64,000 nt of DNA, from NCBI GenBank assembly GCA_002011125.2, contig MTMF02000009.1, forward strand, positions 960,989 to 1,024,988. The letters run 5' to 3'. Position 1 is the first letter of the stretch. Each line of letters opens with the position of its first letter. Under the pieces are notes generated by a model. That model was given only the letters and a program-made list of their open reading frames with translations, made no database searches and was not told where the DNA came from. The position numbers were made by a program, and so were the translations under genes. Source of the DNA: Candidatus Hydrothermarchaeum profundi (GTDB lineage Archaea; Hydrothermarchaeota; Hydrothermarchaeia; Hydrothermarchaeales; Hydrothermarchaeaceae). Shown piece by piece: positions 1-64,000 of this stretch.

Positions 1-2315
1 AGAAAGCAGTAGTTAGACTTTTTTTCAAAGGCGAGAAAGAGAACTTTATTGCTGAAGACGATACTTTTTATCCATACCTATATGTTTTGCCGACTACAGA
101 TGACTTAGACTTACTTAAGGAGAATATAAAGAGATTAGAACAAGTCGTGGATGTTAGTGAGGAGCATAAGATTAATGGAAGAGAGATTCTAGTGTTAAAG
201 GTTGTTGCCAAGCATCCTCAGGAAGTACCGAGATTACGTGCGATTTTAAAAGAAATTATTGGGCCTAACGCAGTATATGAACATGATATCCCGTTTGTTA
301 GGCGGTATCTTATTGATAAAAAATTAATTCCTCTCACGTGGGTGGAAATTGAAGGCGATACCGTTGATGGAGTACTAAAAATAAGAAACTTCAAGCCTAT
401 TGGAGGAAAATTTAACCCAGTTGTACTAGTCTTCGATATCGAAGTATATAATCCTAAAGGAGCTCCTAGGGCAGATAAAGATCCTATCATAATGATAAGT
501 TTAGCGTCCACTACAGGCCTGAGGAAAGTTTTGACTTGGAGGAAACTAGAGAGCGATATGGATTATGTGGAAGTTCTAGAAGATGAGAAAGCTATACTAA
601 AAAGATTCGAGGAAATAGTACGGGAAGAGAATCCTGATGTAATTGTAGGTTATAATACGGATAACTTTGACTTTCCATATATAAAGGAAAGGATTAAAAA
701 ACTAAATACGGAGTTAGGTTTGGGGTGGGATAATTCCGAAGCTATTGTAACTAAGAGGAGAGGTCTATATGAGGCTAAAGTTAAGGGGAGGCCCCATATA
801 GATATATACCCTATTGTAAGGAGGTCTATAAAGCTAACAAGCTATGTACTGGAAGATGTTGTAAGAGAGGTTTTAGAGGTAGATAAAGAGAAAATATCTA
901 GCGATAAGCTTTGGCAATACTGGGATCATGGAGGAAAAGAACTTCAAGAGTTAATAAAATACTCGCTGGAGGATGCCGATTTCACATTGCAACTATGTGA
1001 AAAGTTCTTACCTCTTTATATTGAACTTTCTAGACTCGTGGGACAGACGCTACATGATGTAAGTAGGATGACTGCTGGCCAATTGGTTGAATGGTTGTTG
1101 ATGAAAGAGGCTGCTAGTAGGGGAAGTCTTATTCCTAATAGAGCTGGTGGAGAAGAGTTTCACCGTAGGAGGGAGGAGACATATGTAGGTGGGTATGTAA
1201 AGGAACCTAAAAAAGGGCTTTCAGAGAACATAGCGGTTTTTGATTTTAGAAGCCTATATCCTAGCGTTATAGTAACTCATAATATAGACCCGTTTACCTT
1301 TAACACGGAGGGGAAAGGAGATAAAGCTCCCGAATTTGAATACTGGTTTGATAAAGAGAAAAAAGGGTTTATACCTGCTATATTAGAGAATCTGATTGAA
1401 AATAGGTTGAATATTAAAAAGAGGATGAAAAAAGAAGTAGATCCAGTAAAGAGGAGAATATTGGATGTAGAGCAAAGGGCTTTAAAAATACTTGCCAATA
1501 GTTTTTACGGATACATGGGGTATCCTAGGGCAAGGTGGTACAAGAAAGAATGTGCGGAGAGTGTAACATCCTTCGCTAGGATGTATATTAAAAAAGTCAT
1601 GAGTATAGCTGAAGAAAAATTCGGCTTAGAGGTTGTCTATGGTGATACGGATTCCCTTTTCGTCGTAGTTCCTGAAGGGAAAAAAGAGAAGGTATTTGAA
1701 TTTTTAGATTTAGTTAATAAGGAACTGCCTGGTATAATTGAACTCGAGTTTGAAGACTTTTATCCGCGAGGGCTATTTGTTACTAAAAAGAGGTACGCCC
1801 TGATAAATGAGGAGGGAAAAGTCATTGTTAAAGGCTTAGAATTCGTGCGTAGGGATTGGGCTCCTATTGCCAAGAAAACCCAAGAAAGAGTACTCCACGC
1901 TCTGTTAAAGGATGCTTCTCCAGAGAAAGCTGCACGGATAGTTAGGAAGGTCGTTGAGGACATAAGAAACAGGAGAGTATCACTAGAGGACATAACGATT
2001 TATACACAGCTTACTAAGAAGATTTCCTCATATAAGAATATTGAGCCCCATGTAGAAGTCGCTAAAAAACTTCAGGAAAGGGGAGTCGAGATTACTCCTG
2101 GCATGACCTTAGGGTATGTTATTGTAAAAGGTACTAAACTAATTTCGAAGAGAGCTGAGCCCGTTGAATTTGTTACCCTAGAGGATTATGACCCAGAATA
2201 TTACATAGAGAATCAAATAATGCCAGCTGTTTTGAGGATATTTGAGGCAACGGGATATTCGAAGGATTATCTTAAATTTGGTGTTACTCAGGAGAGTATT
2301 GAAAAATGGTTTTGA
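1..2315 (+). CDS. polB: DNA polymerase B family, 5' end cut by window edge
   Basis: Family B replicative/repair DNA polymerase with 3'-5' proofreading. The reading frame is open from base 3, and the residues before the first in-frame TTG (base 87), such as VVRLFFKGEKENF, match the usual archaeal PolB N-terminus, so the true start lies upstream of the window. Exonuclease motifs FDIEVY, NTDNFDFPY and YSLEDAD come first, then the YVGGYV linker motif. The polymerase motifs follow: DFRSLYPS (motif A, about base 1242), KILANSFYG (motif B) and YGDTDS (motif C, 1638-1655). All catalytic aspartates are present and no intein interrupts the motifs. The stop overlaps the next gene by 10 bases, so the two are probably co-transcribed. 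Confidence 0.96.
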   Translation, partial: KAVVRLFFKGEKENFIAEDDTFYPYLYVLPTTDDLDLLKENIKRLEQVVDVSEEHKINGREILVLKVVAKHPQEVPRLRAILKEIIGPNAVYEHDIPFVRRYLIDKKLIPLTWVEIEGDTVDGVLKIRNFKPIGGKFNPVVLVFDIEVYNPKGAPRADKDPIIMISLASTTGLRKVLTWRKLESDMDYVEVLEDEKAILKRFEEIVREENPDVIVGYNTDNFDFPYIKERIKKLNTELGLGWDNSEAIVTKRRGLYEAKVKGRPHIDIYPIVRRSIKLTSYVLEDVVREVLEVDKEKISSDKLWQYWDHGGKELQELIKYSLEDADFTLQLCEKFLPLYIELSRLVGQTLHDVSRMTAGQLVEWLLMKEAASRGSLIPNRAGGEEFHRRREETYVGGYVKEPKKGLSENIAVFDFRSLYPSVIVTHNIDPFTFNTEGKGDKAPEFEYWFDKEKKGFIPAILENLIENRLNIKKRMKKEVDPVKRRILDVEQRALKILANSFYGYMGYPRARWYKKECAESVTSFARMYIKKVMSIAEEKFGLEVVYGDTDSLFVVVPEGKKEKVFEFLDLVNKELPGIIELEFEDFYPRGLFVTKKRYALINEEGKVIVKGLEFVRRDWAPIAKKTQERVLHALLKDASPEKAARIVRKVVEDIRNRRVSLEDITIYTQLTKKISSYKNIEPHVEVAKKLQERGVEITPGMTLGYVIVKGTKLISKRAEPVEFVTLEDYDPEYYIENQIMPAVLRIFEATGYSKDYLKFGVTQESIEKWF

Positions 2316-2995
2316 AAGCGATTTTTTTCGACATAGATGATACTTTATATGACAGTAGCAAGCTAACAGCAATGGCTAGGATGAATTCTATTAAAGCTAT
2401 GATTGATTCAGGTCTACCCGAAAAAGACGAGAATAAAGTATATAAAATACTGGAGGGTATCATAGCAAAGTTTGGTCCGAACTATGGTAAGCATTACGAT
2501 GAGCTTCTGAGAGAGTTAGGGCTAAAATGGGATCCTAAGATAATTGCCGCCGGCGTTGTCGCATATGAGCATACTAAAGTTGGCTACCTGAAGCCGTTTC
2601 CCGGGGTTATCCCCACCTTATTAGAGCTGAAAAAGAATTATAAGATAGGCGTTATATCTAACGGCCTTGCGGTTAAACAGTGGGAAAAGCTTATTGGATT
2701 AGGTATTCATCATTTTATGGATATAGTGGTAACTTCAGAGGAAGTGGGTGTAGAAAAGCCCGATAAGAAAATTTTTGAGCATGCTATTAATGAGCTTGGA
2801 TTACTCCCAACTGAGTGTGTTATGGTGGGTGATAGGCTCGATACCGATATCGCAGGAGGCAAAGGGGTTGGAATGTACACTGTTCGTATAAAGAAAGGTA
2901 AGAGGGCAGCCGAGAAGTCAGGTATAGAGAATCTCCCAGATTATGAGACTAGCGATTTTAGCGAATTGCCAGGAATCTTGGAAAAAATAGAATAA
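2306..2995 (+). CDS. HAD superfamily hydrolase
   Basis: Predicted cytosolic phosphohydrolase of 229 residues. The nucleophile motif FFDIDDTLYDSS is at the N-terminus, followed by the motif II region ISNG, the motif III lysine in KPDKKIF, and the motif IV acidic patch GDRLDTDIAGG, so all four HAD motifs are in order. A helical cap lies between motif I and motif II. It resembles the archaeal TIGR02253-type HAD phosphatases. The substrate cannot be told from sequence. It starts inside the last codons of the polymerase gene, which suggests translational coupling. Confidence 0.88.
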   Translation: MVLKAIFFDIDDTLYDSSKLTAMARMNSIKAMIDSGLPEKDENKVYKILEGIIAKFGPNYGKHYDELLRELGLKWDPKIIAAGVVAYEHTKVGYLKPFPGVIPTLLELKKNYKIGVISNGLAVKQWEKLIGLGIHHFMDIVVTSEEVGVEKPDKKIFEHAINELGLLPTECVMVGDRLDTDIAGGKGVGMYTVRIKKGKRAAEKSGIENLPDYETSDFSELPGILEKIE

Positions 2996-2999
2996 TGAT

Positions 3000-3266
3000 A
3001 TGACTGGAAAAAAAGACTATTTAATTTACTTTGTAGCAATAGTAGTAGGCATAGTGGTTGAGATTTTGGGTATTAGGTTTGAGGGAGTGATGATGAGAAT
3101 GAATCTCTCAGCTAGAGTAGGATTTTTGATCTCTCTTTTTCTACTTATATTTAGCCCCTTTTTTACAACGGGAGTAATTGTTTACAAGCTCACTGGGGAA
3201 CTTATGAAAGGAGTAGTTCTCTCAGCATTAGTTTTTGCGCTTTCGCTGATTATTCTCTTGATATAA
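3000..3266 (+). CDS. Small membrane protein, function unknown
   Basis: A protein of 88 residues with three probable membrane segments, about residues 7-25, 38-60 and 68-88, joined by short polar loops. It begins 4 bases after the HAD hydrolase stop, so it is probably the last gene of the polB-HAD transcript. No conserved motif or signal peptide cleavage site is evident. I do not recognise a family. Confidence 0.6.
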   Translation: MTGKKDYLIYFVAIVVGIVVEILGIRFEGVMMRMNLSARVGFLISLFLLIFSPFFTTGVIVYKLTGELMKGVVLSALVFALSLIILLI

Positions 3267-3346
3267 ATAAATCTTCATTAAGTTTTTATTAGTCATGGAA
3301 TTATAATGGAAAACGATTCTTAAACATAAAAGCGAGCTGATGGTAG

Positions 3347-4234
3347 ATGAAAGAAAAAGAAAAATATCTAGAGGCTGGAAGGATAGCAGCAGAGGTAATG
3401 GATGAAGGGTACAGAGAGATAAAAGAAGGCGTAAAGCTATTAGATCTCGCTAATTATGTTGAAAAATTGATATATGAAAAGGGAGCTAAACCTGCGTTTC
3501 CGTGTAATATCTCGGTTAACTCGGTTGCTGCTCATTACTCGCCAGATGCATGGGATGAAACGGTGATTAAAAAGAGCGATCTGGTTAAGCTTGACTTAGG
3601 AGTGCATGTTAACGGATACATAGCTGACATCGCAAGATCGAAAATAGTTGGAGGAAATAAAAGCGATCTAATAAAGGCCGCGGAAGAAGCATTAGAAAAC
3701 GTGATTGAGGCAATAAAACCTGGTGTAACTACAAGCGAGCTTGGAGAAGCTGTTGAAAAGACCATCGAAAGCTACGGTTATAGGCCTATAGTAAATCTTA
3801 CTGGACACATGTTAACGAGGTGGAATTTACACGGCGGAATAACGATACCAAATATTAAAACCACTTCAGGAGAAACATTGAAAGAGGGCCAGGTTTTCGC
3901 TATCGAGCCCTTTGCTACGGATGGGGAAGGGAGGGTAGTGGATGAACCAAATGCCATAATTTTTAGATATCTGCAAGACCGCCCACTACGGATAAAAGAG
4001 GCGAGAGAGATATTAAAATACGTTAAAGATAATTATAATACCTTACCTTTTGCGGAAAGATGGATAGCCCATTTAGTCCCACGATTTAAACTTAACCAAG
4101 CTCTACGGCAACTCGTATTTACAAAAGCGATATATGCATATCATATTCTGAGAGAAAAAAAGAGGGGTCTTGTGTCACAGGCAGAACATACAGTAATAGT
4201 TACAAAGAATGGCTGTGAAGTCACGACTCTATGA
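3347..4234 (+). CDS. map: Methionine aminopeptidase, type II
   Basis: Removes the initiator methionine from nascent proteins. The metal ligands expected for the archaeal type II enzyme are all visible: D83, D94, H154, E187 and E280, with H63 in HYSPD and H162 in NLHGG as the catalytic histidines. These numbers agree within one residue with my memory of the Pyrococcus furiosus enzyme, and the length of 295 is the family norm. The stop overlaps the convergent FAD dehydrogenase gene by 14 bases. Confidence 0.96.
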   Translation: MKEKEKYLEAGRIAAEVMDEGYREIKEGVKLLDLANYVEKLIYEKGAKPAFPCNISVNSVAAHYSPDAWDETVIKKSDLVKLDLGVHVNGYIADIARSKIVGGNKSDLIKAAEEALENVIEAIKPGVTTSELGEAVEKTIESYGYRPIVNLTGHMLTRWNLHGGITIPNIKTTSGETLKEGQVFAIEPFATDGEGRVVDEPNAIIFRYLQDRPLRIKEAREILKYVKDNYNTLPFAERWIAHLVPRFKLNQALRQLVFTKAIYAYHILREKKRGLVSQAEHTVIVTKNGCEVTTL

Positions 4235-5597
4235 TGCCTTCTTTTTCCAATATTCCTCTTGCAGCCATGACCCCTGTTGCGGAAGCAATTATCAGTCCTC
4301 TAGAGACGCCTACACCATCTCCTGCTACAAATAGGTTAGGGATACTAGTTTCCATATTTTTGCCGACTTCAACTTGCATAGCATAAAACTTTATTTCTGG
4401 GGCATAAAGGAGAGTGGAGTCTGATGCAACCCCGGGTATGACTTTATCGAGTCCATCTAGGCCTTCTAAGATATTCGTTACGACTCTATGAGGCATAACC
4501 ATAGCTATATCCCCTGGAGTAGCGCCTAAGAAAGTAGGTTTTACGATACCGCTTTTAATCCTCTTCCAAGTAGACCTTCTGCCCCTTCTTAAATCTCCCA
4601 GTCTTTGGATCAGTGGTTCTCCCCCACCCAAAGTTGTGGCCGTTCTCGCTATTGATTCTCCATAGTCAGTCGTATTTTCTACCGGCTCAGTAAGCTCGAT
4701 TCGCGTTAAAAAAGCAAAATTAGTATTTTCTGACTCTTTATCTCTCAGAGAGTGACCGTTTACTCCGACATAACCTCTATAGACTTCTTTTACTACAAAT
4801 CCCCTATGATTTACACAGAAAGTTCTAACGAAGTCGTCATAAGTCTTAGTTATAATATGGAATTTTGGATCTCTATTAATCCGGCATACTGGGTCCATAA
4901 CAATTCCAGGAACTTCAACTCTTACTCCGACATCTATTGGCCCATGTCTCATATCAATTCCAAGTTTTTTTGCTTGCTCTACTATCCACGAAGCTCCAGC
5001 TCGACCAGGAGCGGCTATAATGTATTTAGCTTTAATTTTTTTTCCATTTTCTAATTCCACGCCATTTTTGATTATATTCCTGACCTGAGTCTTAAGGAGA
5101 AATTTCACTCCTCTATCTTTAAGAGTCTTTTCAATAGATGCTATTACTTCTGGAGTATGATCGCTCCCAATATGTCTCTGAGGTATCTGGACGAATTCTA
5201 TACCAGCTGAAGCAGCCTTCCTAGATAATTCTTCTTCCTCTAATGGGGTAGCTTGATAAAGTTTATCAGGTGCGCCGTGGGCTACATAAATACCATCGAC
5301 ATATTTTACCAATTCCCATGCTTCTCTCTCATTTAAGAATCTGTATAGATCTCCACCTATATCAGGTCTTATATTTAGGGTACCATCAGATAGTCCTCCT
5401 GCTCCCCCAACCCCACTCATAACATTACATGGATCGCACCCGATACAAATGCCCGTTTTTTCCATCGGGCACTTTCTCTGTGAAACGGTCTTACCCATGT
5501 CGATTATCAATATTTTAAGCTTACTTCGCTCTGACAGCTCAAGACCTGCAAAAAGACCTGCTGGTCCTGCTCCGATAATCACCACATCATACTCCAT
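4221..5597 (-). CDS. FAD-dependent dehydrogenase (COG2509-like)
   Basis: Predicted flavoprotein oxidoreductase of 458 residues. An N-terminal Rossmann dinucleotide motif (VVIIGAGPAGLFAGLEL) is followed by a cysteine group, C43 and then CIGCDPCNVMSG, and the glycine-rich GVGGAGGLSDGTLN. Near the C-terminus FVAGDGVGVSRGLIIA binds the FAD ribityl/phosphate in related enzymes. The layout matches uncharacterised FAD-dependent dehydrogenases rather than geranylgeranyl reductases, which lack the CxxCxxC group. Substrate and physiological role are unknown. It faces MobB across a 128-base divergent spacer. Confidence 0.8.
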   Translation of the reverse strand: MEYDVVIIGAGPAGLFAGLELSERSKLKILIIDMGKTVSQRKCPMEKTGICIGCDPCNVMSGVGGAGGLSDGTLNIRPDIGGDLYRFLNEREAWELVKYVDGIYVAHGAPDKLYQATPLEEEELSRKAASAGIEFVQIPQRHIGSDHTPEVIASIEKTLKDRGVKFLLKTQVRNIIKNGVELENGKKIKAKYIIAAPGRAGASWIVEQAKKLGIDMRHGPIDVGVRVEVPGIVMDPVCRINRDPKFHIITKTYDDFVRTFCVNHRGFVVKEVYRGYVGVNGHSLRDKESENTNFAFLTRIELTEPVENTTDYGESIARTATTLGGGEPLIQRLGDLRRGRRSTWKRIKSGIVKPTFLGATPGDIAMVMPHRVVTNILEGLDGLDKVIPGVASDSTLLYAPEIKFYAMQVEVGKNMETSIPNLFVAGDGVGVSRGLIIASATGVMAARGILEKEGIIES

Positions 5598-5725
5598 TTT
5601 TTAGCCCCATGAGTTTGCGTAGGTTCGACTATTTTAACCTTACGCAGATTATAGGCTAACGATTTGAAAAAATTTCCTAAAAAAGTTAGTAAGAAATATA
5701 TCCTATAAGCCTTTAATTGCACTTT

Positions 5726-6238
5726 ATGAAAATAGTGGCGGTAATAGGGGCTGGAAGGAAATCTGGTAAAACAACAACTATTGAGGCTCTTGTTAAAGAA
5801 CTTTCTGCTAGGAATTTTGAAGTTGGCACTATAAAACAAATACATGAGGAGGATTTTTCTATAGATAAGCCGTATAAGGATACTTGGAGACATGCCGAGG
5901 CTGGTGCGAAAATTGTAGTATCCGCAGCTCCTAACGAAGTGGCAGCTATTAAAAGGCTAAGGGACGGTGATAGGTTTTCTGAGGCTATGGGTTTCTTGGA
6001 AAAAGAGGATTTAGATTTTGTTATTATAGAGGGGAATCCTGGGGTGAGCGTAGATAAAATCCTTGCTATTAGAGATGCAACTTCAGCAGCCGATATCTTG
6101 ATGAAAGTGAAGAGAATATTGTTTATATCTACCTTATCACAGAATTTTGATAGTTCTAAATTTAATGTTCCCGTTTTTAATCCCTTAAAGGATCAGATTA
6201 AAATGATCGACTTTTTCCTAAATTCTTTGGATAAGTGA
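5726..6238 (+). CDS. mobB: MobB-like molybdopterin-guanine dinucleotide adapter GTPase
   Basis: GTP-binding protein that assists attachment of a nucleotide to molybdopterin or tungstopterin. The P-loop GAGRKSGKTTT is near the N-terminus, followed by KQIHEEDFSIDKPYKDTWRHAEAGA, which matches the MobB switch region with its D-W-R-H pattern. ATG 5726 is preferred over the in-frame TTG 5717, giving 170 residues beginning MKIVAVIGAG. It stands alone without mobA or moeA nearby. It implies molybdo- or tungsto-enzymes elsewhere in the genome. Confidence 0.88.
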   Translation: MKIVAVIGAGRKSGKTTTIEALVKELSARNFEVGTIKQIHEEDFSIDKPYKDTWRHAEAGAKIVVSAAPNEVAAIKRLRDGDRFSEAMGFLEKEDLDFVIIEGNPGVSVDKILAIRDATSAADILMKVKRILFISTLSQNFDSSKFNVPVFNPLKDQIKMIDFFLNSLDK

Positions 6239-6357
6239 CTTAGATTAATTCTATTAAAATCATCAAATTATTTTTAAATCCATGGTAACTTGTATGGCAC
6301 TGCGAGTTCTCCTATACGATTTTTTTCGTTAATAACTCACAAGAGAGATGAGGAACA

Positions 6358-7032
6358 ATGAAAAGCATAGTAGAACTATTTGCCAAGTCTCCTTTTAAGC
6401 CATTAGAACTGCATGTTGAAAAAGTAAAGCTCTGTTCAGATATGTTTAGGGAATGTGTAATTGCATATTGTAAAAGCGATTTTGAAAAAGCCGAGACTTT
6501 AGCTGTAGAGATTTCAAGAATAGAGCACGAAGCAGATAAAATTAAAAATTTTATTCGTGAACATCTTCCCAAAGGAATTTTTATGCCGGTGGATAGAGGA
6601 GACCTTCTCAATTATTTATCTGAACAAGACAAAGTCGCAGATTATATTGAGGAAACTGCTCTTACTCTTGCTCTTAGAAGAACTATGCTATCAGAAGACC
6701 TAAGAGAGGACTTTCTAGATCTCGCCAAAAAAACGTGCGACGTTGTAGATTTAATTCCTCTTACAGTTAAGAGCATGAGCGGGCTTTTAGAGACCTCTTA
6801 TCTAAAAAAAGGCGAGGGGAAGATAATGGAATACATAAGATTAATGAAAGAAAAAGAGGAACTTACAGATCAACTTGACTTAAAGATTAGGAAAGAACTC
6901 TTCGACAAAGAAGATGAATTTACACATGGTGAGTTTTTTCATTTAATGAGGACAATTAAGCTTCTTTCTAGGATTGCTGATCATGCAGAAAACTGTGGTG
7001 ATCGGATGCTTATTATGATAGCTAAGGTTTAA
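6358..7032 (+). CDS. DUF47 / PhoU-like protein
   Basis: All-helical cytosolic protein of 224 residues of the PhoU-related DUF47 family, with features such as SRIEHEADKIKNFIREHLPKG, the acidic DRGDLLNYLSEQDKVADYIEE and the closing RIADHAENCGDRM. These acidic and histidine-rich repeats bind metals in PhoU relatives. Family members commonly sit beside Pit-type phosphate transporters and regulate them, but no transporter is adjacent here. The next gene follows after 13 bases with a strong AAGGAGGT site, so they are probably co-transcribed. Confidence 0.82.
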   Translation: MKSIVELFAKSPFKPLELHVEKVKLCSDMFRECVIAYCKSDFEKAETLAVEISRIEHEADKIKNFIREHLPKGIFMPVDRGDLLNYLSEQDKVADYIEETALTLALRRTMLSEDLREDFLDLAKKTCDVVDLIPLTVKSMSGLLETSYLKKGEGKIMEYIRLMKEKEELTDQLDLKIRKELFDKEDEFTHGEFFHLMRTIKLLSRIADHAENCGDRMLIMIAKV

Positions 7033-7045
7033 GGAGGTAGATTAT

Positions 7046-7339
7046 GTGATTGAACCTAAGACTGAGATAATAATGGTGGGGCATATACTGGAAAAAGGAA
7101 TAGTATTCAAGCTCTATGAGGCGATAAAGGATATAGATGTAGATGTAAAGCACTGTGAAATATCATTTACAACACTTAAGGACGGTATAGAGGAGAAGAA
7201 ACCTTCTACCATGAGGTTCTATTTAATAGGGCCAAAAGAGGAAAGAGATAAGGCACTTAAGAAAATAGAGGAGCTGGCACAAGAAACTGGGTGCGGTGTT
7301 CAGAGAGTGGATTATGATAAACTTTGGGTTAAAACCTGA
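7046..7339 (+). CDS. Small alpha/beta protein, function unknown
   Basis: A protein of 97 residues starting at a GTG placed 7 bases after AAGGAGGT (7031-7038), a strong start signal. The predicted alternation of strands and helices, with VGHILEKGIVFKLYEAI, STMRFYLIGP and a final helix KALKKIEELAQETG, suggests a ferredoxin-like or ACT-like fold. It faintly resembles the small domain found in front of LOR/SDH-type enzymes, but I would not assign it. It is probably cotranscribed with the DUF47 gene. Its stop abuts the stop of the convergent AMMECR1 gene. Confidence 0.65.
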   Translation: MIEPKTEIIMVGHILEKGIVFKLYEAIKDIDVDVKHCEISFTTLKDGIEEKKPSTMRFYLIGPKEERDKALKKIEELAQETGCGVQRVDYDKLWVKT

Positions 7340-7966
7340 TTACTCAGATTTCTTAAAAGTTCTACAGAATACCGGCCCGTTTGGCTTTTCCTCGGAGAAT
7401 ATCACGCCTTTAAACCGATATACTTTCGTATTGATGTCAAACCAAGAGTCTGGGAGGAGCCCAGCTTTCATGCAGGTGTGAGATAGGAACTCTTCGGTGT
7501 CCCATCCAAATTCAACAGGGACTTGCGGTAATAAAAGCCCTCTATTTAAGCCTTTTTCAACTATTAAACCATCTTCCCCAATTTTTATAGTATCTAGATA
7601 ATCCTTTGGCGATTTAACTCTAATTAGTTCTGGTGGGGTAAGAATACTTACCTCTAAGATAATATGCTCAAGTTCATACTTAGTAAGATGAGGAAAGCGA
7701 GGGTCTTGGGTAGCTGCAGCTATCGCAGACTTTATAGTAGCATCTACTAGCGGCATAATTGGTTCTGGATAGCCTATGCATCCTCTAAGTTCCTTAGAAG
7801 GATAGGTCTCAATAGTTACAAAGACTCCTGCATTTTGTGATAATTTTTTAGGATATTCTTTTGGCGGGTCAATGACCCTACCCTCGCGTATATATTCAGT
7901 AATAGCTTTCCTAGCTAGTTTGACTAGAAATTCACCATCTTCTATAGAGTATTCTACTGGTTTCAT
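7340..7966 (-). CDS. AMMECR1 domain protein
   Basis: A cytosolic protein of 208 residues with the AMMECR1 signature LRGCIGYPEPIMPL and the C-terminal GFDTEEFLSHTCMKAGL-like segment. The family is conserved in archaea and eukaryotes. Its biochemical role is not firmly established, although links to RNA or nucleotide chemistry have been proposed and it often neighbours MEMO1-type proteins. Its start overlaps the stop of the upstream zinc-ribbon gene by 4 bases (ATGA), so the two are translationally coupled. Confidence 0.9.
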   Translation of the reverse strand: MKPVEYSIEDGEFLVKLARKAITEYIREGRVIDPPKEYPKKLSQNAGVFVTIETYPSKELRGCIGYPEPIMPLVDATIKSAIAAATQDPRFPHLTKYELEHIILEVSILTPPELIRVKSPKDYLDTIKIGEDGLIVEKGLNRGLLLPQVPVEFGWDTEEFLSHTCMKAGLLPDSWFDINTKVYRFKGVIFSEEKPNGPVFCRTFKKSE

Positions 7967-8343
7967 TTCGTGTAAAAAATATATCTTTTTGGGGCTAAAT
8001 ATCTTTTGTCCATTTTGAAATCACATCTCTTGCATTTGCTTCCTACTAAAGTCTCTTCACCCAACAGTCCCTTTACTTTGAGCTTTTCAAGTTCTCCCCC
8101 GCATATAAAACACTTCTTAGCCTCTTTATTAGATCTCCTCTTCTCAACGAATATTTTCACGTCAGGCATCTGTGAAGAAATTCTCTTGAGCCTTTCGACC
8201 GACAACTTGTAGTGGGGGTTATCCTTCCTTAATTTCCTTAATATCATATCTAAGAAGAGCTTTTGTGAATCTATTTCTTTATTTTTTTCCAAAACTACTC
8301 TAATAGCTCCTTGCACATCTTTTTCTTTTGGAATCTTGTACAT
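7963..8343 (-). CDS. Zinc-ribbon protein, function unknown
   Basis: A protein of 126 residues. The N-terminal 75 residues are helical and basic, in a winged-helix-like arrangement (KLFLDMILRKLRKDNPHYKLS). The C-terminal part holds a zinc ribbon, CFICGGELEKL followed by GSKCKRCDFKM, giving two CxxC pairs. This suggests nucleic-acid binding. It is coupled by ATGA overlap to AMMECR1 downstream. No specific family is recognised. Confidence 0.7.
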   Translation of the reverse strand: MYKIPKEKDVQGAIRVVLEKNKEIDSQKLFLDMILRKLRKDNPHYKLSVERLKRISSQMPDVKIFVEKRRSNKEAKKCFICGGELEKLKVKGLLGEETLVGSKCKRCDFKMDKRYLAPKRYIFYTK

Positions 8344-8376
8344 TTAGACTTAAATTGTAGATTCGAAATAAAAAAA

Positions 8377-8835
8377 TTATTCCTTCATAAGATCTCTAAC
8401 GGTTTTTTTTATTTTATCCCAATGGCTTCCATGCCAGTATATTTTGCCGCAATCCCTACATTCCCAGAACTCTTCAACCACTGCTAGTATCCCGCCGGGT
8501 ACTTTATTTTTAACTTTACCTTTTTCCAGCTTCTTGATTTCCCCGTTGCATAGAGGACAGCGGGAGTTTTCTGGAGTTTCTTTCAGAACTATTCCTTTAT
8601 TTCTAATAAGTTGCCTAAGCTGGTCTTGAAGCGAATTACTAGAAAAAAGAATGACTTCTCTACCACTCTTCAATGCTTTCTCAGCCAGCTCTGCGTCACG
8701 CGTTAAAATTACTCTTTTCGCTGCTTTATTGAGAACTTCTTCATCAGAGTAATACCTAGAATAAAGTACATCATATCCACTTAACCTTAGCCATCTAGCA
8801 AGCTTTCCCATCATAGAGTCTGCAATAAATCTCAT
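8377..8835 (-). CDS. Mut7-C RNAse domain protein
   Basis: A protein of 152 residues of the Mut7-C (PIN-like plus zinc ribbon) family. The PIN-like part starts RFIADSMMGKLARWLRLSGYD, with acidic residues D5 and the pair in TRDAELAEKA. The second half is a zinc ribbon, CPLCNGEIKKL and CRDCGKIYWHGSHWDK. The family is predicted to cleave RNA from its PIN-like fold, with no confirmed target. It lies in the same direction as the zinc-ribbon/AMMECR1 pair, 33 bases upstream, so it may lead that transcript. Confidence 0.88.
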   Translation of the reverse strand: MRFIADSMMGKLARWLRLSGYDVLYSRYYSDEEVLNKAAKRVILTRDAELAEKALKSGREVILFSSNSLQDQLRQLIRNKGIVLKETPENSRCPLCNGEIKKLEKGKVKNKVPGGILAVVEEFWECRDCGKIYWHGSHWDKIKKTVRDLMKE

Positions 8836-8937
8836 TTTAATACATTTAGTATAGTGATAAATTTTTAGGGACTAACCATAATCTTTTTATTTGCTAGATA
8901 TATTTATAACTGAAGAAAATAAACCGGAGGAATTTAA

Positions 8938-9486
8938 ATGGACACTGAGGTCAGAGTTAGGGAAGCAATGACAACAGATGTTATAACTGTAGATAAAAGT
9001 ACTTCCGTAGATGAAGCGGCTAAGTTGATGGCTGAAAAAAATATAGGAAGTCTCATAGTCGTTGAGGATCATAAGCCGGTAGGTATTGTAACAGAGAGGG
9101 ATATATCTTTTAGAGTGGTAGCCAAAGATAGAAAGCCCTCCACTGTAAAAGTAGGAGAAATAATGTCATCGCCCTTGAAGACAGTTGGACCTAATATTAG
9201 TCTAACAGAGGCTAGCAAAATTATGGCTAAAAATAATCTGAGGAGGCTCCCGGTAATAGACAAGGGGAAGCTTGTAGGCTTGATAACTAATAAAGATATC
9301 CTTGCCATAGCTCCAGAGCAAATTGAGATTCTTACCGAACTTTCGAGGATGAAAGAAGAGCCTATAGAAAAAGAAGTTCCAGATAAGGGAACATGCGAAA
9401 ACTGTGGAGACTATGGCGTAGAGTTATACGAAGTCAATGGAATCTTCGTTTGTGAAAGTTGTAGGGAGGAATTGGGTGGGGACTGA
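8938..9486 (+). CDS. Two-CBS protein with C-terminal zinc ribbon (CBS array gene 1)
   Basis: A cytosolic protein of 182 residues with a single Bateman module: CBS1 starts at REAMTTDVITVD and CBS2 at VGEIMSSPLKTV, each ending in the typical VGxxTxxD segment. The last 30 residues form a zinc ribbon, CENCGDYG and CESCREEL. CBS pairs usually bind adenine nucleotides or SAM, but the ligand here is unknown. GGAGG at 8926-8930 sits 7 bases before the ATG. This is the first of five consecutive CBS genes, and its 3' end overlaps the next one by 11 bases. Confidence 0.9.
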   Translation: MDTEVRVREAMTTDVITVDKSTSVDEAAKLMAEKNIGSLIVVEDHKPVGIVTERDISFRVVAKDRKPSTVKVGEIMSSPLKTVGPNISLTEASKIMAKNNLRRLPVIDKGKLVGLITNKDILAIAPEQIEILTELSRMKEEPIEKEVPDKGTCENCGDYGVELYEVNGIFVCESCREELGGD

Positions 9487-10273
9487 CCTCAAAGTGGCCG
9501 AGGTCATGACCACAGGTCCTCTCTGTGTTAGGGAAGAGGACTATGCGACCAAGGCCAGATCTCTCTTCAGGAAAACAGGTTATAGGAGTTTGCCTGTAGT
9601 AGATGAAGACAATAGACTAGTGGGCATAATAACTAGAGGGGATATACTGAATGTTACATCTACCAAATCAAATATCCAAGTAGGCGGTTTAATGTCTTCT
9701 CCCATAATTTATGCGACTCCAGAAGAGGATATTATTAGCGTTGCTAAAAGGTTAATTAAAGCTGATGTAAATAGGGCTCCAATAGTAAAATCTAATTCGG
9801 ACATGGAGTTGGTTGGTATACTATGTCTACATGACATTATGCGGGAGTTAAGAAGAAAGGGAATTAAACCTAGAAAAAAGAGGGTTAAGGAGGTAATGAC
9901 AGAAAATATTTTGACTTGCAGCCCTGCCGATCCGATAACGAAGGTTTGGGCTAAAATTGATGATACCGGGTATTCTGGTATTCCTGTTATTAAGGATGGT
10001 AGGCCAATTGGCATGATTACGAGAAAGGACATAATAAAGGCAGGATACGCTAGAATTGAGAGAGAGGGTAACAAAGGAAGGATGAAGAACCCCCCGATAG
10101 TTGAAAAGCTTATGAGGACTCCTGTAATCAGCGTTTCGAAGGAATGTAGTGTTGAAGAAGCAGTAGATCTAATGCTTAAATTTGATATTGGTAGACTGGC
10201 AGTAGTAGAGAATGGAGTTCTAGTTGGGATAATTGATAGAGAAGATGTTATAAAAGCATATATAGGGGATTAA
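9476..10273 (+). CDS. Four-CBS protein (CBS array gene 2)
   Basis: A protein of about 265 residues consisting of four CBS domains and nothing else. The modules start near VAEVMTTGPLCV, VGGLMSSPIIYA, VKEVMTENILTC and VEKLMRTPVISV. GTG 9476 is chosen because GGGAGGA at 9464-9470 lies 5 bases upstream. An earlier in-frame ATG at 9437 is well inside the previous gene and lacks a site. With no attached enzyme or transporter domain, it probably acts as a nucleotide-sensing partner of another protein. It is followed after 1 base by the third array gene. Confidence 0.88.
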   Translation: MGTDLKVAEVMTTGPLCVREEDYATKARSLFRKTGYRSLPVVDEDNRLVGIITRGDILNVTSTKSNIQVGGLMSSPIIYATPEEDIISVAKRLIKADVNRAPIVKSNSDMELVGILCLHDIMRELRRKGIKPRKKRVKEVMTENILTCSPADPITKVWAKIDDTGYSGIPVIKDGRPIGMITRKDIIKAGYARIEREGNKGRMKNPPIVEKLMRTPVISVSKECSVEEAVDLMLKFDIGRLAVVENGVLVGIIDREDVIKAYIGD

Positions 10274-10274
10274 A

Positions 10275-11210
10275 ATGGTGAAGGATTTCATAAAAGAGAG
10301 AATAAAAGATGTACATAGTATAACTAAAGCAAGGGAAAGGAAAGCCTTGGATTTCAAGTCGAAGTTAGCATCGTATGAAGGATCAATAATGTCTATTGCA
10401 ACAAAAGAAGTAGTTACTATTCCTCCTACTATGACAATAAAAGGTGCAGCAGAAACTATGACTAAGTATCGTTTTAGGAGGCTTCCAGTATGTGATCCAG
10501 GCACTAATAGGCTTGTGGGTATTGTAGGCAGTAGTGATATTATAGACTTTTTGGGTGGAGGCGAAAAGTATCTTTTAATTGAGAAAAAGTTTGGTGGAAA
10601 TTTTTTTGCCGCTATTAATGACTCAGTAAGAGAAATAATGGTAACAGATGTATTAACTGCGCGGACTGATGAGACTATTGAAGAAGCATTGGATAAGTTG
10701 CTTAAAACCCGTGCTGGGGGAATCGTAATAGTTGACGATGAACAGAGGGCTAAGGGAATAATTACAGAACGTGATTTCGTGTTTCTTCTTTCTGAAAAAG
10801 TTACTGGTAAGAAAGTGGGAGAGCATATGACTACTAACGTTGTAACCGCAACTCCAGGAATGCCGTTGGGAGACGCATGTAAGATAATGGTTAGGAATAG
10901 TTTCAGGAGGTTGCCTGTCGTGAGTCAAGGATTCTTAAGAGGCCTTATAACCACAAGAATGATTATCGAGTTTATTGGAAGGAATCATATTTTTGATAAG
11001 ATAGTACAAAATAAAGTTAAAGAAATCTTAGATACCAGAGTTTCGGAGATAATGTCTAGAGATGTGCCGACCATATCAAAGGAAGCAGATATCGGTGAAG
11101 CAGCTAAGATTATGGAATCAAGCGGTAGAGGTACAATCTGCGTTGTAGAGGACAGCAGGCTTTTGGGTATTCTGACTGAAAGAGATATACTAAAGGCGCT
11201 AGCAGAATGA
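10275..11210 (+). CDS. Four-CBS protein (CBS array gene 3)
   Basis: A protein of 311 residues with a basic helical lead of about 35 residues (KDFIKERIKDVHSITKARERK), then four CBS domains starting near GSIMSIATKEVV, VREIMVTDVLTA, VGEHMTTNVVTA and VSEIMSRDVPTI. A longer spacer of about 25 residues separates the first and second modules. No other domain is present. It starts 1 base after array gene 2 and ends in a 4-base overlap with array gene 4, so it is in the same operon. Confidence 0.9.
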   Translation: MVKDFIKERIKDVHSITKARERKALDFKSKLASYEGSIMSIATKEVVTIPPTMTIKGAAETMTKYRFRRLPVCDPGTNRLVGIVGSSDIIDFLGGGEKYLLIEKKFGGNFFAAINDSVREIMVTDVLTARTDETIEEALDKLLKTRAGGIVIVDDEQRAKGIITERDFVFLLSEKVTGKKVGEHMTTNVVTATPGMPLGDACKIMVRNSFRRLPVVSQGFLRGLITTRMIIEFIGRNHIFDKIVQNKVKEILDTRVSEIMSRDVPTISKEADIGEAAKIMESSGRGTICVVEDSRLLGILTERDILKALAE

Positions 11211-12058
11211 TGATTGAAAAATATATGAGTAAAGAATTGGTCGTTGTATCCCCAGGCGATACTATAGCTCATGTGCGCAACTTATTGATATCTAACAGAG
11301 TGAGTAGAGTATTAATTGCTCAAGAAGGGCTGGTAGGTATAGTAACTAAAAAAGATATTTCAGAGAGGCTCGCTACAGGGAGTGCGCTATGGAGAAGAAG
11401 ACCGATTGACAAGATTTCTGTGAGTAGAGTCATGACTACCGATCTCATTACGATTTCTTCAGATGCATCGATAGCTGAGGCAGCCAAAATGATGATAGAA
11501 AATAAAATATCTTCTCTCCCGGTTATAGATGACAAAGGTAACTTAGTAGGTATTATAACAAAAACGGATCTAGTTAAGGCGTATCTTGAGAATTATAGGG
11601 GAAAATATAAAGTTAGAAAACTTATGAGTAAAAATGTTGTAACTGTTGATAGATTTCATACTCTGAGTCACGTGGTTGAACTAATGCGAGAGAAAGGAGT
11701 AGGCAGAGTGATTGTGATTGATGGTGGTAAGCCGGTTGGTATTATAACTCCTTCTAATATCTCATTCTATGAGTTAACTGAGCCTCGAAGAGGTGTAAGG
11801 GTAATGGAAAAGACTTTTGTCAGAAAACCTGATAGGGCAGAAAGGCCGAGATATAGGTATGTAAAAACATTACTCGTTACTGCAGAAGATCTTATGTCCT
11901 CAAATCTTATTACGATTAAAAGCACGAGAGACGCGACAGAGGCTGCGGATCTCCTGATCAAAAATAAAATATCTTCATTGCCTGTAGTTGATGATACCGA
12001 ATTATCTGGGATAATAACTAAAACGGATATTGTGAGGGGGATAGCAAAAATCGGGTAA
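11207..12058 (+). CDS. Four-CBS protein (CBS array gene 4)
   Basis: A protein of 283 residues with four CBS domains starting near IEKYMSKELVVV, VSRVMTTDLITI, VRKLMSKNVVTV and AEDLMSSNLITI. The second and fourth modules are strikingly alike, sharing NKISSLPV and GIITKTD, so the gene probably arose from duplication of a two-CBS unit. ATG 11207 overlaps the TGA of the preceding gene, an ATGA coupling. The ligand and partner protein are unknown. Confidence 0.9.
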   Translation: MMIEKYMSKELVVVSPGDTIAHVRNLLISNRVSRVLIAQEGLVGIVTKKDISERLATGSALWRRRPIDKISVSRVMTTDLITISSDASIAEAAKMMIENKISSLPVIDDKGNLVGIITKTDLVKAYLENYRGKYKVRKLMSKNVVTVDRFHTLSHVVELMREKGVGRVIVIDGGKPVGIITPSNISFYELTEPRRGVRVMEKTFVRKPDRAERPRYRYVKTLLVTAEDLMSSNLITIKSTRDATEAADLLIKNKISSLPVVDDTELSGIITKTDIVRGIAKIG

Positions 12059-12091
12059 TTCAATAATATTTAATCTTTCGAGGTGGGATCT

Positions 12092-12871
12092 ATGGTCCTT
12101 TTAGTTGATGATTTAATGACGAGGGAAGTTATTTGTATCGATAAGAATCGAGCTTTATCAGACGCTTATAAGCTAATGGAGAAGAAAAATATTTCTAGGA
12201 TATTGGTTACTTCTGCCGGGGAATTATGCGGTATTATGTCTATAAAGGATGTGCTTGAACATTTAGGGTCATCTAAACATGGTAAAATTTTGCCCTCTAG
12301 TCTTCATGTGTCTACTGTAATGAATGATAGCCTGATAGTTATTAAAAAAGGCAAAAGTGTAAGAGATGCTGCTAAACTGATGCTTGAGAATAGAATTTCT
12401 TGCCTGCCTGTGATGGATGCTGACCGCGTTGTTGGAATAATTACTAAGACAGACCTAATAAAAAGTCTTAAAAACTCTAAAAAGAAGATTGAGAAGGTAA
12501 TAACATGGGACCCAGACGTAGTTAGCCCAAAGGATAGAGTAGTGCATGCTAGGCGAATAATGCTCGATAAGAACATTGGCAGACTCATAGTTCTAGAAGA
12601 AGATGAACTCGTAGGGATAGTAACAGAGAAGGATATAGCTAAAGCCTTATCCGCTTTTAGGAAAACTGCAGATAGGTATCAATATAGCCGTATAAGGAAC
12701 ATGATAATAGAAGATGTAATGACACAAACAGTTAAAACACTTGATATAAATGCAACGGTAGGGGATGCCGTTAGCATGATGTTAGAGAATAATTTTTCTG
12801 GGATTCCTATCCTTAATGACGGAAAGTTGGCAGGTATAGTCACTAAGACGGACCTCATACGAGTTATATGA
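12092..12871 (+). CDS. Four-CBS protein (CBS array gene 5)
   Basis: A protein of about 259 residues with four CBS domains starting near VDDLMTREVICI, VSTVMNDSLIVI, IEKVITWDPDVV and IEDVMTQTVKTL. ATG 12092 is preferred over GTG 12083 because GAGGTG at 12080-12085 lies 6 bases upstream. Its second and fourth modules carry GIITKTDLI / GIVTKTDLI, like array gene 4. The stop overlaps the RNA ligase start by 4 bases, so the array and the ligase are translationally coupled. Confidence 0.9.
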   Translation: MVLLVDDLMTREVICIDKNRALSDAYKLMEKKNISRILVTSAGELCGIMSIKDVLEHLGSSKHGKILPSSLHVSTVMNDSLIVIKKGKSVRDAAKLMLENRISCLPVMDADRVVGIITKTDLIKSLKNSKKKIEKVITWDPDVVSPKDRVVHARRIMLDKNIGRLIVLEEDELVGIVTEKDIAKALSAFRKTADRYQYSRIRNMIIEDVMTQTVKTLDINATVGDAVSMMLENNFSGIPILNDGKLAGIVTKTDLIRVI

Positions 12872-13998
12872 TTATAGAAAAAATTTCTAGGGCCTTAGGA
12901 GTAGAACCTTGGAGAATAAAAGGAGCTCTAGACCGTCATACAATAAGAATCGTTAAGGACTTTACTCCAAATTACATAGTTTTTAAAAAAAGCTTAGGGC
13001 AGATTGAGAGGGGTACTAGTGTTTTTCTTAATGATGATCTTGATGTAGTGCCAGGGTTCCCTAAAATCCAGAGAGCTTTTTATCTAAGACCTGTAGTTGA
13101 GAGACATTTCGGAGAGAAAATAGCTGTAGAAGAAAAAATGAATGGTTATAATGTAAGAGCATTTCTCGTTAACAATAAAGTTTATGCACTCACAAGAGGG
13201 GGATTTATATGCCCTTACACAACAGCTAAGTTGAGAGAGATCTCTGGCATTAAAAAATTTCTATCAGACCATAATGTTGTACTATGCGGTGAAGTTGTTG
13301 GTATGGAGAACCCCTATGTAATTCATGAATACCCTGAAGCAGGAAAATTTGGTTTCTTTGTTTTCGATATAAGGGAGAAAAAGTCTAATGACCCTAAACC
13401 TATTCAGGAAAGAAACTCGCTACTCGATGCGTATGGTATTAGATATGTGAGGTTGATAGGTATTTTTAAGAAGGCTATAGTGGTAGAAGAAATTTTCAAA
13501 ATTATAAAGGAATTAGAGAAGGAGAATAGGGAAGGTGTTGTCCTAAAAGATCCAGATATGAAGATACCCCCAATAAAATATACCTCTTCGAAGACAAACA
13601 CGTCTGATTTAGCATACGCATTCAGGTTTCCCTATGATTACGGTAGAGACTTCTTCTTTTCAAGGATTATGAGAGAGGGCTATCAAGCTTTAGAGCTTGA
13701 GGAAGAGGAGGATGACCTAAAGAAGCGAGCACTTAGACTTGGCGAGAGTCTATTATATCCTATGGTTGAAACTATGAAAAAGATTAAAAAAGGCGAGATT
13801 GTTACCGAAGATTTTACTGTTAGGGTTAATAGTAGGAGGGAGATTTCTAAAATAGAAACATACTTGCGGAGACAGGGAGTGGACGTGAATATCGTTGATA
13901 TACGGGAAGAGGAAAATGGATTTGTAGCGAGGGTAAAAAGGATGAGGCATTCTACTAATGATAAGATAAGATCATTGTTATCTGGTAAAATAGAATAA
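12868..13998 (+). CDS. ATP-dependent RNA ligase, Rnl3 (Pab1020) type
   Basis: A protein of 376 residues of the archaeal RNA ligase family typified by Pyrococcus abyssi Pab1020, which circularises or joins RNA 5'-phosphate and 3'-hydroxyl ends. The nucleotidyl-transfer motif I is EEKMNGYNVRAF with the catalytic lysine before NG. Motif III-like GFFVFDIRE, motif IV EGVVLKDP and motif V around PIKYTSSKTN follow in order. The C-terminal third is helical, as expected for the dimerisation part. It is the only recognisable enzyme in the CBS operon and is coupled to the last CBS gene by ATGA overlap. Confidence 0.88.
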   Translation: MIIEKISRALGVEPWRIKGALDRHTIRIVKDFTPNYIVFKKSLGQIERGTSVFLNDDLDVVPGFPKIQRAFYLRPVVERHFGEKIAVEEKMNGYNVRAFLVNNKVYALTRGGFICPYTTAKLREISGIKKFLSDHNVVLCGEVVGMENPYVIHEYPEAGKFGFFVFDIREKKSNDPKPIQERNSLLDAYGIRYVRLIGIFKKAIVVEEIFKIIKELEKENREGVVLKDPDMKIPPIKYTSSKTNTSDLAYAFRFPYDYGRDFFFSRIMREGYQALELEEEEDDLKKRALRLGESLLYPMVETMKKIKKGEIVTEDFTVRVNSRREISKIETYLRRQGVDVNIVDIREEENGFVARVKRMRHSTNDKIRSLLSGKIE

Positions 13999-13999
13999 T

Positions 14000-14341
14000 T
14001 TACCTATACCCTGGCATAGGAGGTGGGGAAGTGGGAGGACCCATATGCCTCTTCTTTTGTTCATAATAGTCCTTATATACACGCCATGTTTTTTCAGCAA
14101 GGTTTCCTCGTAATATTTTTGTTATAATCATTTTGGGAGCAGGGAGTTTATCTGAGATTGGAGTATAATCTACGATTACAATGTCTCCTTCACGTATTTT
14201 TTTACTAAGCTTGGGGGATACCTCTGTAGTAAGAAGATTTTCATCCCACATCATAAGAGCGGCTTGAGTGGCCTCGTCAGCAGATTCCACCTCATCATTA
14301 TCCGGAGAGAATACTTTTACAGTTTTGCCTACATGGTACAT
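14000..14341 (-). CDS. Conserved archaeal protein, function unknown
   Basis: A protein of about 113 residues. ATG 14341 fits AGAGGTG at 14350-14356 with 8 bases of spacing. A GTG at 14350 would lie inside that site. The sequence starts YHVGKTVKVFSPDNDEV, includes a helix around ATQAALMMWDENLL and a beta-rich part DIVIVDYTPISD, and ends in a proline-rich tail GPPTSPPPMPGYR. I recall such proteins in euryarchaea but know no function. It converges on the RNA ligase gene with a 1-base gap. Confidence 0.68.
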   Translation of the reverse strand: MYHVGKTVKVFSPDNDEVESADEATQAALMMWDENLLTTEVSPKLSKKIREGDIVIVDYTPISDKLPAPKMIITKILRGNLAEKTWRVYKDYYEQKKRHMGPPTSPPPMPGYR

Positions 14342-14399
14342 CTGCTTCACCTCTCATGTTTTGCTTCACTATTATAAAACACATCTAGCGGTGTTAAGA

Positions 14400-14408
14400 A
14401 TTAAATAC
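14400..14408 (+). promoter_or_regulatory. TATA box of dihydroorotase
   Basis: ATTAAATA is centred 27 bases before the pyrC ATG at 14431, the spacing of a leaderless archaeal transcript. No ribosome binding site precedes the ATG. Confidence 0.5.
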
Positions 14409-14430
14409 CTTTTACACTTTATTTAAACCC

Positions 14431-15690
14431 ATGCTCTTAAAAAACTGTAGGATAGTTAGTTCTAGTAAAATTATAATGGCAGATATTTTAATTGAGGGAG
14501 AAAAGATAAAAGAAGTAGGGGTGGGTCTCCGAGGGGATGAAATTTTTAATCTTCGAGGCAAGCTCGTTATACCCGGAGTTATCGACCTCCATGTACATAT
14601 GCGTGATTTCAGCCAGAAGTATAAGGAGGATTTTACTTCAGGTAGTAAAGCCGCTCTGGCAGGGGGGGTTACTACTTTTGTGGATATGCCAAACTCTTCT
14701 CCCCCGGTTATTGACGCAAAGACCTTCAGGAGAAGATTAGAAGAAGCTGGTAGAAAGTCCCTTATAGATTTTGGGATTAATTTTGGAGTTGTTACTGATA
14801 ATTCGAGATTTCTTAAGGATATTAGACCATCATTTTGTAAGATATACATGGATGGAACTCTTGGTGAAATTGATGATGAAACACTAAGAAACGCTATTAG
14901 GAGATGTCCTAAAACTGCAGTACATGCTGAGGATATAAACGTCATTAAGGAAAACATAGAAAAATTCAAGGGCAAAGAAGTCTCTGATTTTCATTTGAAG
15001 ATAAGAGGGCCGGAGGCTGAAGAAAAAGCGATAAAAAAAATTGCTTCGCTTACCGCATCCTTAAATAAAAGTGTTCATATTTGCCATATTTCTTTAAGAA
15101 AATCGCTGGAGTATCTCAATGAGAACGTAACTTGCGAAGTAACACCTCATCATCTATTGCTCACAAATAAAGAGTTAAAGGAAAAGGGGGGCATTGCAAA
15201 GACAAATCCTCCCCTCAGGTCTCAAAGTGATACTAATGCTCTTATGGGAGCACTAAAGAATAGGAGGATAGATATAGTAGCAAGTGATCATGCGCCTCAC
15301 TTGGAGGATGAAAAAGAGGATGAGGTATCTGCTCCTCCAGGAATACCTAATTTAGACATTATGCTTAAGCTGTTCTTAACTCTCGTCAATAAGAAAGTGC
15401 TTACTTTAAGTGATATTGTAAGGACGATGTGCGAAAATCCGGCTAGATTACTGGGATTGAAAAAAGGCGAAATAAAAAAGGACAACTATGCTGATCTTGT
15501 TATTCTGGACTTAGAGAAGGAAAGTAAAATAGAGGTGGAGGAGTTTTATTCAAAGGCGAAGTACTCGCCTTTTGAAGGTTGGAGAACTAAAGGCTGCCCT
15601 GAGGTAGTATTTATAAGGGGAGAAATCGCTTTCGAGGATGAGGATTTTATTGTGAAAAGAGGATATGGAAAATGGATAGGAGGGATGTGA
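14431..15690 (+). CDS. pyrC: Dihydroorotase
   Basis: Interconverts carbamoyl-aspartate and dihydroorotate in pyrimidine biosynthesis. The amidohydrolase metal motif DLHVHMRDF is near residue 50, with the later histidines in VHAEDIN and HICHIS and the catalytic-type ASDHAPH near residue 287. At 419 residues it fits the archaeal multifunctional-type dihydroorotase/allantoinase family, and pyrimidine context is supported by carAB in the same window. A TATA-like ATTAAATA centred 27 bases before the ATG and no ribosome binding site suggest a leaderless message. Confidence 0.93.
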   Translation: MLLKNCRIVSSSKIIMADILIEGEKIKEVGVGLRGDEIFNLRGKLVIPGVIDLHVHMRDFSQKYKEDFTSGSKAALAGGVTTFVDMPNSSPPVIDAKTFRRRLEEAGRKSLIDFGINFGVVTDNSRFLKDIRPSFCKIYMDGTLGEIDDETLRNAIRRCPKTAVHAEDINVIKENIEKFKGKEVSDFHLKIRGPEAEEKAIKKIASLTASLNKSVHICHISLRKSLEYLNENVTCEVTPHHLLLTNKELKEKGGIAKTNPPLRSQSDTNALMGALKNRRIDIVASDHAPHLEDEKEDEVSAPPGIPNLDIMLKLFLTLVNKKVLTLSDIVRTMCENPARLLGLKKGEIKKDNYADLVILDLEKESKIEVEEFYSKAKYSPFEGWRTKGCPEVVFIRGEIAFEDEDFIVKRGYGKWIGGM

Positions 15691-15840
15691 ATGGGATATG
15701 AATATTCTATAATAAACATGAGCCATCTAAAAGAGAGGGGGATAATTGCTCAAGAGAGTGCCCTAAATAAATTGGGTAGGGAGGGGTGGGAATTAGTCGG
15801 CATAGATGGAGAGTGGTATATATTTAAGAGGCCTATCTAG
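15691..15840 (+). CDS. Small DUF4177-like protein
   Basis: A 49-residue reading frame beginning at the first codon after the dihydroorotase TGA. It reads MGYEYSIINMS, then the characteristic LNKLGREGWELVGI, then a short strand WYIFKRP. The GWELV core after an amphipathic helix is the hallmark of DUF4177-type small proteins, whose function is not known. The start uses an ATG with GGAGG (15680-15684) placed 6 bases upstream, inside the end of pyrC. Its last 8 bases overlap the convergent histone gene. Confidence 0.72.
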   Translation: MGYEYSIINMSHLKERGIIAQESALNKLGREGWELVGIDGEWYIFKRPI

Positions 15841-16033
15841 TCGCGAGTTTGATGTCTTTAGCTTTTACTGTCTTTCTCCCAGCATGTTTTGCTAGTTTTC
15901 CGGCTTCTATTGAAATCTCAGATCCGATCTCCTCTAATACTGCCGCAAGTTCCATTGCCGCATCGTTACCAACCCTTAAACCAGTCGCTTTTCGTATAAT
16001 TCTATCTGCTGCAGCCACAGGTATATCGGCCAT
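15833..16033 (-). CDS. Archaeal histone
   Basis: A 66-residue histone-fold protein that wraps and compacts DNA. It shows the standard helix-strand-helix-strand-helix arrangement: IPVAAADRIIRKATGLRV, then the long central helix with AAMELAAVLEEIG, and the end with KHAGRKTVKAKDIKLA. The residues AGRKTVKAKDIKLA match the HMf-type DNA-binding and tetramer region. AGGTGAT 6 bases before ATG 16033 is a good start site. The gene is single and independent of its neighbours. Confidence 0.96.
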   Translation of the reverse strand: MADIPVAAADRIIRKATGLRVGNDAAMELAAVLEEIGSEISIEAGKLAKHAGRKTVKAKDIKLATR

Positions 16034-16092
16034 TTACATCACCTAAGAGAATAATCAAAGACATACAATATAAAGATTTCGTAAAAAAGGCC

Positions 16093-16974
16093 TTATTTGC
16101 TCGCTAATTTAACAGAATTAATTATTTTCTTTGTAGGTACAAAATTTTTATCTAAACCAAGTTTTTTTGGAGTTATTCCCAAAGCTAAGCCTATAAGTTG
16201 AGTAAAATAGAGCACTGGAACTTCTATTTTCTCATTATACTCTTTTTCAATGTACATTTGTCTAGCGTCTAATGCCATATGGCATAGCGGGCAGGCAGTT
16301 ATAATACAATCTGCATTTTCTTTAGCATCTAGAAGGATTTCTCGACTGAGTTTCATTTGTACTCCTTCATTTGCCATCATCAGTGCTCCCCCACAGCACT
16401 TGACTTTGTGTTGGAAAGGAGCGACAGTTGCGCCCACAGCTTCTATTATTCTATCCATTGATGTCGGCCTTTCAGGGCTATCGAATCTCTTATTCCTAGG
16501 GGGTCTAACTATAACGCATCCATAATACGGAGCTACTTTAAGACCGTTGAGAGAATTCACCACTTTTTCTGCTAGCTTTTCGATTCCAATATCATTTACT
16601 ATAACATCAAGAGGATGCTTCACATCTATACTGCCTTTTACTTTAAGGCCTGTCCCCTCTAAAGCTTTATTCATCTTATCTAGAAGTTCTCTATCCATTT
16701 TAATAGAATCACTGGTTTCCCATTCTCTAAGATAACATTCTGGGCAGGGGGCCAGTATATCCATATTCTCTTTCTCTGCTAGTGCTAAATTCCGTGCAGC
16801 TAAGGAAAGGGAGAGTAGGTGATCTATTGAATAAGCGGCAGACGCACCACAACAGTTCCAATCTTCTATCTCTTTAAGCTCCACTCCTAGAGCTTTAAAC
16901 ACTTCCTTTACTGACATATCATATTCTTTAGCAGTCGCTTCCAATGAGCATCCCGGATAATAAGCGTATTTCAC
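16093..16974 (-). CDS. hdrB: Heterodisulfide reductase subunit B homolog
   Basis: Subunit that binds the two noncubane [4Fe-4S] clusters which reduce CoM-S-S-CoB or a related disulfide. Both CCG domains are complete: C9, WNCCGAS and CPECYL in the first half, and YYGCVI, KCCGGAL and CPLCHMA in the second. The length of 293 is normal. The GTG start overlaps the TGA of hdrC by 4 bases, so the two are coupled. No hdrA lies nearby, so the electron-input subunit is either elsewhere or is a different partner. Confidence 0.93.
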   Translation of the reverse strand: MKYAYYPGCSLEATAKEYDMSVKEVFKALGVELKEIEDWNCCGASAAYSIDHLLSLSLAARNLALAEKENMDILAPCPECYLREWETSDSIKMDRELLDKMNKALEGTGLKVKGSIDVKHPLDVIVNDIGIEKLAEKVVNSLNGLKVAPYYGCVIVRPPRNKRFDSPERPTSMDRIIEAVGATVAPFQHKVKCCGGALMMANEGVQMKLSREILLDAKENADCIITACPLCHMALDARQMYIEKEYNEKIEVPVLYFTQLIGLALGITPKKLGLDKNFVPTKKIINSVKLASK

Positions 16975-17564
16975 TTTTCTTCCTCCTCTATTTTGCGTAT
17001 ATTTTCAATAATCTTTTTCATATGTTCTCTACCTTTAATTTTATGAGGCATTAGAGCTATTTTTCCCTTTTTTGTGAGTTCCATTCCAAGAGAAGCATGT
17101 CGCAATAAGTGTTTTAGCGTACCTGACAGAGAGCCCTCTGATTTTTGAGCAAATTTGAGCATTAATAGAGGTTCGAACATTCTTCCATAAGATAAAGCAA
17201 TCTCCACGAAAGAATTGTAAAAAGCTGGGCCTTTCTCGTTTGCAGCCCTAACTCCCTCCCTTATTGCTATGCTTTTTAACGCCCCCATAACATTGGTTAT
17301 TTCCACTCCTCTAGGACATCGAGTTTGACAGGTGTAACAAGAAGCACATACCCATATAGTTTCACTATTCAGAACTTTATCTTTTATACCTAAAGTTACC
17401 ATACGCATTATCTGCCTTGGTGTGTAGTCCATGGTATACACCGTTGGGCAACCCGCAGAGCAGGTACCACATTGGAAGCAGAGATGGACATTTTCTCCAC
17501 CTGCTTCCTCTACTTCATATACAAAATTTGGGTCACAATCTTTAAGTCTTATTATTTGTTCCAC
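16971..17564 (-). CDS. hdrC: Heterodisulfide reductase subunit C homolog
   Basis: Iron-sulfur subunit of 197 residues that passes electrons to HdrB. Two complete [4Fe-4S] motifs are present, CFQCGTCSAGCP near residue 30 and CASCYTCQTRCP near residue 72, followed by a helical tail. GTG 17564 is preceded by AGGTGTT. It is longer than some HdrC proteins but has no HdrE-type or cytochrome b membrane part, so the pair looks soluble. It sits 55 bases downstream of the aminotransferase gene. Confidence 0.92.
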   Translation of the reverse strand: MEQIIRLKDCDPNFVYEVEEAGGENVHLCFQCGTCSAGCPTVYTMDYTPRQIMRMVTLGIKDKVLNSETIWVCASCYTCQTRCPRGVEITNVMGALKSIAIREGVRAANEKGPAFYNSFVEIALSYGRMFEPLLMLKFAQKSEGSLSGTLKHLLRHASLGMELTKKGKIALMPHKIKGREHMKKIIENIRKIEEEEK

Positions 17565-17619
17565 TTTAACACCTTTGCAACACTTTGAATCTTGCCAAGG
17601 TAAAAATTATCTATCAACC

Positions 17620-18783
17620 TCACAAAAATTTTTTGGAAAACCGTTCTATCCTTTTCAGAGCGATACTTATATCCTCAAAAGAGGCGGCGTATGCGCATCT
17701 TATAAAACCTCTGCCGGCATCTCCAAAAACATCACCGGGTACAACAGCGACTTTCTCCTCTTTAAGAAGTTTCTCAGAAAATTCCACGGAGCTAAGCCCT
17801 GTTTTTTTAATGGACGGGAAGGCATAAAAGGCGCCTTTTGGTTCAAAGCATTCTAGGCCGATCTCATTTAACCTTTTAACTATTAACTTTCTACGCCTAT
17901 TGTATTCTCTAACCATCTCTATATAAGATCTCCTTCCTCTCCGCAAGGCCTCTATTGCAGCCATCTGGGACATTATAGGTGCGCATAATGCCGCATATTG
18001 GTGGATTTTCATCATGGCTTCTATTATTTTCTCGTTTCCACATGCATAACCAAGCCTCCACCCCGTCATTGCATACGCCTTAGAAAACCCGTTTAAATAA
18101 ATTACTTTATCTTTCATTCCATTTAGTGATGCAATAGAATAATGTTTCCCTGAGTAGGTGAGTTTATCGTAAACTTCATCAGAAATAACCAATAGATCAT
18201 GTTCATTGACGACATCTGCTATACCCTCTATCTCGCTTTTATCTAATATCGCGCCAGTAGGATTATTAGGATAGCTTAGTACAATAGCCTTAGTTTTAGG
18301 CGTAATTTTTTCTTCTATCTCCTCAGGTAGAACTTTGAAATCGTTTTCAACTTTTGTTGGAATAACCACAGGTCTACCGCCTGCGAATATTACACATGGT
18401 TTATATGCAACATAGCATGGCTCAGGTATAATTACTTCATCTCCTGGGTTGATAGTAGCTCTTATAGCGAGGTCAAAGGCTTCGCTGACTCCAACAGTAA
18501 CTAAAATGCTCGTTAAAGGGTCATAATTTATTCCGTAGTCGTTGTATATTGATCTAGATAGTTCTTCTCTCAGTTCAAGCATGCCGTAGTTAGAGGTATA
18601 CATAGTGTATCCTTTTTCTAAAGAATAAATGCATGCTTCTCTTATATGCCATGGCGTCACAAAATCCGGTTCTCCAACTCCGAGGGATATGATATCCTCC
18701 ATACCCATAACTAGCTCGAAGAACTTTCTTATACCAGACTTAGGGACACTTTTTACCCTATCTGAGATGATTGTCTCATCCAT
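17620..18783 (-). CDS. Class I/II aminotransferase (PLP-dependent)
   Basis: Cytosolic PLP enzyme of about 387 residues in the archaeal aspartate/aromatic aminotransferase group. ISLGVGEPDFVTP, SYPNNPTGA, ISDEVYDKL, the Schiff-base lysine in NGFSKAYAMTGWRLGY and the carboxylate-binding arginine in GFIRCAYA are in the expected order. ATG 18783 is chosen over ATG 18798 because a TATA-like box at 18805-18813 is centred 26 bases before it, so transcription would start at 18783 as a leaderless message. The exact amino donor cannot be told. The adjacent Lrp gene may regulate it. Confidence 0.88.
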   Translation of the reverse strand: MDETIISDRVKSVPKSGIRKFFELVMGMEDIISLGVGEPDFVTPWHIREACIYSLEKGYTMYTSNYGMLELREELSRSIYNDYGINYDPLTSILVTVGVSEAFDLAIRATINPGDEVIIPEPCYVAYKPCVIFAGGRPVVIPTKVENDFKVLPEEIEEKITPKTKAIVLSYPNNPTGAILDKSEIEGIADVVNEHDLLVISDEVYDKLTYSGKHYSIASLNGMKDKVIYLNGFSKAYAMTGWRLGYACGNEKIIEAMMKIHQYAALCAPIMSQMAAIEALRRGRRSYIEMVREYNRRRKLIVKRLNEIGLECFEPKGAFYAFPSIKKTGLSSVEFSEKLLKEEKVAVVPGDVFGDAGRGFIRCAYAASFEDISIALKRIERFSKKFL

Positions 18784-18804
18784 AAGATGCAACTGCATTC
18801 TAAT

Positions 18805-18813
18805 ATTTATAAA
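18805..18813 (-). promoter_or_regulatory. TATA box of the aminotransferase gene
   Basis: TTTATAAAT on the minus strand is centred 26 bases before ATG 18783, and decides that start over ATG 18798, which would be too close to the box. Confidence 0.5.
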
Positions 18814-18828
18814 AAGCTTTCTAGGATT

Positions 18829-19305
18829 TCAAGGACTAATTGCGAGTCTTTTGTGTTCTTCTCTATCAAAAAGTATGTCCCCATCCTCTTTATAGATGTT
18901 TAAAACAAAATGAGTAACGGTGCTTTGAACTCTCTCAAGAGGTGAAAGCTTTTCTTGTACAAAGGATGCTACTTCTTTCATATTTCTACCTTCTACAAGC
19001 ACTTCTAAATCGTATTCGCCTGAGACGAGGTACAGAGCTTTGACTTCAGGAAATCTCATAATCCTCTCTGCGACAGCGTCATAGCCTTTTTCTCTAACAG
19101 GACTGACTTTTACATCTATAAGGGCGTGAACAGACTCTCGGCCAGCTTTTTCCCAGTTTATCACAGTTTTGTATTTCCTGATAATTCCTTTCTTTTCATA
19201 TTCTTTGATTTGCTCTTTAACTTTTTTCTCCGAGATTCCTAGCATTGTTGCTAGCTCTTTGGCGGATATCCTAGCATTCTTTTCTAATATCTCAAGTAAT
19301 TCCAT
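18829..19305 (-). CDS. Lrp/AsnC family transcriptional regulator
   Basis: A DNA-binding regulator of about 158 residues. The N-terminal winged helix includes ILEKNARISAKELATMLG and the recognition segment SEKKVKEQIKEYEKKGII. The C-terminal RAM domain includes VLVEGRNMKEVASFVQEKLSPLE, which binds amino acids in this family. ATG 19305 is favoured over GTG 19314 because GAGGTG lies 6 bases upstream. It sits between a large secreted protein gene and an aminotransferase gene on the same strand. The aminotransferase is the most likely target. Confidence 0.9.
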   Translation of the reverse strand: MELLEILEKNARISAKELATMLGISEKKVKEQIKEYEKKGIIRKYKTVINWEKAGRESVHALIDVKVSPVREKGYDAVAERIMRFPEVKALYLVSGEYDLEVLVEGRNMKEVASFVQEKLSPLERVQSTVTHFVLNIYKEDGDILFDREEHKRLAISP

Positions 19306-19315
19306 AATTTCCACC

Positions 19316-22099
19316 TCATTCTTTTGATACAGGTTTAGTTATTGTTAAAGTTTTAAGTATTACTAGTATTATTATTATTGAGGAGATCATCGTAACTGCT
19401 GCCTGCTTTTTCGTTAGTTTAAGTTCTTTAGGTACTTCTTCTGGTTTTTCTATAACTTTCTTATTTACATTTATTCTAAGCTCGTTAGAAACCTTTATAT
19501 ATTCGTTACCCACCCGGTCCTTCCATTTTACTGTGGCTGGATCTAATGGGTAACTACCCTCATATAACCCCTTAATTCTGTACTTATTTATTACTTCTTC
19601 CCCAGGTTTCAGCTTTGCTACCTTAATCTCGGTAGACCCCTCTATTAATACGAAATTTACTGGGGTAAAGTCGGACAAAATAACCTCGAATGCAGTTGCT
19701 TCGCCTATATTCTTGGATTTCAAGGTAACGTTTACTTCATCTCCCTCGTATATGCTGGTATTACTTACCTCTTTTGTTATAGTGAGAATTGCTCCTTTTA
19801 CTTTAAATATTAGGGTTCCTTTTAGCTCGTTCCCATTGAAGGTTACCTTGTATGGAATCTCATACAAACCTGATCTCAGTCCTCTTAGCAAAAAGTATAT
19901 CTCCTCTTCTTCTTTTACATTTAAGCTTCCGTTCCATTCTATTATACCCGTATATACTTTCCAAGTACTATTCGCATACCGCATTGTAGCTTCTTCTCTA
20001 CCTTGCCAAGCAGTATCATTGGACGCTAGTTCTACGTTCCTAGGAAGCTCTATCTTTAATGATATATTTTCCAAGAAAGCAAATCCCTTATTTTTCAAGC
20101 GTATTATCCCTTCTCCATATTCCTCTACCTCGGTTTCATTAGAATAGTTTAATGTTATTTGGAGGTCTTTTTTTTCTATAGCTACAAACAATATAGGTGG
20201 AAGCGGTGGCGATACTACTAATTTTGTACTCGAATTCGTTATAAATTTTCTACCGAATAAGTCAAAGTATTCTGCGGTCGTGTTAATTTCGAAAACCGAT
20301 TTTTTTTCAACTTTTGGAGTTCTAATCGTATACTCATATATCACATTCGTAGGAGACCAGTTCCTACTACTTCCATCGGGGTAATACTGTGCTTTAAGCA
20401 CATCTATATAATGGTAGGTCTGACCTTTAATAATTCTAAACGGGATGGCTACTCTAGCTGTGATGTCATGTACCGAATCGCTTCCATTAGAGCTTAGTGT
20501 TATGTTAAAGTCTACTTCACAGTCCGATAAGACCTTAAGTTCTGAAGGCTGGGTAATATTCAACCCAGGATATAACCCATAGAATATCCCTCGAGATGAA
20601 AAATTTACGCCCTCGATTTTTTCGGTGCAATAACATGCACATTTGCTGTCATATTCTTTCCCAAATTCTAATGATGCAGGAGCAACATCTATATATCCAA
20701 TATCGGTTCTAAGCGTCAGGTTTCCATGTCGTATGACCTCCGCCGTATAATTATACAAAAGTCTCTCTTCTCCTGGAGATATCTCCCCCACCCATGAGGT
20801 CTTACCATGGGCTTTTAAGCCTTTGAGAATTTCTTTTACTTCCACCCCCCGTGCTACAGTATTCCCTATGTTTTTAATTTTAACACTCACGTTGGCTGTT
20901 CGATTGATCCAGACTTCTTTGGGAGAGTCTATTATAGTGTCGTACTCCCTTTTTTTCCACCATTTGTCTTCATTTATTTTCCAAGTGGTTTCGCCGTTTA
21001 CAGTACTTTTAATAGGGCTAATACTCCATTTTATGCCATTTATTTCTTTTTCAATAACTAGGAGGGGGGAAAATCTAATTGTGCTGTTTTCAGAAAAGCT
21101 TTCGTAAGAGTTACCAAAGCGGTCTTGGTAAGCTACTTTGCTGATTCCAGAACACATGATTGGGGTTTCTGAAGTCACATAATAAGTAAAGATTTTTCTT
21201 TGTCCTTCTAGTATATTGCCTGACCATTTATTGATACCTTGGACAACTTTTATCTGAGGCGGAAGGACATCCTCCCATCGAGCATTGTATGCATCTAGGT
21301 TGCCCGTGTTGTTTATCGTGATTGTTACTCCCACTCTTCTTCCGGGTCCGTCTAGCGAAGAGTTAGTTGTTTTTCTTTCAACCTCCAGTACAGCTGATTT
21401 TATTTCGATAGGTATAGCGTAAAACTCCGAGTGGTCTTGAACTCTTCCAAGCTGGATATTCTCATCATAATAGTCAAGCTTAAGGAATAGATTGTAGATA
21501 AAAGGTTTTCCTACGTCGGGGGTCTTTAATTTGTATTCAACTTTTATTGTGCTACCGGGGCATAAGTCATAGGCTCTGGCGTTGGTGTCTAAGATCTGAA
21601 AATCTCCAAATTCCGGTGTAAGAACTATATTCTTAGCTTCAAGTTCCCCCGTATTGTTTAAAGTTACTTTGAGAGTGAATATTTCGTTTGGATATGTGTA
21701 ATTCCTTTCTGTTTCTGTTATGACATCGCTTGCAAGAGTTAAATTCGCTCGATGAGGCGTGTAAATAGTTAAATTTGCTACGTTGCCTCCTGTATTATGA
21801 AGTTCTAAGAGAATATCTTCTCTCTTAATAATGTTGTCCTCTCCAACTTGGAGGGAAGTTTTGAGGTACTCACTAGAATGCTTTAATACTGATACCCTCA
21901 CAATACCTGGGGCTATAATTTTAGTCACAGTGACTTCAAAATCCTCTACCTTTATTGGTGTATTAATAGTTAAATTTCCTGTAGTATTTCTAGGACTCCA
22001 GCCTGGGAACTTGCCTTCTATTACTTCTGGGCATTTCGCACTTACCGTAGAAAAGGATAAAAAAAGTACAATTAATATTAGAACCTTATTGCTTGACAT
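19316..22099 (-). CDS. Large secreted, membrane-anchored repeat protein
   Basis: A cell-surface protein of 927 residues. It has a signal peptide (VLILIVLFLSFSTVSA), a long beta-rich exterior and one C-terminal membrane helix (AAVTMISSIIIILVILKTL) followed by a short basic tail. Repeats built around NNTGELEAKNI, NTGNLDAYNARWEDVLP, NIGNTVARGVEV and NIGEATAFEVIL recur at least six times, the pattern of CARDB/DUF11-type surface domains. Many N-x-S/T sites suggest glycosylation. A cysteine group CACYCTE lies mid-protein. It may be an S-layer-associated or adhesion protein, but this cannot be proven from sequence. Its stop lies just ahead of the Lrp start. Confidence 0.8.
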   Translation of the reverse strand: MSSNKVLILIVLFLSFSTVSAKCPEVIEGKFPGWSPRNTTGNLTINTPIKVEDFEVTVTKIIAPGIVRVSVLKHSSEYLKTSLQVGEDNIIKREDILLELHNTGGNVANLTIYTPHRANLTLASDVITETERNYTYPNEIFTLKVTLNNTGELEAKNIVLTPEFGDFQILDTNARAYDLCPGSTIKVEYKLKTPDVGKPFIYNLFLKLDYYDENIQLGRVQDHSEFYAIPIEIKSAVLEVERKTTNSSLDGPGRRVGVTITINNTGNLDAYNARWEDVLPPQIKVVQGINKWSGNILEGQRKIFTYYVTSETPIMCSGISKVAYQDRFGNSYESFSENSTIRFSPLLVIEKEINGIKWSISPIKSTVNGETTWKINEDKWWKKREYDTIIDSPKEVWINRTANVSVKIKNIGNTVARGVEVKEILKGLKAHGKTSWVGEISPGEERLLYNYTAEVIRHGNLTLRTDIGYIDVAPASLEFGKEYDSKCACYCTEKIEGVNFSSRGIFYGLYPGLNITQPSELKVLSDCEVDFNITLSSNGSDSVHDITARVAIPFRIIKGQTYHYIDVLKAQYYPDGSSRNWSPTNVIYEYTIRTPKVEKKSVFEINTTAEYFDLFGRKFITNSSTKLVVSPPLPPILFVAIEKKDLQITLNYSNETEVEEYGEGIIRLKNKGFAFLENISLKIELPRNVELASNDTAWQGREEATMRYANSTWKVYTGIIEWNGSLNVKEEEEIYFLLRGLRSGLYEIPYKVTFNGNELKGTLIFKVKGAILTITKEVSNTSIYEGDEVNVTLKSKNIGEATAFEVILSDFTPVNFVLIEGSTEIKVAKLKPGEEVINKYRIKGLYEGSYPLDPATVKWKDRVGNEYIKVSNELRINVNKKVIEKPEEVPKELKLTKKQAAVTMISSIIIILVILKTLTITKPVSKE

Positions 22100-22165
22100 C
22101 TGACTTCCTTCCTCACTAGTATTAATATAAGTTTTAAATATAAGCGTTACCTTTAAACAGAATTG

Positions 22166-22333
22166 ATGGATTTAATTAAACTCCTCGAAATAGCTGAAGA
22201 TAGGGAGCTGAATATAAACTTAATAGTTGAGGGTAATAAAATTTTTGAGGTTAGAGCTAAAGATAGGAATATAGACATAGAGATAGTAGACCCAGAGGCT
22301 TTTAAAAATATACTTAAGGAGCTGAGACGGTGA
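22166..22333 (+). CDS. Tiny alpha/beta protein, function unknown (pair member 1)
   Basis: A 55-residue frame starting MDLIKLLEIAEDREL, followed by two beta-like stretches (INLIVEGNKIFEVRA and IDIEIVD) and a closing helix FKNILKELRR. An AT-rich TATA-like TTTTAAATATAA centred 28 bases before the ATG indicates a leaderless message. The stop overlaps the GTG of the next small gene by 4 bases, which argues that it is translated. It resembles that neighbour in layout, so the two may be paralogs. Confidence 0.6.
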   Translation: MDLIKLLEIAEDRELNINLIVEGNKIFEVRAKDRNIDIEIVDPEAFKNILKELRR

Positions 22334-22515
22334 AAGAACTAAGTGAACTCATGGGATTGGCTAATGAATTGAAAAAAAGGAATTATACAGTTAATATATT
22401 TAATAATAAAAAGCTGATTTTAAGGATGGGGAAAGAAGCAAAGCCGGGTTTACTCTCTGCATTTGGACCTATTGAAATAAAAGACCTGCGAGCGATTTTA
22501 AGCCTCTTAGGATAA
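22330..22515 (+). CDS. Tiny alpha/beta protein, function unknown (pair member 2)
   Basis: A 61-residue protein starting at GTG 22330, overlapping the previous stop by 4 bases. It has an N-terminal helix ELSELMGLANELKKR, then strands YTVNIFNNKKLILRMG, a glycine-bearing linker and a closing IEIKDLRAILSLLG. The order of elements copies the preceding 55-residue protein. It ends 2 bases before the Taw2 gene, so it may be co-transcribed with tRNA modification. No family is recognised. Confidence 0.65.
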   Translation: MKELSELMGLANELKKRNYTVNIFNNKKLILRMGKEAKPGLLSAFGPIEIKDLRAILSLLG

Positions 22516-22517
22516 AG

Positions 22518-23537
22518 ATGTTGGCAGTTCGAGTTAAAAAAATAGATGCTGAACTTGCGCGCAGGATTCTCTCATCCGGGAGATGGATTGATAAGGGAAG
22601 GCTTATACAAGTTAAAAGTGATTACGTCGAGATACCTATACGGAACGTAAACCTTCCAAAATTTGGATTTAACTACGAGATCATAAAGCAGACAGACCCG
22701 GTTTTTAATTCTAAGGAGAAGCTAAACTTTAGGACATTAAAAGAGAAGCTAGTAAGAGAATTTGGGAAAAAAGCAGAGAATATTCGAGGTGGATGGGAGG
22801 TAATAGGTGACATCTTAATTATAGATTTACCAAAGGAGCTTGAGGACGAGAAATATTTAGTAGGAGAAAAATTGAGAAACTTATTCCCAAGAATCAATAG
22901 TGTAGTAATAAGGCGGGGTATCGTTGGGGACTATAGGAAACCTATGATTGAACTAATATCTGGGACAAAAACTAACACTATACACAAAGAGAACTATTGT
23001 TATTTTAAAATCGATGTTTCTAGAGTGATGTTCTGCGCAGGTAATATGGATGAAAGGAGGAGGATGGCTTTTATATCCAACTCTGATGAAGTTGTAGTGG
23101 ATATGTTTGCAGGAATCGGCCAATTCACAGTACCGATGGCAAAACATTCAAAGCCTAAGAAAATATATGCTATTGAAAAAAATCCTTCAGCTTTTGAGTT
23201 CTTAAAAGAAAACATTAGATTAAATAAACTAAATAATGTCGCCCCTATATTAGGGGACTGTAGATTAGTGTGTCCTCAGAATATAGCGGATAGGGTTATA
23301 ATGGGATATTTTTTTGATCCTCATGAGTATTTACCCACTGCGGTAAAGGCCTTGAGGGAGGGAGGGATTATTCACTACCATTTCTTATCAACAAAGGATA
23401 AGATAACTGATAAGTGGCGGCAAACGAAGGTTCATATAAAAAGACTTGGATCAAAGGTTTCTCTAAATGATAAAAGAATAGTAAAATCTTATGCTCCTAA
23501 AATATGGCATGTGGTCTTCGATTTAGAGGTGAAATAG
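22518..23537 (+). CDS. taw2: tRNA wybutosine-synthesis enzyme, TYW2/Taw2 type
   Basis: A SAM-dependent enzyme of 339 residues that acts on the modified guanosine at position 37 of tRNA-Phe. TYW2-type enzymes transfer the 3-amino-3-carboxypropyl group rather than a methyl. The SAM-binding motif VVDMFAGIGQFTVPMA and acidic YAIEKNP are clear. The segment DRVIMGYFFDPHEYLP ending GGIIHYH matches TYW2 rather than Trm5, where an NLP-type motif would be expected. Part of the Trm5-like N-terminal tRNA-binding region is also present. Trm5-type methylase activity remains an alternative. Confidence 0.8.
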   Translation: MLAVRVKKIDAELARRILSSGRWIDKGRLIQVKSDYVEIPIRNVNLPKFGFNYEIIKQTDPVFNSKEKLNFRTLKEKLVREFGKKAENIRGGWEVIGDILIIDLPKELEDEKYLVGEKLRNLFPRINSVVIRRGIVGDYRKPMIELISGTKTNTIHKENYCYFKIDVSRVMFCAGNMDERRRMAFISNSDEVVVDMFAGIGQFTVPMAKHSKPKKIYAIEKNPSAFEFLKENIRLNKLNNVAPILGDCRLVCPQNIADRVIMGYFFDPHEYLPTAVKALREGGIIHYHFLSTKDKITDKWRQTKVHIKRLGSKVSLNDKRIVKSYAPKIWHVVFDLEVK

Positions 23538-23551
23538 ACAATTAATCTATT

Positions 23552-23567
23552 GCGAAAATTATTTATG
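23552..23567 (+). promoter_or_regulatory. Promoter of the cytochrome operon
   Basis: GCGAAAAT resembles a BRE and TTATTTATG a TATA box. The expected start, about 23588, is just before GAGGAAGG and the ATG of the small membrane protein gene. Confidence 0.42.
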
Positions 23568-23599
23568 TTTTTTCAATCATACATTCTAGAGGAAGGACT

Positions 23600-23848
23600 A
23601 TGGTTTTTTTTATCGATGTTATAATGTGGCTCGTACTAGCTAGCTATATTTTCCTTGTTTTTATTTCATGGTATAATTTCAGAAGAGCAAAGTTAAAGAT
23701 AGTTCTATTCTTTGCCCTAGGTTTTTCAACCTTATTAGTGGCAAGGATATTGTACTCCACAATGGGATACCAGGAAGCCGAGGTATATATTACTCTTCTT
23801 GAATTCTGTGCTGCAGTATATTTCGTAGCTGGTATGCTCTCCGTATAA
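23600..23848 (+). CDS. Small three-helix membrane protein beside the cytochrome
   Basis: An 82-residue membrane protein with probable helices at about residues 4-24, 34-51 and 60-81, and a basic loop FRRAKLK between the first two. GAGGAAGG 23589-23596 precedes ATG 23600, and a BRE/TATA-like GCGAAAATTATTTATG is at 23552-23567. The multiheme cytochrome starts 11 bases after its stop, so they form one operon. Its layout resembles the 91-residue protein in front of the thioredoxin/CcmF genes at 61.5 kb. It may be a membrane partner of the cytochrome. Confidence 0.65.
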   Translation: MVFFIDVIMWLVLASYIFLVFISWYNFRRAKLKIVLFFALGFSTLLVARILYSTMGYQEAEVYITLLEFCAAVYFVAGMLSV

Positions 23849-23859
23849 GAGGGTTTATA

Positions 23860-25251
23860 ATGAGGTATTATTGGTTATTGGGTTTATTTTTGATCATAGG
23901 GATAGTTCATGCTCAGGAAGTTAGAGAACATCCAACCTTAAAAGAACTTGTGATTTTTTCTGAAAAAAAGATTCCATGGGACGGACTTGACTGTGGAGAC
24001 TGCCATTTTAATGCAACAAAAATGTCCGACTATGGCAGACCAGAATTTTATATTGATGTTGAAAAATACAAGAAAACAGACCATGGCAATAAGTCTGTTG
24101 GTAATACAACGTGTTATGACTGTCATTTGCTGACGTTGCCTGTGTATACCGCTAAAGGAAATGAGTATTTGAATTGGGCAGGTTTTTGTCCACCTCCTAA
24201 GATTATAGGTGGATATGGGAGCAACGATACATATCATACAGTGCCTTCTGAGGGATGTGTCAATAAAGACAAAGGATGTCATTGGACGAAAGAGATATTC
24301 TTTAGTAGTGAGCATTTCCTGCAGGATGATAGAATTAAATCCGAAAAATACTGGAATTCCTCTCATGAAGACTATCGGCCGTGGTATTGCGAGGGCTGTC
24401 ATGCCACTTGTGGGAGCTGTCATTGGGATGGGCCAGAACCCAAAGAAGAAGAGGAGTTTAAATTTGATTTCTTAGAAAATGTAGAGGCTCACAAGATAAG
24501 GAGAAATATTTCTAGCGAGATATGTGCTATATGTCACCATGGATATTATAACTTTACAGAAAACTTTCCAAAGGTATCTGTGTATGGGTCTCCGCAGTAT
24601 GAGGAGTTAAGTGTTAGTGTCCACAGTAAGATGGAATGTAAAGATTGCCATAGAAATATACATGGAGGGACTTATGAGACAGGGGCATATGGAAAAAGGA
24701 GGGGGCCAATAAGCTGTGGGACATGTCATACAGACGTAATAAAATCTCTGGAAGCCGGACCTCACATAAATGTAGCATGTGTCTCATGCCATTCTACTTG
24801 GCTACCTATATGGCAGGATCCAGAGTCGCTTACTTTAGAACCTATGGCTCTGTCATTTGGGCGCGTAGATGAACCACGCTCTTGGCCAACTCACGAGATT
24901 AGGAAGAAAGAGAACGTGAGGGAATGCAGTTATTGTCATGGTAATTCCACAACACAACAGAAATATCTTGAAATGAAAGAAGAAGCTATTGAGAAAATGA
25001 ATAAATCCCTTAACGATGTGATCGGTGCGAGGGCAGTATTAGTTACCGCAGTAAAACTCAAATTTCAAGATGCTAGAGCTGCATGGGCACATGTGTCATC
25101 AGATAGAGATGACTTAACTAGAGAAACTCTTGCTCTAGCTAAAGAAGCCAAAAAAACTGCAGACCTGATAAATTTTGTTAGTTTTATCGCATACCTCGCT
25201 ATAGTGCTTGCTATAATTGGTTTAATACTTGTAATTTGGCCATATGATTAG
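23860..25251 (+). CDS. Multiheme c-type cytochrome, nine CXXCH motifs
   Basis: A membrane-anchored extracytoplasmic cytochrome of 463 residues. A signal peptide (about residues 1-19) is followed by nine CXXCH heme sites beginning at C45, C85, C177, C184, C222, C260, C286, C307 and C356. There is also an unusual C133-x6-C140-H that could be a tenth, non-canonical site. C177 and C184 sites are only three residues apart. A coiled helical region follows, and residues about 437-459 form a C-terminal membrane helix. Such proteins carry electrons across the cell envelope in Fe(III)-reducing and methane- or alkane-oxidising archaea. The exact partner is unknown. Confidence 0.92.
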   Translation: MRYYWLLGLFLIIGIVHAQEVREHPTLKELVIFSEKKIPWDGLDCGDCHFNATKMSDYGRPEFYIDVEKYKKTDHGNKSVGNTTCYDCHLLTLPVYTAKGNEYLNWAGFCPPPKIIGGYGSNDTYHTVPSEGCVNKDKGCHWTKEIFFSSEHFLQDDRIKSEKYWNSSHEDYRPWYCEGCHATCGSCHWDGPEPKEEEEFKFDFLENVEAHKIRRNISSEICAICHHGYYNFTENFPKVSVYGSPQYEELSVSVHSKMECKDCHRNIHGGTYETGAYGKRRGPISCGTCHTDVIKSLEAGPHINVACVSCHSTWLPIWQDPESLTLEPMALSFGRVDEPRSWPTHEIRKKENVRECSYCHGNSTTQQKYLEMKEEAIEKMNKSLNDVIGARAVLVTAVKLKFQDARAAWAHVSSDRDDLTRETLALAKEAKKTADLINFVSFIAYLAIVLAIIGLILVIWPYD

Positions 25252-25252
25252 G

Positions 25253-26704
25253 CTACTTCCACTTGAAAGCCTCAGTGATCTTTTCTTCTACGCTTTTTCT
25301 AGGAGTTCCACTTAATACGCTTTCATACTTGGTGAATGGAAGTCTTATTTCTATTCCTCTATCCGATATAATGTATTCTCTTATTTCTTTATCATGGTCG
25401 CTATTTCTCATGCGAAGGACTGATATTGCCTTCTTTATTCCTGATTCGATTTCGACGTATCGCATGAGTATTGTGGTATCCATCATGAAGGGTGCTCTAG
25501 AGTCAAGCATAAGTGATCCCGCTATCTCGCGGGTTTCATTAGTCAAAATCGAGGTGATGCCTTTTGTTTTGAATAGTGTTATCAAAGAGTTTACATATCT
25601 TGAAAATGAGGGAGTATCTCCGAAAGCCATTTGTATTCCGTTTATAGAGTCTATTACTAATCTCTTAGCTCCTATTTCTTTGATTGTTTTTTCAATTTTG
25701 GTGTAAAGTTCATCCATGTTCACTTCAGGTGGAAGGGTGTATATAATCCTCAGTAGATTCTTCTCAGAAAAAGACTTGAGGTCCCATCCAAATCCTTCTG
25801 CGCGAGCATATATTTCATCAGGCCTTTCATCGAAGGTTATTATAATACCCGGCTCTTTATTTTTAGCTCCTTCTACTATAAAGTGAGTGCATAAGACCGA
25901 TTTTCCAACCCCCGGAGGTCCATGAACTACAGTTGAACTCCCTCTCAGTAGTCCTCCAAGAATCATATCATCTAGCCCTTTTATTCCTGTAGAACATCTT
26001 CCTTTTTCTATCGCTTCTGGTTTCTCTCTAGCCCTTATTCTTGGGAAGACTACGATACCCTCCTCAGTTATTTCGAATGAATGTTTACCTGACAGATATT
26101 TCTGGCCTCTCATCTTTTTCACGGTTAAGTACCTCTGAGTTTTAAGCATATCCGCTTCTTCAGATAGGTAAATAATGCCATCGACCATATAGGACACCAA
26201 ACTCTTAGGAAGGTCCTCTGGAGTGAATTCTCCTGTGACTAGTACCAGCGCGTTCCATCCCTTCATTTCAGTGAACAAGTTATAAAAGAACTCTCTTCTC
26301 TTTGCTTCATCGAATCTGTATCCGAGAGTTGTAACAGGGTCTATCACAACCCTGTTGGGCTTAACTGTCTCAATTTTCTCTCTTATAGAGTCTATTATCT
26401 CTTCAGGAGTATCCTTTAGAGAAAGTTTGCTGATATCTAAATAGTGGATCTTTCTTTCTTCATAAAGGTCTGGGTTATAGAAGGTGAACTGTGACATGAA
26501 GTTATTTATCATAGCGATAGGCTCTCCAACAGCCGGCATCAAAAGACAGACTTCATCCTTATATTTAGCTGCATTGAAAATGCTTTGGACTACAAAGGTA
26601 GTTTTTCCAGTACCGGCAATTCCACCCACCAATACTACGGAAGGCCTCGTAAATCCACCACCGAGAATTTCATCTAAACCGGCTATGCCGGTGGTGACTA
26701 ACAT
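25253..26704 (-). CDS. Double KaiC-like (RAD55-type) ATPase
   Basis: A cytosolic protein of 483 residues made of two RecA/KaiC-type ATPase domains. The first has Walker A GIAGTGKTT (about residue 28) and Walker B NRVVIDPVT. The second has GPPGVGKSV (about residue 256) and KRLVIDSIN. It resembles archaeal KaiC-family proteins rather than RadA, which has one domain. These are usually regulatory or signalling ATPases, and circadian function should not be assumed. GGAGG 8 bases before ATG is a strong start site. The upstream 149-residue gene abuts it with no gap. Confidence 0.86.
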   Translation of the reverse strand: MLVTTGIAGLDEILGGGFTRPSVVLVGGIAGTGKTTFVVQSIFNAAKYKDEVCLLMPAVGEPIAMINNFMSQFTFYNPDLYEERKIHYLDISKLSLKDTPEEIIDSIREKIETVKPNRVVIDPVTTLGYRFDEAKRREFFYNLFTEMKGWNALVLVTGEFTPEDLPKSLVSYMVDGIIYLSEEADMLKTQRYLTVKKMRGQKYLSGKHSFEITEEGIVVFPRIRAREKPEAIEKGRCSTGIKGLDDMILGGLLRGSSTVVHGPPGVGKSVLCTHFIVEGAKNKEPGIIITFDERPDEIYARAEGFGWDLKSFSEKNLLRIIYTLPPEVNMDELYTKIEKTIKEIGAKRLVIDSINGIQMAFGDTPSFSRYVNSLITLFKTKGITSILTNETREIAGSLMLDSRAPFMMDTTILMRYVEIESGIKKAISVLRMRNSDHDKEIREYIISDRGIEIRLPFTKYESVLSGTPRKSVEEKITEAFKWK

Positions 26705-27154
26705 TTAAATTACCTCCTTCACTACCTCGCTCCATTTAACATTCGCAAGTGTGAAGGTACATCTCCCATTCTCACCGTGCTTTTCCTTATAATAGTAGTG
26801 GATATCCCTTTTTTCTCCGTAAATACCTGAGGTTAAGCCATATAGAAACCCGCGCATGAAGTTACATCGTGATTGTCTTGTGGATAGTTCAAATGAGTTA
26901 CTCAGAGTTATGTTTATCAGCTCTTCCTTAAAGGAAATGTCAAAACCATCATAAAAACCTAAGGGGATTAAATTTTCAAGGGCCTTGTTAAGCTTTTTAT
27001 CTTGGGGTATCTCGTTTAATTGAGTAGAGTATTTATATCCCATTCTTTCGCCGAATTTGTATATTATCCCTTCTCCACCTCGGCCCGTCACGTCTACTAA
27101 ATCATTAAAAAGAGCGATTAAGTCCTCAATTTCAATCTTAAATTCTTTCATCAT
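26705..27154 (-). CDS. Protein of unknown function upstream of KaiC-like ATPase
   Basis: A protein of 149 residues with a mix of helices and strands, no membrane segment and no signal peptide. The stretch SRCNFMRGFLYGLTSGIYG followed by a basic histidine/tyrosine-rich segment and RCTFTLANVKW recalls the ends of V4R-type small-molecule-sensing domains, but the match is weak. It ends directly before the KaiC-like ATPase start, so the two should be made together and may form a sensor-ATPase pair. Confidence 0.62.
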   Translation of the reverse strand: MMKEFKIEIEDLIALFNDLVDVTGRGGEGIIYKFGERMGYKYSTQLNEIPQDKKLNKALENLIPLGFYDGFDISFKEELINITLSNSFELSTRQSRCNFMRGFLYGLTSGIYGEKRDIHYYYKEKHGENGRCTFTLANVKWSEVVKEVI

Positions 27155-27254
27155 GGTTATATTCGTCTAAGTATATTTTATATTTTTCCTTACATTTTAA
27201 TAGTTCTTCAACTAAAATATGTAAATTACCAGAAAAAGGAAGTTTTGGTTAATT

Positions 27255-28790
27255 TCACCGTTCTCCGATGAAAGTATACTCTGGAAATCTTTTCAGTATC
27301 ATACCTTCAATGCGGACAGGTAGAAGTTGTTTTGCAAGCTTTGAGGCTTCTTCTAGCTCCCACTCGGATTCCGCGTAAATATCAAAAAGCGGTTCTCCTT
27401 TGGCGACTTTTGTACCTTTGGTGATATATAGGTGTATTCCTGCGCCTTTACTCTTTGGAGAACCTGCAGCCCTAGCAACCTGCACAATCGCTTTGTTTGA
27501 TATATGCGTTACATATCCCCCCATGGGCGAATAAATAGTTTCTTTATATCTCCCGACCGATATATAGTCAGAGGTCACTTTAGGGTCTCCGCCTTGAGCC
27601 TCTATTATCTCTTTCATCTTTTTAAGAGCTTTGCCTGATTTCAATATCTCCATTGCCGCTTGTTTTCCATTCCCTTTAGTTGCGATCCCTCCAGCCTCTA
27701 GTAATATACCTGCGATATCAGTTGACTTCTCGATTAGACTACTTGGTCCTTCACCTTCTAATGCTTTCAATCCTTCTTTAGCTTCTAGCGCAGGTCCTAC
27801 AGCTCTCCCTATAGGCTTGTCACCATATGTGACAGCGCACTCAACCGTTATATCCAATCTCTCCCCTAATTCTAAGAAATCTCTAGCATATTTCCTAGCA
27901 TCTTCCATGGTGGGAATCTTAGTTTCAGAGCCCATGGGTAAGTCTATCACTACAAAATCTGCACCTACCGCATATTTTTTAGCCATGACAGAGCATAGAG
28001 CTAGATAATGAGGATCAATTGCTAAAGGATACTCGACTCTTATAAATATATCATCTGCAGGAGCAAGGTTTACACCGCCGCCCCATGCTATTATTCCATT
28101 AGTCCTATCGACTATCTCTACTATTTCGCTTGCGTTAAATGTAACTGGTGCTAAGACTTCCATAATATCCGCTGTCCCACATGCTGATGTGATAGCTCGA
28201 GAAGAAGTTTTTGGGATTGCAAGACCAGCTGCCGCTACTATAGGAACTACCAGCAACGTGATTTTGTTTCCCGGTACCCCTCCAAGACTATGCTTGTCGA
28301 ATACTGGTTTCTTCCTAATTTCTAATATTTCGCCGGTTTCAGCCATCTTTTTTGATAGATAAGCCGCTTCATCTATATTTAGCCCATTTATATAAATAGC
28401 TGAGACGAAAGCGGTAATCTCTACCTCACTTAATCTCCCGGTGACCACATCTTTGACTATAGATTCGAACTCTGCCTCACTCAGAGTAACCCCCTGCATT
28501 TTCTTTCTTATATATTCCACCGACTTGGGCTTCTCGGTAGGGGCCACTATGATATCATCGCTCTCTTTCACTCCCATAGTCTTAAGTATGTCAGCTGAGA
28601 TGCCTATCTCTCCAGCCTTTATTACGGTTTTAGTTGTATTTACTACGGCGACTATCGATTTTCCGCGTGAGAAAAGTTTTATTCTATCTTTAGGACGAAC
28701 TCCAAGTTTTTTAGCATCAGTTTCATTTAGAGTTGCTTCGTATCTCCCTATCTCTAAATCAAAGATTTTAGCTTTTAAAGTTATTTCCAT
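27255..28790 (-). CDS. deoA: AMP phosphorylase
   Basis: Archaeal AMP (NMP) phosphorylase, converting AMP and phosphate to adenine and ribose 1,5-bisphosphate. Residues 1-85 form the extra archaeal N-terminal domain. The thymidine-phosphorylase core follows, with the signature KHSLGGVPGNKITL and SRAITSACGTAD. The length of 511 fits the archaeal enzyme better than bacterial thymidine phosphorylases of about 440. Known pathway partners are ribose-1,5-bisphosphate isomerase and type III RuBisCO, neither in this window. It follows a PfkB kinase gene by 33 bases on the same strand. Confidence 0.9.
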   Translation of the reverse strand: MEITLKAKIFDLEIGRYEATLNETDAKKLGVRPKDRIKLFSRGKSIVAVVNTTKTVIKAGEIGISADILKTMGVKESDDIIVAPTEKPKSVEYIRKKMQGVTLSEAEFESIVKDVVTGRLSEVEITAFVSAIYINGLNIDEAAYLSKKMAETGEILEIRKKPVFDKHSLGGVPGNKITLLVVPIVAAAGLAIPKTSSRAITSACGTADIMEVLAPVTFNASEIVEIVDRTNGIIAWGGGVNLAPADDIFIRVEYPLAIDPHYLALCSVMAKKYAVGADFVVIDLPMGSETKIPTMEDARKYARDFLELGERLDITVECAVTYGDKPIGRAVGPALEAKEGLKALEGEGPSSLIEKSTDIAGILLEAGGIATKGNGKQAAMEILKSGKALKKMKEIIEAQGGDPKVTSDYISVGRYKETIYSPMGGYVTHISNKAIVQVARAAGSPKSKGAGIHLYITKGTKVAKGEPLFDIYAESEWELEEASKLAKQLLPVRIEGMILKRFPEYTFIGER

Positions 28791-28823
28791 TTTATCACTC
28801 TTTATATTTGTAGACTACTCTTT

Positions 28824-29747
28824 TTAAAAGAAGTGGTCTATTGACTTTTGATTTTTAGTGATCCTTTTTTGCCGAGAAATAACAAATTCTTGGAAGCGTT
28901 CTATAGATTTGAATTTTAAGTTCTTTATCCCACGGTAACTCCAGTTTGTAGCGTTTATACTAGCTACAGTATTAGCTATATTAGCGCTTTTTAAAGGATT
29001 TCCTGTCTTAAGGTATGATGAAATGAAAGCCCCAGCAAAAGAATCACCACATCCAGTAAGGTCTAGGATCTTTTGTTGGTAAGGAGTAGCGGATAGAGTT
29101 GTTTCTCCTTTTTCGATTATCGCGCTCCCGTCTATCCCAATAGTTACAACTATTAAGTTATGTTTCATTTTTTTTAATGAACTCAGAGCGTTTCCCAATC
29201 TTTTAGTCTTAGTTAATAACACGGCTTCTTCCTCGTTAAGAGAAAATACATCTACCATCGGGATAAGTTTTATAATCTCTTTCCTATATCTTGGTAGATA
29301 GCCGAGATGAGTGTTAAGGGATATTAATGCGTCCGTTTTTTTCCGTAGAAATTTTATAAAAGATGCTTGTTTAGTTGAAGCCATCGGTGCTAGATGGAAA
29401 GCCTTAGCATTCAGGTACTCCTGCGGAATGTCTCTTGGGCGTATATACACCCCTACGTTTAAGGAGTATTCCTTATAAACTGCTGTTCCATCCTTAGCAT
29501 ATTCGATCACAAAGTTTGTGCTTTTACCTCTTACTTTTTTTATGCCCCTTATATCAATTCCAGCTCTTTTGATGTCCATAAAAAAATCCTGCGGGAAGTC
29601 CTTTCCAACTCTAGAAACAACTCCTGTTTGGTTAAAAATTTTAGCGGCCATCGCAGAGTATATCGCAGCTCCTCCAAGCTGAAGCTCATAGCCGCCGTCA
29701 ATTCTCACTTTATCTATACTAGCATGCCCTATTGTAACTACGTCCAT
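28824..29747 (-). CDS. PfkB/ribokinase family sugar or nucleoside kinase
   Basis: A kinase of about 307 residues. The N-terminal DVVTIGHASIDKV and GGAAIYSAMAA, and the C-terminal DLTGCGDSFAGAFI with its catalytic aspartate, are the two PfkB signatures. ATG 29747 is preferred over ATG 29765 because AGGAGAATTC lies just before it. The position upstream of AMP phosphorylase suggests a role in nucleoside or ribose-phosphate salvage, perhaps as an ADP-dependent ribose-1-phosphate or nucleoside kinase. This is inference from context. Confidence 0.85.
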   Translation of the reverse strand: MDVVTIGHASIDKVRIDGGYELQLGGAAIYSAMAAKIFNQTGVVSRVGKDFPQDFFMDIKRAGIDIRGIKKVRGKSTNFVIEYAKDGTAVYKEYSLNVGVYIRPRDIPQEYLNAKAFHLAPMASTKQASFIKFLRKKTDALISLNTHLGYLPRYRKEIIKLIPMVDVFSLNEEEAVLLTKTKRLGNALSSLKKMKHNLIVVTIGIDGSAIIEKGETTLSATPYQQKILDLTGCGDSFAGAFISSYLKTGNPLKSANIANTVASINATNWSYRGIKNLKFKSIERFQEFVISRQKRITKNQKSIDHFF

Positions 29748-29977
29748 GAGGAATTCTCCTGGCATTCAGTAGTTAATTAATCTATTGAAATAATTATAGA
29801 TTTATTGCATTAGAGCTTTAAATTAATTCTGAGGAATATCAATAATGCTAATTTCTTTTTCAGCGTCTTTCTTATTATCCTGCGATTATAGTTAATCTCG
29901 AGTTCTCACTCTTTCTGATAGTAGTTCTGATCCTCACTCCAAAGTATTTTTATGTTTCTCTTTCAGAAGAATTTCTA

Positions 29978-30757
29978 GTGAACTCGAGATCAGTTGCAAC
30001 AAAACGGGTTAAATTTAAGAATGACAGAGGTTTAAAATTATCGGGAATATTGGATTACCCAGTATATGTTGAAAAAAAATTTCCTGCTGTGGTGATTTGT
30101 CCTCATTTTACTGGATTCAAGGAGATAAAACATTATTACAATCTCGCAAAAATTTTAACTATGAATGGTTTTGTCGCATTGAGATTTGACTTCTCAGATT
30201 GTATAGGAGAAAGCGAGGGTTCTTGTGAGGACATGATGCTCACTCACCAAGTGAGAGATGTTTTCTCTGCACTTGATTTTATGGAAAAGCAATATATTGT
30301 TGATCCTATGAGACTTGGAATCATAGGGCACTCACTTGGCGGTACTACGGCAATAGTTGCTGCAGCTAAAGATAATAGGATAAGAGCATTGGTTGTAGTT
30401 GCTCCAGCTAGAGCCGACATTTTCGGTTCTAAATTAATTGAAGAGTGGAGAAAAGATGGATATATGACTTTTAGGACTTATAAGAGAGGTGAAATTAGAG
30501 TTAAGTGGAGCTTCTATGAGGATCTTAAGAAATATGAGTTAACTAGATTAGTTAAGAAAGTCAGATGTCCACTAAGGATAATTCATGGAAGTGCAGATGA
30601 GTTATTTGATATAGAAGCTGCCAAGATATTATATGCGAATGCGAATAAGCCTAAAGACCTTAAAGTCATTGAAGGAGCCGATCATTTTTTTAATGATGAA
30701 AAATATGGAGAACAGATGATAGATCTGACTGTTGAATGGTTTAAAGAGAAACTTTAA
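29978..30757 (+). CDS. Alpha/beta hydrolase
   Basis: A serine hydrolase of 259 residues. The nucleophile elbow is GHSLGG, the acid is in HGSADELFD and the histidine in GADHFF, giving a complete catalytic triad. The oxyanion region VVICPHFTGFKEIKHY and an HGG-like start are also visible. GTG 29978 is the only reasonable start. The frame stays open upstream to base 29852 but offers no ATG, GTG or TTG. The substrate is unknown. The stop slightly overlaps the convergent DUF2769-like gene. Confidence 0.85.
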   Translation: MNSRSVATKRVKFKNDRGLKLSGILDYPVYVEKKFPAVVICPHFTGFKEIKHYYNLAKILTMNGFVALRFDFSDCIGESEGSCEDMMLTHQVRDVFSALDFMEKQYIVDPMRLGIIGHSLGGTTAIVAAAKDNRIRALVVVAPARADIFGSKLIEEWRKDGYMTFRTYKRGEIRVKWSFYEDLKKYELTRLVKKVRCPLRIIHGSADELFDIEAAKILYANANKPKDLKVIEGADHFFNDEKYGEQMIDLTVEWFKEKL

Positions 30758-31056
30758 CTGCTTTTCTCTTTCTCTAACTGCTCTCTACCAGAACCCCTAG
30801 TACAATAATACTGCCATCTCAAATTCATTTCGCTTTGGACCGGGCACGGAGGACACATGCAGCCTTTCTCTTCCTCTATCATCTCACTTTTCCCGATCCC
30901 ACAAAATAGTAATTTAGTTTCCCCAGTACCAGAATATGTGGGACATTTTCCACAGTAATTAGCACAGATCTTAGATGCAGTTTCCATTCTTTTTTTAATT
31001 TCTTCTTCTGATAACTTGGACATTTCTTTTAAAACGTCTTCATATTTTTTAGCCAT
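30754..31056 (-). CDS. DUF2769-like cysteine-rich protein
   Basis: A protein of about 100 residues with an N-terminal helix (KYEDVLKEMSKLSEEEIKK) and then a cysteine-rich region: CANYCGKCPTYS, LLFCGIGKSE, CMCPPCPV and WQYYCTRG. This pattern matches the archaeal DUF2769 family, probably binding metal or iron-sulfur clusters through CxxxCxxC and CxCxxC groups. ATG 31056 is used instead of TTG 31062. Function is unknown. It converges on the alpha/beta hydrolase. Confidence 0.8.
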   Translation of the reverse strand: MAKKYEDVLKEMSKLSEEEIKKRMETASKICANYCGKCPTYSGTGETKLLFCGIGKSEMIEEEKGCMCPPCPVQSEMNLRWQYYCTRGSGREQLEKEKSS

Positions 31057-31146
31057 AAGCAATCACAGTTGGGATTCAGCTAATAAATTATATAAAACGT
31101 TAGCATGATTATCGTAGGCTGGATTCGATTCTCAATGATTTTAAAC

Positions 31147-31800
31147 TCATTTTCTTTCTTTAAAAACATGGATTAATACCATCCCCGTGATGAAACCGCC
31201 AATATGAGCGAAATATGCGACTCCTCCAACGTTAGAACTCATCTGTGGTAATACTGTTACTCCTGTGAATAGTTGTATTATGAACCAAAACCCTAAGACC
31301 CAGATTGCTGGTAGTGTGATCCACCTTATAAAATATCCGAATATTACTATACAATGAACTCTAGCATGAGGGTATGTTACAAAATAGGCTCCTAATATTC
31401 CAGCAACTGCACCGGAGGCTCCTAGATTTGGCACAGTTGAATACGGATTGACCCATATTTGGGTTGCAGCCGCTCCTAGCCCAGATAGAATATAAAATAT
31501 TATGAATTTAAACCGTCCAACGATGTCTTCTATATTATCACCAAAGATGTAGAGGTACAGCATATTGCCCATTATGTGCATCATACCTCCGTGTAAAAAC
31601 ATAGAAGTAAGAAGCGTGTAGAGGCTAGTGCCATTCATTATATTAGCAGGTATTAGAGCATAAGCTCTAAGGAAACCAAAAAGGTCTCCACTAAAAGAGA
31701 GGGCTATTTCATACAGGAATACGACTCCATTTATTAAAATAAGGGTATATGTTACTATTGGAGTTCGCCGTGAAGGATTGTCATCTTTTATTGGAATCAT
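31147..31800 (-). CDS. Rhomboid family intramembrane serine protease
   Basis: An integral membrane protease of about 217 residues with six or so helices. The catalytic serine is S129 in NLGASGAVAG, and the histidine is H199 in AHIGGF. HGGMMHIMGNMLYLYIFG (about 70-87) provides the conserved loop and second helix. The start MIPIKDDNPSRRTP at ATG 31800 fits the family. Upstream in-frame residues would extend into the aspartokinase promoter. It is divergent from aspartokinase, with only 52 bases between the starts. Confidence 0.9.
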   Translation of the reverse strand: MIPIKDDNPSRRTPIVTYTLILINGVVFLYEIALSFSGDLFGFLRAYALIPANIMNGTSLYTLLTSMFLHGGMMHIMGNMLYLYIFGDNIEDIVGRFKFIIFYILSGLGAAATQIWVNPYSTVPNLGASGAVAGILGAYFVTYPHARVHCIVIFGYFIRWITLPAIWVLGFWFIIQLFTGVTVLPQMSSNVGGVAYFAHIGGFITGMVLIHVFKERK

Positions 31801-31852
31801 ATCCTTGTTTACCCAAACTTTAAATATAAGACTGTTGGTATTCCGGAATTTA

Positions 31853-33243
31853 ATGAGAATTGTAATGAAATTTGGAGGAAGTTCTCTCAAAAACGGAGAG
31901 ATGATTAGTAAAACAGCTCAGATAGTTAAGGACTATAAGCCGGAAGAATGTGTCCTAGTAGTTTCGGCCATGCAGGGAGTTACGGACCAGCTGATTGAAA
32001 CCGCTAACAAAATAGCTGAAGGCCTTTTAGATGAAGAAGAAATAAGAAATTTTGTTGGGGATTTACAAGAAAGGCATCGGGTTGCCACAGTGAAGGCGGT
32101 AACTGGTGAACATCAAGAACCAGTTTTAATTGATATAGAAAAATTATGCTCCGAACTCGAAAAAGTATTGATAGGTATCTCCTATGTAGGAGAGTTGACT
32201 CCTAGGTCCATAGATTATGTGATGTCTTTCGGTGAGAGGCTTTCAGCACCAATTGTATCTGGAGCCCTTAGAAGTCTTGGAGTTGAATCACAGTGGCTTA
32301 CTGGATACGATGCGGGAATTGTAACAGATTCCAATTTTGGAAGAGCAAGCCCAATATGGGATTTAACCAATGAAAGAGTTAAAGCTACTCTCTCCCCTGT
32401 GATAACTAGAGGGGAAGTTCCGGTAGTTACAGGGTTTATAGCTGGAGACATGCGTGGACGTATTACTACTTTAAGCCGTGGTGGTTCTGATTTTACTGCC
32501 GCTATCATTGGAGCCGCCTTAAGTGTGGATGAAATATGGATCTGGACGGATGTGGATGGGATAATGAGCACAGATCCTAGGATGGTCAAAGAGGCGAGAA
32601 CCATAAAAGTTATATCATTTATGGAAGCGATGGAGCTTGCTTATTTTGGTGCCAAGGTTCTTCATCCTAAAACAATCGAGCCAGCGATGGAGAAAGATAT
32701 CCCTGTGAGGGTTAGGAACACTTTTAACCCTGCTAATGAAGGCACAGTAATAGTAAGAGAGCAAGAGCAGGTTGTGGATGTTGTTAAGGCTATAAGCGTC
32801 ATGGAGAATGTGGCACTCCTCAATGTGTCTGGAGTGGGTATGATAGGAATACCTGGAGTCGCAGCAAAAGTATTTAGCGCCCTAGCAGAGGAAAAGGTGA
32901 ACATATTAATGATATCCCAAGGGTCAAGTGAGGTTAATATCTCAATCATAGTTGAGAAGGAAGACCTTAAAAAGGCTGTGAGAATCTTAGAGAGGGTTTT
33001 TGCTGATAAGAGTATTGTTAAAGATGTTCAATACAATGAGGATGTAGCTATAATCGCGGTAGTTGGAGCTGGAATGAGAGGTACTAAGGGGGTAGCTGCT
33101 AGAGTATTTAAGGCAGTAGCAGATGCTGGTGTTAACGTATTAATGATAGCTCAGGGTTCGAGCGAAGTAAATATATCATTCATCGTTCTAAGAAAAGATG
33201 CCGTTAAAGCGGCAAAGGCCCTCCATGATGAGTTTATAAAGAA

Positions 33244-33247
<4 letters not shown>
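31853..33247 (+). CDS. lysC: Aspartate kinase
   Basis: Phosphorylates aspartate in the first step to lysine, threonine and methionine. [11 protein letters not shown] is the N-terminal nucleotide-binding motif, and [10 protein letters not shown] and [13 protein letters not shown] belong to the kinase core. Two ACT domains at the C-terminus ([20 protein letters not shown] and the very similar [19 protein letters not shown]) provide allosteric control by amino acids. ATG 31853 (MRIVMKFGG) is chosen over TTG 31778, which would start inside the rhomboid gene. Length is 464 residues. The stop overlaps the convergent argG stop by 4 bases. Confidence 0.95.
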
Positions 33248-34407
<1,160 letters not shown>

Positions 34408-34507
34408 TTATGTTTCCTCCATCTTTCTATAGAAGTAATTAGATATAAAAAGTATTTCTAAAAGAGGGTATAGATTTTTTTTAATATTTTCAAGGATCAT
34501 TTTCAGA

Positions 34508-37500
34508 TTACTCGAAATCTTCTAATCTCAGCTCATGAACGTGTCCTTTATGGTATTCGTCAATGGATCTTATGCTCATCTCTCCTTTCTTTATACTTTC
34601 TAAGGCCATCACAGCCGCTTTCGCTCCAGTTAAAGTTGTAATATAGGGTATATTCAGGTCTACTGCGTATCTCCTAATATAATACCCGTCAGTGAAAGGG
34701 ATCTTGCCTCCAGTCGGAGTGTTTATAATGAGGTCGACCTCTCTCGCCATCATTATATCGAGTATATTTGGTGAGCCTTCTCTAATTTTTTTAACTAAGT
34801 TACCAGGGATACCATTTTTTTCGAGTATTTGAAGTGTTCCATCAGTTGCAAGAATTTTAAACCCTAGTTCATGAAACTTCCTTGCTATCGGGATAATTTT
34901 TTCTCCATCTCCTCTTCTTATACTTATAAAGACTTTACCTTCCCTTGGCAGAGCATTTCCAGCTGCGAGCTGGGATTTAAAATAGGCTTTTCCAAAATCA
35001 AAATCGATGCCCATCACTTCTCCAGTCGACTTCATTTCTGGACCAAGCACCGGATCAACTCCGGGAAGTTTTACAAATGGGAATACGGCTTCTTTTACTG
35101 CAACATGACGTATTTTCCTTTCTCCGATATACCCCAATTCTTTGAGGGTCTTACCGATCATCACTTTAGTTGCGATCTTTGCCATCGGGACTCCAATTGC
35201 TTTACTCACATATGGAATAGTTCTGCTTGCTCGGGGATTGGCTTCTAACACATAAACTACCTCATCCTTCACTGCATACTGGATGTTCAAAAGCCCTACT
35301 ACATTTAATTCTCTAGCGAGGCTAATAGTATATTCTTTTATCTTTCTAATAACCTCCTTACCAAGAGTCTGAGGTGGGAGTACGCAGGCCGAGTCACCAG
35401 AGTGGATTCCTGCGTGTTCGATATGCTCCATTATACCCCCTATGAAGACATCTTTTCCATCGGAAACAGCATCGACGTCAACCTCAACAGCGTCCTGAAG
35501 GAACTTATCCACAAGTACGGGATGGTCTTCGGAAACATCCACCGCTTCTTTCATATATTTTTTCATCTGAAAGTCATCGTAAACTATCTCCATTGCTCTC
35601 CCGCCTAGTACGTAAGATGGTCTAACTAGAACTGGATATCCTATCCTTTCAGCTATCTCTAGGGCATCTTCAATAGAATATCCTGTGCCATATGCAGCTT
35701 GAGGAATACCAAGCTTATTGAGTACCTCTGTAAACTTCTCTCTATCCTCCGCTCTATCTATATCTTTAGGAGACGTTCCAATGATTTTTACTCCTTTTTT
35801 CGCTAAGGGTACCGCTAAATTTAGGGAGGTTTGACCTCCAAATTGCACTATTACTCCATCCGGCTTCTCCTTTTCTATAATATTCATGACATCCTCAAAA
35901 GTCAGAGGCTCGAAATAAAGCTTATCGGATGTATCGTAGTCGGTAGAGACCGTTTCAGGGTTATTATTGATAATAATAGCTTCTATTCCCTCTTCTCTTA
36001 ATGAAAGTACCCCATGTACACAGCAGTAATCGAACTCTATACCTTGGGCGATTCTTATTGGTCCTCCTCCTAAAATTATTATCTTTTTTTTGGAGGTCAC
36101 CATTACCTCATCAAATTCGTCATATGAGGAGTAATAGTAGGGAGTTGCAGCTTGAAATTCAGCCGCGCATGTATCAACCATTTTATACACGGGTTTTATA
36201 CTATTCCTGCGTTTTCTAACATCTCCCTCTTTAACCTGCCAGATAAATGCTAGTTGCTTATCAGAGAACCCTAGTCTTTTAGCTGATTTGAGGAGGCTAT
36301 CAGGCGCGTTGTAAAGGTTATATTTCGCAAGCCTCTCTTCCATTTTTAATATATTTCTAATTTTCTCTAAGAAAAAGGGGCTAATTCCTGTGAGTTTATT
36401 GATCTCTCCTACGCTCAGTCCAGCTTTTAGTGCGTCGTAGATATAAAATATCCGAGCATCTGTTGGTGTTTTTAAATTTCTTTTTATAACTTCTAGATCC
36501 CTTTCCTCTTTTCTTCCATCGCAACAGATACCAAGTCTTCTTATGTCTAAAGATCGTATTGCTTTTTGAAGGCTCTCCTCAAAGCTTCTCCCAATTGCCA
36601 TCACTTCTCCAGTCGACTTCATCTGCGTACCTATTTCTTTTTCTGCTGTGCTAAACTTGTCGAAGGGCCATCGAGGTATCTTAGTAACCACATAATCTAG
36701 TGCAGGTTCAAAGCAAGCGGGAGTTTCTTTAGTCACATCGTTAGGTATTTCATCTAACGTCATGCCCACTGCTATCTTCGCAGCAATTTTAGCAATCGGA
36801 TAGCCTGTAGCCTTGGAAGCGAGAGCAGAGCTTCTCGATACTCTCGGGTTTACCTCTATTACATAATATTCCCATTTGTACGGGTTGACTGCAAATTGAA
36901 TATTACAACCCCCCTCGATTTTTAATGCTCTAATTATCTTTAGAGCCGCGCTTCTTAAGCGTTGATGATCATTATCACTAAGGGTCTGAGCAGGAGCCAC
37001 GACTATACTCTCTCCTGTATGGATTCCCATTGGGTCAATGTTTTCCATGTTGCAGACTGTAATGCAATTGTCTGCTCTATCCCGCATTACCTCATATTCG
37101 AATTCATACCAGCCTAAGAGAGATTTCTCAATGAGAATCTGATGAACCATACTAGCTTCTAGTCCTCTTTTCGCTATTTTTTCTAAATCCGTTTCATTTC
37201 TAGCTACGCCGCCACCTGTTCCACCTAAAGTGTATGCGGGTCTTATTATAACTGGATAACCTATCTTCTCGGCGGCAACTTTAGCATCGTCTAAAGTAGT
37301 AACCGCATAGCTTTCAGGTATAGGTTCATTTATGTCTATCATAAGTTTGGCAAATAACTCCCGATCTTCAGCTTGCTTGATCGTTTCTACCGAAGTTCCG
37401 AGGGTTTCAACACAGTTTTCCTTAAATACACCTAAATCTGCCAATTGGGCGGTTAGGTTTAAACCGGTTTGACCTCCCATAGTACCTAAGAATCCGTCAG

Positions 37501-37756
37501 GTTTCTCTTTTTTTATTATCTCTGCCACTATCTCAGGTTGAAGAGGTTCTATGTAAATGGTATCAGCTATCTCTTTATCGGTTTGAATAGTAGCGGGATT
37601 GGAATTCACTAATACTACTTTATAGCCTTCTTCTCTCAGCGATTTACAAGCTTGGGATCCTGAATAGTCGAATTCAGCTGCTTGGCCAATTATGATCGGT
37701 CCAGAACCCACTACCATGATTTTCTCTATATCTTCACGTTTTGGCGACTTTTTCAC
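34508..37756 (-). CDS. carB: Carbamoyl-phosphate synthase large subunit
   Basis: Makes carbamoyl phosphate from bicarbonate, ammonia and ATP for arginine and pyrimidines. The two homologous ATP-grasp halves are visible: KIMVVGSGPIIIGQAAEFDYSG at the N-terminus and KIIILGGGPIRIAQGIEFDYCC about halfway. The C-terminal MGS-like allosteric domain ends in TPTGGKIPFTDGYYIRRYAVD. The length of 1082 is normal for an unsplit CarB. In many archaea this chain is split in two, but here it is one gene. The GTG start overlaps the carA stop by 4 bases. Confidence 0.97.
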   Translation of the reverse strand: MKKSPKREDIEKIMVVGSGPIIIGQAAEFDYSGSQACKSLREEGYKVVLVNSNPATIQTDKEIADTIYIEPLQPEIVAEIIKKEKPDGFLGTMGGQTGLNLTAQLADLGVFKENCVETLGTSVETIKQAEDRELFAKLMIDINEPIPESYAVTTLDDAKVAAEKIGYPVIIRPAYTLGGTGGGVARNETDLEKIAKRGLEASMVHQILIEKSLLGWYEFEYEVMRDRADNCITVCNMENIDPMGIHTGESIVVAPAQTLSDNDHQRLRSAALKIIRALKIEGGCNIQFAVNPYKWEYYVIEVNPRVSRSSALASKATGYPIAKIAAKIAVGMTLDEIPNDVTKETPACFEPALDYVVTKIPRWPFDKFSTAEKEIGTQMKSTGEVMAIGRSFEESLQKAIRSLDIRRLGICCDGRKEERDLEVIKRNLKTPTDARIFYIYDALKAGLSVGEINKLTGISPFFLEKIRNILKMEERLAKYNLYNAPDSLLKSAKRLGFSDKQLAFIWQVKEGDVRKRRNSIKPVYKMVDTCAAEFQAATPYYYSSYDEFDEVMVTSKKKIIILGGGPIRIAQGIEFDYCCVHGVLSLREEGIEAIIINNNPETVSTDYDTSDKLYFEPLTFEDVMNIIEKEKPDGVIVQFGGQTSLNLAVPLAKKGVKIIGTSPKDIDRAEDREKFTEVLNKLGIPQAAYGTGYSIEDALEIAERIGYPVLVRPSYVLGGRAMEIVYDDFQMKKYMKEAVDVSEDHPVLVDKFLQDAVEVDVDAVSDGKDVFIGGIMEHIEHAGIHSGDSACVLPPQTLGKEVIRKIKEYTISLARELNVVGLLNIQYAVKDEVVYVLEANPRASRTIPYVSKAIGVPMAKIATKVMIGKTLKELGYIGERKIRHVAVKEAVFPFVKLPGVDPVLGPEMKSTGEVMGIDFDFGKAYFKSQLAAGNALPREGKVFISIRRGDGEKIIPIARKFHELGFKILATDGTLQILEKNGIPGNLVKKIREGSPNILDIMMAREVDLIINTPTGGKIPFTDGYYIRRYAVDLNIPYITTLTGAKAAVMALESIKKGEMSIRSIDEYHKGHVHELRLEDFE

Positions 37757-38841
37757 CTCCAGTAATCTTCCATCATTTTCAAAAATTCATCAAAAAGATA
37801 TTCGTTATCATGGGGCCCTGGGTGAGCTTCTGGATGATATTGTATAGAAAAAATAGGGAGTTCTTCATGCCGCATTCCTTCGACTGTATTATCATTTAAA
37901 TTAATATGGGTAACATTAAATCCTGTGCCTTCCAAGGAAGCAGCATCAACCGCATATCCATGGTTTTGGGACGTTATAAACGCTTTCCCTCTAATATAGT
38001 CCCTTACAGGCTGGTTACTCCCTCGATGTCCGAATTTTAGTTTGTATGTTTTTGCACCTGCCGCTAAGGCAAGAAGTTGATGTCCTAAGCAGATCCCAAC
38101 GATAGGCCTCTCTACCATTAGTTTTTTGATAGTTTCTATAACGTATGAGGCTTTTACAGGATCTCCAGGCCCATTAGAGATAACGATTCCTGCAGGCTCC
38201 AGATTTAGGATCTCTTCAGGTTTTGTTGTAGCAGGTACTACGTAGACATCCAATCCTCTTTTTAGGAGGTCTCTTAATATGCTTAATTTTAAACCACAGT
38301 CTAATAGGACTACTTTTTGTTTCCCTTTTCCTTTATATAGTTTAATTTCTTTGGACGTGACTCTCTTTACTAAATCTAGTTCAGAAATGTCTTTTTGTGA
38401 TCTAGCTTTTTCGAGTATCTCCCCTCCATTAATTGGCGACTCAGAAGTTTTTAGTCCACCTTTCATTGTTCCGTATTTTCTTATTTTTATTGTCAGCGCT
38501 CTGGTATCAATTTCAGATATTCCAGGAACACCCTCTTCTCTTAAAAAATCATGGATAGTCTTTATCGAGGATCTATGGCTTGGAATTAGGCAGTTCTCTC
38601 TAACCACAAAGCCTTCAGCTTTAATTCCATCCGATTCAAAGTCCTCTTTATTAACACCATAATTTCCAATCAGAGGATAAGTCAACATAAGTATTTGGCC
38701 AGTATAGCTCGGGTCAGTAAGGGCTTCTTGGTAGCCGCACATGCTAGTATTAAATACCACTTCACCATAGACCTCTTTCTCTGCACCGAAACCCACACCC
38801 TCTAAGATTGTACCATCTTCTAGCACTAAGGTAGCATACAT
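37753..38841 (-). CDS. carA: Carbamoyl-phosphate synthase small subunit
   Basis: Glutaminase subunit of 362 residues that hydrolyses glutamine and channels ammonia to CarB. The N-terminal half has VFNTSMCGYQEALTDPSY. The class I glutamine amidotransferase half has the nucleophile GICLGHQLLALA and the HPEAHPGP histidine-glutamate pair. A TATA-like box on the minus strand at 38857-38866 lies about 20-25 bases upstream of the ATG, suggesting little or no leader. It is the first gene of carAB and is divergent from an ACT-domain regulator. Confidence 0.96.
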   Translation of the reverse strand: MYATLVLEDGTILEGVGFGAEKEVYGEVVFNTSMCGYQEALTDPSYTGQILMLTYPLIGNYGVNKEDFESDGIKAEGFVVRENCLIPSHRSSIKTIHDFLREEGVPGISEIDTRALTIKIRKYGTMKGGLKTSESPINGGEILEKARSQKDISELDLVKRVTSKEIKLYKGKGKQKVVLLDCGLKLSILRDLLKRGLDVYVVPATTKPEEILNLEPAGIVISNGPGDPVKASYVIETIKKLMVERPIVGICLGHQLLALAAGAKTYKLKFGHRGSNQPVRDYIRGKAFITSQNHGYAVDAASLEGTGFNVTHINLNDNTVEGMRHEELPIFSIQYHPEAHPGPHDNEYLFDEFLKMMEDYWR

Positions 38842-38865
38842 TCTTTATACCAATAAATTTATATA

Positions 38866-38903
38866 TGATTCAATTATAAAAGTTTTATGTCATATTTGAA
38901 TCA
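38866..38903. promoter_or_regulatory. Inverted repeat between carAB and the ACT-domain gene
   Basis: TGATTCAA (38866-38873) and TTGAATCA (38896-38903) form a perfect 8-base inverted repeat with centres 30 bases apart. Each arm sits directly upstream of one TATA-like box, minus strand at 38857-38866 for carA and plus strand at 38906-38914 for the ACT gene. It could be a shared operator or two BRE-like elements. Confidence 0.5.
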
Positions 38904-38936
38904 AATAATATAAAAATGAATTATTTATAATATAAA

Positions 38937-39599
38937 ATGAATATATCTGAAGCTACAAGAATGGTCCTCTCTAGGTTTCCATACCTAGAGGAATATATGA
39001 GTCAAGGAATTATAAATTATAGAGCATTGTCAAGAGTTATTTTAGAGGACATTAAGAGGGAGGTAGGTAGAGAGATAAACTTACAGAGTGTTGTGACAGC
39101 TGTAAGGAGATACCATGTTGCTAGTGGAGAAAAATTGAAGGGAGCAATACTTAAAATCCTGTCGAATAGCAATGTGAACCTTAGATATGATATTGGGGCA
39201 ATTACATTAGAGGCGGATCCTGAAGTAATGGATAATATAGTAAAAACCAAAAGTAATGAAGAAGGTTTCATTATCATTCAAGGGATAGAGACCTTAACCA
39301 TCGTTGGCGACGAAAAAGCATTGAAAGGTTTGAGTCGAAAACTTAAAGGAAAAATACTCGAAGCGAAGCAAGATCTAGCTTCAGTAATCGTAAAGAGTCC
39401 TAGGGATATAGCACATACACCTGGAGTTATTGCATATTTGGCGAATGCCCTCTCTATTGCAGGTATAAACGTCGTGGAGATGATGTCTAGCTACACTGAA
39501 ACATGTTTCATAGTAGATGAGGAAGACGCATTAAAAACTGTAGAGACTATTAGAGGCGAAATAAAAAGAGCAAGAGGGAGTTTAGTGAATTTAAAATAG
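38937..39599 (+). CDS. ACT-domain regulator-like protein (COG2150-like)
   Basis: A 220-residue protein with an N-terminal helical region (YLEEYMSQGIINYRALSRVILEDIKREV, then NLQSVVTAVRRY) that looks like a DNA-binding head. The C-terminal ACT domain includes HTPGVIAYLANALSIAGINVVEMMSSYTETCF, as in aspartokinase effector domains. It resembles predicted regulators of amino acid metabolism in COG2150. TATA-like ATAATATAA (38906-38914) is centred 27 bases before the ATG, so the message is probably leaderless. It is divergent from carAB and may regulate it. Confidence 0.78.
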   Translation: MNISEATRMVLSRFPYLEEYMSQGIINYRALSRVILEDIKREVGREINLQSVVTAVRRYHVASGEKLKGAILKILSNSNVNLRYDIGAITLEADPEVMDNIVKTKSNEEGFIIIQGIETLTIVGDEKALKGLSRKLKGKILEAKQDLASVIVKSPRDIAHTPGVIAYLANALSIAGINVVEMMSSYTETCFIVDEEDALKTVETIRGEIKRARGSLVNLK

Positions 39600-39645
39600 A
39601 GCAGCGAGTACCGAGCTGGGGAAATTATTAAAGGGGGTTAAAGCT

Positions 39646-40350
39646 TTGGCTGAATTGAAGGAAATCATTGATAGGTATATGAAAAAGGTACCAGAGGTCA
39701 GGAAATATTGTGACCGATGCTTAGGGACTAGGAGATGGGATGGTAACGTTGTATTAATGATAGTTGATGCCGCTTTTACTTCTATAGGATTGAATTATTT
39801 TAAAACAGTAGTACCCAAGGTTGAAGAATTTAAAAGAAAATTTATAGACACAAGAAGAATAACGAGTCTAAAAGATCTCACTTCAATGGATATTGAAGAA
39901 CTCAGAAATATATGGAAGAATAGAAGGTCTTGGGAAATAGCAAAAAATATAGCTTCTATTTTAGATAAAATTAAGGAACAGAACAACTTAACAGATAAAG
40001 ACGCTTTTGTTCTCTGGGCTAAAAATAGTAAGCTGGAGAGCTGGAAAGAAGACATTATAGGGAAAACGAAAGGGGTAGGGATAAATACTTATCAATATTT
40101 GAGAATGATGGCCGGGATCGATACAGTTATGCCGGATAAAATTGTTAAGAGAGTTCTAAAAGAGATTTCAAGCGAAGCAGGTGAAGAGCTTCTTTTTGAA
40201 GATGATATAGCATTTATAAAAGAGGTTCATAAAATTGCCGAAAAAACAGGATATAGACCAATAGAAATTTGTTGGATGACCTGGCTTGTACATTCGGAGT
40301 CTAGTTTATCAAGAGAAAAGGGATATAGCGAGATTTTGACAAAAATCTAA
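39646..40350 (+). CDS. Helix-hairpin-helix protein, possibly a distant DNA glycosylase relative
   Basis: A 234-residue helical protein. TTG 39646 is supported by AGGGGGT (39631-39637). Near residue 150 it has GKTKGVGINTYQYLRMMAGIDTVMPDKIVKRVL, where a hairpin (KGVGxxT) is followed by an aspartate about 16 residues later. That is the layout of the HhH-GPD base-excision family, but no FeS cysteine motif or catalytic lysine is seen. It could be a catalytically different member. It is separated from the ACT gene by 46 bases on the same strand. Confidence 0.68.
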   Translation: MAELKEIIDRYMKKVPEVRKYCDRCLGTRRWDGNVVLMIVDAAFTSIGLNYFKTVVPKVEEFKRKFIDTRRITSLKDLTSMDIEELRNIWKNRRSWEIAKNIASILDKIKEQNNLTDKDAFVLWAKNSKLESWKEDIIGKTKGVGINTYQYLRMMAGIDTVMPDKIVKRVLKEISSEAGEELLFEDDIAFIKEVHKIAEKTGYRPIEICWMTWLVHSESSLSREKGYSEILTKI

Positions 40351-40351
40351 T

Positions 40352-41083
40352 TCAAGTTAGGTATCTTCTTAAATATCCGAAGTTTAGTTCAAGGAAGTCT
40401 TGTATATTAGATAAGTGGATCCACGATTTGGATACTAATCCTTTAATCTTAAATCCATCGTCTATCATCATCTGAATAGCGTCAGGGAGTTCGTATTCGC
40501 CTCTTTTAGACTTTTTAACTCGTTTCAAGTAATCTTTAATTATATCTTTAAAAATATAAACCGGGCCACAAGAAATGTTACTTATTATTTCATCTTCAGA
40601 AGGCTTTTCTATAACCTGCAGTATAGTTCCATCCTCTTTCATTTTAACAACACTAGACTCTTTAATCCTTTCATCGTTCATTATTTTGAGGCTCAGGGCA
40701 ATATCAAGTTCTTCTTCTTTGAACATCTCAATTAGTTCCCTGTAATGTTTCTCTGGAAAAATAGAGTCACATGCGCTGACTAAAACATCTCCTACAATTA
40801 ATTCACCAGCTGTTAAGAGTGCATGAGCCGATCCCAGCTGTTCTTTTTGTTCAACATAAATTATAGTACCTCCTAGTTGCGAACCGTCTCCCAAATAATC
40901 TGAAATTTGCCACCCGAGGTGGCCTGTAACTATAATAAACTCCCGTATACCCACAGCGTATAGATTTTTCAATATTTGCTCTATGAGGGGTCTTCCTTGT
41001 ACTGGCAGTAGTCCTTTAGCCACCTTATCCGTAATAGGTCTAAGGCGCTTACCTCTTCCTCCTGCAAGTATTACAGCTTTCAA
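40352..41083 (-). CDS. Nucleotidyltransferase of the sugar-phosphate family
   Basis: A 243-residue nucleotidyltransferase that makes NDP-sugars from sugar 1-phosphate. The signature MKAVILAGGRGKRLRPIT, the lysine in GLLPVQGRPLIEQIL and LVSACDSIF with its metal-binding aspartate are present. There is no left-handed beta-helix, so it is short, like RfbA- or ManC-type enzymes. The sugar is unknown. TTG 41083 follows GGAGGTG by 4 bases. The gene follows the metallo-beta-lactamase fold gene on the same strand with a 1-base gap. Confidence 0.85.
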   Translation of the reverse strand: MKAVILAGGRGKRLRPITDKVAKGLLPVQGRPLIEQILKNLYAVGIREFIIVTGHLGWQISDYLGDGSQLGGTIIYVEQKEQLGSAHALLTAGELIVGDVLVSACDSIFPEKHYRELIEMFKEEELDIALSLKIMNDERIKESSVVKMKEDGTILQVIEKPSEDEIISNISCGPVYIFKDIIKDYLKRVKKSKRGEYELPDAIQMMIDDGFKIKGLVSKSWIHLSNIQDFLELNFGYLRRYLT

Positions 41084-41084
41084 G

Positions 41085-41825
41085 CTACACCTCCAGTTTC
41101 ATAAGGTCCTCTGCGAAGATTATTTCGCCGTTAAAAGCTGTAGATACTATATCCTTAATATTCTCCATATTACTCTCTACTTCAGGTGAGAAATGTGTCA
41201 GAATCAGTTTATAAACAGGTAGACCTTTTATAAATCTTGCCAGTGTCTTAGGATTAGTATGTCCACTGACTTTAGATATAGATGAGCATTCATGAATAAG
41301 GACCCCTACGTTATCGCCTATTAGTTTCTTTATACCTTCACAAGGCTCAGTGTCTCCCGAGAAAATTACAGATGAGCTTTTAGAGTCGATTCTATATGCG
41401 AGACTCGGTTCTAAATGAGACGTTGTAGCTACTCTAATTTCATCTCTCCCTATATTAAATACATCCATGCTTTGTAGTTCCTTTGTGTCTAATTCAAATC
41501 TTCCTTGTAGATAGGGATACGATTTAAGTTGCATTTCTATCCATTTCACAGTGCCAGTAGGCCCAATTACCCTCATATCGTTTCTACCCATCAGATAATT
41601 CGCTTTTAAAATAGCAAGAAAATCAGAGTTATGATCCAAATGATGGTGAGTAAAAAAAATATGTGTAATATCCTTAGGAGAATAGCCGCTTTGTATAATC
41701 CTACTCAGAACTCCAGATCCGCAATCAAGTAGATAAAGATTATTATTAGTATCCACAAGGATCCCTGTTTGTACTCTACTAGGTGTAGGTATCGAGAACC
41801 CCGTACCAAGTAGTACAACACGCAT
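41085..41825 (-). CDS. Metallo-beta-lactamase fold hydrolase, RNase Z-like
   Basis: A 246-residue hydrolase with the motif FTHHHLDHNSD (HxHxDH) for two zinc ions, plus SGDTEPCE and a later TLTHFSPE-type histidine (KLILTHFS). Residues around VVLLGTGFSIPTPSRVQTG at the start match RNase Z-like proteins. ATG 41825 is preferred over 41849 because TATA-like AAATTTAAAT at 41848-41857 is centred 27 bases upstream, fitting a leaderless message. tRNA 3' processing is possible, but other members act on small molecules. Certainty about substrate is low. Confidence 0.85.
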   Translation of the reverse strand: MRVVLLGTGFSIPTPSRVQTGILVDTNNNLYLLDCGSGVLSRIIQSGYSPKDITHIFFTHHHLDHNSDFLAILKANYLMGRNDMRVIGPTGTVKWIEMQLKSYPYLQGRFELDTKELQSMDVFNIGRDEIRVATTSHLEPSLAYRIDSKSSSVIFSGDTEPCEGIKKLIGDNVGVLIHECSSISKVSGHTNPKTLARFIKGLPVYKLILTHFSPEVESNMENIKDIVSTAFNGEIIFAEDLMKLEV

Positions 41826-41847
41826 ATTTAGAAATTTCAAAGATATC

Positions 41848-41857
41848 AAATTTAAAT
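41848..41857 (-). promoter_or_regulatory. TATA box of the RNase Z-like gene
   Basis: The AT-rich palindromic ATTTAAATTT on the minus strand is centred about 27 bases before ATG 41825, supporting that start and a leaderless message. Confidence 0.48.
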
Positions 41858-41959
41858 CCAGCGATTTATGTATACGCGTGTGTTTAGGAAGGAGATTAGG
41901 ATATAGAGTTTAAGATGAGTAACATAAGATTTAATTATTTTTAATATTAAAGTTTTAGC

Positions 41960-42688
41960 ATGGTTGAGATATTAATACATAAGTTTAAAGATATGGATCT
42001 TAAAGGAGCTACAGTAGTAAATGGATTCCCTAGTTTAGGCTTGGTTAGCACTATTACAGCCAATTATCTCATAGGTACTATTAACTTAGATCAGATAGGG
42101 GCGCTTGATTCAGAAGCATTTCCCCCCGTTTCAATGATATATGCCGCAAAGCCCAAATTTCCAGCAAGGATTTATGCCGATGAAAATGCAAAAATAGTAG
42201 TCTTCCTCTCAGAATTCACTCCAATACCCCAATTAGTGAGACCAATAGCAAGAGCAATACTGGATTGGACGAAAAAGAACAAATGTGCAAGAATCGTTGC
42301 GCCTGAAGTCATTTCTATAAGCGAAGCAAGTAAAATTCATGTCTTTGGAGTTGCAAGCACTGATCGTGCTAGAGAAGAAATGAAAAAGCTTCACATCAGG
42401 CCCTTCACCCAAGGGATGGTTTCTGGAATAACAGGTGTATTCCTTAATGAAGGCCGAAGACAGAATATAGATGTTTACGCACTATTAGCTCAAGCGAGAC
42501 CAGAGATACCCGATGCGAGAGCAGCAGCAAAAATAATTGAGGTCATAGATAAACTAGTACCTACAATCGAAATCGAGGTGGAGCCACTTTATGCTGAAGC
42601 TGAAAGGATTGAAGCTTATGTCAAGAAACTCAGAGAACAAGCAAAGCCTGCCTTCGAGCCTTCTACTCCAGAGAATATGTATCAGTAA
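41960..42688 (+). CDS. PAC2 family protein (proteasome-assembly-chaperone-like)
   Basis: A 242-residue protein of the PAC2 superfamily, with the beta-alpha core LKGATVVNGFPSLGLVSTITANYLI and IVVFLSEFTPIPQLVRPIARAIL. Archaeal relatives include PbaA/PbaB, which assist proteasome assembly, but many members are uncharacterised. The last 50 residues are a helix, EAERIEAYVKKLREQA. It is 57 bases upstream of nurA on the same strand, though nurA has its own TATA-like box. Confidence 0.85.
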   Translation: MVEILIHKFKDMDLKGATVVNGFPSLGLVSTITANYLIGTINLDQIGALDSEAFPPVSMIYAAKPKFPARIYADENAKIVVFLSEFTPIPQLVRPIARAILDWTKKNKCARIVAPEVISISEASKIHVFGVASTDRAREEMKKLHIRPFTQGMVSGITGVFLNEGRRQNIDVYALLAQARPEIPDARAAAKIIEVIDKLVPTIEIEVEPLYAEAERIEAYVKKLREQAKPAFEPSTPENMYQ

Positions 42689-42715
42689 ACACTTTTTCTT
42701 TGCTCTCACCCAAGG

Positions 42716-42723
42716 TTTAAATT
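42716..42723 (+). promoter_or_regulatory. TATA box of nurA
   Basis: TTTAAATT is centred 27 bases before ATG 42746 with no ribosome binding site in between, so the nurA-herA message is likely leaderless. Confidence 0.48.
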
Positions 42724-42745
42724 CTAAAAACGAGATTTTTTTCTA

Positions 42746-43759
42746 ATGCTCAATTCTATGTATGAGACTCTAGCTAAAAAGAAGTCCATTATCCGGGAGG
42801 AAATAGATAGACTCCTTCGAATTAGAGATATTGAGAAATATAAGGATCTGTGGAGGAGTGTAGAATTTTCTGGAGAAGAGGTTAAAATAGGAGGAGAAGA
42901 TGGGAGTTTTAATCATTTGAAATATAAAAACTTCGTCCTATATGCTGTAAATGCAATAGCTTTTTCATATGATGGTAGTATAAAGGGGGTAGAGGCCTCG
43001 GATATCAACATACTATTTCCTTACAAGAACATTGAAGAAAGACTAAAACTTTATCAAACTATACTAGAACTCAAGGTCTCCCAACGGATAATTGATGAGG
43101 TAGAAGTGTTCTTATTAGATGGATCTTTGATGAGCAAGTTAGCAGCTCCTAAAGAGCTAGTTTTAACTATAGATGAAAAGAAAGAAGTAGTGGACTTTCT
43201 GCCTAAATTGGAGAGGGAGATTGCATTGGAGATATCTTCCTCTAAGTATGCTGGGATGTTAGGCAAATACGAGAAGATAGCATTTTTTGAATATCTAGAA
43301 TTTTTAGTAGTTGTAGGTAAACTGTTAGAAAAAGGCCTTAATAAAATAGTTTGTGTATCGAAGACTTCTACTTGGTCAGAGTTTAATCAGGGAATGTCGG
43401 ACCTAGCTGTATATGAAGAACTAACCAATAAAAGTGGATATTCAAAGCCGGTATATAGGCCGCTAGGCTCTTATTATGGAAGATTCCCCATAAATGAGGA
43501 GCTATTTGAAAGTCTAGTGTTTACAACCTTCTATGCAAGGCTTGAGGATAATAAAAATACATTCATGTTTGAAGTGCCTATGGAGATAGATGAAGAGGAG
43601 GTATACGATATATTAAACAAAATCAAACCTATCTGCGTTGAGGGATATCCATATTTATTAAAAAAAGCGCATAGGAAAGTTGTAATAACCCGGAAAGACA
43701 TTCACAGAATCTTTACCTCTCTAGGAATACATGCGAAAACCGGTAGGGAGATGTTATGA
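42746..43759 (+). CDS. nurA: NurA 5'-3' nuclease
   Basis: Nuclease partner of HerA in archaeal DNA end resection. The N-terminal metal site GGEDGSFNHL (conserved aspartate) and EVEVFLLDGSLM with its second aspartate are present. Length 337 is normal. A TATA-like TTTAAATT at 42716-42723 is centred 27 bases before ATG 42746, so the message is probably leaderless. The stop overlaps herA by 4 bases, the usual coupled arrangement for this pair. Confidence 0.9.
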   Translation: MLNSMYETLAKKKSIIREEIDRLLRIRDIEKYKDLWRSVEFSGEEVKIGGEDGSFNHLKYKNFVLYAVNAIAFSYDGSIKGVEASDINILFPYKNIEERLKLYQTILELKVSQRIIDEVEVFLLDGSLMSKLAAPKELVLTIDEKKEVVDFLPKLEREIALEISSSKYAGMLGKYEKIAFFEYLEFLVVVGKLLEKGLNKIVCVSKTSTWSEFNQGMSDLAVYEELTNKSGYSKPVYRPLGSYYGRFPINEELFESLVFTTFYARLEDNKNTFMFEVPMEIDEEEVYDILNKIKPICVEGYPYLLKKAHRKVVITRKDIHRIFTSLGIHAKTGREML

Positions 43760-45237
43760 GCGAATTAATTGGTACATGCATCGGTGAAGCGTCTCCAAGT
43801 GAAGCCACATTCATCTCTAAAGGTATGCCGCGTACTGGAGAATATGTGATCTTGAGCTATGATGGAAAAAATATATTAGGCATGGTGGAAACTTTAACGA
43901 GGGGGAGTCCCTCAATATCAGATGACATTTTAGATCCTGAGGTAGTAGAGAGAATTTTGAATTTTGAGAATGAAGAATACATAAGAGGTGTTATAAGACT
44001 TTTAGGGGAGGTTAATACTTTAGAAATTCCAAAGGTACCTCCACCTCCTGGTACCAAGATTTATAGAGCGGATTCGCGGTCACTAAAGAAAATATTCGGG
44101 AAAGGAGATATAAAACTTGGGAGACTTCTTTCACATCCAGATGTCCCAGTTTACATAGATGGAAATAGGATGATAACTCGGCATCTGGCTATTTTAGCTA
44201 TAACAGGAGCTGGCAAATCCAATACCGTAAGCGTCATAGTTGAAGGCATATTGAAGCTAAATGGTCTTCCTATAATTTTCGATATGCATTCTGAATATGT
44301 GAATGCGGAGTTCGCAGGAGGGGTCAAAAGAATTGCTCCAATGTTAAACCCACTATACCTCTCAGCGGACGAATTTAAGATTCTTGTTGATATAAGTAAA
44401 GACGCCTATGTGCAAGAGCGTTATTTGAGAAGGGCTTACATGGAAGCAAGGCGAAGAACTGAAGAGGGCCATAGGAATTTTGTAGAGCAGGTTATATCTG
44501 CCTTGGAGGATATCCGCGCAAGCGAGGAAGATTTTACGCAGAGCGAGAAAAATGCGATTGTAGGTGTAATAAATAAGGTTGAGGATTTTGAATTAAAATA
44601 TAGGGGGTTAGTAAATCCTTATGCTTCGGATATACTGGATGAACTGGAGCAGGGAAAAGCAAATGTAATAGATCTAGGGCAAGTGGATGAAGACTATGCT
44701 GATGTTATTGTAAGTCATGTACTTAGAAAAATTCTGTACAAAAGAAAGAGTAAAGAGATTCCTCCCTCATTTTGCGTATTAGAAGAGGCACATATACTAG
44801 CTCCTATGTATAGGCCGACCTTGTCTAAATACTGGATAGACAGGATTGCTCGTGAAGGTAGGAAATTTGGGGTGGGATTATGTATGGTTAGTCAGCGACC
44901 TAAGAGTCTGGATCAAAATTCCCTTTCTCAGGCAAATAATTCTATAATAATGAGGCTGATAGAGCCAAGTGACCAGCGCCATGTACAGCAGGCTAGCGAG
45001 AGGCTGAGTGATGATTTACTATCTCAGCTTCCCTCTCTTAATATAGGCGAGGCAGTAGTAGTGGGCTTGATGACTAAAATCCCGGCATTGGTAAAAATCG
45101 ACAAATTTGAAGGAAAGCTTGGCGGCGGCGACCCGGATGTGATAGGAGAATGGAAAAAAACATTCAAAGAGAAAGAAGAGAAAACAATAAAGGAGAAAAA
45201 GGAAATAAATGATTTGTATGGAGGGATGATCGAATAA
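43756..45237 (+). CDS. herA: HerA DNA helicase/translocase
   Basis: Hexameric ATP-dependent DNA translocase of 493 residues. The N-terminal HAS-type barrel (about residues 1-95) is followed by Walker A GAGKSNT at 151-157. Walker B and sensor segments FCVLEEAHILAP and SQRPKSL come next, and the DMHSEYVNAEF region also fits the family. A linker to the C-terminal lysine-rich tail ends in KEKEEKTIKEKKEIND. It is coupled to nurA. With Mre11-Rad50 7 kb away it would form the archaeal end-resection machine. Confidence 0.95.
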   Translation: MSELIGTCIGEASPSEATFISKGMPRTGEYVILSYDGKNILGMVETLTRGSPSISDDILDPEVVERILNFENEEYIRGVIRLLGEVNTLEIPKVPPPPGTKIYRADSRSLKKIFGKGDIKLGRLLSHPDVPVYIDGNRMITRHLAILAITGAGKSNTVSVIVEGILKLNGLPIIFDMHSEYVNAEFAGGVKRIAPMLNPLYLSADEFKILVDISKDAYVQERYLRRAYMEARRRTEEGHRNFVEQVISALEDIRASEEDFTQSEKNAIVGVINKVEDFELKYRGLVNPYASDILDELEQGKANVIDLGQVDEDYADVIVSHVLRKILYKRKSKEIPPSFCVLEEAHILAPMYRPTLSKYWIDRIAREGRKFGVGLCMVSQRPKSLDQNSLSQANNSIIMRLIEPSDQRHVQQASERLSDDLLSQLPSLNIGEAVVVGLMTKIPALVKIDKFEGKLGGGDPDVIGEWKKTFKEKEEKTIKEKKEINDLYGGMIE

Positions 45238-45242
45238 AGGTT

Positions 45243-45800
45243 TTAGTTCTTGGTTATCCCTTTTTCTTTCATGATTTCATCTATTTTCTTTTGAAGTTCT
45301 TCAATCGTGCCTGTGTTATCTACGATATAATCCGCTTTTCTCCCGATTACTTCAATACGTTGCTCGGTTTCTCTCATCTCGCTCTCTAAAAATTCTGCAA
45401 ATGTCATAGAGGCCTCTCCCTTTTCTTTTCTCGTTACTGCTCTAACATACCTATCTCTTACTGGGGCGTTTATGAATATCAAAATATTATTTTCAAAGCT
45501 TCTGAGCATTTCAACTTCGTTATCATATCTTATTCCATCGATGACTATTAGATTAGATGGATCCTTTTCTAAGTCTTTTTTAAATGCATTGACTATTACA
45601 TCCATACCAAGCTCTGCCCGTAAACTTGCTCCAAGTTTCTGTAAATATTCCCTCTTATGGGGAAGATAAAGTCTATCTAAGATATCCATCAAAATCTGAG
45701 AAAAGCGGTGTTGGCTAGCGCCATACTTTGAGCTGAGATATTCACTTACAGTAGTCTTGCCTGAGCCAATACCACCTACTAACCCGATTACAAGCTTCAT
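45243..45800 (-). CDS. P-loop kinase, dephospho-CoA kinase / dNMP kinase-like
   Basis: A 185-residue P-loop phosphotransferase with Walker A GLVGGIGSGKTTVSEYL, the lid-like arginines in VRDRYVRAVTRKEKG and an NMP-binding part with LGASLRAELG. It resembles dephospho-CoA kinase-like and deoxynucleotide kinases. Its start overlaps the stop of dCMP deaminase by 4 bases on the same strand. That coupling makes a role in dNTP supply, for example phosphorylating dUMP, dCMP or dTMP, more likely than CoA synthesis. This is inference. Confidence 0.78.
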   Translation of the reverse strand: MKLVIGLVGGIGSGKTTVSEYLSSKYGASQHRFSQILMDILDRLYLPHKREYLQKLGASLRAELGMDVIVNAFKKDLEKDPSNLIVIDGIRYDNEVEMLRSFENNILIFINAPVRDRYVRAVTRKEKGEASMTFAEFLESEMRETEQRIEVIGRKADYIVDNTGTIEELQKKIDEIMKEKGITKN

Positions 45801-46387
45801 TCAGCCACCGATTCTTTTTCGGCACCAGTTACCTCCGGAGGCTTACTTTCCTCCCTAGAATCGACATGTACTACCTCAATATTAGCAGCTTTTAATATCT
45901 CTAATCCCTCTTTATCGGTGTATTCACCGCTGACAACTACCCTCGTGATACCCGCATTTACCATAAGCCTAGCACAGATTTTACATGGAAACCCATTCAC
46001 ATATAGCGTGGCTTTTCGAGCTTGTTTACCCGCCTGCAATAATGCATTCTGCTCTGCATGTACCGCCGGGCATATACCATGACCCATTCCGCTCTCGATA
46101 TTGTTTTCGTCTTTTACGCAGGCAACAAAACCTTCTATAGGTTGAAAGTGCCTGTGCTCCGGCAGACAAATATCAATAATGTCACAGTTTACATTTTTCG
46201 AGCAGAAATTACAATCTTTTTTGCAGCAATGTGGCGCGCCTCTTACAGGGCCATTGTAGCCGGTAGAGATTATTTCTTTGTCCTCATTAACTATTACCGC
46301 TCCAAACTGGTGCCTTATGCACGTAGAGCGTGTCGCAACATTTTCAACTATTCGTGCGAAGTATACATCCCATGATGGCCTATTCAT
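45797..46387 (-). CDS. dCMP deaminase
   Basis: Zinc enzyme of 196 residues that deaminates dCMP to dUMP. VHAEQNALLQAG provides the zinc ligand histidine and catalytic glutamate, and NGFPCKICARLMVNAG provides two cysteine ligands. Two extra CxxC-type groups, CCKKDCNFCSKNVNC, suggest a structural metal site. ATG 46387 (MNRPSWDVYFA) is chosen because GAGGT lies 8 bases upstream, whereas TTG 46402 lacks a site. It is coupled to the P-loop kinase downstream. Confidence 0.93.
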   Translation of the reverse strand: MNRPSWDVYFARIVENVATRSTCIRHQFGAVIVNEDKEIISTGYNGPVRGAPHCCKKDCNFCSKNVNCDIIDICLPEHRHFQPIEGFVACVKDENNIESGMGHGICPAVHAEQNALLQAGKQARKATLYVNGFPCKICARLMVNAGITRVVVSGEYTDKEGLEILKAANIEVVHVDSREESKPPEVTGAEKESVAE

Positions 46388-46498
46388 AGTCTTCAACCTC
46401 AACTCAGTAAAGGGTAATTTCCTTAAACAAACTTTCGATTTGCCTAGGGCTATTTCCTAAGGAGTTTTTAATCCTTGTGTAAGAGAGCCTAAAAAAAG

Positions 46499-46756
46499 TT
46501 ATTCTACTATTTTATAGACTACATCGTTTGGCCTAACCCGTTCTTTGACTTTTATACCAACTGACTGTCCTTTTCCGGCTTCCTGAACATCTACTCTATC
46601 TATCTGCATGCTCTCAACTTTTTGTTGGAAATTAGTTGTGTGGCCTTCTATAGAGATCGTATCACCAACTGAGAGAGAACCGTCAGTTAGCTTAACCCCT
46701 GCTACTCCTACCTTAGAAAAATAAGTAAAAACAGTACCTACTTTCTCTTTTTCCAT
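46499..46756 (-). CDS. Translation factor-like beta-barrel protein
   Basis: An 85-residue protein that corresponds to domain 2 of EF-Tu-type GTPases, without any GTPase domain. It starts KVGTVFTYFSKVGVAGVKL, includes LSVGDTISIEGH, MQIDRVDVQEAGKGQSVGIKV and RVRPNDVVYKIVE, all typical of the barrel. Such stand-alone proteins are common in archaea and their role is unknown. It stands between the dCMP deaminase and DNA ligase genes and is likely in the same direction as the ligase. Confidence 0.85.
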   Translation of the reverse strand: MEKEKVGTVFTYFSKVGVAGVKLTDGSLSVGDTISIEGHTTNFQQKVESMQIDRVDVQEAGKGQSVGIKVKERVRPNDVVYKIVE

Positions 46757-46791
46757 GGTGTTTCACCCCAAAATATTGATAGCATACTCGA

Positions 46792-48366
46792 TTATAAAAA
46801 CTTTGCCTTATACTTAAACTGATTTTCATAAAGGTTTCTTACTCTCTCTAAGGTATCTACATCCTCGATTGAAAGATCCTCACGAATCCTAGTTATCCTC
46901 GCAAACCTTAAAGCAAAACCTGAAGAATAATGCGGGCTCCTTTGTATCTCGCTAAATGCCACTTCAACTATTATCTTTGGTTTTACTGTTATAATAAACT
47001 CGCTTTCTGCGATTTTAAGCTTTAGCAATTCCTGAGTCATCCACTGGAATTCTTTATCATTTAATCCTTTGAAAGTTTTTCCTATCATCATAAACTCGCC
47101 AGTTTCCTCATCCCTAACTGCGAGATGGTAATTGCTTAGCCATTCTTTACGTCTACCATGTCCCCATTCTGCCGCTATTATTACAGCATCAAGAGTTACA
47201 GAAGTTTTCACCTTCAACCATTTTTTGCCACGCTTTCCAGGGATATACTTGGAATCAAGATCTTTTATCATCAATCCTTCGTGGCCAGATTTAATGGACT
47301 CGCCCATAAATGCTCTAGCCTCCTTGAGATCTTTGGTTATAATTCTACTAGCAAGTAGGTCCTTAGGGCAAATTTCTTCTAAGAGTTTCCAGCGCTTTTC
47401 ATAAGTTTCATCAACTAAACTCATTCCATCCACAAAGAGGATATCAAATAAATATAACTTCAAGGGAATTGACTTTTTTAATCGCTCAATATCATGGACA
47501 CGTTTAAATCTCTTCATCAAATACTGGAAAGGAAAAGGCCTACCTGATTTATCAATCGCTATTATCTCTCCTTCCGCTATGACTTCTTTAGTCTTAATAC
47601 TTTTACTTAACTCTACTATTTCAGGCAAGCTTTCTGTTACATTAGTAAGCCTTCTTGAGAATATTACAACCTTTTCTCCCTTCTTATGGATTTGTATCCT
47701 AGCTCCATCATACTTAAATTCCAAGGCGCATTTCCTATGTTCTTGTAAAGCCTCTTCAAGCGAGTTTGCCATCTCCGCTAGCATCGGTTTAATAGGGATA
47801 AAAAGCGTGATGTTAATTTTCTCGAGACCTTTCTTTCCTTCGACTAAAGCTATCCTAGCGACCTCACCTAAGTCGCCTAGAAACATAAGGGCTTTCCTTA
47901 ATAAGTCTAGATTTAAATAAGATGCTTTAGATATTGCCTCTAACATTGTCCCCTCGCTAACACCAATTCTCATCTCACCGAAGATACTTTTAAAAATATA
48001 CTTTCTCTCAAGCGGGCTCGCTCGACTAATGAGGCTTTGTAAAAGGTTTTCTTTTTTCTTTCTAGAGCCTTCCCCTCTTTGACTTGATATTTTTTTGAAA
48101 TAATCTCCTATGTCTAATATACTAAGCGGTGTTGTAAGGAGTGTTTTCTGATGATCTCTCCCAACTTTTTCTATAGTTTTCCATCCTACATCTAACGACT
48201 TTGATTCCGCCTCGGGGAAAATAGAACCCGTAATAAAAAGTACAGCTACAGGGATTTCAGATTCTTCAAGCGTTTTTAAGAAATGGCTTAATATCTCTAT
48301 TTTTTTGGATTTTTTGGTATTTTTTGCTACTTTCTCGCAGGTTTCCACTAATCTTAGAAAGTCCAC
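46792..48366 (-). CDS. lig: ATP-dependent DNA ligase
   Basis: Seals nicks in replication and repair. The lysine motif EFKYDGARIQIHKK is near residue 225, and EGLMIKDL and KWLKVKTSVT are motifs IV and V. The N-terminal domain holds about 200 helical residues. The size of about 524 residues is slightly short of the usual 550-600. GTG 48366 (VDFLRLVETC) is chosen over TTG 48396 because AGGGA lies 7 bases upstream, and it leaves a 1-base gap after the response regulator stop. Confidence 0.93.
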   Translation of the reverse strand: MDFLRLVETCEKVAKNTKKSKKIEILSHFLKTLEESEIPVAVLFITGSIFPEAESKSLDVGWKTIEKVGRDHQKTLLTTPLSILDIGDYFKKISSQRGEGSRKKKENLLQSLISRASPLERKYIFKSIFGEMRIGVSEGTMLEAISKASYLNLDLLRKALMFLGDLGEVARIALVEGKKGLEKINITLFIPIKPMLAEMANSLEEALQEHRKCALEFKYDGARIQIHKKGEKVVIFSRRLTNVTESLPEIVELSKSIKTKEVIAEGEIIAIDKSGRPFPFQYLMKRFKRVHDIERLKKSIPLKLYLFDILFVDGMSLVDETYEKRWKLLEEICPKDLLASRIITKDLKEARAFMGESIKSGHEGLMIKDLDSKYIPGKRGKKWLKVKTSVTLDAVIIAAEWGHGRRKEWLSNYHLAVRDEETGEFMMIGKTFKGLNDKEFQWMTQELLKLKIAESEFIITVKPKIIVEVAFSEIQRSPHYSSGFALRFARITRIREDLSIEDVDTLERVRNLYENQFKYKAKFL

Positions 48367-48367
48367 T

Positions 48368-48754
48368 TCATTTTCCCTGAGAAGAAGATTTCTCAAAAAT
48401 AATTTTTATTTTATCTATAAATTCACGAATTTCAAATGGTTTCCCTATATGAGCATCCGCGTGAGCATATTCAAAACTCCTCTTTAAAGATTCTTCGCTA
48501 TCGCGGACAGAAAAAATAATTACTGGGATATTTTTTGTTTTTGGGTTCTCTTTTATTCTTTTACAAACTTCCCATCCATCGAGGCCCGGCATCCTTACAT
48601 CCATGAGGATGAGCCCAGGTTTAATTGTCTTCAGCATTTCCAATGACTCCTCACCATTTGCCGCTTCAATAACCTCGTAGCCTTCTCTTTTCAGCATACG
48701 TTTTACTAGAAATCTTAGCTCAGGCTCATCATCAACTAACATTATGCTTACCAT
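48368..48754 (-). CDS. Response regulator receiver protein (single domain)
   Basis: A stand-alone receiver of 128 residues. D8/D9 in MLVDDEPE, phosphoacceptor D52 in LILMDVRMPG, and K in HIGKPFE complete the acidic pocket, while S in IFSVRD is the switch serine. No output domain follows, so it probably passes a signal by protein contact or phosphorelay. ATG 48754 follows GAGGGG in the upstream gene. The start overlaps the histidine kinase by 23 bases, and the stop lies 1 base from the DNA ligase start. Confidence 0.9.
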   Translation of the reverse strand: MVSIMLVDDEPELRFLVKRMLKREGYEVIEAANGEESLEMLKTIKPGLILMDVRMPGLDGWEVCKRIKENPKTKNIPVIIFSVRDSEESLKRSFEYAHADAHIGKPFEIREFIDKIKIIFEKSSSQGK

Positions 48755-50348
48755 CTCTTTTCCCCTCAATTGGCAGAGTAAAATAGAAGCAACTACCCTT
48801 GCCATATCTGCTCTTAACTGCAATTTCTCCCCCTAGAAAGTTAACTATCCTCTTAGCCACTGCTAGACCTAATCCCGTACCCCCATACCTTCTAGAGCTA
48901 CTACTGTCCACCTGATATAAAGGGTCAAAGATTTTATCTAACTTATCCGCGGGTATACCCACTCCCGAATCTGATATAGACACCTCTATCATTTCTCCTT
49001 TTCTTCTAGTGTGTATAAGTATCTTCCCCCCAGGCTTATTAAACTTTATTGCGTTGCTTAATAAGTTACTCAGCAAATGTTGGAATCTTTTACGATCAGT
49101 CCTCACATAGGGTAGATTATCATTTAATAAAACTTTTAATTTTATATTTCTTTGGACAAGGGTTGGTTCGAAATACCTAATCGCTGTGGTAATAAGTTGC
49201 TTTACATCTACATTTTCAAATTCCCATTTCAACTCTCCCCTTTCTAACCTAGCCGCTTCTATTAGGTCACGGATTATCATATTTTGTCTGTTTATGGCTT
49301 TCATAGCTATTTTATAGAGTTTTTCTTTTTCTACCGGGTTTTCCTCCTCTTTTAGAAGTTCTATAGCACCTTTCACGATCGTAGTTGGTGTAAGCAGCTC
49401 ATGGCTCACGTTGGATATTATATTGTTCTTTAATTCGTGCAGATCCTGCAATTCTTCATACGCTCTCCTAGTTTTTTCAAAAAGCCTATAATGCTCGATA
49501 GCGACAGAAGATTGTCCCGCTAATGTTATCAGAGTTCTAAGACTGTCTTTAGTAAATTTTCCTTTTTTTTGGCTTGCTACGTATAAAACGCCAAGTGGAA
49601 GACCGCCTCTCGACATGAATGGTACTGCTAAGAATGATTTTAGGCCTTCTTTTTCTACTTCTTGGTAGGGCGCTTTTTTGAGCCTTTGGTCTGAGAAGAA
49701 GTCGTCCACTATTATCGGCTTTTTTTCTTGGATGGCGAGCCATCCTAGGCCTGCGCCTTTTTCTAGCCGTATTCTCTTAAAGTCCTCGGTATGTATGCCG
49801 TTAAAGCTGTGATGAACAATAACGTCATCCTCCACAAAGCCAAAAAAGGCAGCATCCGCGCCAGTAAGCTCCCTCGCCTTACTTACGATGAAACTTAGGA
49901 GTGAGGGCAAGTCCTCTTTTTCGACAATATTTTTTTGAATTTCATGCAGGGCAAACAGTCCTTCAAGATAATTATCTAGTTTTTCTTCCGCTCTTCTTTG
50001 TTCTGTGATGTCTTCAATCATCTCGAGGACACCAACTATCTTGTCCTCTTTCTTAATAGGTAAAAAAGTGCTTTTAATTATCAAATTTGGTTTAATAACT
50101 CTCTCAACACTTCGAATTTTCTCTCCTTTAAGAGCTTCGGTAGCTAGACATTCAGGGCAGAGTCCATCTGCTTGACGTCCGCTATAAAAAACTTTGTAGC
50201 AGTGCTTTGAAGTAGGATCAAATTTTACATCAAAAAAATTTAATATGAATGTATTAACTCTAACTACCTTTAAATCTTTGTCCAAGTATAGTAGGCCTAT
50301 AGGAGCGTGCTCAAAGACGTGTTCAAGCTCCTTATTTTTTTCTTCCAT
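48732..50348 (-). CDS. PAS-GAF sensor histidine kinase
   Basis: A cytosolic sensor kinase of 538 residues with no membrane segments. A PAS domain (about residues 5-120) contains a cysteine group CYKVFYSGRQADGLCPEC. A GAF domain (about 145-290) follows. The histidine is in NVSHELLTP, and the ATPase domain contains SNAIKFN, DSGVGIP and GGTGLGLAVAKRIV. ATG 50348 is chosen because GAGGAGT precedes it. The signal is unknown. It is coupled to the receiver downstream. Confidence 0.9.
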   Translation of the reverse strand: MEEKNKELEHVFEHAPIGLLYLDKDLKVVRVNTFILNFFDVKFDPTSKHCYKVFYSGRQADGLCPECLATEALKGEKIRSVERVIKPNLIIKSTFLPIKKEDKIVGVLEMIEDITEQRRAEEKLDNYLEGLFALHEIQKNIVEKEDLPSLLSFIVSKARELTGADAAFFGFVEDDVIVHHSFNGIHTEDFKRIRLEKGAGLGWLAIQEKKPIIVDDFFSDQRLKKAPYQEVEKEGLKSFLAVPFMSRGGLPLGVLYVASQKKGKFTKDSLRTLITLAGQSSVAIEHYRLFEKTRRAYEELQDLHELKNNIISNVSHELLTPTTIVKGAIELLKEEENPVEKEKLYKIAMKAINRQNMIIRDLIEAARLERGELKWEFENVDVKQLITTAIRYFEPTLVQRNIKLKVLLNDNLPYVRTDRKRFQHLLSNLLSNAIKFNKPGGKILIHTRRKGEMIEVSISDSGVGIPADKLDKIFDPLYQVDSSSSRRYGGTGLGLAVAKRIVNFLGGEIAVKSRYGKGSCFYFTLPIEGKRDGKHNVS

Positions 50349-50528
50349 ATTAAACTCCTCAGTTAAAAAAATATACATATAACTTAATCGTATATACTTT
50401 ATGTTTACATATCTGAGTTCAAATATCTACAAAAGTGATTATTTTTCCAGAGCTCTCGCAAAAATTACATAAGAAAAAAAGGTGAGGAAAGCTAAAGTGT
50501 TATATTAAATCACGCATGAGGATTTAAT

Positions 50529-51713
50529 ATGCGTTTTGCACATCTTTCAGATACTCACCTGGGCTATAGGCAATATAATCTCGATAAGAGAGAAGATGAT
50601 TTCTACAAGGCGTTTCATAAGTGCATAGACAAAATAATAGACGAAAAATGTGATTTTGTCATTCACTCAGGGGACCTATTCGATGAACCTAGGCCGCATA
50701 TTAGGGCCTTGGTAGAAGTCAGAAAAGCAATAGATAAACTTCATGATTCGGGCATAGAATTTATTACAGTAGCTGGCAATCACGACATTCTAATGAGAAA
50801 GGGGTCTCTAATACCTCACGCACTTTACAAGAGAATAAAAGTTCTTACACCAAAAAACCCAGTAAAAGTTATTGGAGATGTTTTTATCGGAGGGCTTCCA
50901 TATCACTCGAAAATACATATTAATGCATTAAAAGACTCCCTTAAACTTCTATCCAAGAAATCGCAAGAATATGGGAAAAGAATATTGGTCATGCATCAGG
51001 GGATAGATAAATATTTTGGGTTGGAATACGAGCTAAAGTTTGGAGATGTCCCTAAGGGTTTCGACTATTATGCTTTTGGGCATATTCATAAGAGAATAGA
51101 AGACGAATTTGAAGGGGGAAAAATAGTTTATCCAGGGTCTACTGAGATCTGGAGAGTAGATGAATTAGTTGATTTTGAAAAGAATAGGAAAGGCTTTGTT
51201 TTAGTTGATACCGATGATTTTTCAATTAAAAGAGTAGATATAGACATTAGGCCCTTCATAAAGCTAGAAGTTGAGTCAACTTTTGATCTTAACGAAATTA
51301 AGCATAGGATAGCAGGAAAGAAAAAACCTATTTTATATGTTACTGTTAAAACAGATGATCAGAGATATCAAACTATATATAGAGAGCTGAATAGGGAACT
51401 AAGTAACAAAGTTCTTTATATCGACATAAAAAAGAAAAATATTTCAAAAGAGGAAACTCGTTTTACAGAGGCAGTTGATTTAAGAGACCTCATCAATGAA
51501 ATGATGGAGGGTTATAAAGGAGAGGAAAAGGATTTTGCATACAGTCTTTTTAAAACACTTTCCTCTGGGGATATAGAAGCTGCTTTCACTTTAACTGAAG
51601 ATTTCTATCGGGTATGGGATTCTAATGCCCAGGATATAAAAAATAGAGGCAAGGCAGAGGCACCAAGTAAAATCAAAGAAGTATTCCAGAGCAGTTTGGA
51701 GGCTTATAGATGA
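50529..51713 (+). CDS. mre11: Mre11 DNA repair exonuclease
   Basis: Manganese-dependent nuclease of the Mre11-Rad50 complex, 394 residues. The phosphoesterase motifs are in order: DTHLGYRQYN, GDLFDEP, GNHDI, HQGIDK and GHIHKR. The C-terminal third is the capping and Rad50-binding region. GAGG (50518-50521) lies 7 bases before the ATG. It overlaps rad50 by 4 bases. Together with nurA-herA in the same window, it belongs to the double-strand break repair set. Confidence 0.95.
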   Translation: MRFAHLSDTHLGYRQYNLDKREDDFYKAFHKCIDKIIDEKCDFVIHSGDLFDEPRPHIRALVEVRKAIDKLHDSGIEFITVAGNHDILMRKGSLIPHALYKRIKVLTPKNPVKVIGDVFIGGLPYHSKIHINALKDSLKLLSKKSQEYGKRILVMHQGIDKYFGLEYELKFGDVPKGFDYYAFGHIHKRIEDEFEGGKIVYPGSTEIWRVDELVDFEKNRKGFVLVDTDDFSIKRVDIDIRPFIKLEVESTFDLNEIKHRIAGKKKPILYVTVKTDDQRYQTIYRELNRELSNKVLYIDIKKKNISKEETRFTEAVDLRDLINEMMEGYKGEEKDFAYSLFKTLSSGDIEAAFTLTEDFYRVWDSNAQDIKNRGKAEAPSKIKEVFQSSLEAYR

Positions 51714-54082
51714 TTATCCAAGAAGTGAGCATTAAAAACTTTAGGTCCCATAAGAATACCTCACTTCAGTTCAAAGAGGGGATACATGTTATTGTAGGAG
51801 ATAATGGCTCAGGTAAAACTAGCATCTTAGATGCTTTGAATTTTGCGCTATTCAAACAGAAGTCAAACAAGGAGGTAAATATAGATAACCTTATTAGAAG
51901 GGGGGCATCTGAGTGTATCATTTCCGTAGTATTCCACTCTAACGGTAGGAAGTATAAAGTGATTAGAGGCAGGAAAATCGGAAAAGCTTCAGGAAGTGCT
52001 ATTTATCGAATTGACAATGGAGAAACACTCATCGCAAGAGGAGAGGATGAAATAACCAAAGAAGTCGAAGAAATTCTCAAGGTTAATGGAGAGTTATTCA
52101 CTAGCGCTATTTACATAAAACAAGGAGAAATTGACAGTCTGATTTCGGCTACCCCTTCAACTCGCAAAGAGCATATAGGAAAACTCTTAGGCGCAGAAGA
52201 TCTGGAACGTGCTTATCAGAGGATGTATGATATTTTGAAGGAATATCGAATAAAATTAGAGGGCTATGCTTCTTTGCCTGAAGAAATAAATGAACGTAAA
52301 AATAGGATTAAAGAAGAAGAAAAGGAGATAGAAATACTAAGTCAAAAGTTAATTGAGGTAAAAAATATTCTAAAAAAGAAAAAAAAAGAATTTAAAAGCT
52401 TAGAAGAAAAAATAGGAAACTTGGAAAAACTGCAAAATCTAGAATCAGAAAAAAAGCTATTAGAAAGCAATTTAGATCATATAAGAGACAACATAGAGAA
52501 AATAACTTCGTCAGAATTAGAGCTTGAAAAGACTAAAGAAGCTCATAGACAATATATAAAATTAGAAGAGGAAATCGAAAGGCTTAGAAATGATAAAAAT
52601 AAACTGTTCGTTATAAAAGAGAGATTAAAATCATTAGAAAGGGAACTAGGCAGCTATGGTGAAAAAATCAAGGAGATAGATGATTTTTTTTCACAAAAGT
52701 TTGGCGATTTAGAAGATATTCTGCCTGAAAAAATTTCGACAATAGAACAGCTGAAGCAAGTGTTGGATAGGAAAATAAAAGACATCAAGGAGGAGAAGAG
52801 AAAAAAGGAAGAAGAGAAAGAAAGTATACTTTCAGAAATCAATGAATATAAAGGACAGAATACTGAGATCCTAAGGGCGAAGCAAGAGTTAGAAAAAGCA
52901 GCTGATAAATGTCCCACTTGCGGTCAAACGTTATCAGTTACTCATAAAAATAAACTTATCAGAGATTATTCTAGGAAGATACGGGAAAATCAAAACATTA
53001 TCTCTGAGAAGGAAGTAAAGATTGAGGAAATTAATGAAGAGATCAAGAGACTATCACACCTATTTGAAGAACTTAAAGGAGTTAACCTAGATCTATTGGG
53101 CTCATATGAAAAAGAAAAGAAAGAGGCAGAGAAAAAAAGAAATGAAATTAAGGAATCTATAAAAGAGCAAGAGGAAAAGCTTAGAACACTTCGGGATGTA
53201 GAGTCTTTTTTAACGCAAAAGGAAAATGAGAAAGAACAGCTTAGGGATAAGCATGAGAGATATATAAGCGCTAAAAGATTTCTGAGGGAGAGGTTACCGG
53301 ATAAAGAAAGGTATCTCAAAAAAATGGAGGTCATCAAAGCGAGGATAGAGAGAATCAAAGGCGAGATGGATAATATATTTGGGGTCATAGGATATGTGCC
53401 TAAAGCTGAGGAGCTTTGGAAAGTTAGAGAAGCTTATAGGAGTAAATGGGAAGAACTTACTAAGCTGGAAAAAATAAAGACAGAAAAAGAATCTATAATT
53501 TTAGAAAAAAAGAAAAAAATATCTATCTATAGAGATGAAATAGAAAAATTAACAAAAAGAAAAATAGAAGGCGAACAGCTCGCAAAGTTTGTTACTTTTC
53601 TAGAAAAAGTCCGCAGTTTTTTCCATAAGGATTGCTTACAAAAAGAGCTTAGAATACGGGCTAGGCCTTTAATAGAAAGGTATACTCGGGAAATATTTGA
53701 CCGTTTCAATCTACCCTACTCAGATTTAAAAATTACCGATGACTTCAATATTGAATTATATGGGCCTCATGGGAAAGAAACTGTTGATATGCTTAGTGGT
53801 GGCGAAAAAATTGCTGCAGCACTTGCACTTAGAATAGGTATTGCCAAAGCGTTATCAGGTCGAGCTATGGAGCTAATCATTCTTGATGAGCCGACTATTC
53901 ATTTAGATGCTCAACGGAGGCAGGAACTAGTAGAAATTATTAGAAGACTTTCCTCTATCCCGCAGACTATCGTAGTAACTCACGATAAAGAGTTTGAGCA
54001 AGCCGCCGATGTTTTAATCGCGGTTGAAAAAGTTAATGGCATCTCTACTGTTAAGCAACTTGAATTAATTCTGGAATCGTAG
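51710..54082 (+). CDS. rad50: Rad50 SMC-like ATPase
   Basis: Long coiled-coil ATPase of 790 residues. Walker A GDNGSGKTSILDAL is at about residue 32. Coiled coil with strongly charged repeats runs either side of the zinc hook CPTCGQ (C401 and C404). The C-terminal lobe has signature LSGGEKIAAALALRIGIA and Walker B IILDEPTIHLD. At 790 residues the coiled coil is shorter than many archaeal Rad50 proteins of about 880. It overlaps mre11 by 4 bases. Confidence 0.96.
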   Translation: MIIQEVSIKNFRSHKNTSLQFKEGIHVIVGDNGSGKTSILDALNFALFKQKSNKEVNIDNLIRRGASECIISVVFHSNGRKYKVIRGRKIGKASGSAIYRIDNGETLIARGEDEITKEVEEILKVNGELFTSAIYIKQGEIDSLISATPSTRKEHIGKLLGAEDLERAYQRMYDILKEYRIKLEGYASLPEEINERKNRIKEEEKEIEILSQKLIEVKNILKKKKKEFKSLEEKIGNLEKLQNLESEKKLLESNLDHIRDNIEKITSSELELEKTKEAHRQYIKLEEEIERLRNDKNKLFVIKERLKSLERELGSYGEKIKEIDDFFSQKFGDLEDILPEKISTIEQLKQVLDRKIKDIKEEKRKKEEEKESILSEINEYKGQNTEILRAKQELEKAADKCPTCGQTLSVTHKNKLIRDYSRKIRENQNIISEKEVKIEEINEEIKRLSHLFEELKGVNLDLLGSYEKEKKEAEKKRNEIKESIKEQEEKLRTLRDVESFLTQKENEKEQLRDKHERYISAKRFLRERLPDKERYLKKMEVIKARIERIKGEMDNIFGVIGYVPKAEELWKVREAYRSKWEELTKLEKIKTEKESIILEKKKKISIYRDEIEKLTKRKIEGEQLAKFVTFLEKVRSFFHKDCLQKELRIRARPLIERYTREIFDRFNLPYSDLKITDDFNIELYGPHGKETVDMLSGGEKIAAALALRIGIAKALSGRAMELIILDEPTIHLDAQRRQELVEIIRRLSSIPQTIVVTHDKEFEQAADVLIAVEKVNGISTVKQLELILES

Positions 54083-54094
54083 TGAAAAATCAGA

Positions 54095-54379
54095 TTAGGC
54101 TAGCTTTTTTAGAAACTCATCGACAGGTATTATGGGGAAAGTATTCGTTCTTATAGTACCTCGGGAAGCTAATTCTACCATCGCAGCAGCTACGATTACC
54201 TCATTAGGCGCCTCTACAATGTTTAGGAAATCGTAGTTCCCTAGTACAACATATTGTTCTATAACTTTTACTCCCATTTTCTCTAGTTCGGAATTAACTT
54301 CTTTTACTCTGTGTGGATTCTTCTTTAATGTTCTAGCCCCCTCGTCTGTTAAACTAGAAACGATCATATACAGCGGCAA
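54095..54379 (-). CDS. GYD domain protein
   Basis: A 94-residue protein of the GYD family with the pattern YMIVSSLTDEGARTLKKNPHRVK, the motif GNYDFLNIVEAPNE and a closing SRGTIRTNTFPIIP. TTG 54379 is supported by AGGAGGTG 7 bases upstream. The family is widespread in bacteria and archaea and its function is unknown. It converges on rad50 and is divergent from the sulfur operon across a 247-base spacer. Confidence 0.85.
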   Translation of the reverse strand: MPLYMIVSSLTDEGARTLKKNPHRVKEVNSELEKMGVKVIEQYVVLGNYDFLNIVEAPNEVIVAAAMVELASRGTIRTNTFPIIPVDEFLKKLA

Positions 54380-54557
54380 TAAATTTCACCTCCTAACCTT
54401 TTATTTTAAATTATAATTGAAATCCTTATTAATCTTACCGTTTAGTTCTTTTAATCTGGCAGGTTGGGCTAGATAATTCACATACCTAAAATTTGGTTTT
54501 TTAATTATTGTAGTGGGCTTAAAAAATTCTGCGGTTGTGCAATATATTAAACAACCA

Positions 54558-54573
54558 CCGAAATCTTTATATA
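54558..54573 (+). promoter_or_regulatory. BRE and TATA box of the sulfur operon
   Basis: CCGAAA (54558-54563) followed by TTTATATA (54566-54573) gives a BRE-TATA pair. The expected transcription start is about 54596, leaving a leader of roughly 30 bases with AAGGAG at 54611-54616 before the aprA-like TTG. Confidence 0.6.
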
Positions 54574-54575
54574 CT

Positions 54576-54612
54576 ACTTAACGATAGTTAAGTGAATTTT
54601 AACGATTGTTAA
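54576..54612. promoter_or_regulatory. Two palindromic operator-like sites
   Basis: The first site, ACTTAAC-GATA-GTTAAGT (54576-54593), is a perfect inverted repeat of 7 bases with a 4-base spacer. The second, TTAAC-GATT-GTTAA (54599-54612), repeats the same core. Centres are 21 bases apart, about two turns of DNA. They lie between the TATA box and the ribosome binding site, where a bound protein would block transcription. Confidence 0.6.
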
Positions 54613-54626
54613 GGAGTGTTTGTAAA

Positions 54627-56336
54627 TTGGAAATCGATACCGACCTTCTCATTATAGGTGGTGGCACAGCAGGTTGCCTTGCAGCAGTTGAAGCTAAAGA
54701 GCTAGATCCAGATTTAAAAGTCACAATTCTAGAGAAAGCACATATAGAAAGAAGTGGATGTCTCGCAGGCGGGATAAATGCAATTAATGTATACATCCAT
54801 GAAGGAGAGTCTCCTGAAAGTTATGTAAGGTGGGCACGCTGGTATGCCATGGGTTTACTAAGAGAAGACCTAGCCTTAACTATGGCTAGAGAGATAAACA
54901 AGGCTATAGAGAAGGTCGAGAAGTGGGGCTTACCTATACCCAAGGATGATAAGGGCCGATATCTAAGAAGAGGGCGGTGGGGGATTCATGTTTTTGGAGA
55001 GTCTATAAAACCCATTCTCGCGAAGGCAGTAAAAAATGCTGAGGTGGATGTATATAATAGAGTAGTGGTAACAAATCTTCTGACTAAAAGAGAAAAGGTT
55101 ATTGGAGCGGTAGGGTTTGGAGTTAGAAATGGAGACTTCTACCTGGTAAGAGCGAAAGCTACTATCGTTGCAACAGGCGGAGCAGCAGGACTTTATAAAC
55201 CTAAAAATGATGGTGAAGCCCATCATAAAATATGGTATTCGCCTTTTAACACAGGAACAGGTTACGCGGTGGGGATCAGAGCTGGTGCTGAGATGACAAG
55301 CTTTGAAATGAGGTTTAATGCTATTCGTATAAAAGATGTAAACGCGCCGATTGGCACCATAGCTGTTGGTTTTAATGCACCGGTCATTAATTCTAAAGGT
55401 GAAAAATTTATGCAGAAAAACTATGCGCACTTAGGAGGCGAGGCAGCGCCAACTCCACTGCGAGTACATGGGCCAATGGAAGAAATAAGAAATGGTAGAG
55501 GACCATGTTATATAGATACTCGGAGGTTAAATGATAAAGACTTGAGACGTTTGAAAGAAGAATATCTCGACGAATATCCCACACTAGTATTGTATCTCGC
55601 TTCAAACGGTATAGATCTTAAAAATAGGTTTCTTGAGATCTACGGCACAGACCCATATATTGTTGGTGGGCATTGTAACGCGGGGTATTGGATAAATACT
55701 GATCGATCAACTACGTTAGAAGGTCTATATGCAATTGGAGATGTTGCTGGTGGAGCTAGCAGTAAGTTCGTGGGAGGTTGCTTCGCTGAGGGTATTATAG
55801 CAGCTCGCGCAGCTGTTGATTACATATGTAACAAAAATGCTTTGGAAGAAGTAGATCCAGAACTGGTAGATAAAGAGAGGTATAGAACTTTTGCTCCGCT
55901 ATGGAGATATAAAGAAGGAAGACATGGGCCTACTCCTAAGGAAATGGAACTAAGATTGCAAAAAGTTATGGATGAGTATGTGGGCGGTGTACATCAGTTT
56001 TACTTGATAACTGAAAAAGGGCTAGAAATAGCTAAAATTGAGATTAAGGCACTTAAAGAGCAAGCAGAGAATCTTATTGCAAGAGACCTTCATGAACTCA
56101 TGCTTGCGCATGAGTTAATAGATAGGTTAGATGTTGCTGAAGTGCTTATTCATCATCTCCTATATCGTAAAGAGACGAGATGGCCGGGATTCCAGGATCG
56201 GGTAGAGTATCCACATTTAGACGACAAGAATTGGCTGGTATTCGTAAACTCTAGAAAGAATCCTAAGACCGGAGAAATAGAGGTTTTTACAAGGCCTTAT
56301 GAGCAAATTGTCCCAGGGGATAGGTACAATCCATGA
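54627..56336 (+). CDS. aprA: Adenylylsulfate (APS) reductase alpha subunit-like
   Basis: FAD flavoprotein of 569 residues that reduces APS to sulfite and AMP, or the reverse. The FAD motif LIIGGGTAGCLAAVEAKE is followed by LAGGINAINVYI, WGIHVFGESIKPILA, ATGGAAGL, EMRFNAIRIKD, and HCNAGYWIN with the expected histidine, then AIGDVAGGASSKFVGG. The order and spacing match AprA better than succinate dehydrogenase, but it is about 70 residues shorter than the dissimilatory enzymes. TTG 54627 is chosen because AAGGAG (54611-54616) precedes it. First gene of the operon. Confidence 0.82.
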   Translation: MEIDTDLLIIGGGTAGCLAAVEAKELDPDLKVTILEKAHIERSGCLAGGINAINVYIHEGESPESYVRWARWYAMGLLREDLALTMAREINKAIEKVEKWGLPIPKDDKGRYLRRGRWGIHVFGESIKPILAKAVKNAEVDVYNRVVVTNLLTKREKVIGAVGFGVRNGDFYLVRAKATIVATGGAAGLYKPKNDGEAHHKIWYSPFNTGTGYAVGIRAGAEMTSFEMRFNAIRIKDVNAPIGTIAVGFNAPVINSKGEKFMQKNYAHLGGEAAPTPLRVHGPMEEIRNGRGPCYIDTRRLNDKDLRRLKEEYLDEYPTLVLYLASNGIDLKNRFLEIYGTDPYIVGGHCNAGYWINTDRSTTLEGLYAIGDVAGGASSKFVGGCFAEGIIAARAAVDYICNKNALEEVDPELVDKERYRTFAPLWRYKEGRHGPTPKEMELRLQKVMDEYVGGVHQFYLITEKGLEIAKIEIKALKEQAENLIARDLHELMLAHELIDRLDVAEVLIHHLLYRKETRWPGFQDRVEYPHLDDKNWLVFVNSRKNPKTGEIEVFTRPYEQIVPGDRYNP

Positions 56337-56342
56337 GGTGAT

Positions 56343-56660
56343 ATGTTGACCATCGTGATACACCATGAAAAATGCACTGGGTGCAAAGGCATGAAAGAAC
56401 CTCTATGTGTAAAGCTCTGCCCAGGAGACCTTATAATGATAAAAAATGAGAAGTCCTTCATCCGAGACCCCGGAGATTGTTGGGATTGTATGGCATGCGT
56501 AAAATCATGCCCTTACGGCGCTATTGAAACCAAGCTTCCTTATGAGCTGGGTTATAAAGATGCGCATTTGATTCCCAAGAGAAAAGGGAAGATAATAGTC
56601 TGGGAGCTTGTTTACTCAGACGGCCGAAGGGAAGTATTTGAGAGGCAGGTGAGATTATGA
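56343..56660 (+). CDS. aprB: APS reductase beta subunit-like ferredoxin
   Basis: Iron-sulfur subunit of 105 residues passing electrons to the FAD subunit. The first cluster is CTGCKGMKEPLCVKLCP and the second is CWDCMACVKSCP, the AprB pattern with an insert in the first cluster. The following tail (YELGYKDAHLIPKRKGK) is shorter than in dissimilatory AprB of about 150 residues. ATG 56343 follows the upstream stop by 6 bases. The stop overlaps the ATP sulfurylase gene by 4 bases. Confidence 0.85.
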   Translation: MLTIVIHHEKCTGCKGMKEPLCVKLCPGDLIMIKNEKSFIRDPGDCWDCMACVKSCPYGAIETKLPYELGYKDAHLIPKRKGKIIVWELVYSDGRREVFERQVRL

Positions 56661-58450
56661 GGCAAACTCCAGTTGGAGGCAGATTAGTTAACAGAGTATT
56701 AAAGGGCAGAGATAAAGTGAGAGCTAAAGAAGCAGCGGCTAACCTCCCAAAAATCAAGATTGAAAATGATATTATAGTCACGCTTGAGATGATAGCTACT
56801 GGAGTGTTGAGTCCGTTAGAAGGATTTCAGGGATACGAAGATTATAGAAGCATATTAGAAGATAAAAGACTTGCTGACGGTACACCCTGGACAATCCCCC
56901 AAATATTCGCTCCGAATATAGAGTCAACTAAGAGTCTAGACGAGATTAAGGAAGGGGAGGATATAGCTCTTATTGGAAAATCAGGAGAACCCATTGCTTT
57001 ACTACATTTGGAGGAGAAGTTTACTATCGATAGAAAAGAAATGGTAGAATATATTTTTGGTACGAGTGATAAATCTCACCCAGGAGTTAATTATGTTTAT
57101 AGGAAGGGAGAAAGGGCTTTAGCAGGAAAGATAGATCTAATACACAGACCTTCATGGGGCCCATTTGAGAAATATAGACTTGAGCCTAAAGATACTTGGG
57201 AAATATTTAAGGAAAGAAACTATGAAACAGTAGTAGGATTTCAAACAGCTAACCCTCTCCATCGGGGCCATGAGTATTTGCAGAAATGTGCATTGGAAAT
57301 ATTTGATGGGATATTTATTAACCCAATAGTTGAAACCACCCGACGGGCGTATTTTAGAAATGAATTCAGGATAAAAGCATACGAGGAGGCTATCAAGGTC
57401 TACTATCCGGAAGATAGAGTAGTTTTTGCACCGCTCAGACTAATAATGCAATATGCTGGACCAAGAGAAGCAGTAATGCATGCCTTGATAAGGAGAAACT
57501 ACGGATGCACGCATTTTATTTTGGGAAGAGATCATGCAGGATACAAAGATTATTACCCGAAATATGCATCTCAAAAAATATTTAAAGAGTTTGAAGAGGA
57601 TGAGCTTGGGATAACCCCCTTATTCTTCCGAGAAGCCTTTTATTGCGCTCGTTGCGCTAATCTAGCTACAGAGAAGACATGTCCTCATGGTAAAGAATAC
57701 CATATTACTATGAGCGCCTCTATAATCCAGGATATTTTTAGGTATGGCTATCTCCCTCCAAAAGAAGTAATGCGGCCAGAAGTTTCACAGATAGCAATAC
57801 AGGGAATCCAGCCAAAAGGGCTTGATGAGACTGGACATGCATTAGAATCTCCTGGAGCAGCAATAAAAGGCATGTTTCCATTCTATATAACCCACTACAG
57901 GCTTGGAGGATATAAAAGGGACAGACCGCTAGACGTTAATTCCCTTACAGTTGCGGATATCCGCAGGGCGCTTCTTGATGTAAGGATTAACGCGAGTAAG
58001 ATATACGAAGAAATCTATGAGACGATTGCTTATTATTTCGATATATCCCGGGATTTGGTTGCTAATCGTAGAGGAGAGGCTTTAGAACAGTCGGTGGATA
58101 GGCAAATTAGATTGATTAAAACTTTGAAGGAAAAAGTTGAGGGTGCACCAGAATCTGTACAAGACCCATTTATGTATCAAGATAAAAACGAGGCCAAAAA
58201 AGAATTAGATATAGCTCAAAAAATATTAAACGACCTTTTCAGGTATAGGCCCAAGGATTTTGGTATAAGAATCTGGAATCCACTAGAATATGAGAGGTAT
58301 CGACATTCTTCGATTGCAACCTCTTCAGTTTATCCGAATATAATCTACGATAAAATGAACCGGGCTAGCATAGAGGACGATGCGAAACCTAATGCATCTA
58401 TCGCCGTCGCTGAAGCAGATTGGAATTATGAAAAGAGGGTAAGAAAATGA
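56657..58450 (+). CDS. sat: ATP sulfurylase with long C-terminal extension
   Basis: Interconverts ATP plus sulfate and APS plus pyrophosphate. The N-terminal PUA-like region (PVGGRLVNRVLKG, ATGVLSPLEGFQ), the nucleotide motif QTANPLHRGH (196-205), LRLIMQYAGPREA, LGRDHAGYKDY and a zinc-type CARCANLATEKTCPHG are in the normal order. The core ends near residue 380 (MRPEV), but the protein continues for about 215 helical residues, so it reaches 597 instead of about 380-460. Arginine of the usual QTRNP is alanine here. No kinase P-loop occurs in the extension. Confidence 0.85.
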   Translation: MRQTPVGGRLVNRVLKGRDKVRAKEAAANLPKIKIENDIIVTLEMIATGVLSPLEGFQGYEDYRSILEDKRLADGTPWTIPQIFAPNIESTKSLDEIKEGEDIALIGKSGEPIALLHLEEKFTIDRKEMVEYIFGTSDKSHPGVNYVYRKGERALAGKIDLIHRPSWGPFEKYRLEPKDTWEIFKERNYETVVGFQTANPLHRGHEYLQKCALEIFDGIFINPIVETTRRAYFRNEFRIKAYEEAIKVYYPEDRVVFAPLRLIMQYAGPREAVMHALIRRNYGCTHFILGRDHAGYKDYYPKYASQKIFKEFEEDELGITPLFFREAFYCARCANLATEKTCPHGKEYHITMSASIIQDIFRYGYLPPKEVMRPEVSQIAIQGIQPKGLDETGHALESPGAAIKGMFPFYITHYRLGGYKRDRPLDVNSLTVADIRRALLDVRINASKIYEEIYETIAYYFDISRDLVANRRGEALEQSVDRQIRLIKTLKEKVEGAPESVQDPFMYQDKNEAKKELDIAQKILNDLFRYRPKDFGIRIWNPLEYERYRHSSIATSSVYPNIIYDKMNRASIEDDAKPNASIAVAEADWNYEKRVRK

Positions 58451-59307
58451 TAGATCACGAGAATATAAGGATGGAAATCCAACAAAAGCAAGAGGGATAT
58501 GGAGTATTGAGAGCACCAACGTTTGGTAGGATAACATCTCAACAGCTTAAAACGCTAGCTAAAATCTCTAGAGAATTTGGTGATGGCTACGCATTACTCA
58601 CCATGAGGAAAGGATTCGAGATACCTTGGATAAATAGAGAGAATTTTGGGAAAGCCCTCTCAGAGATTGAAAAAACGGGTCTAAAAGTAGGGTCTAGTGG
58701 GAATACAGTAAGATCCATACTTCCCTGTGCTGGTCAGGACAGGTGTCCTTTTGACATACTGGAGGTAGGTGTGTTAACCAAGAAAATAAGAAATGAACAC
58801 TATGGCAGACCTATGCCTATGAAATTTAATATAACTCTTTGTGGTTGTCCGAACTATTGTACTCATCCATATCTGAGTGATATAGGGATAATAGGCAGAG
58901 CACGCCCTAGAGTGAACGAGGACAAATGTATAGGTTGTGGTCAATGTGTAAGACTCTGCCGCGGAGATGATGGTGGAGCACTACGTCAAGTAGATACGAA
59001 TGCACCTGAAATTGATTACGAAAAGTGTATAGAGTGTGGGTGGTGTATAAAAAACTGCCCTACTGGTGCAATGGAAGCAGAGAAGCAAGGATGTAGTATA
59101 TTGGTTGGAGGCAAAGGCGGAGCAAATCCAAAACTTGGTGTAGAGTTAATTAGAATAATATCTATAGAAAAGGTAGGCCGTGTTTTAGAGAGAATCGTTC
59201 AATATACGGAGGAATATTCTAGTAAAGGTGAAAGATTGGCTGATGTAATTGAAAAATATTCGTTTGAACACTTTAAGAATTATGTGTTAGGTGAAATCGA
59301 TGACTAA
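58447..59307 (+). CDS. Siroheme sulfite reductase-like protein with inserted ferredoxin domain
   Basis: A 286-residue protein with a siroheme-[4Fe-4S] site, C94-x5-C100 and C134-x3-C138, plus two [4Fe-4S] ferredoxin motifs inserted at about residues 156-205 (CIGCGQCVRLC and CIECGWCIKNCP). It resembles the catalytic half of Fsr or Dsr-like proteins. Substrate-binding R54, R89 and K126 are present, but the second lysine of the usual K-x-K is N128. It overlaps sat and the next gene, so all are coupled. Natural substrate could be sulfite or nitrite. Confidence 0.85.
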   Translation: MIDHENIRMEIQQKQEGYGVLRAPTFGRITSQQLKTLAKISREFGDGYALLTMRKGFEIPWINRENFGKALSEIEKTGLKVGSSGNTVRSILPCAGQDRCPFDILEVGVLTKKIRNEHYGRPMPMKFNITLCGCPNYCTHPYLSDIGIIGRARPRVNEDKCIGCGQCVRLCRGDDGGALRQVDTNAPEIDYEKCIECGWCIKNCPTGAMEAEKQGCSILVGGKGGANPKLGVELIRIISIEKVGRVLERIVQYTEEYSSKGERLADVIEKYSFEHFKNYVLGEIDD

Positions 59308-60001
59308 AGTTAGAGGAAGAATTGGCTTATTAGCTCAAAGGCAGAAAGATTACGTAACCATCAGGCTAAGGATACCTTTGGGAAAACTTACGGCAGAGCA
59401 GATGGAGGGAATATCCCAGATCATTGAAGAATATGGAGACGGCTATGCTATACCGACTATTCGTAAAAGCCTAGAAATACCTTGGGTCAGATTTGAGGAT
59501 TCTAATAAAGTTCTAAAAGAGTTAAGGAAAATGGGTCTCTCGGCAGGCTCATGCGGGAGAAAAGTGAGGACAATAGTGGCATGTGCGGGATTAGGACATT
59601 GCATCCATTCTCATAGAAATCTAGAGAAAATGTACTATAAGCTCCTCGGAAATTATTACATGAAAGATACTCCCACTAAATTTAAAATATCCCTCTCCGG
59701 GTGTCACCTTGCTTGTAACCATCCTTATATTAATGACTTTGGAATTATTGCCACTGAAGATGGCTTTTCAATCCTTGTAGGTGGAAAGGGTGGTAGACAC
59801 CCCCAGTTTGGAAAGCTGATAGTTGAAGGAGTATCTGAGGAAGAGGTATTCAATATTCTTGATAAAACCTTGGAATATTTCAGAAAGTATGCTCAAGGCA
59901 GAGAGAGGATTTATGAAGTTATAAAAAGAAATGGCGTAGACCATTTTAGAGGATACGTGTTAGAGGGGGTGAAAGCTTGGCCAAGAGATTCGAAGAATTA
60001 A
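59300..60001 (+). CDS. Small assimilatory-type siroheme sulfite reductase
   Basis: A 233-residue protein with a siroheme-[4Fe-4S] site, C95-x5-C101 and C135-x3-C139, and no ferredoxin insertion. R55, R90, K127 and K129 (KFK) match the four anion-binding residues of known sulfite reductases. ATG 59300 is preferred over GTG 59291 because TTAGGTGA lies 5 bases upstream. It overlaps the preceding gene by 8 bases and the following by 25. It may pair with the ferredoxin-bearing paralog as a heteromer. Confidence 0.85.
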   Translation: MTKVRGRIGLLAQRQKDYVTIRLRIPLGKLTAEQMEGISQIIEEYGDGYAIPTIRKSLEIPWVRFEDSNKVLKELRKMGLSAGSCGRKVRTIVACAGLGHCIHSHRNLEKMYYKLLGNYYMKDTPTKFKISLSGCHLACNHPYINDFGIIATEDGFSILVGGKGGRHPQFGKLIVEGVSEEEVFNILDKTLEYFRKYAQGRERIYEVIKRNGVDHFRGYVLEGVKAWPRDSKN

Positions 60002-61026
60002 AAAAAGAAGTGATAGACAAAGGTTTTTGTGTACACTGTGGTGCTTGTAGCGCATTTTGCAATCGCATAAAGCTTAATGCGTCTCCACAGCTTGTCGGGA
60101 AATGTGTGGAGAGCTGTTCATCTCCTTATGGAACTGATGGGGTATGTTATGAGCATTGTCCAATGGTTAAAAGCTTTGATGAAAAACATATCTTTCAAAG
60201 GAATACTTCCGATCCATTAGGGATATATATTTCATTAAAGTCAGCTCGTGCTCATGATAATAGTCTTAACGGTGTTCAGGATGGAGGTGTTGCAACAGCC
60301 TTGCTTAAGGCAGCATTTGAAGATGGAGAGATAGATGCAGCTATCGTGGTAGGTAGAGATGAGCTATGGAGAAGTCAACCTAAAATAGCGTGGTCGGTTA
60401 AAGACTTAATAGGTACTTCTGGGTCTAAATACACTGAAACGCCTGTTATAGAACTCGTAGGTAAACTTTCTCGAGAAGGCGCAAGTAGTGTCGCAGTTGT
60501 CGCTGTGCCATGTCAAATACAGGCGCTCCGGAATTTAGAATACGGGCTTCTCTATCCAAATGGGTTCTCCCCTTACTCAGACATGATGCTGTACACGATA
60601 GGCTTGTTCTGTTCAGGTGTATTCAACTATAAAGAACTTGTAAATAGACTTGATGTAGACTTGAAATATGTTGATAAAATGGACATAAAGGATAGTAAAT
60701 TTAAAGTGGAAGGGAAAATTACCAAAACTTTGCCTCTTAGTAGAGTAAAAAAAGCTTTATTACCCGCATGCAAATATTGCAGGGACTACACCGCAAGACT
60801 CGCTGACATATCTTTAGGCTCTGTAGGGTCCCCAAAAGGTTGGACTACAGTAATCGTTAGAAATCCAAATGGAAGCTGGCTGTTAACAAATGCTAAAAAT
60901 TTAGGATTAATAGAGGTGAAGCGAGGTCTAAGTGAAAATGTACTAAGAACTCATGTTGATAAAAGAATAAAAAATGTGAGTAAGGAATGTATGAAAGCTA
61001 ATGAGATTCCGCCTTCATTTAAGTAA
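59977..61026 (+). CDS. F420H2 oxidase-like subunit (FrhB/FpoF family)
   Basis: A 349-residue F420-binding iron-sulfur protein that likely oxidises reduced F420. The N-terminal cluster region has CVHCGACSAFC, then CVESC and CYEHCP. The FrhB core follows with DGGVATALLKAAFEDGEIDAA, GSKYTETPVIELV, VAVPCQIQALRNLE and ACKYCRDYTARLADISLG. In Methanocaldococcus Fsr this region is fused to a sulfite reductase domain; here it is a separate gene. TTG 59977 follows AGGGGGT. It ends in an 8-base overlap with the convergent regulator gene. Confidence 0.88.
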   Translation: MAKRFEELKKEVIDKGFCVHCGACSAFCNRIKLNASPQLVGKCVESCSSPYGTDGVCYEHCPMVKSFDEKHIFQRNTSDPLGIYISLKSARAHDNSLNGVQDGGVATALLKAAFEDGEIDAAIVVGRDELWRSQPKIAWSVKDLIGTSGSKYTETPVIELVGKLSREGASSVAVVAVPCQIQALRNLEYGLLYPNGFSPYSDMMLYTIGLFCSGVFNYKELVNRLDVDLKYVDKMDIKDSKFKVEGKITKTLPLSRVKKALLPACKYCRDYTARLADISLGSVGSPKGWTTVIVRNPNGSWLLTNAKNLGLIEVKRGLSENVLRTHVDKRIKNVSKECMKANEIPPSFK

Positions 61027-61375
61027 AACAGGCATCGCAATCGTTTGGCACTATGCTGGCTTCTTTATGCGGGCCGCAAAGAGTTTTATCTGATTTTGCA
61101 GCTTCACATATTCTACATATCTCTTTATATGGGTTATGTTTTTCTCCAGAGATTATCTTATCAGCAAACTCAGATATAGCGGCTTTAGCATTTTCTTTGA
61201 GTTCAATTTTTTTCCCACGCTTTCCTTTCAAATATTGAGAAACAGCCGCTTCTGTAACCCCCATTACTGATGCCACTTCCTTCTGACTCATCCCGCGGCT
61301 GATTAGTTCTTTTGCTAGGTCTGATTTTATTGCCGGTAAAACATACCATACTACTAATTCACAGGGAGCTTTCAT
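61019..61375 (-). CDS. Helix-turn-helix regulator with cysteine cluster
   Basis: A 118-residue regulator. The HTH is SQKEVASVMGVTEAAVSQYLKGK (residues 30-52). The C-terminal part has C87-x2-C90, C100, then C113-x2-C116, with H103, a likely iron-sulfur or metal sensor site. The family resembles archaeal XRE-like predicted regulators (COG2522). Its upstream region holds a degenerate copy of the operon palindrome. It probably represses or senses redox or sulfur for the operon, and itself. This is inference from position. Confidence 0.78.
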   Translation of the reverse strand: MKAPCELVVWYVLPAIKSDLAKELISRGMSQKEVASVMGVTEAAVSQYLKGKRGKKIELKENAKAAISEFADKIISGEKHNPYKEICRICEAAKSDKTLCGPHKEASIVPNDCDACFT

Positions 61376-61391
61376 AATAGTTTATAAAATA

Positions 61392-61467
61392 ACTTAACGC
61401 CTATTAATTTTTTTGAATAAAAAATCTTTAATTATGATAATACATACGTCAGCTTTCATAGGCGTTA
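61392..61467. promoter_or_regulatory. Inverted repeats upstream of the regulator gene
   Basis: ACTTAAC-GCCT-ATTAATT (61392-61409) matches the operon palindrome in its left arm and at five of seven positions in the right. In addition, TAACGCCTAT (61395-61404) and ATAGGCGTTA (61458-61467) form a perfect 10-base inverted repeat 53 bases apart. They sit in the divergent spacer between the regulator and the membrane-protein genes. Confidence 0.5.
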
Positions 61468-61556
61468 GAAATTACGAATTTGGTCTAGAATATGGTGAAA
61501 TTTGGGTGAAAATTCGGGAAAAACAAATAAAAAGGGTTGTGGATGCTAAATTTTAA
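61434..61556 (+). CDS. Possible 40-residue protein in the regulator-CcmF spacer
   Basis: A short frame starting ATGATAATACATACG and ending at TAA 61554-61556, where TAATG overlaps the start of the next membrane-protein gene. The sequence includes ASAFIGVRNY-type and YGEIWVKIREKQIKRVV stretches, with a basic end. There is no clear ribosome binding site. Part of the 10-base inverted repeat lies inside it. The tight stop-start overlap is the only positive evidence, so translation is uncertain. Confidence 0.3.
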   Translation: MIIHTSAFIGVRNYEFGLEYGEIWVKIREKQIKRVVDAKF

Positions 61557-61831
61557 TGTTATATGAGATTTCTACCATAGCAGCTCTTGGAAACGTACTT
61601 CTCTTACTAATACTCCTCTACATTTTTATTCAAAACTATAGAAAAATACCTTCTAGTTTTACATTTGGTCTGGTTATTTTTGCATCCATTTTATTAGTTG
61701 ATTCCCTGTTTTCCTGTTCTGCATTCCTTCCAAGTCTTATTACACAGTTTATCCCTCACCAGATTCATACTCTTCCGCCTGTTCTAGAATTTATAGCGCT
61801 AGTAGTGCTGATAAGTATAGTAATAAAGTGA
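61556..61831 (+). CDS. Small three-helix membrane protein ahead of cytochrome assembly genes
   Basis: A 91-residue membrane protein with helices at about residues 8-25, 35-56 and 72-90 and a basic turn NYRKIPSS between the first two. Its layout resembles the 82-residue protein in front of the multiheme cytochrome. ATG 61556 overlaps the stop of the preceding short frame. The thioredoxin-like gene follows after 7 bases, so it is probably in that transcript. Function is unknown. Confidence 0.62.
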   Translation: MLYEISTIAALGNVLLLLILLYIFIQNYRKIPSSFTFGLVIFASILLVDSLFSCSAFLPSLITQFIPHQIHTLPPVLEFIALVVLISIVIK

Positions 61832-61838
61832 CGGTATT

Positions 61839-62321
61839 ATGAAACCAAAGAAAATAATAACCATATCAGTCGTGGTGGTTCTTCTCCTATTTGTATACTA
61901 CTCAATGAATGCTGCTCCTCTAATAAGCGATGAAAAGTATACTTACATTAGCGGTTTGAGATGGTACAATACCTTCGAAGAAGGTCAAAGGGTTGCGTTA
62001 GAGCAAAATAAACCTATCTTTATTTATTTCTGGGCGATATGGTGCACATACTGCGAAAAATTACATACTGAAGTTTATCCAAACCCGGAAATCAATAGGA
62101 TCTTAAAAGAAGACTATGTACTTGTAGCGGTGGATCTAGATACTAACAAAAAAGATGCAGCTAGATTTGGAGCAACGTATCCTCCAAAGCTTGTGTTCAT
62201 TACGCCAGATGGTGAAATAATAACTGAAATTGGAGGTTATGTTCCAGCGGAATCTCTACTTCCTGTTCTACAAAATGTAAAAGCCTTCTATCAAAATAGA
62301 ATTAGTTCCGGTGGTGGTTAA
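61839..62321 (+). CDS. Membrane-anchored thioredoxin-like protein
   Basis: A 160-residue protein with an N-terminal membrane anchor (residues 5-22) and an extracytoplasmic thioredoxin fold. The active site is FWAIWCTYCEKLHTEV (CTYC), followed by DYVLVAVDLDT and the cis-proline segment YPPKLVFITPDG. It resembles CcmG/DsbD-type reductants that keep apocytochrome cysteines reduced. The stop is directly followed by the CcmF-like GTG, so it is very likely part of the cytochrome c assembly operon. Confidence 0.85.
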   Translation: MKPKKIITISVVVVLLLFVYYSMNAAPLISDEKYTYISGLRWYNTFEEGQRVALEQNKPIFIYFWAIWCTYCEKLHTEVYPNPEINRILKEDYVLVAVDLDTNKKDAARFGATYPPKLVFITPDGEIITEIGGYVPAESLLPVLQNVKAFYQNRISSGGG

Positions 62322-64000
62322 GTGAATCTAGGTAATCTATTGCTATATAGTGCATTTTCCATCGGGTCTTTGATTATTTTATTATTATTGATAAATCTAA
62401 TCAAGAACATTCAAGTTGAAAGATATGTTCAATGGCTAGTGAGAGCTTTTTTTATGATATTACTCGCGGATATGAGTCTGCTTACTTACTATTTCATCGT
62501 GAGCGATATTTCAGTAAATTACGTATGGACATTTACGAGTAAGTATCTCCCACTTTTATACAAATTATCTGGCGTATTGGCTGGACAACAAGGAACACTA
62601 TTATTCTGGGCATTTTTAATAAGTATAAGTGCTCTATGGATTAATGAGAGAAAAGAGTATAGCGATTTTATAAAAAAAGTCCAGATAATTGTATTGTTAC
62701 TAGGATTATTCTTTATTGCTTTAACGATCAAAGAATCACCTTTTATCACGATATATGATCTCTATCCAGACTTACCGAGAGATTTCCTTCCAGAAGACGG
62801 CGCTGGACTTAATCCCCTTCTAATCGACCCTTGGATGGCTGTTCATCCTCCGGTAATTTTTATAGCTTATGCAACTATGACTATTCCTTTTGCAGTCGCC
62901 GTAGTTTACCTTATTAAGTCTATAAAAGAGGACACCTTAAAAGTGTATAGTGAATGGAGTCATATTGTGACCTTCTGGTGCAGGATTTCTTGGCTTTTTC
63001 TTACATGGGGGATCGCGGTCGGCGGTTTTTGGGCCTATAAAGTACTCGGTTGGGGCGGTTACTGGGCTTGGGATCCTGTGGAAACATCTTCTCTTATCCC
63101 GTGGATCCTTTTGACAGGAGCTCTCCACGCTCTATCCGAAAATAGGAAAAAAAAGGAGAGTTATAATATATTAGCTCCAGTGCTGGTTGCGTTGTCTTTT
63201 TCACTAGTGGTATACGCTACATTAGTTACTAGAAGTGGATTTTTTGAATCCGTGCATGCCTTCAGCACCGGGCAAACAGGATTTTATCTATTAATTTTGG
63301 TTGTAGTGAGCATACTGGTTTCTCTCATTTTAGGAAGTATAAAGTACGTTAAGAGAGTTGATAGGCACGTAGAAGATATTGATAATGGAGAGATTACTCT
63401 GGTGAATAGGACAAATATATTCTATCTTGCAATATTATTGTTTGTAATATTAACTTTTATATCCTTCTGGGGGATCACATTTCCGGCGTTGACAAAACTA
63501 GCTATGGGGAAAAAAATTGGTATGGGTATTTCGTTTTTTAATATTTGGAGTTATCCTTTTATAATATTGCTAATGCTTTTCGGCGGACTAGGGCTAAATT
63601 ACAAGCATTCTGAAAAAAAGAAGCAACTACGAGTATTCGGTTTATTTATCCTCATTACTTTGATAGCGGCTGTAATTAAGCCCTCAGAATCATGGAAAAT
63701 TGTAGAATATTCCGCCATCATCAATCCCGAAAAGCCATTTCTATATAGGCTGATTGGCGGTGCCTCCCCCTTAAGCATAATACCCCCTTCTATTTACCTG
63801 ACTTGGGGTGCGAGTGAAAGGCTTTTGCGAAGATTTAAGAGTAAGTCCATGGAGCTAAAAATAAAGGAAGTAGGGATTTTTATCATACATGTCGGAGTTG
63901 TTTTAATCATAGCTGGTTCTGTAGTTAGTACTCTTTTCGATAAAGAGTTCAGTACTAGAGTCACTATAGGAAATTCTGAGCTTGTACGGATTGAAGGGAC
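62322..64000 (+). CDS. ccmF: CcmF-type cytochrome c heme lyase subunit, 3' end cut by window edge
   Basis: Integral membrane protein involved in attaching heme to apocytochrome c. GTG 62322 overlaps the thioredoxin stop. The frame stays open to the window end (about 559 codons). VSDISVNYVWTF, LAGQQGTLLFW, DPWMAVHPPVIFIAY, and the WWD-type heme-handling motif GWGGYWAWDPVETSSL (about residues 245-260) are characteristic of CcmF/NrfE. Many hydrophobic helices run along the protein. The end lies beyond the window. It would serve the nine-heme cytochrome at 23.9 kb. Confidence 0.92.
   Translation, partial: MNLGNLLLYSAFSIGSLIILLLLINLIKNIQVERYVQWLVRAFFMILLADMSLLTYYFIVSDISVNYVWTFTSKYLPLLYKLSGVLAGQQGTLLFWAFLISISALWINERKEYSDFIKKVQIIVLLLGLFFIALTIKESPFITIYDLYPDLPRDFLPEDGAGLNPLLIDPWMAVHPPVIFIAYATMTIPFAVAVVYLIKSIKEDTLKVYSEWSHIVTFWCRISWLFLTWGIAVGGFWAYKVLGWGGYWAWDPVETSSLIPWILLTGALHALSENRKKKESYNILAPVLVALSFSLVVYATLVTRSGFFESVHAFSTGQTGFYLLILVVVSILVSLILGSIKYVKRVDRHVEDIDNGEITLVNRTNIFYLAILLFVILTFISFWGITFPALTKLAMGKKIGMGISFFNIWSYPFIILLMLFGGLGLNYKHSEKKKQLRVFGLFILITLIAAVIKPSESWKIVEYSAIINPEKPFLYRLIGGASPLSIIPPSIYLTWGASERLLRRFKSKSMELKIKEVGIFIIHVGVVLIIAGSVVSTLFDKEFSTRVTIGNSELVRIEG

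Follow-up and report, generated by a model that had tools for sequence, protein, structure and literature searches.

Fsr of methanogens, in which an F420H2 oxidase is fused to a siroheme sulfite reductase, serves as a model of how the reduction of sulfite came to be linked to F420. A two-subunit form, aFsr, has been predicted in haloarchaea (Susanti and Mukhopadhyay 2012, PMC3448663). Within the Hydrothermarchaeota, the accessible text of Kato et al. 2019 (PMC6759336) places Sat, AprAB and an AsrC/Fsr-C homologue of MBGE-D in one contig and proposes that they reduce sulfate jointly; an FrhB-like gene, SirB and F420 as donor are not mentioned in that part of the report. The locus described here belongs to the same phylum and likewise holds these core genes in one contig. 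From its gene order, conservation, motifs and tree positions we infer, with moderate confidence, that sulfate is converted to sulfide by the soluble enzymes of a single operon, in an assimilatory-type route where an FrhB-like F420H2 oxidase, as a subunit of its own, would supply electrons to a SirA-SirB sulfite reductase.

The window, by which we mean the whole stretch of 64,000 nucleotides that was analysed, comes from an uncultured hydrothermal-vent archaeon of the Hydrothermarchaeota, with a genome of 2.19 Mb that is 97.65% complete. According to the ORF table and the Pfam/NCBIfam profiles, six open reading frames, all on the plus strand, follow one another in the order aprA-like, aprB-like, sat, sirA, sirB and FpoF/FrhB-like, with intergenic spacings of 6, -4, -4, -8 and -25 nt. 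The features are as follows:

54559..54573, plus strand: archaeal promoter-like element, read directly in the sequence, with BRE-like CGAAA (54559-54563) and TATA-like TTTATATA (54566-54573)
54577..54592, no strand: operator-like palindrome 1, CTTAACGATAGTTAAG
54598..54613, no strand: operator-like palindrome 2, TTTAACGATTGTTAAG, 21 bp downstream of palindrome 1
54627..56336, plus strand: aprA-like flavoprotein (APS/PAPS reductase alpha), from NF005331, the best PDB match (8a8o) and the loop alignment
56343..56660, plus strand: aprB-like ferredoxin subunit of 105 aa with 8 Cys (TIGR02060 72 bits, below the cut-off of 135.65)
56657..58450, plus strand: sat, ATP sulfurylase with a C-terminal extension of about 200 aa (NF003166, 455 bits)
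58447..59307, plus strand: sirA, siroheme protein with an internal 2[4Fe-4S] ferredoxin domain and Lys462 (MjFsr numbering) changed to Asn
59300..60001 (ORF table start 59291), plus strand: sirB, small siroheme protein without a ferredoxin domain
59977..61026, plus strand: frhB/fpoF-like F420H2 oxidase subunit with an N-terminal 2[4Fe-4S] domain
61019..61375, minus strand: HTH_3 protein with a Cys-rich tail, convergent to the operon, a possible regulator

The profiles identify sirA as NIR_SIR with two Fer4 sites, sirB as NIR_SIR without Fer4, and the last gene as FrhB_FdhB with both N- and C-terminal domains. The operon is flanked by a divergent GYD-domain gene on one side and by the convergent HTH gene on the other. 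The original prediction of six overlapping or closely spaced genes with these motifs agrees with the ORFs, the profile matches and the spacing (6 to -25 nt), and its view of a single operon is borne out by one tight unit with an operator-like pair and its own promoter-like site, at which the predicted left end, 54558, falls. Elsewhere in the window, at 8938-12871, five genes in a row resemble multi-CBS-domain proteins.

The six-gene unit does not reflect chance, since a five-gene core, aprA-aprB-sat-sir-frhB, recurs in the same order in three genomes of the same taxonomic order (G006, G010 and G012), each with a single Sir. The proposed conservation of the gene arrangement therefore holds for this core, but the full set of six is found in none of the three, and a further relative (G005) has only sir1-sir2-frhB, with neither apr nor sat on its 11-kb contig. 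Thus, the sulfate arm and the Sir-FrhB arm can live apart. Directly behind this Sir-Sir-FrhB set lies an 86-aa DsrC-family gene that has only the last, C-terminal cysteine (L038, 5446-5706), a possible sulfur relay partner. The cluster-bearing relatives include BMS3Abin16, SZUA-236, which is a published Hydrothermarchaeota genome (PMC6946796), J060 and NC_groundwater_1307, and a scan of the genome contigs returned only four loci, all already known from the genome search. Sat is confined to four of the 23 genomes of the phylum, the same four that hold the five-gene core, and together with AprAB it adjoins Sir-FrhB in four of the five clusters. All genomes used are draft or uncultured, and the contigs of the relatives are fragmentary.

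The FrhB-like protein retains the Fe-S ligands of the Fsr oxidase half: 11 of the 11 cysteines of MjFsr (seven N-terminal and four further) are kept in all five operon-type proteins, and the two N-terminal and one internal [4Fe-4S] sites are present. With the subfamily bounded at 281 bits or more, the next match scoring 200 and below, this FrhB subfamily and the Sir clade co-occur in exactly five of the 23 genomes of the phylum, and neither is found in any other. In the tree, the operon FrhB-like proteins are monophyletic (100/99) and are joined (99/96) by a sister group that holds an HdrA2-linked paralogue of the same genome, and not by Fsr-N. Indeed, the host has one FrhB-like gene beside HdrA2 and another beside CODH alpha, so that exchangeable F420 adapter modules of the FrhB type are normal in this lineage. 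Such adapters are structurally proven elsewhere in CODH and Fwd, the CODH pairing being 8RIU (PMC11493965). We also note that one host locus (L113, G000:C9:296000-313000) contains two divergent sets, HdrA2-MvhD-like-FrhB-HdrC/B-like and FrhB-CODH alpha, which suggests F420-linked Hdr and CODH.

The siroheme subunits likewise lie outside Fsr. All seven Sir sequences form one clade (100/100). Its sister (90/90) comprises AsrC and the group III Dsr-LP of methanogens, and Fsr-C, DsrAB and the small alSir-like proteins fall elsewhere; a joint Sir and Fsr clade is not rejected by the AU test (p 0.096). Neither the Sir tree nor the FrhB tree supports a direct split of Fsr. The original prediction of a 'split Fsr' is thus not supported as a statement of descent, neither half grouping with Fsr, while its claim that separate subunits carry the same chemistry draws support from the complete Fsr cysteine set of the FrhB-like protein and from its co-occurrence with Sir. 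The locus shares with group I Fsr (MjFsr, MtFsr) the FrhB/FpoF-type oxidase with 11 Fe-S cysteines, the two extra [4Fe-4S] sites of the siroheme half and, in SirB, the sulfite-binding residues, but differs in having separate polypeptides in all five genomes, two siroheme subunits and an origin in other family branches. As in haloarchaeal aFsr, the F420H2 dehydrogenase and the sulfite reductase are separate subunits, but the siroheme protein there is of the assimilatory aSir type whereas that of the window is of the Dsr-LP/AsrC type. Group III Dsr-LP and AsrC are closest in the SirA domain layout and in tree position, but mostly lack an FrhB partner. The AsrC equivalog profile scores SirA at 143.5 bits and SirB at 70 bits, both below its cut-off of 324.1, and a search of the operon found neither asrA nor asrB, which are present beside bacterial asrC. 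On the best reading of these comparisons, the unit would work like Fsr, but both of its parts would stem from branches other than those of Fsr.

SirB retains the equivalents of R355, R388, R423, K460 and K462 together with the CX5C...CX3C motif, including the Arg, Arg, Lys and Lys that bind sulfite, which is the assimilatory-type set described for Fsr (PMC10229431, from which the MjFsr numbering is taken). The same residues occur in the single Sir of the three five-gene relatives and in Sir2 of G005. In SirA of the window K462 is replaced by Asn, and in Sir1 of G005 R423 is replaced by Lys. Conversely, the two extra [4Fe-4S] sites are found in SirA and in the single Sir of the three relatives but are absent from SirB, and since the nearest kin of SirB carry the ferredoxin insert, secondary loss is likely. 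The predicted structure of SirB (pLDDT 85.5) matches Fsr chains best, with an E value of 5.6e-17 and a TM score of 0.80 by query. Sequence and predicted structure suggest that SirA could be an electron-input subunit and SirB a catalytic one, in a division of labour like that of DsrAB; as the tree does not settle the orthology of SirA and Sir1, the basis for this division is a single substitution in either protein. Paired siroheme proteins also occur in family f2 (L039, L040, L043, L045), where Lys462 is exchanged for Thr or Ala in two adjacent ferredoxin-bearing members and their first cysteine motif is shortened; a PAS-domain kinase is encoded near at least one such pair.

In the route that we favour, Sat would make APS from sulfate, the AprAB-like flavoenzyme would convert APS to sulfite, and the siroheme reductase composed of SirA and SirB would reduce sulfite to sulfide. 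The FrhB-like protein would oxidise F420H2 via FAD; from its three [4Fe-4S] clusters the electrons would pass to the two in the SirA ferredoxin domain and finally to siroheme, with SirB, whose active site is complete, probably catalytic and SirA, whose active site is altered, probably its electron-input partner. Counted by sites, the relay would have six clusters as in Fsr: three of FrhB, two of the SirA ferredoxin and the one at siroheme. F420H2 may drive APS reduction as well. The operon encodes no membrane partner, and known redox chemistry implies that a route of this kind driven by F420H2 would conserve no energy, which fits assimilation or the removal of sulfite. We can also imagine, as a speculation that we think unlikely to hold, that SirA, SirB, FrhB and AprAB come together around one F420H2-oxidising subunit as a soluble eight-electron assembly from sulfate to sulfide, and that the group III Dsr-LP branch independently evolved a DsrAB-like alpha-beta asymmetry.

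Siroheme reductases often accept nitrite. In addition, FsrII of ANME, in which the sulfite-binding residues are changed, is a nitrite reductase (PMC9295563), and Sir-FrhB might similarly be an F420H2-dependent reductase of nitrite or another oxyanion. We consider this very improbable, as SirB retains the sulfite-binding Arg and Lys residues that FsrII has lost, and sat and apr are present in four of the five clusters. It is also doubtful, if slightly less so, that the FrhB-like protein has AprAB as its sole electron acceptor while free ferredoxin feeds SirA and SirB. For the AprAB-type enzyme MtPAPSR, whose electron donor was left open, an oxidase has been suggested as partner (PMC10322725), and the operon would provide one; yet frhB stands directly behind sir1-sir2 in the G005 contig that has no apr or sat, and in the window it overlaps sirB by 25 nt.

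The sulfate arm resembles that of the assimilatory MtPAPSR of Methanothermococcus thermolithotrophicus (8a8o, PMC10322725). AprA scores 721 bits with NF005331 (cut-off 557), and its closest relative is MtPAPSR (627 bits, against 407 for AfAprA), the alpha subunit of which is the best PDB match. The specificity loop, however, reads Gln-Trp-Gln in AfAprA, Lys-Arg-Ser in MtPAPSR, Arg-Trp-Gly in the window AprA and Arg-Trp-Asn in its relatives, and these residues do not by themselves decide between APS and PAPS. A further difference from the MtPAPSR system is that the 97.65% complete host genome holds no APS kinase, which favours APS as the substrate. PAPS was rejected as substrate for this host, the sole APS_kinase match over cut-off being an AAA_33/PSTK-like kinase. 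Sat is the only one in the host and exceeds the NF003166 cut-off of 387. Its C-terminal extension has no Pfam match and is shared by 540-aa Sats elsewhere in G006 and G012; the extension looks helical over about 160-210 aa (window 57800-58450; L166, 798-2420; L167, 5398-7020). An AlphaFold model of Sat from three sequences reached a pLDDT of 39 and was set aside.

The Sat-AprAB arm could alternatively be respiratory, supplying sulfite to the DsrAB and DsrC of the host in dissimilatory sulfate reduction, or running in reverse to oxidise sulfite to sulfate with a gain of ATP, while Sir-FrhB scavenges leaked sulfite. Besides the operon, the host encodes two DsrAB pairs, a DsrC with both C-terminal cysteines, DsrO over cut-off and a DsrP-like gene, and is therefore not short of sulfite reductase; the operon Sat is its only one. 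Published studies credit Hydrothermarchaeota with reducing sulfate or oxidising sulfur by way of DsrAB (PMC6759336, PMC6946796). Several observations nevertheless make a respiratory role unlikely. AprA falls short of the dissimilatory model TIGR02061 (487 bits, cut-off 642) and has Gly in place of Gln145, and a profile search of the host genome found no QmoC over cut-off, which sets the locus apart from dissimilatory AprAB with Qmo. The DsrAB genes lie far from the operon. Moreover, the three five-gene relatives have no DsrC match, and DsrAB is absent among the matches listed for them, so the cluster may be their main sulfite reductase. The original prediction had missed the two DsrAB pairs and DsrC of the host, the earlier-reported Sat-AprAB-AsrC core and the active-site difference between SirA and SirB. 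One DsrAB pair (L032, G000:C9:118000-136000, 6036-10436) adjoins, on the same strand, a COX1-family protein, a two-domain cytochrome c and a cupin, an odd neighbourhood for a dissimilatory sulfite reductase.

A survey of 394 archaeal genomes also bears on the assimilatory role. Outside the phylum, the closest relatives of Sir come from a single family, f36, probably methanogens, and several of their genes have CysH with CysD/CysN-like genes, or Sat, as neighbours. These assimilatory-type clusters favour assimilation for the operon as well. At two other loci of the family (L174, L179), Sir is divergent to an FrhB-like gene. A separate arrangement in G017 (L049, 5754-8459), a NirA-like siroheme protein with an FrhB-like gene close behind, resembles the predicted haloarchaeal aFsr.

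We regard as new that the locus has an FrhB-like subunit of its own, that this subunit and the Sir clade strictly co-occur, the independence of both trees from Fsr, the asymmetry of SirA and SirB and the operon-specific operators; a literature search found no paper on any of these, although this is not proof of absence. If our preferred reading is true, a multi-subunit counterpart to Fsr would show that the coupling of F420 to sulfite reduction arose more than once, siroheme reductases would join the enzymes served by plug-in FrhB modules, and there would be a case, separate from DsrAB, of siroheme subunits specialising for catalysis and for electron input. The operon also provides a candidate for the electron donor of assimilatory AprAB-type reductases, a question left open in PMC10322725.

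The upstream region points to separate control of the operon. The BRE/TATA-like element may serve as its promoter. Both copies of TTAACGATNGTTAAG, 21 bp apart, lie downstream of the TATA element and ahead of the probable start codon of AprA, a TTG at 54627 behind GGAG at 54613 that is likelier than the mechanical start at 54606. The exact core TTAACGATNGTTAA has two occurrences in the host genome, both upstream of the operon, which makes a dedicated repressor likely, and in a genome scan weak operator-like sites with up to two mismatches were no commoner than the control. The HTH gene was considered as a conserved regulator and rejected, the genes in the same place in G010 and G012 being unrelated. 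Upstream of this gene, at 61393-61407 of the window, CTTAACGCCTATTAA weakly resembles the operator half-sites of the operon, and autoregulation is possible.
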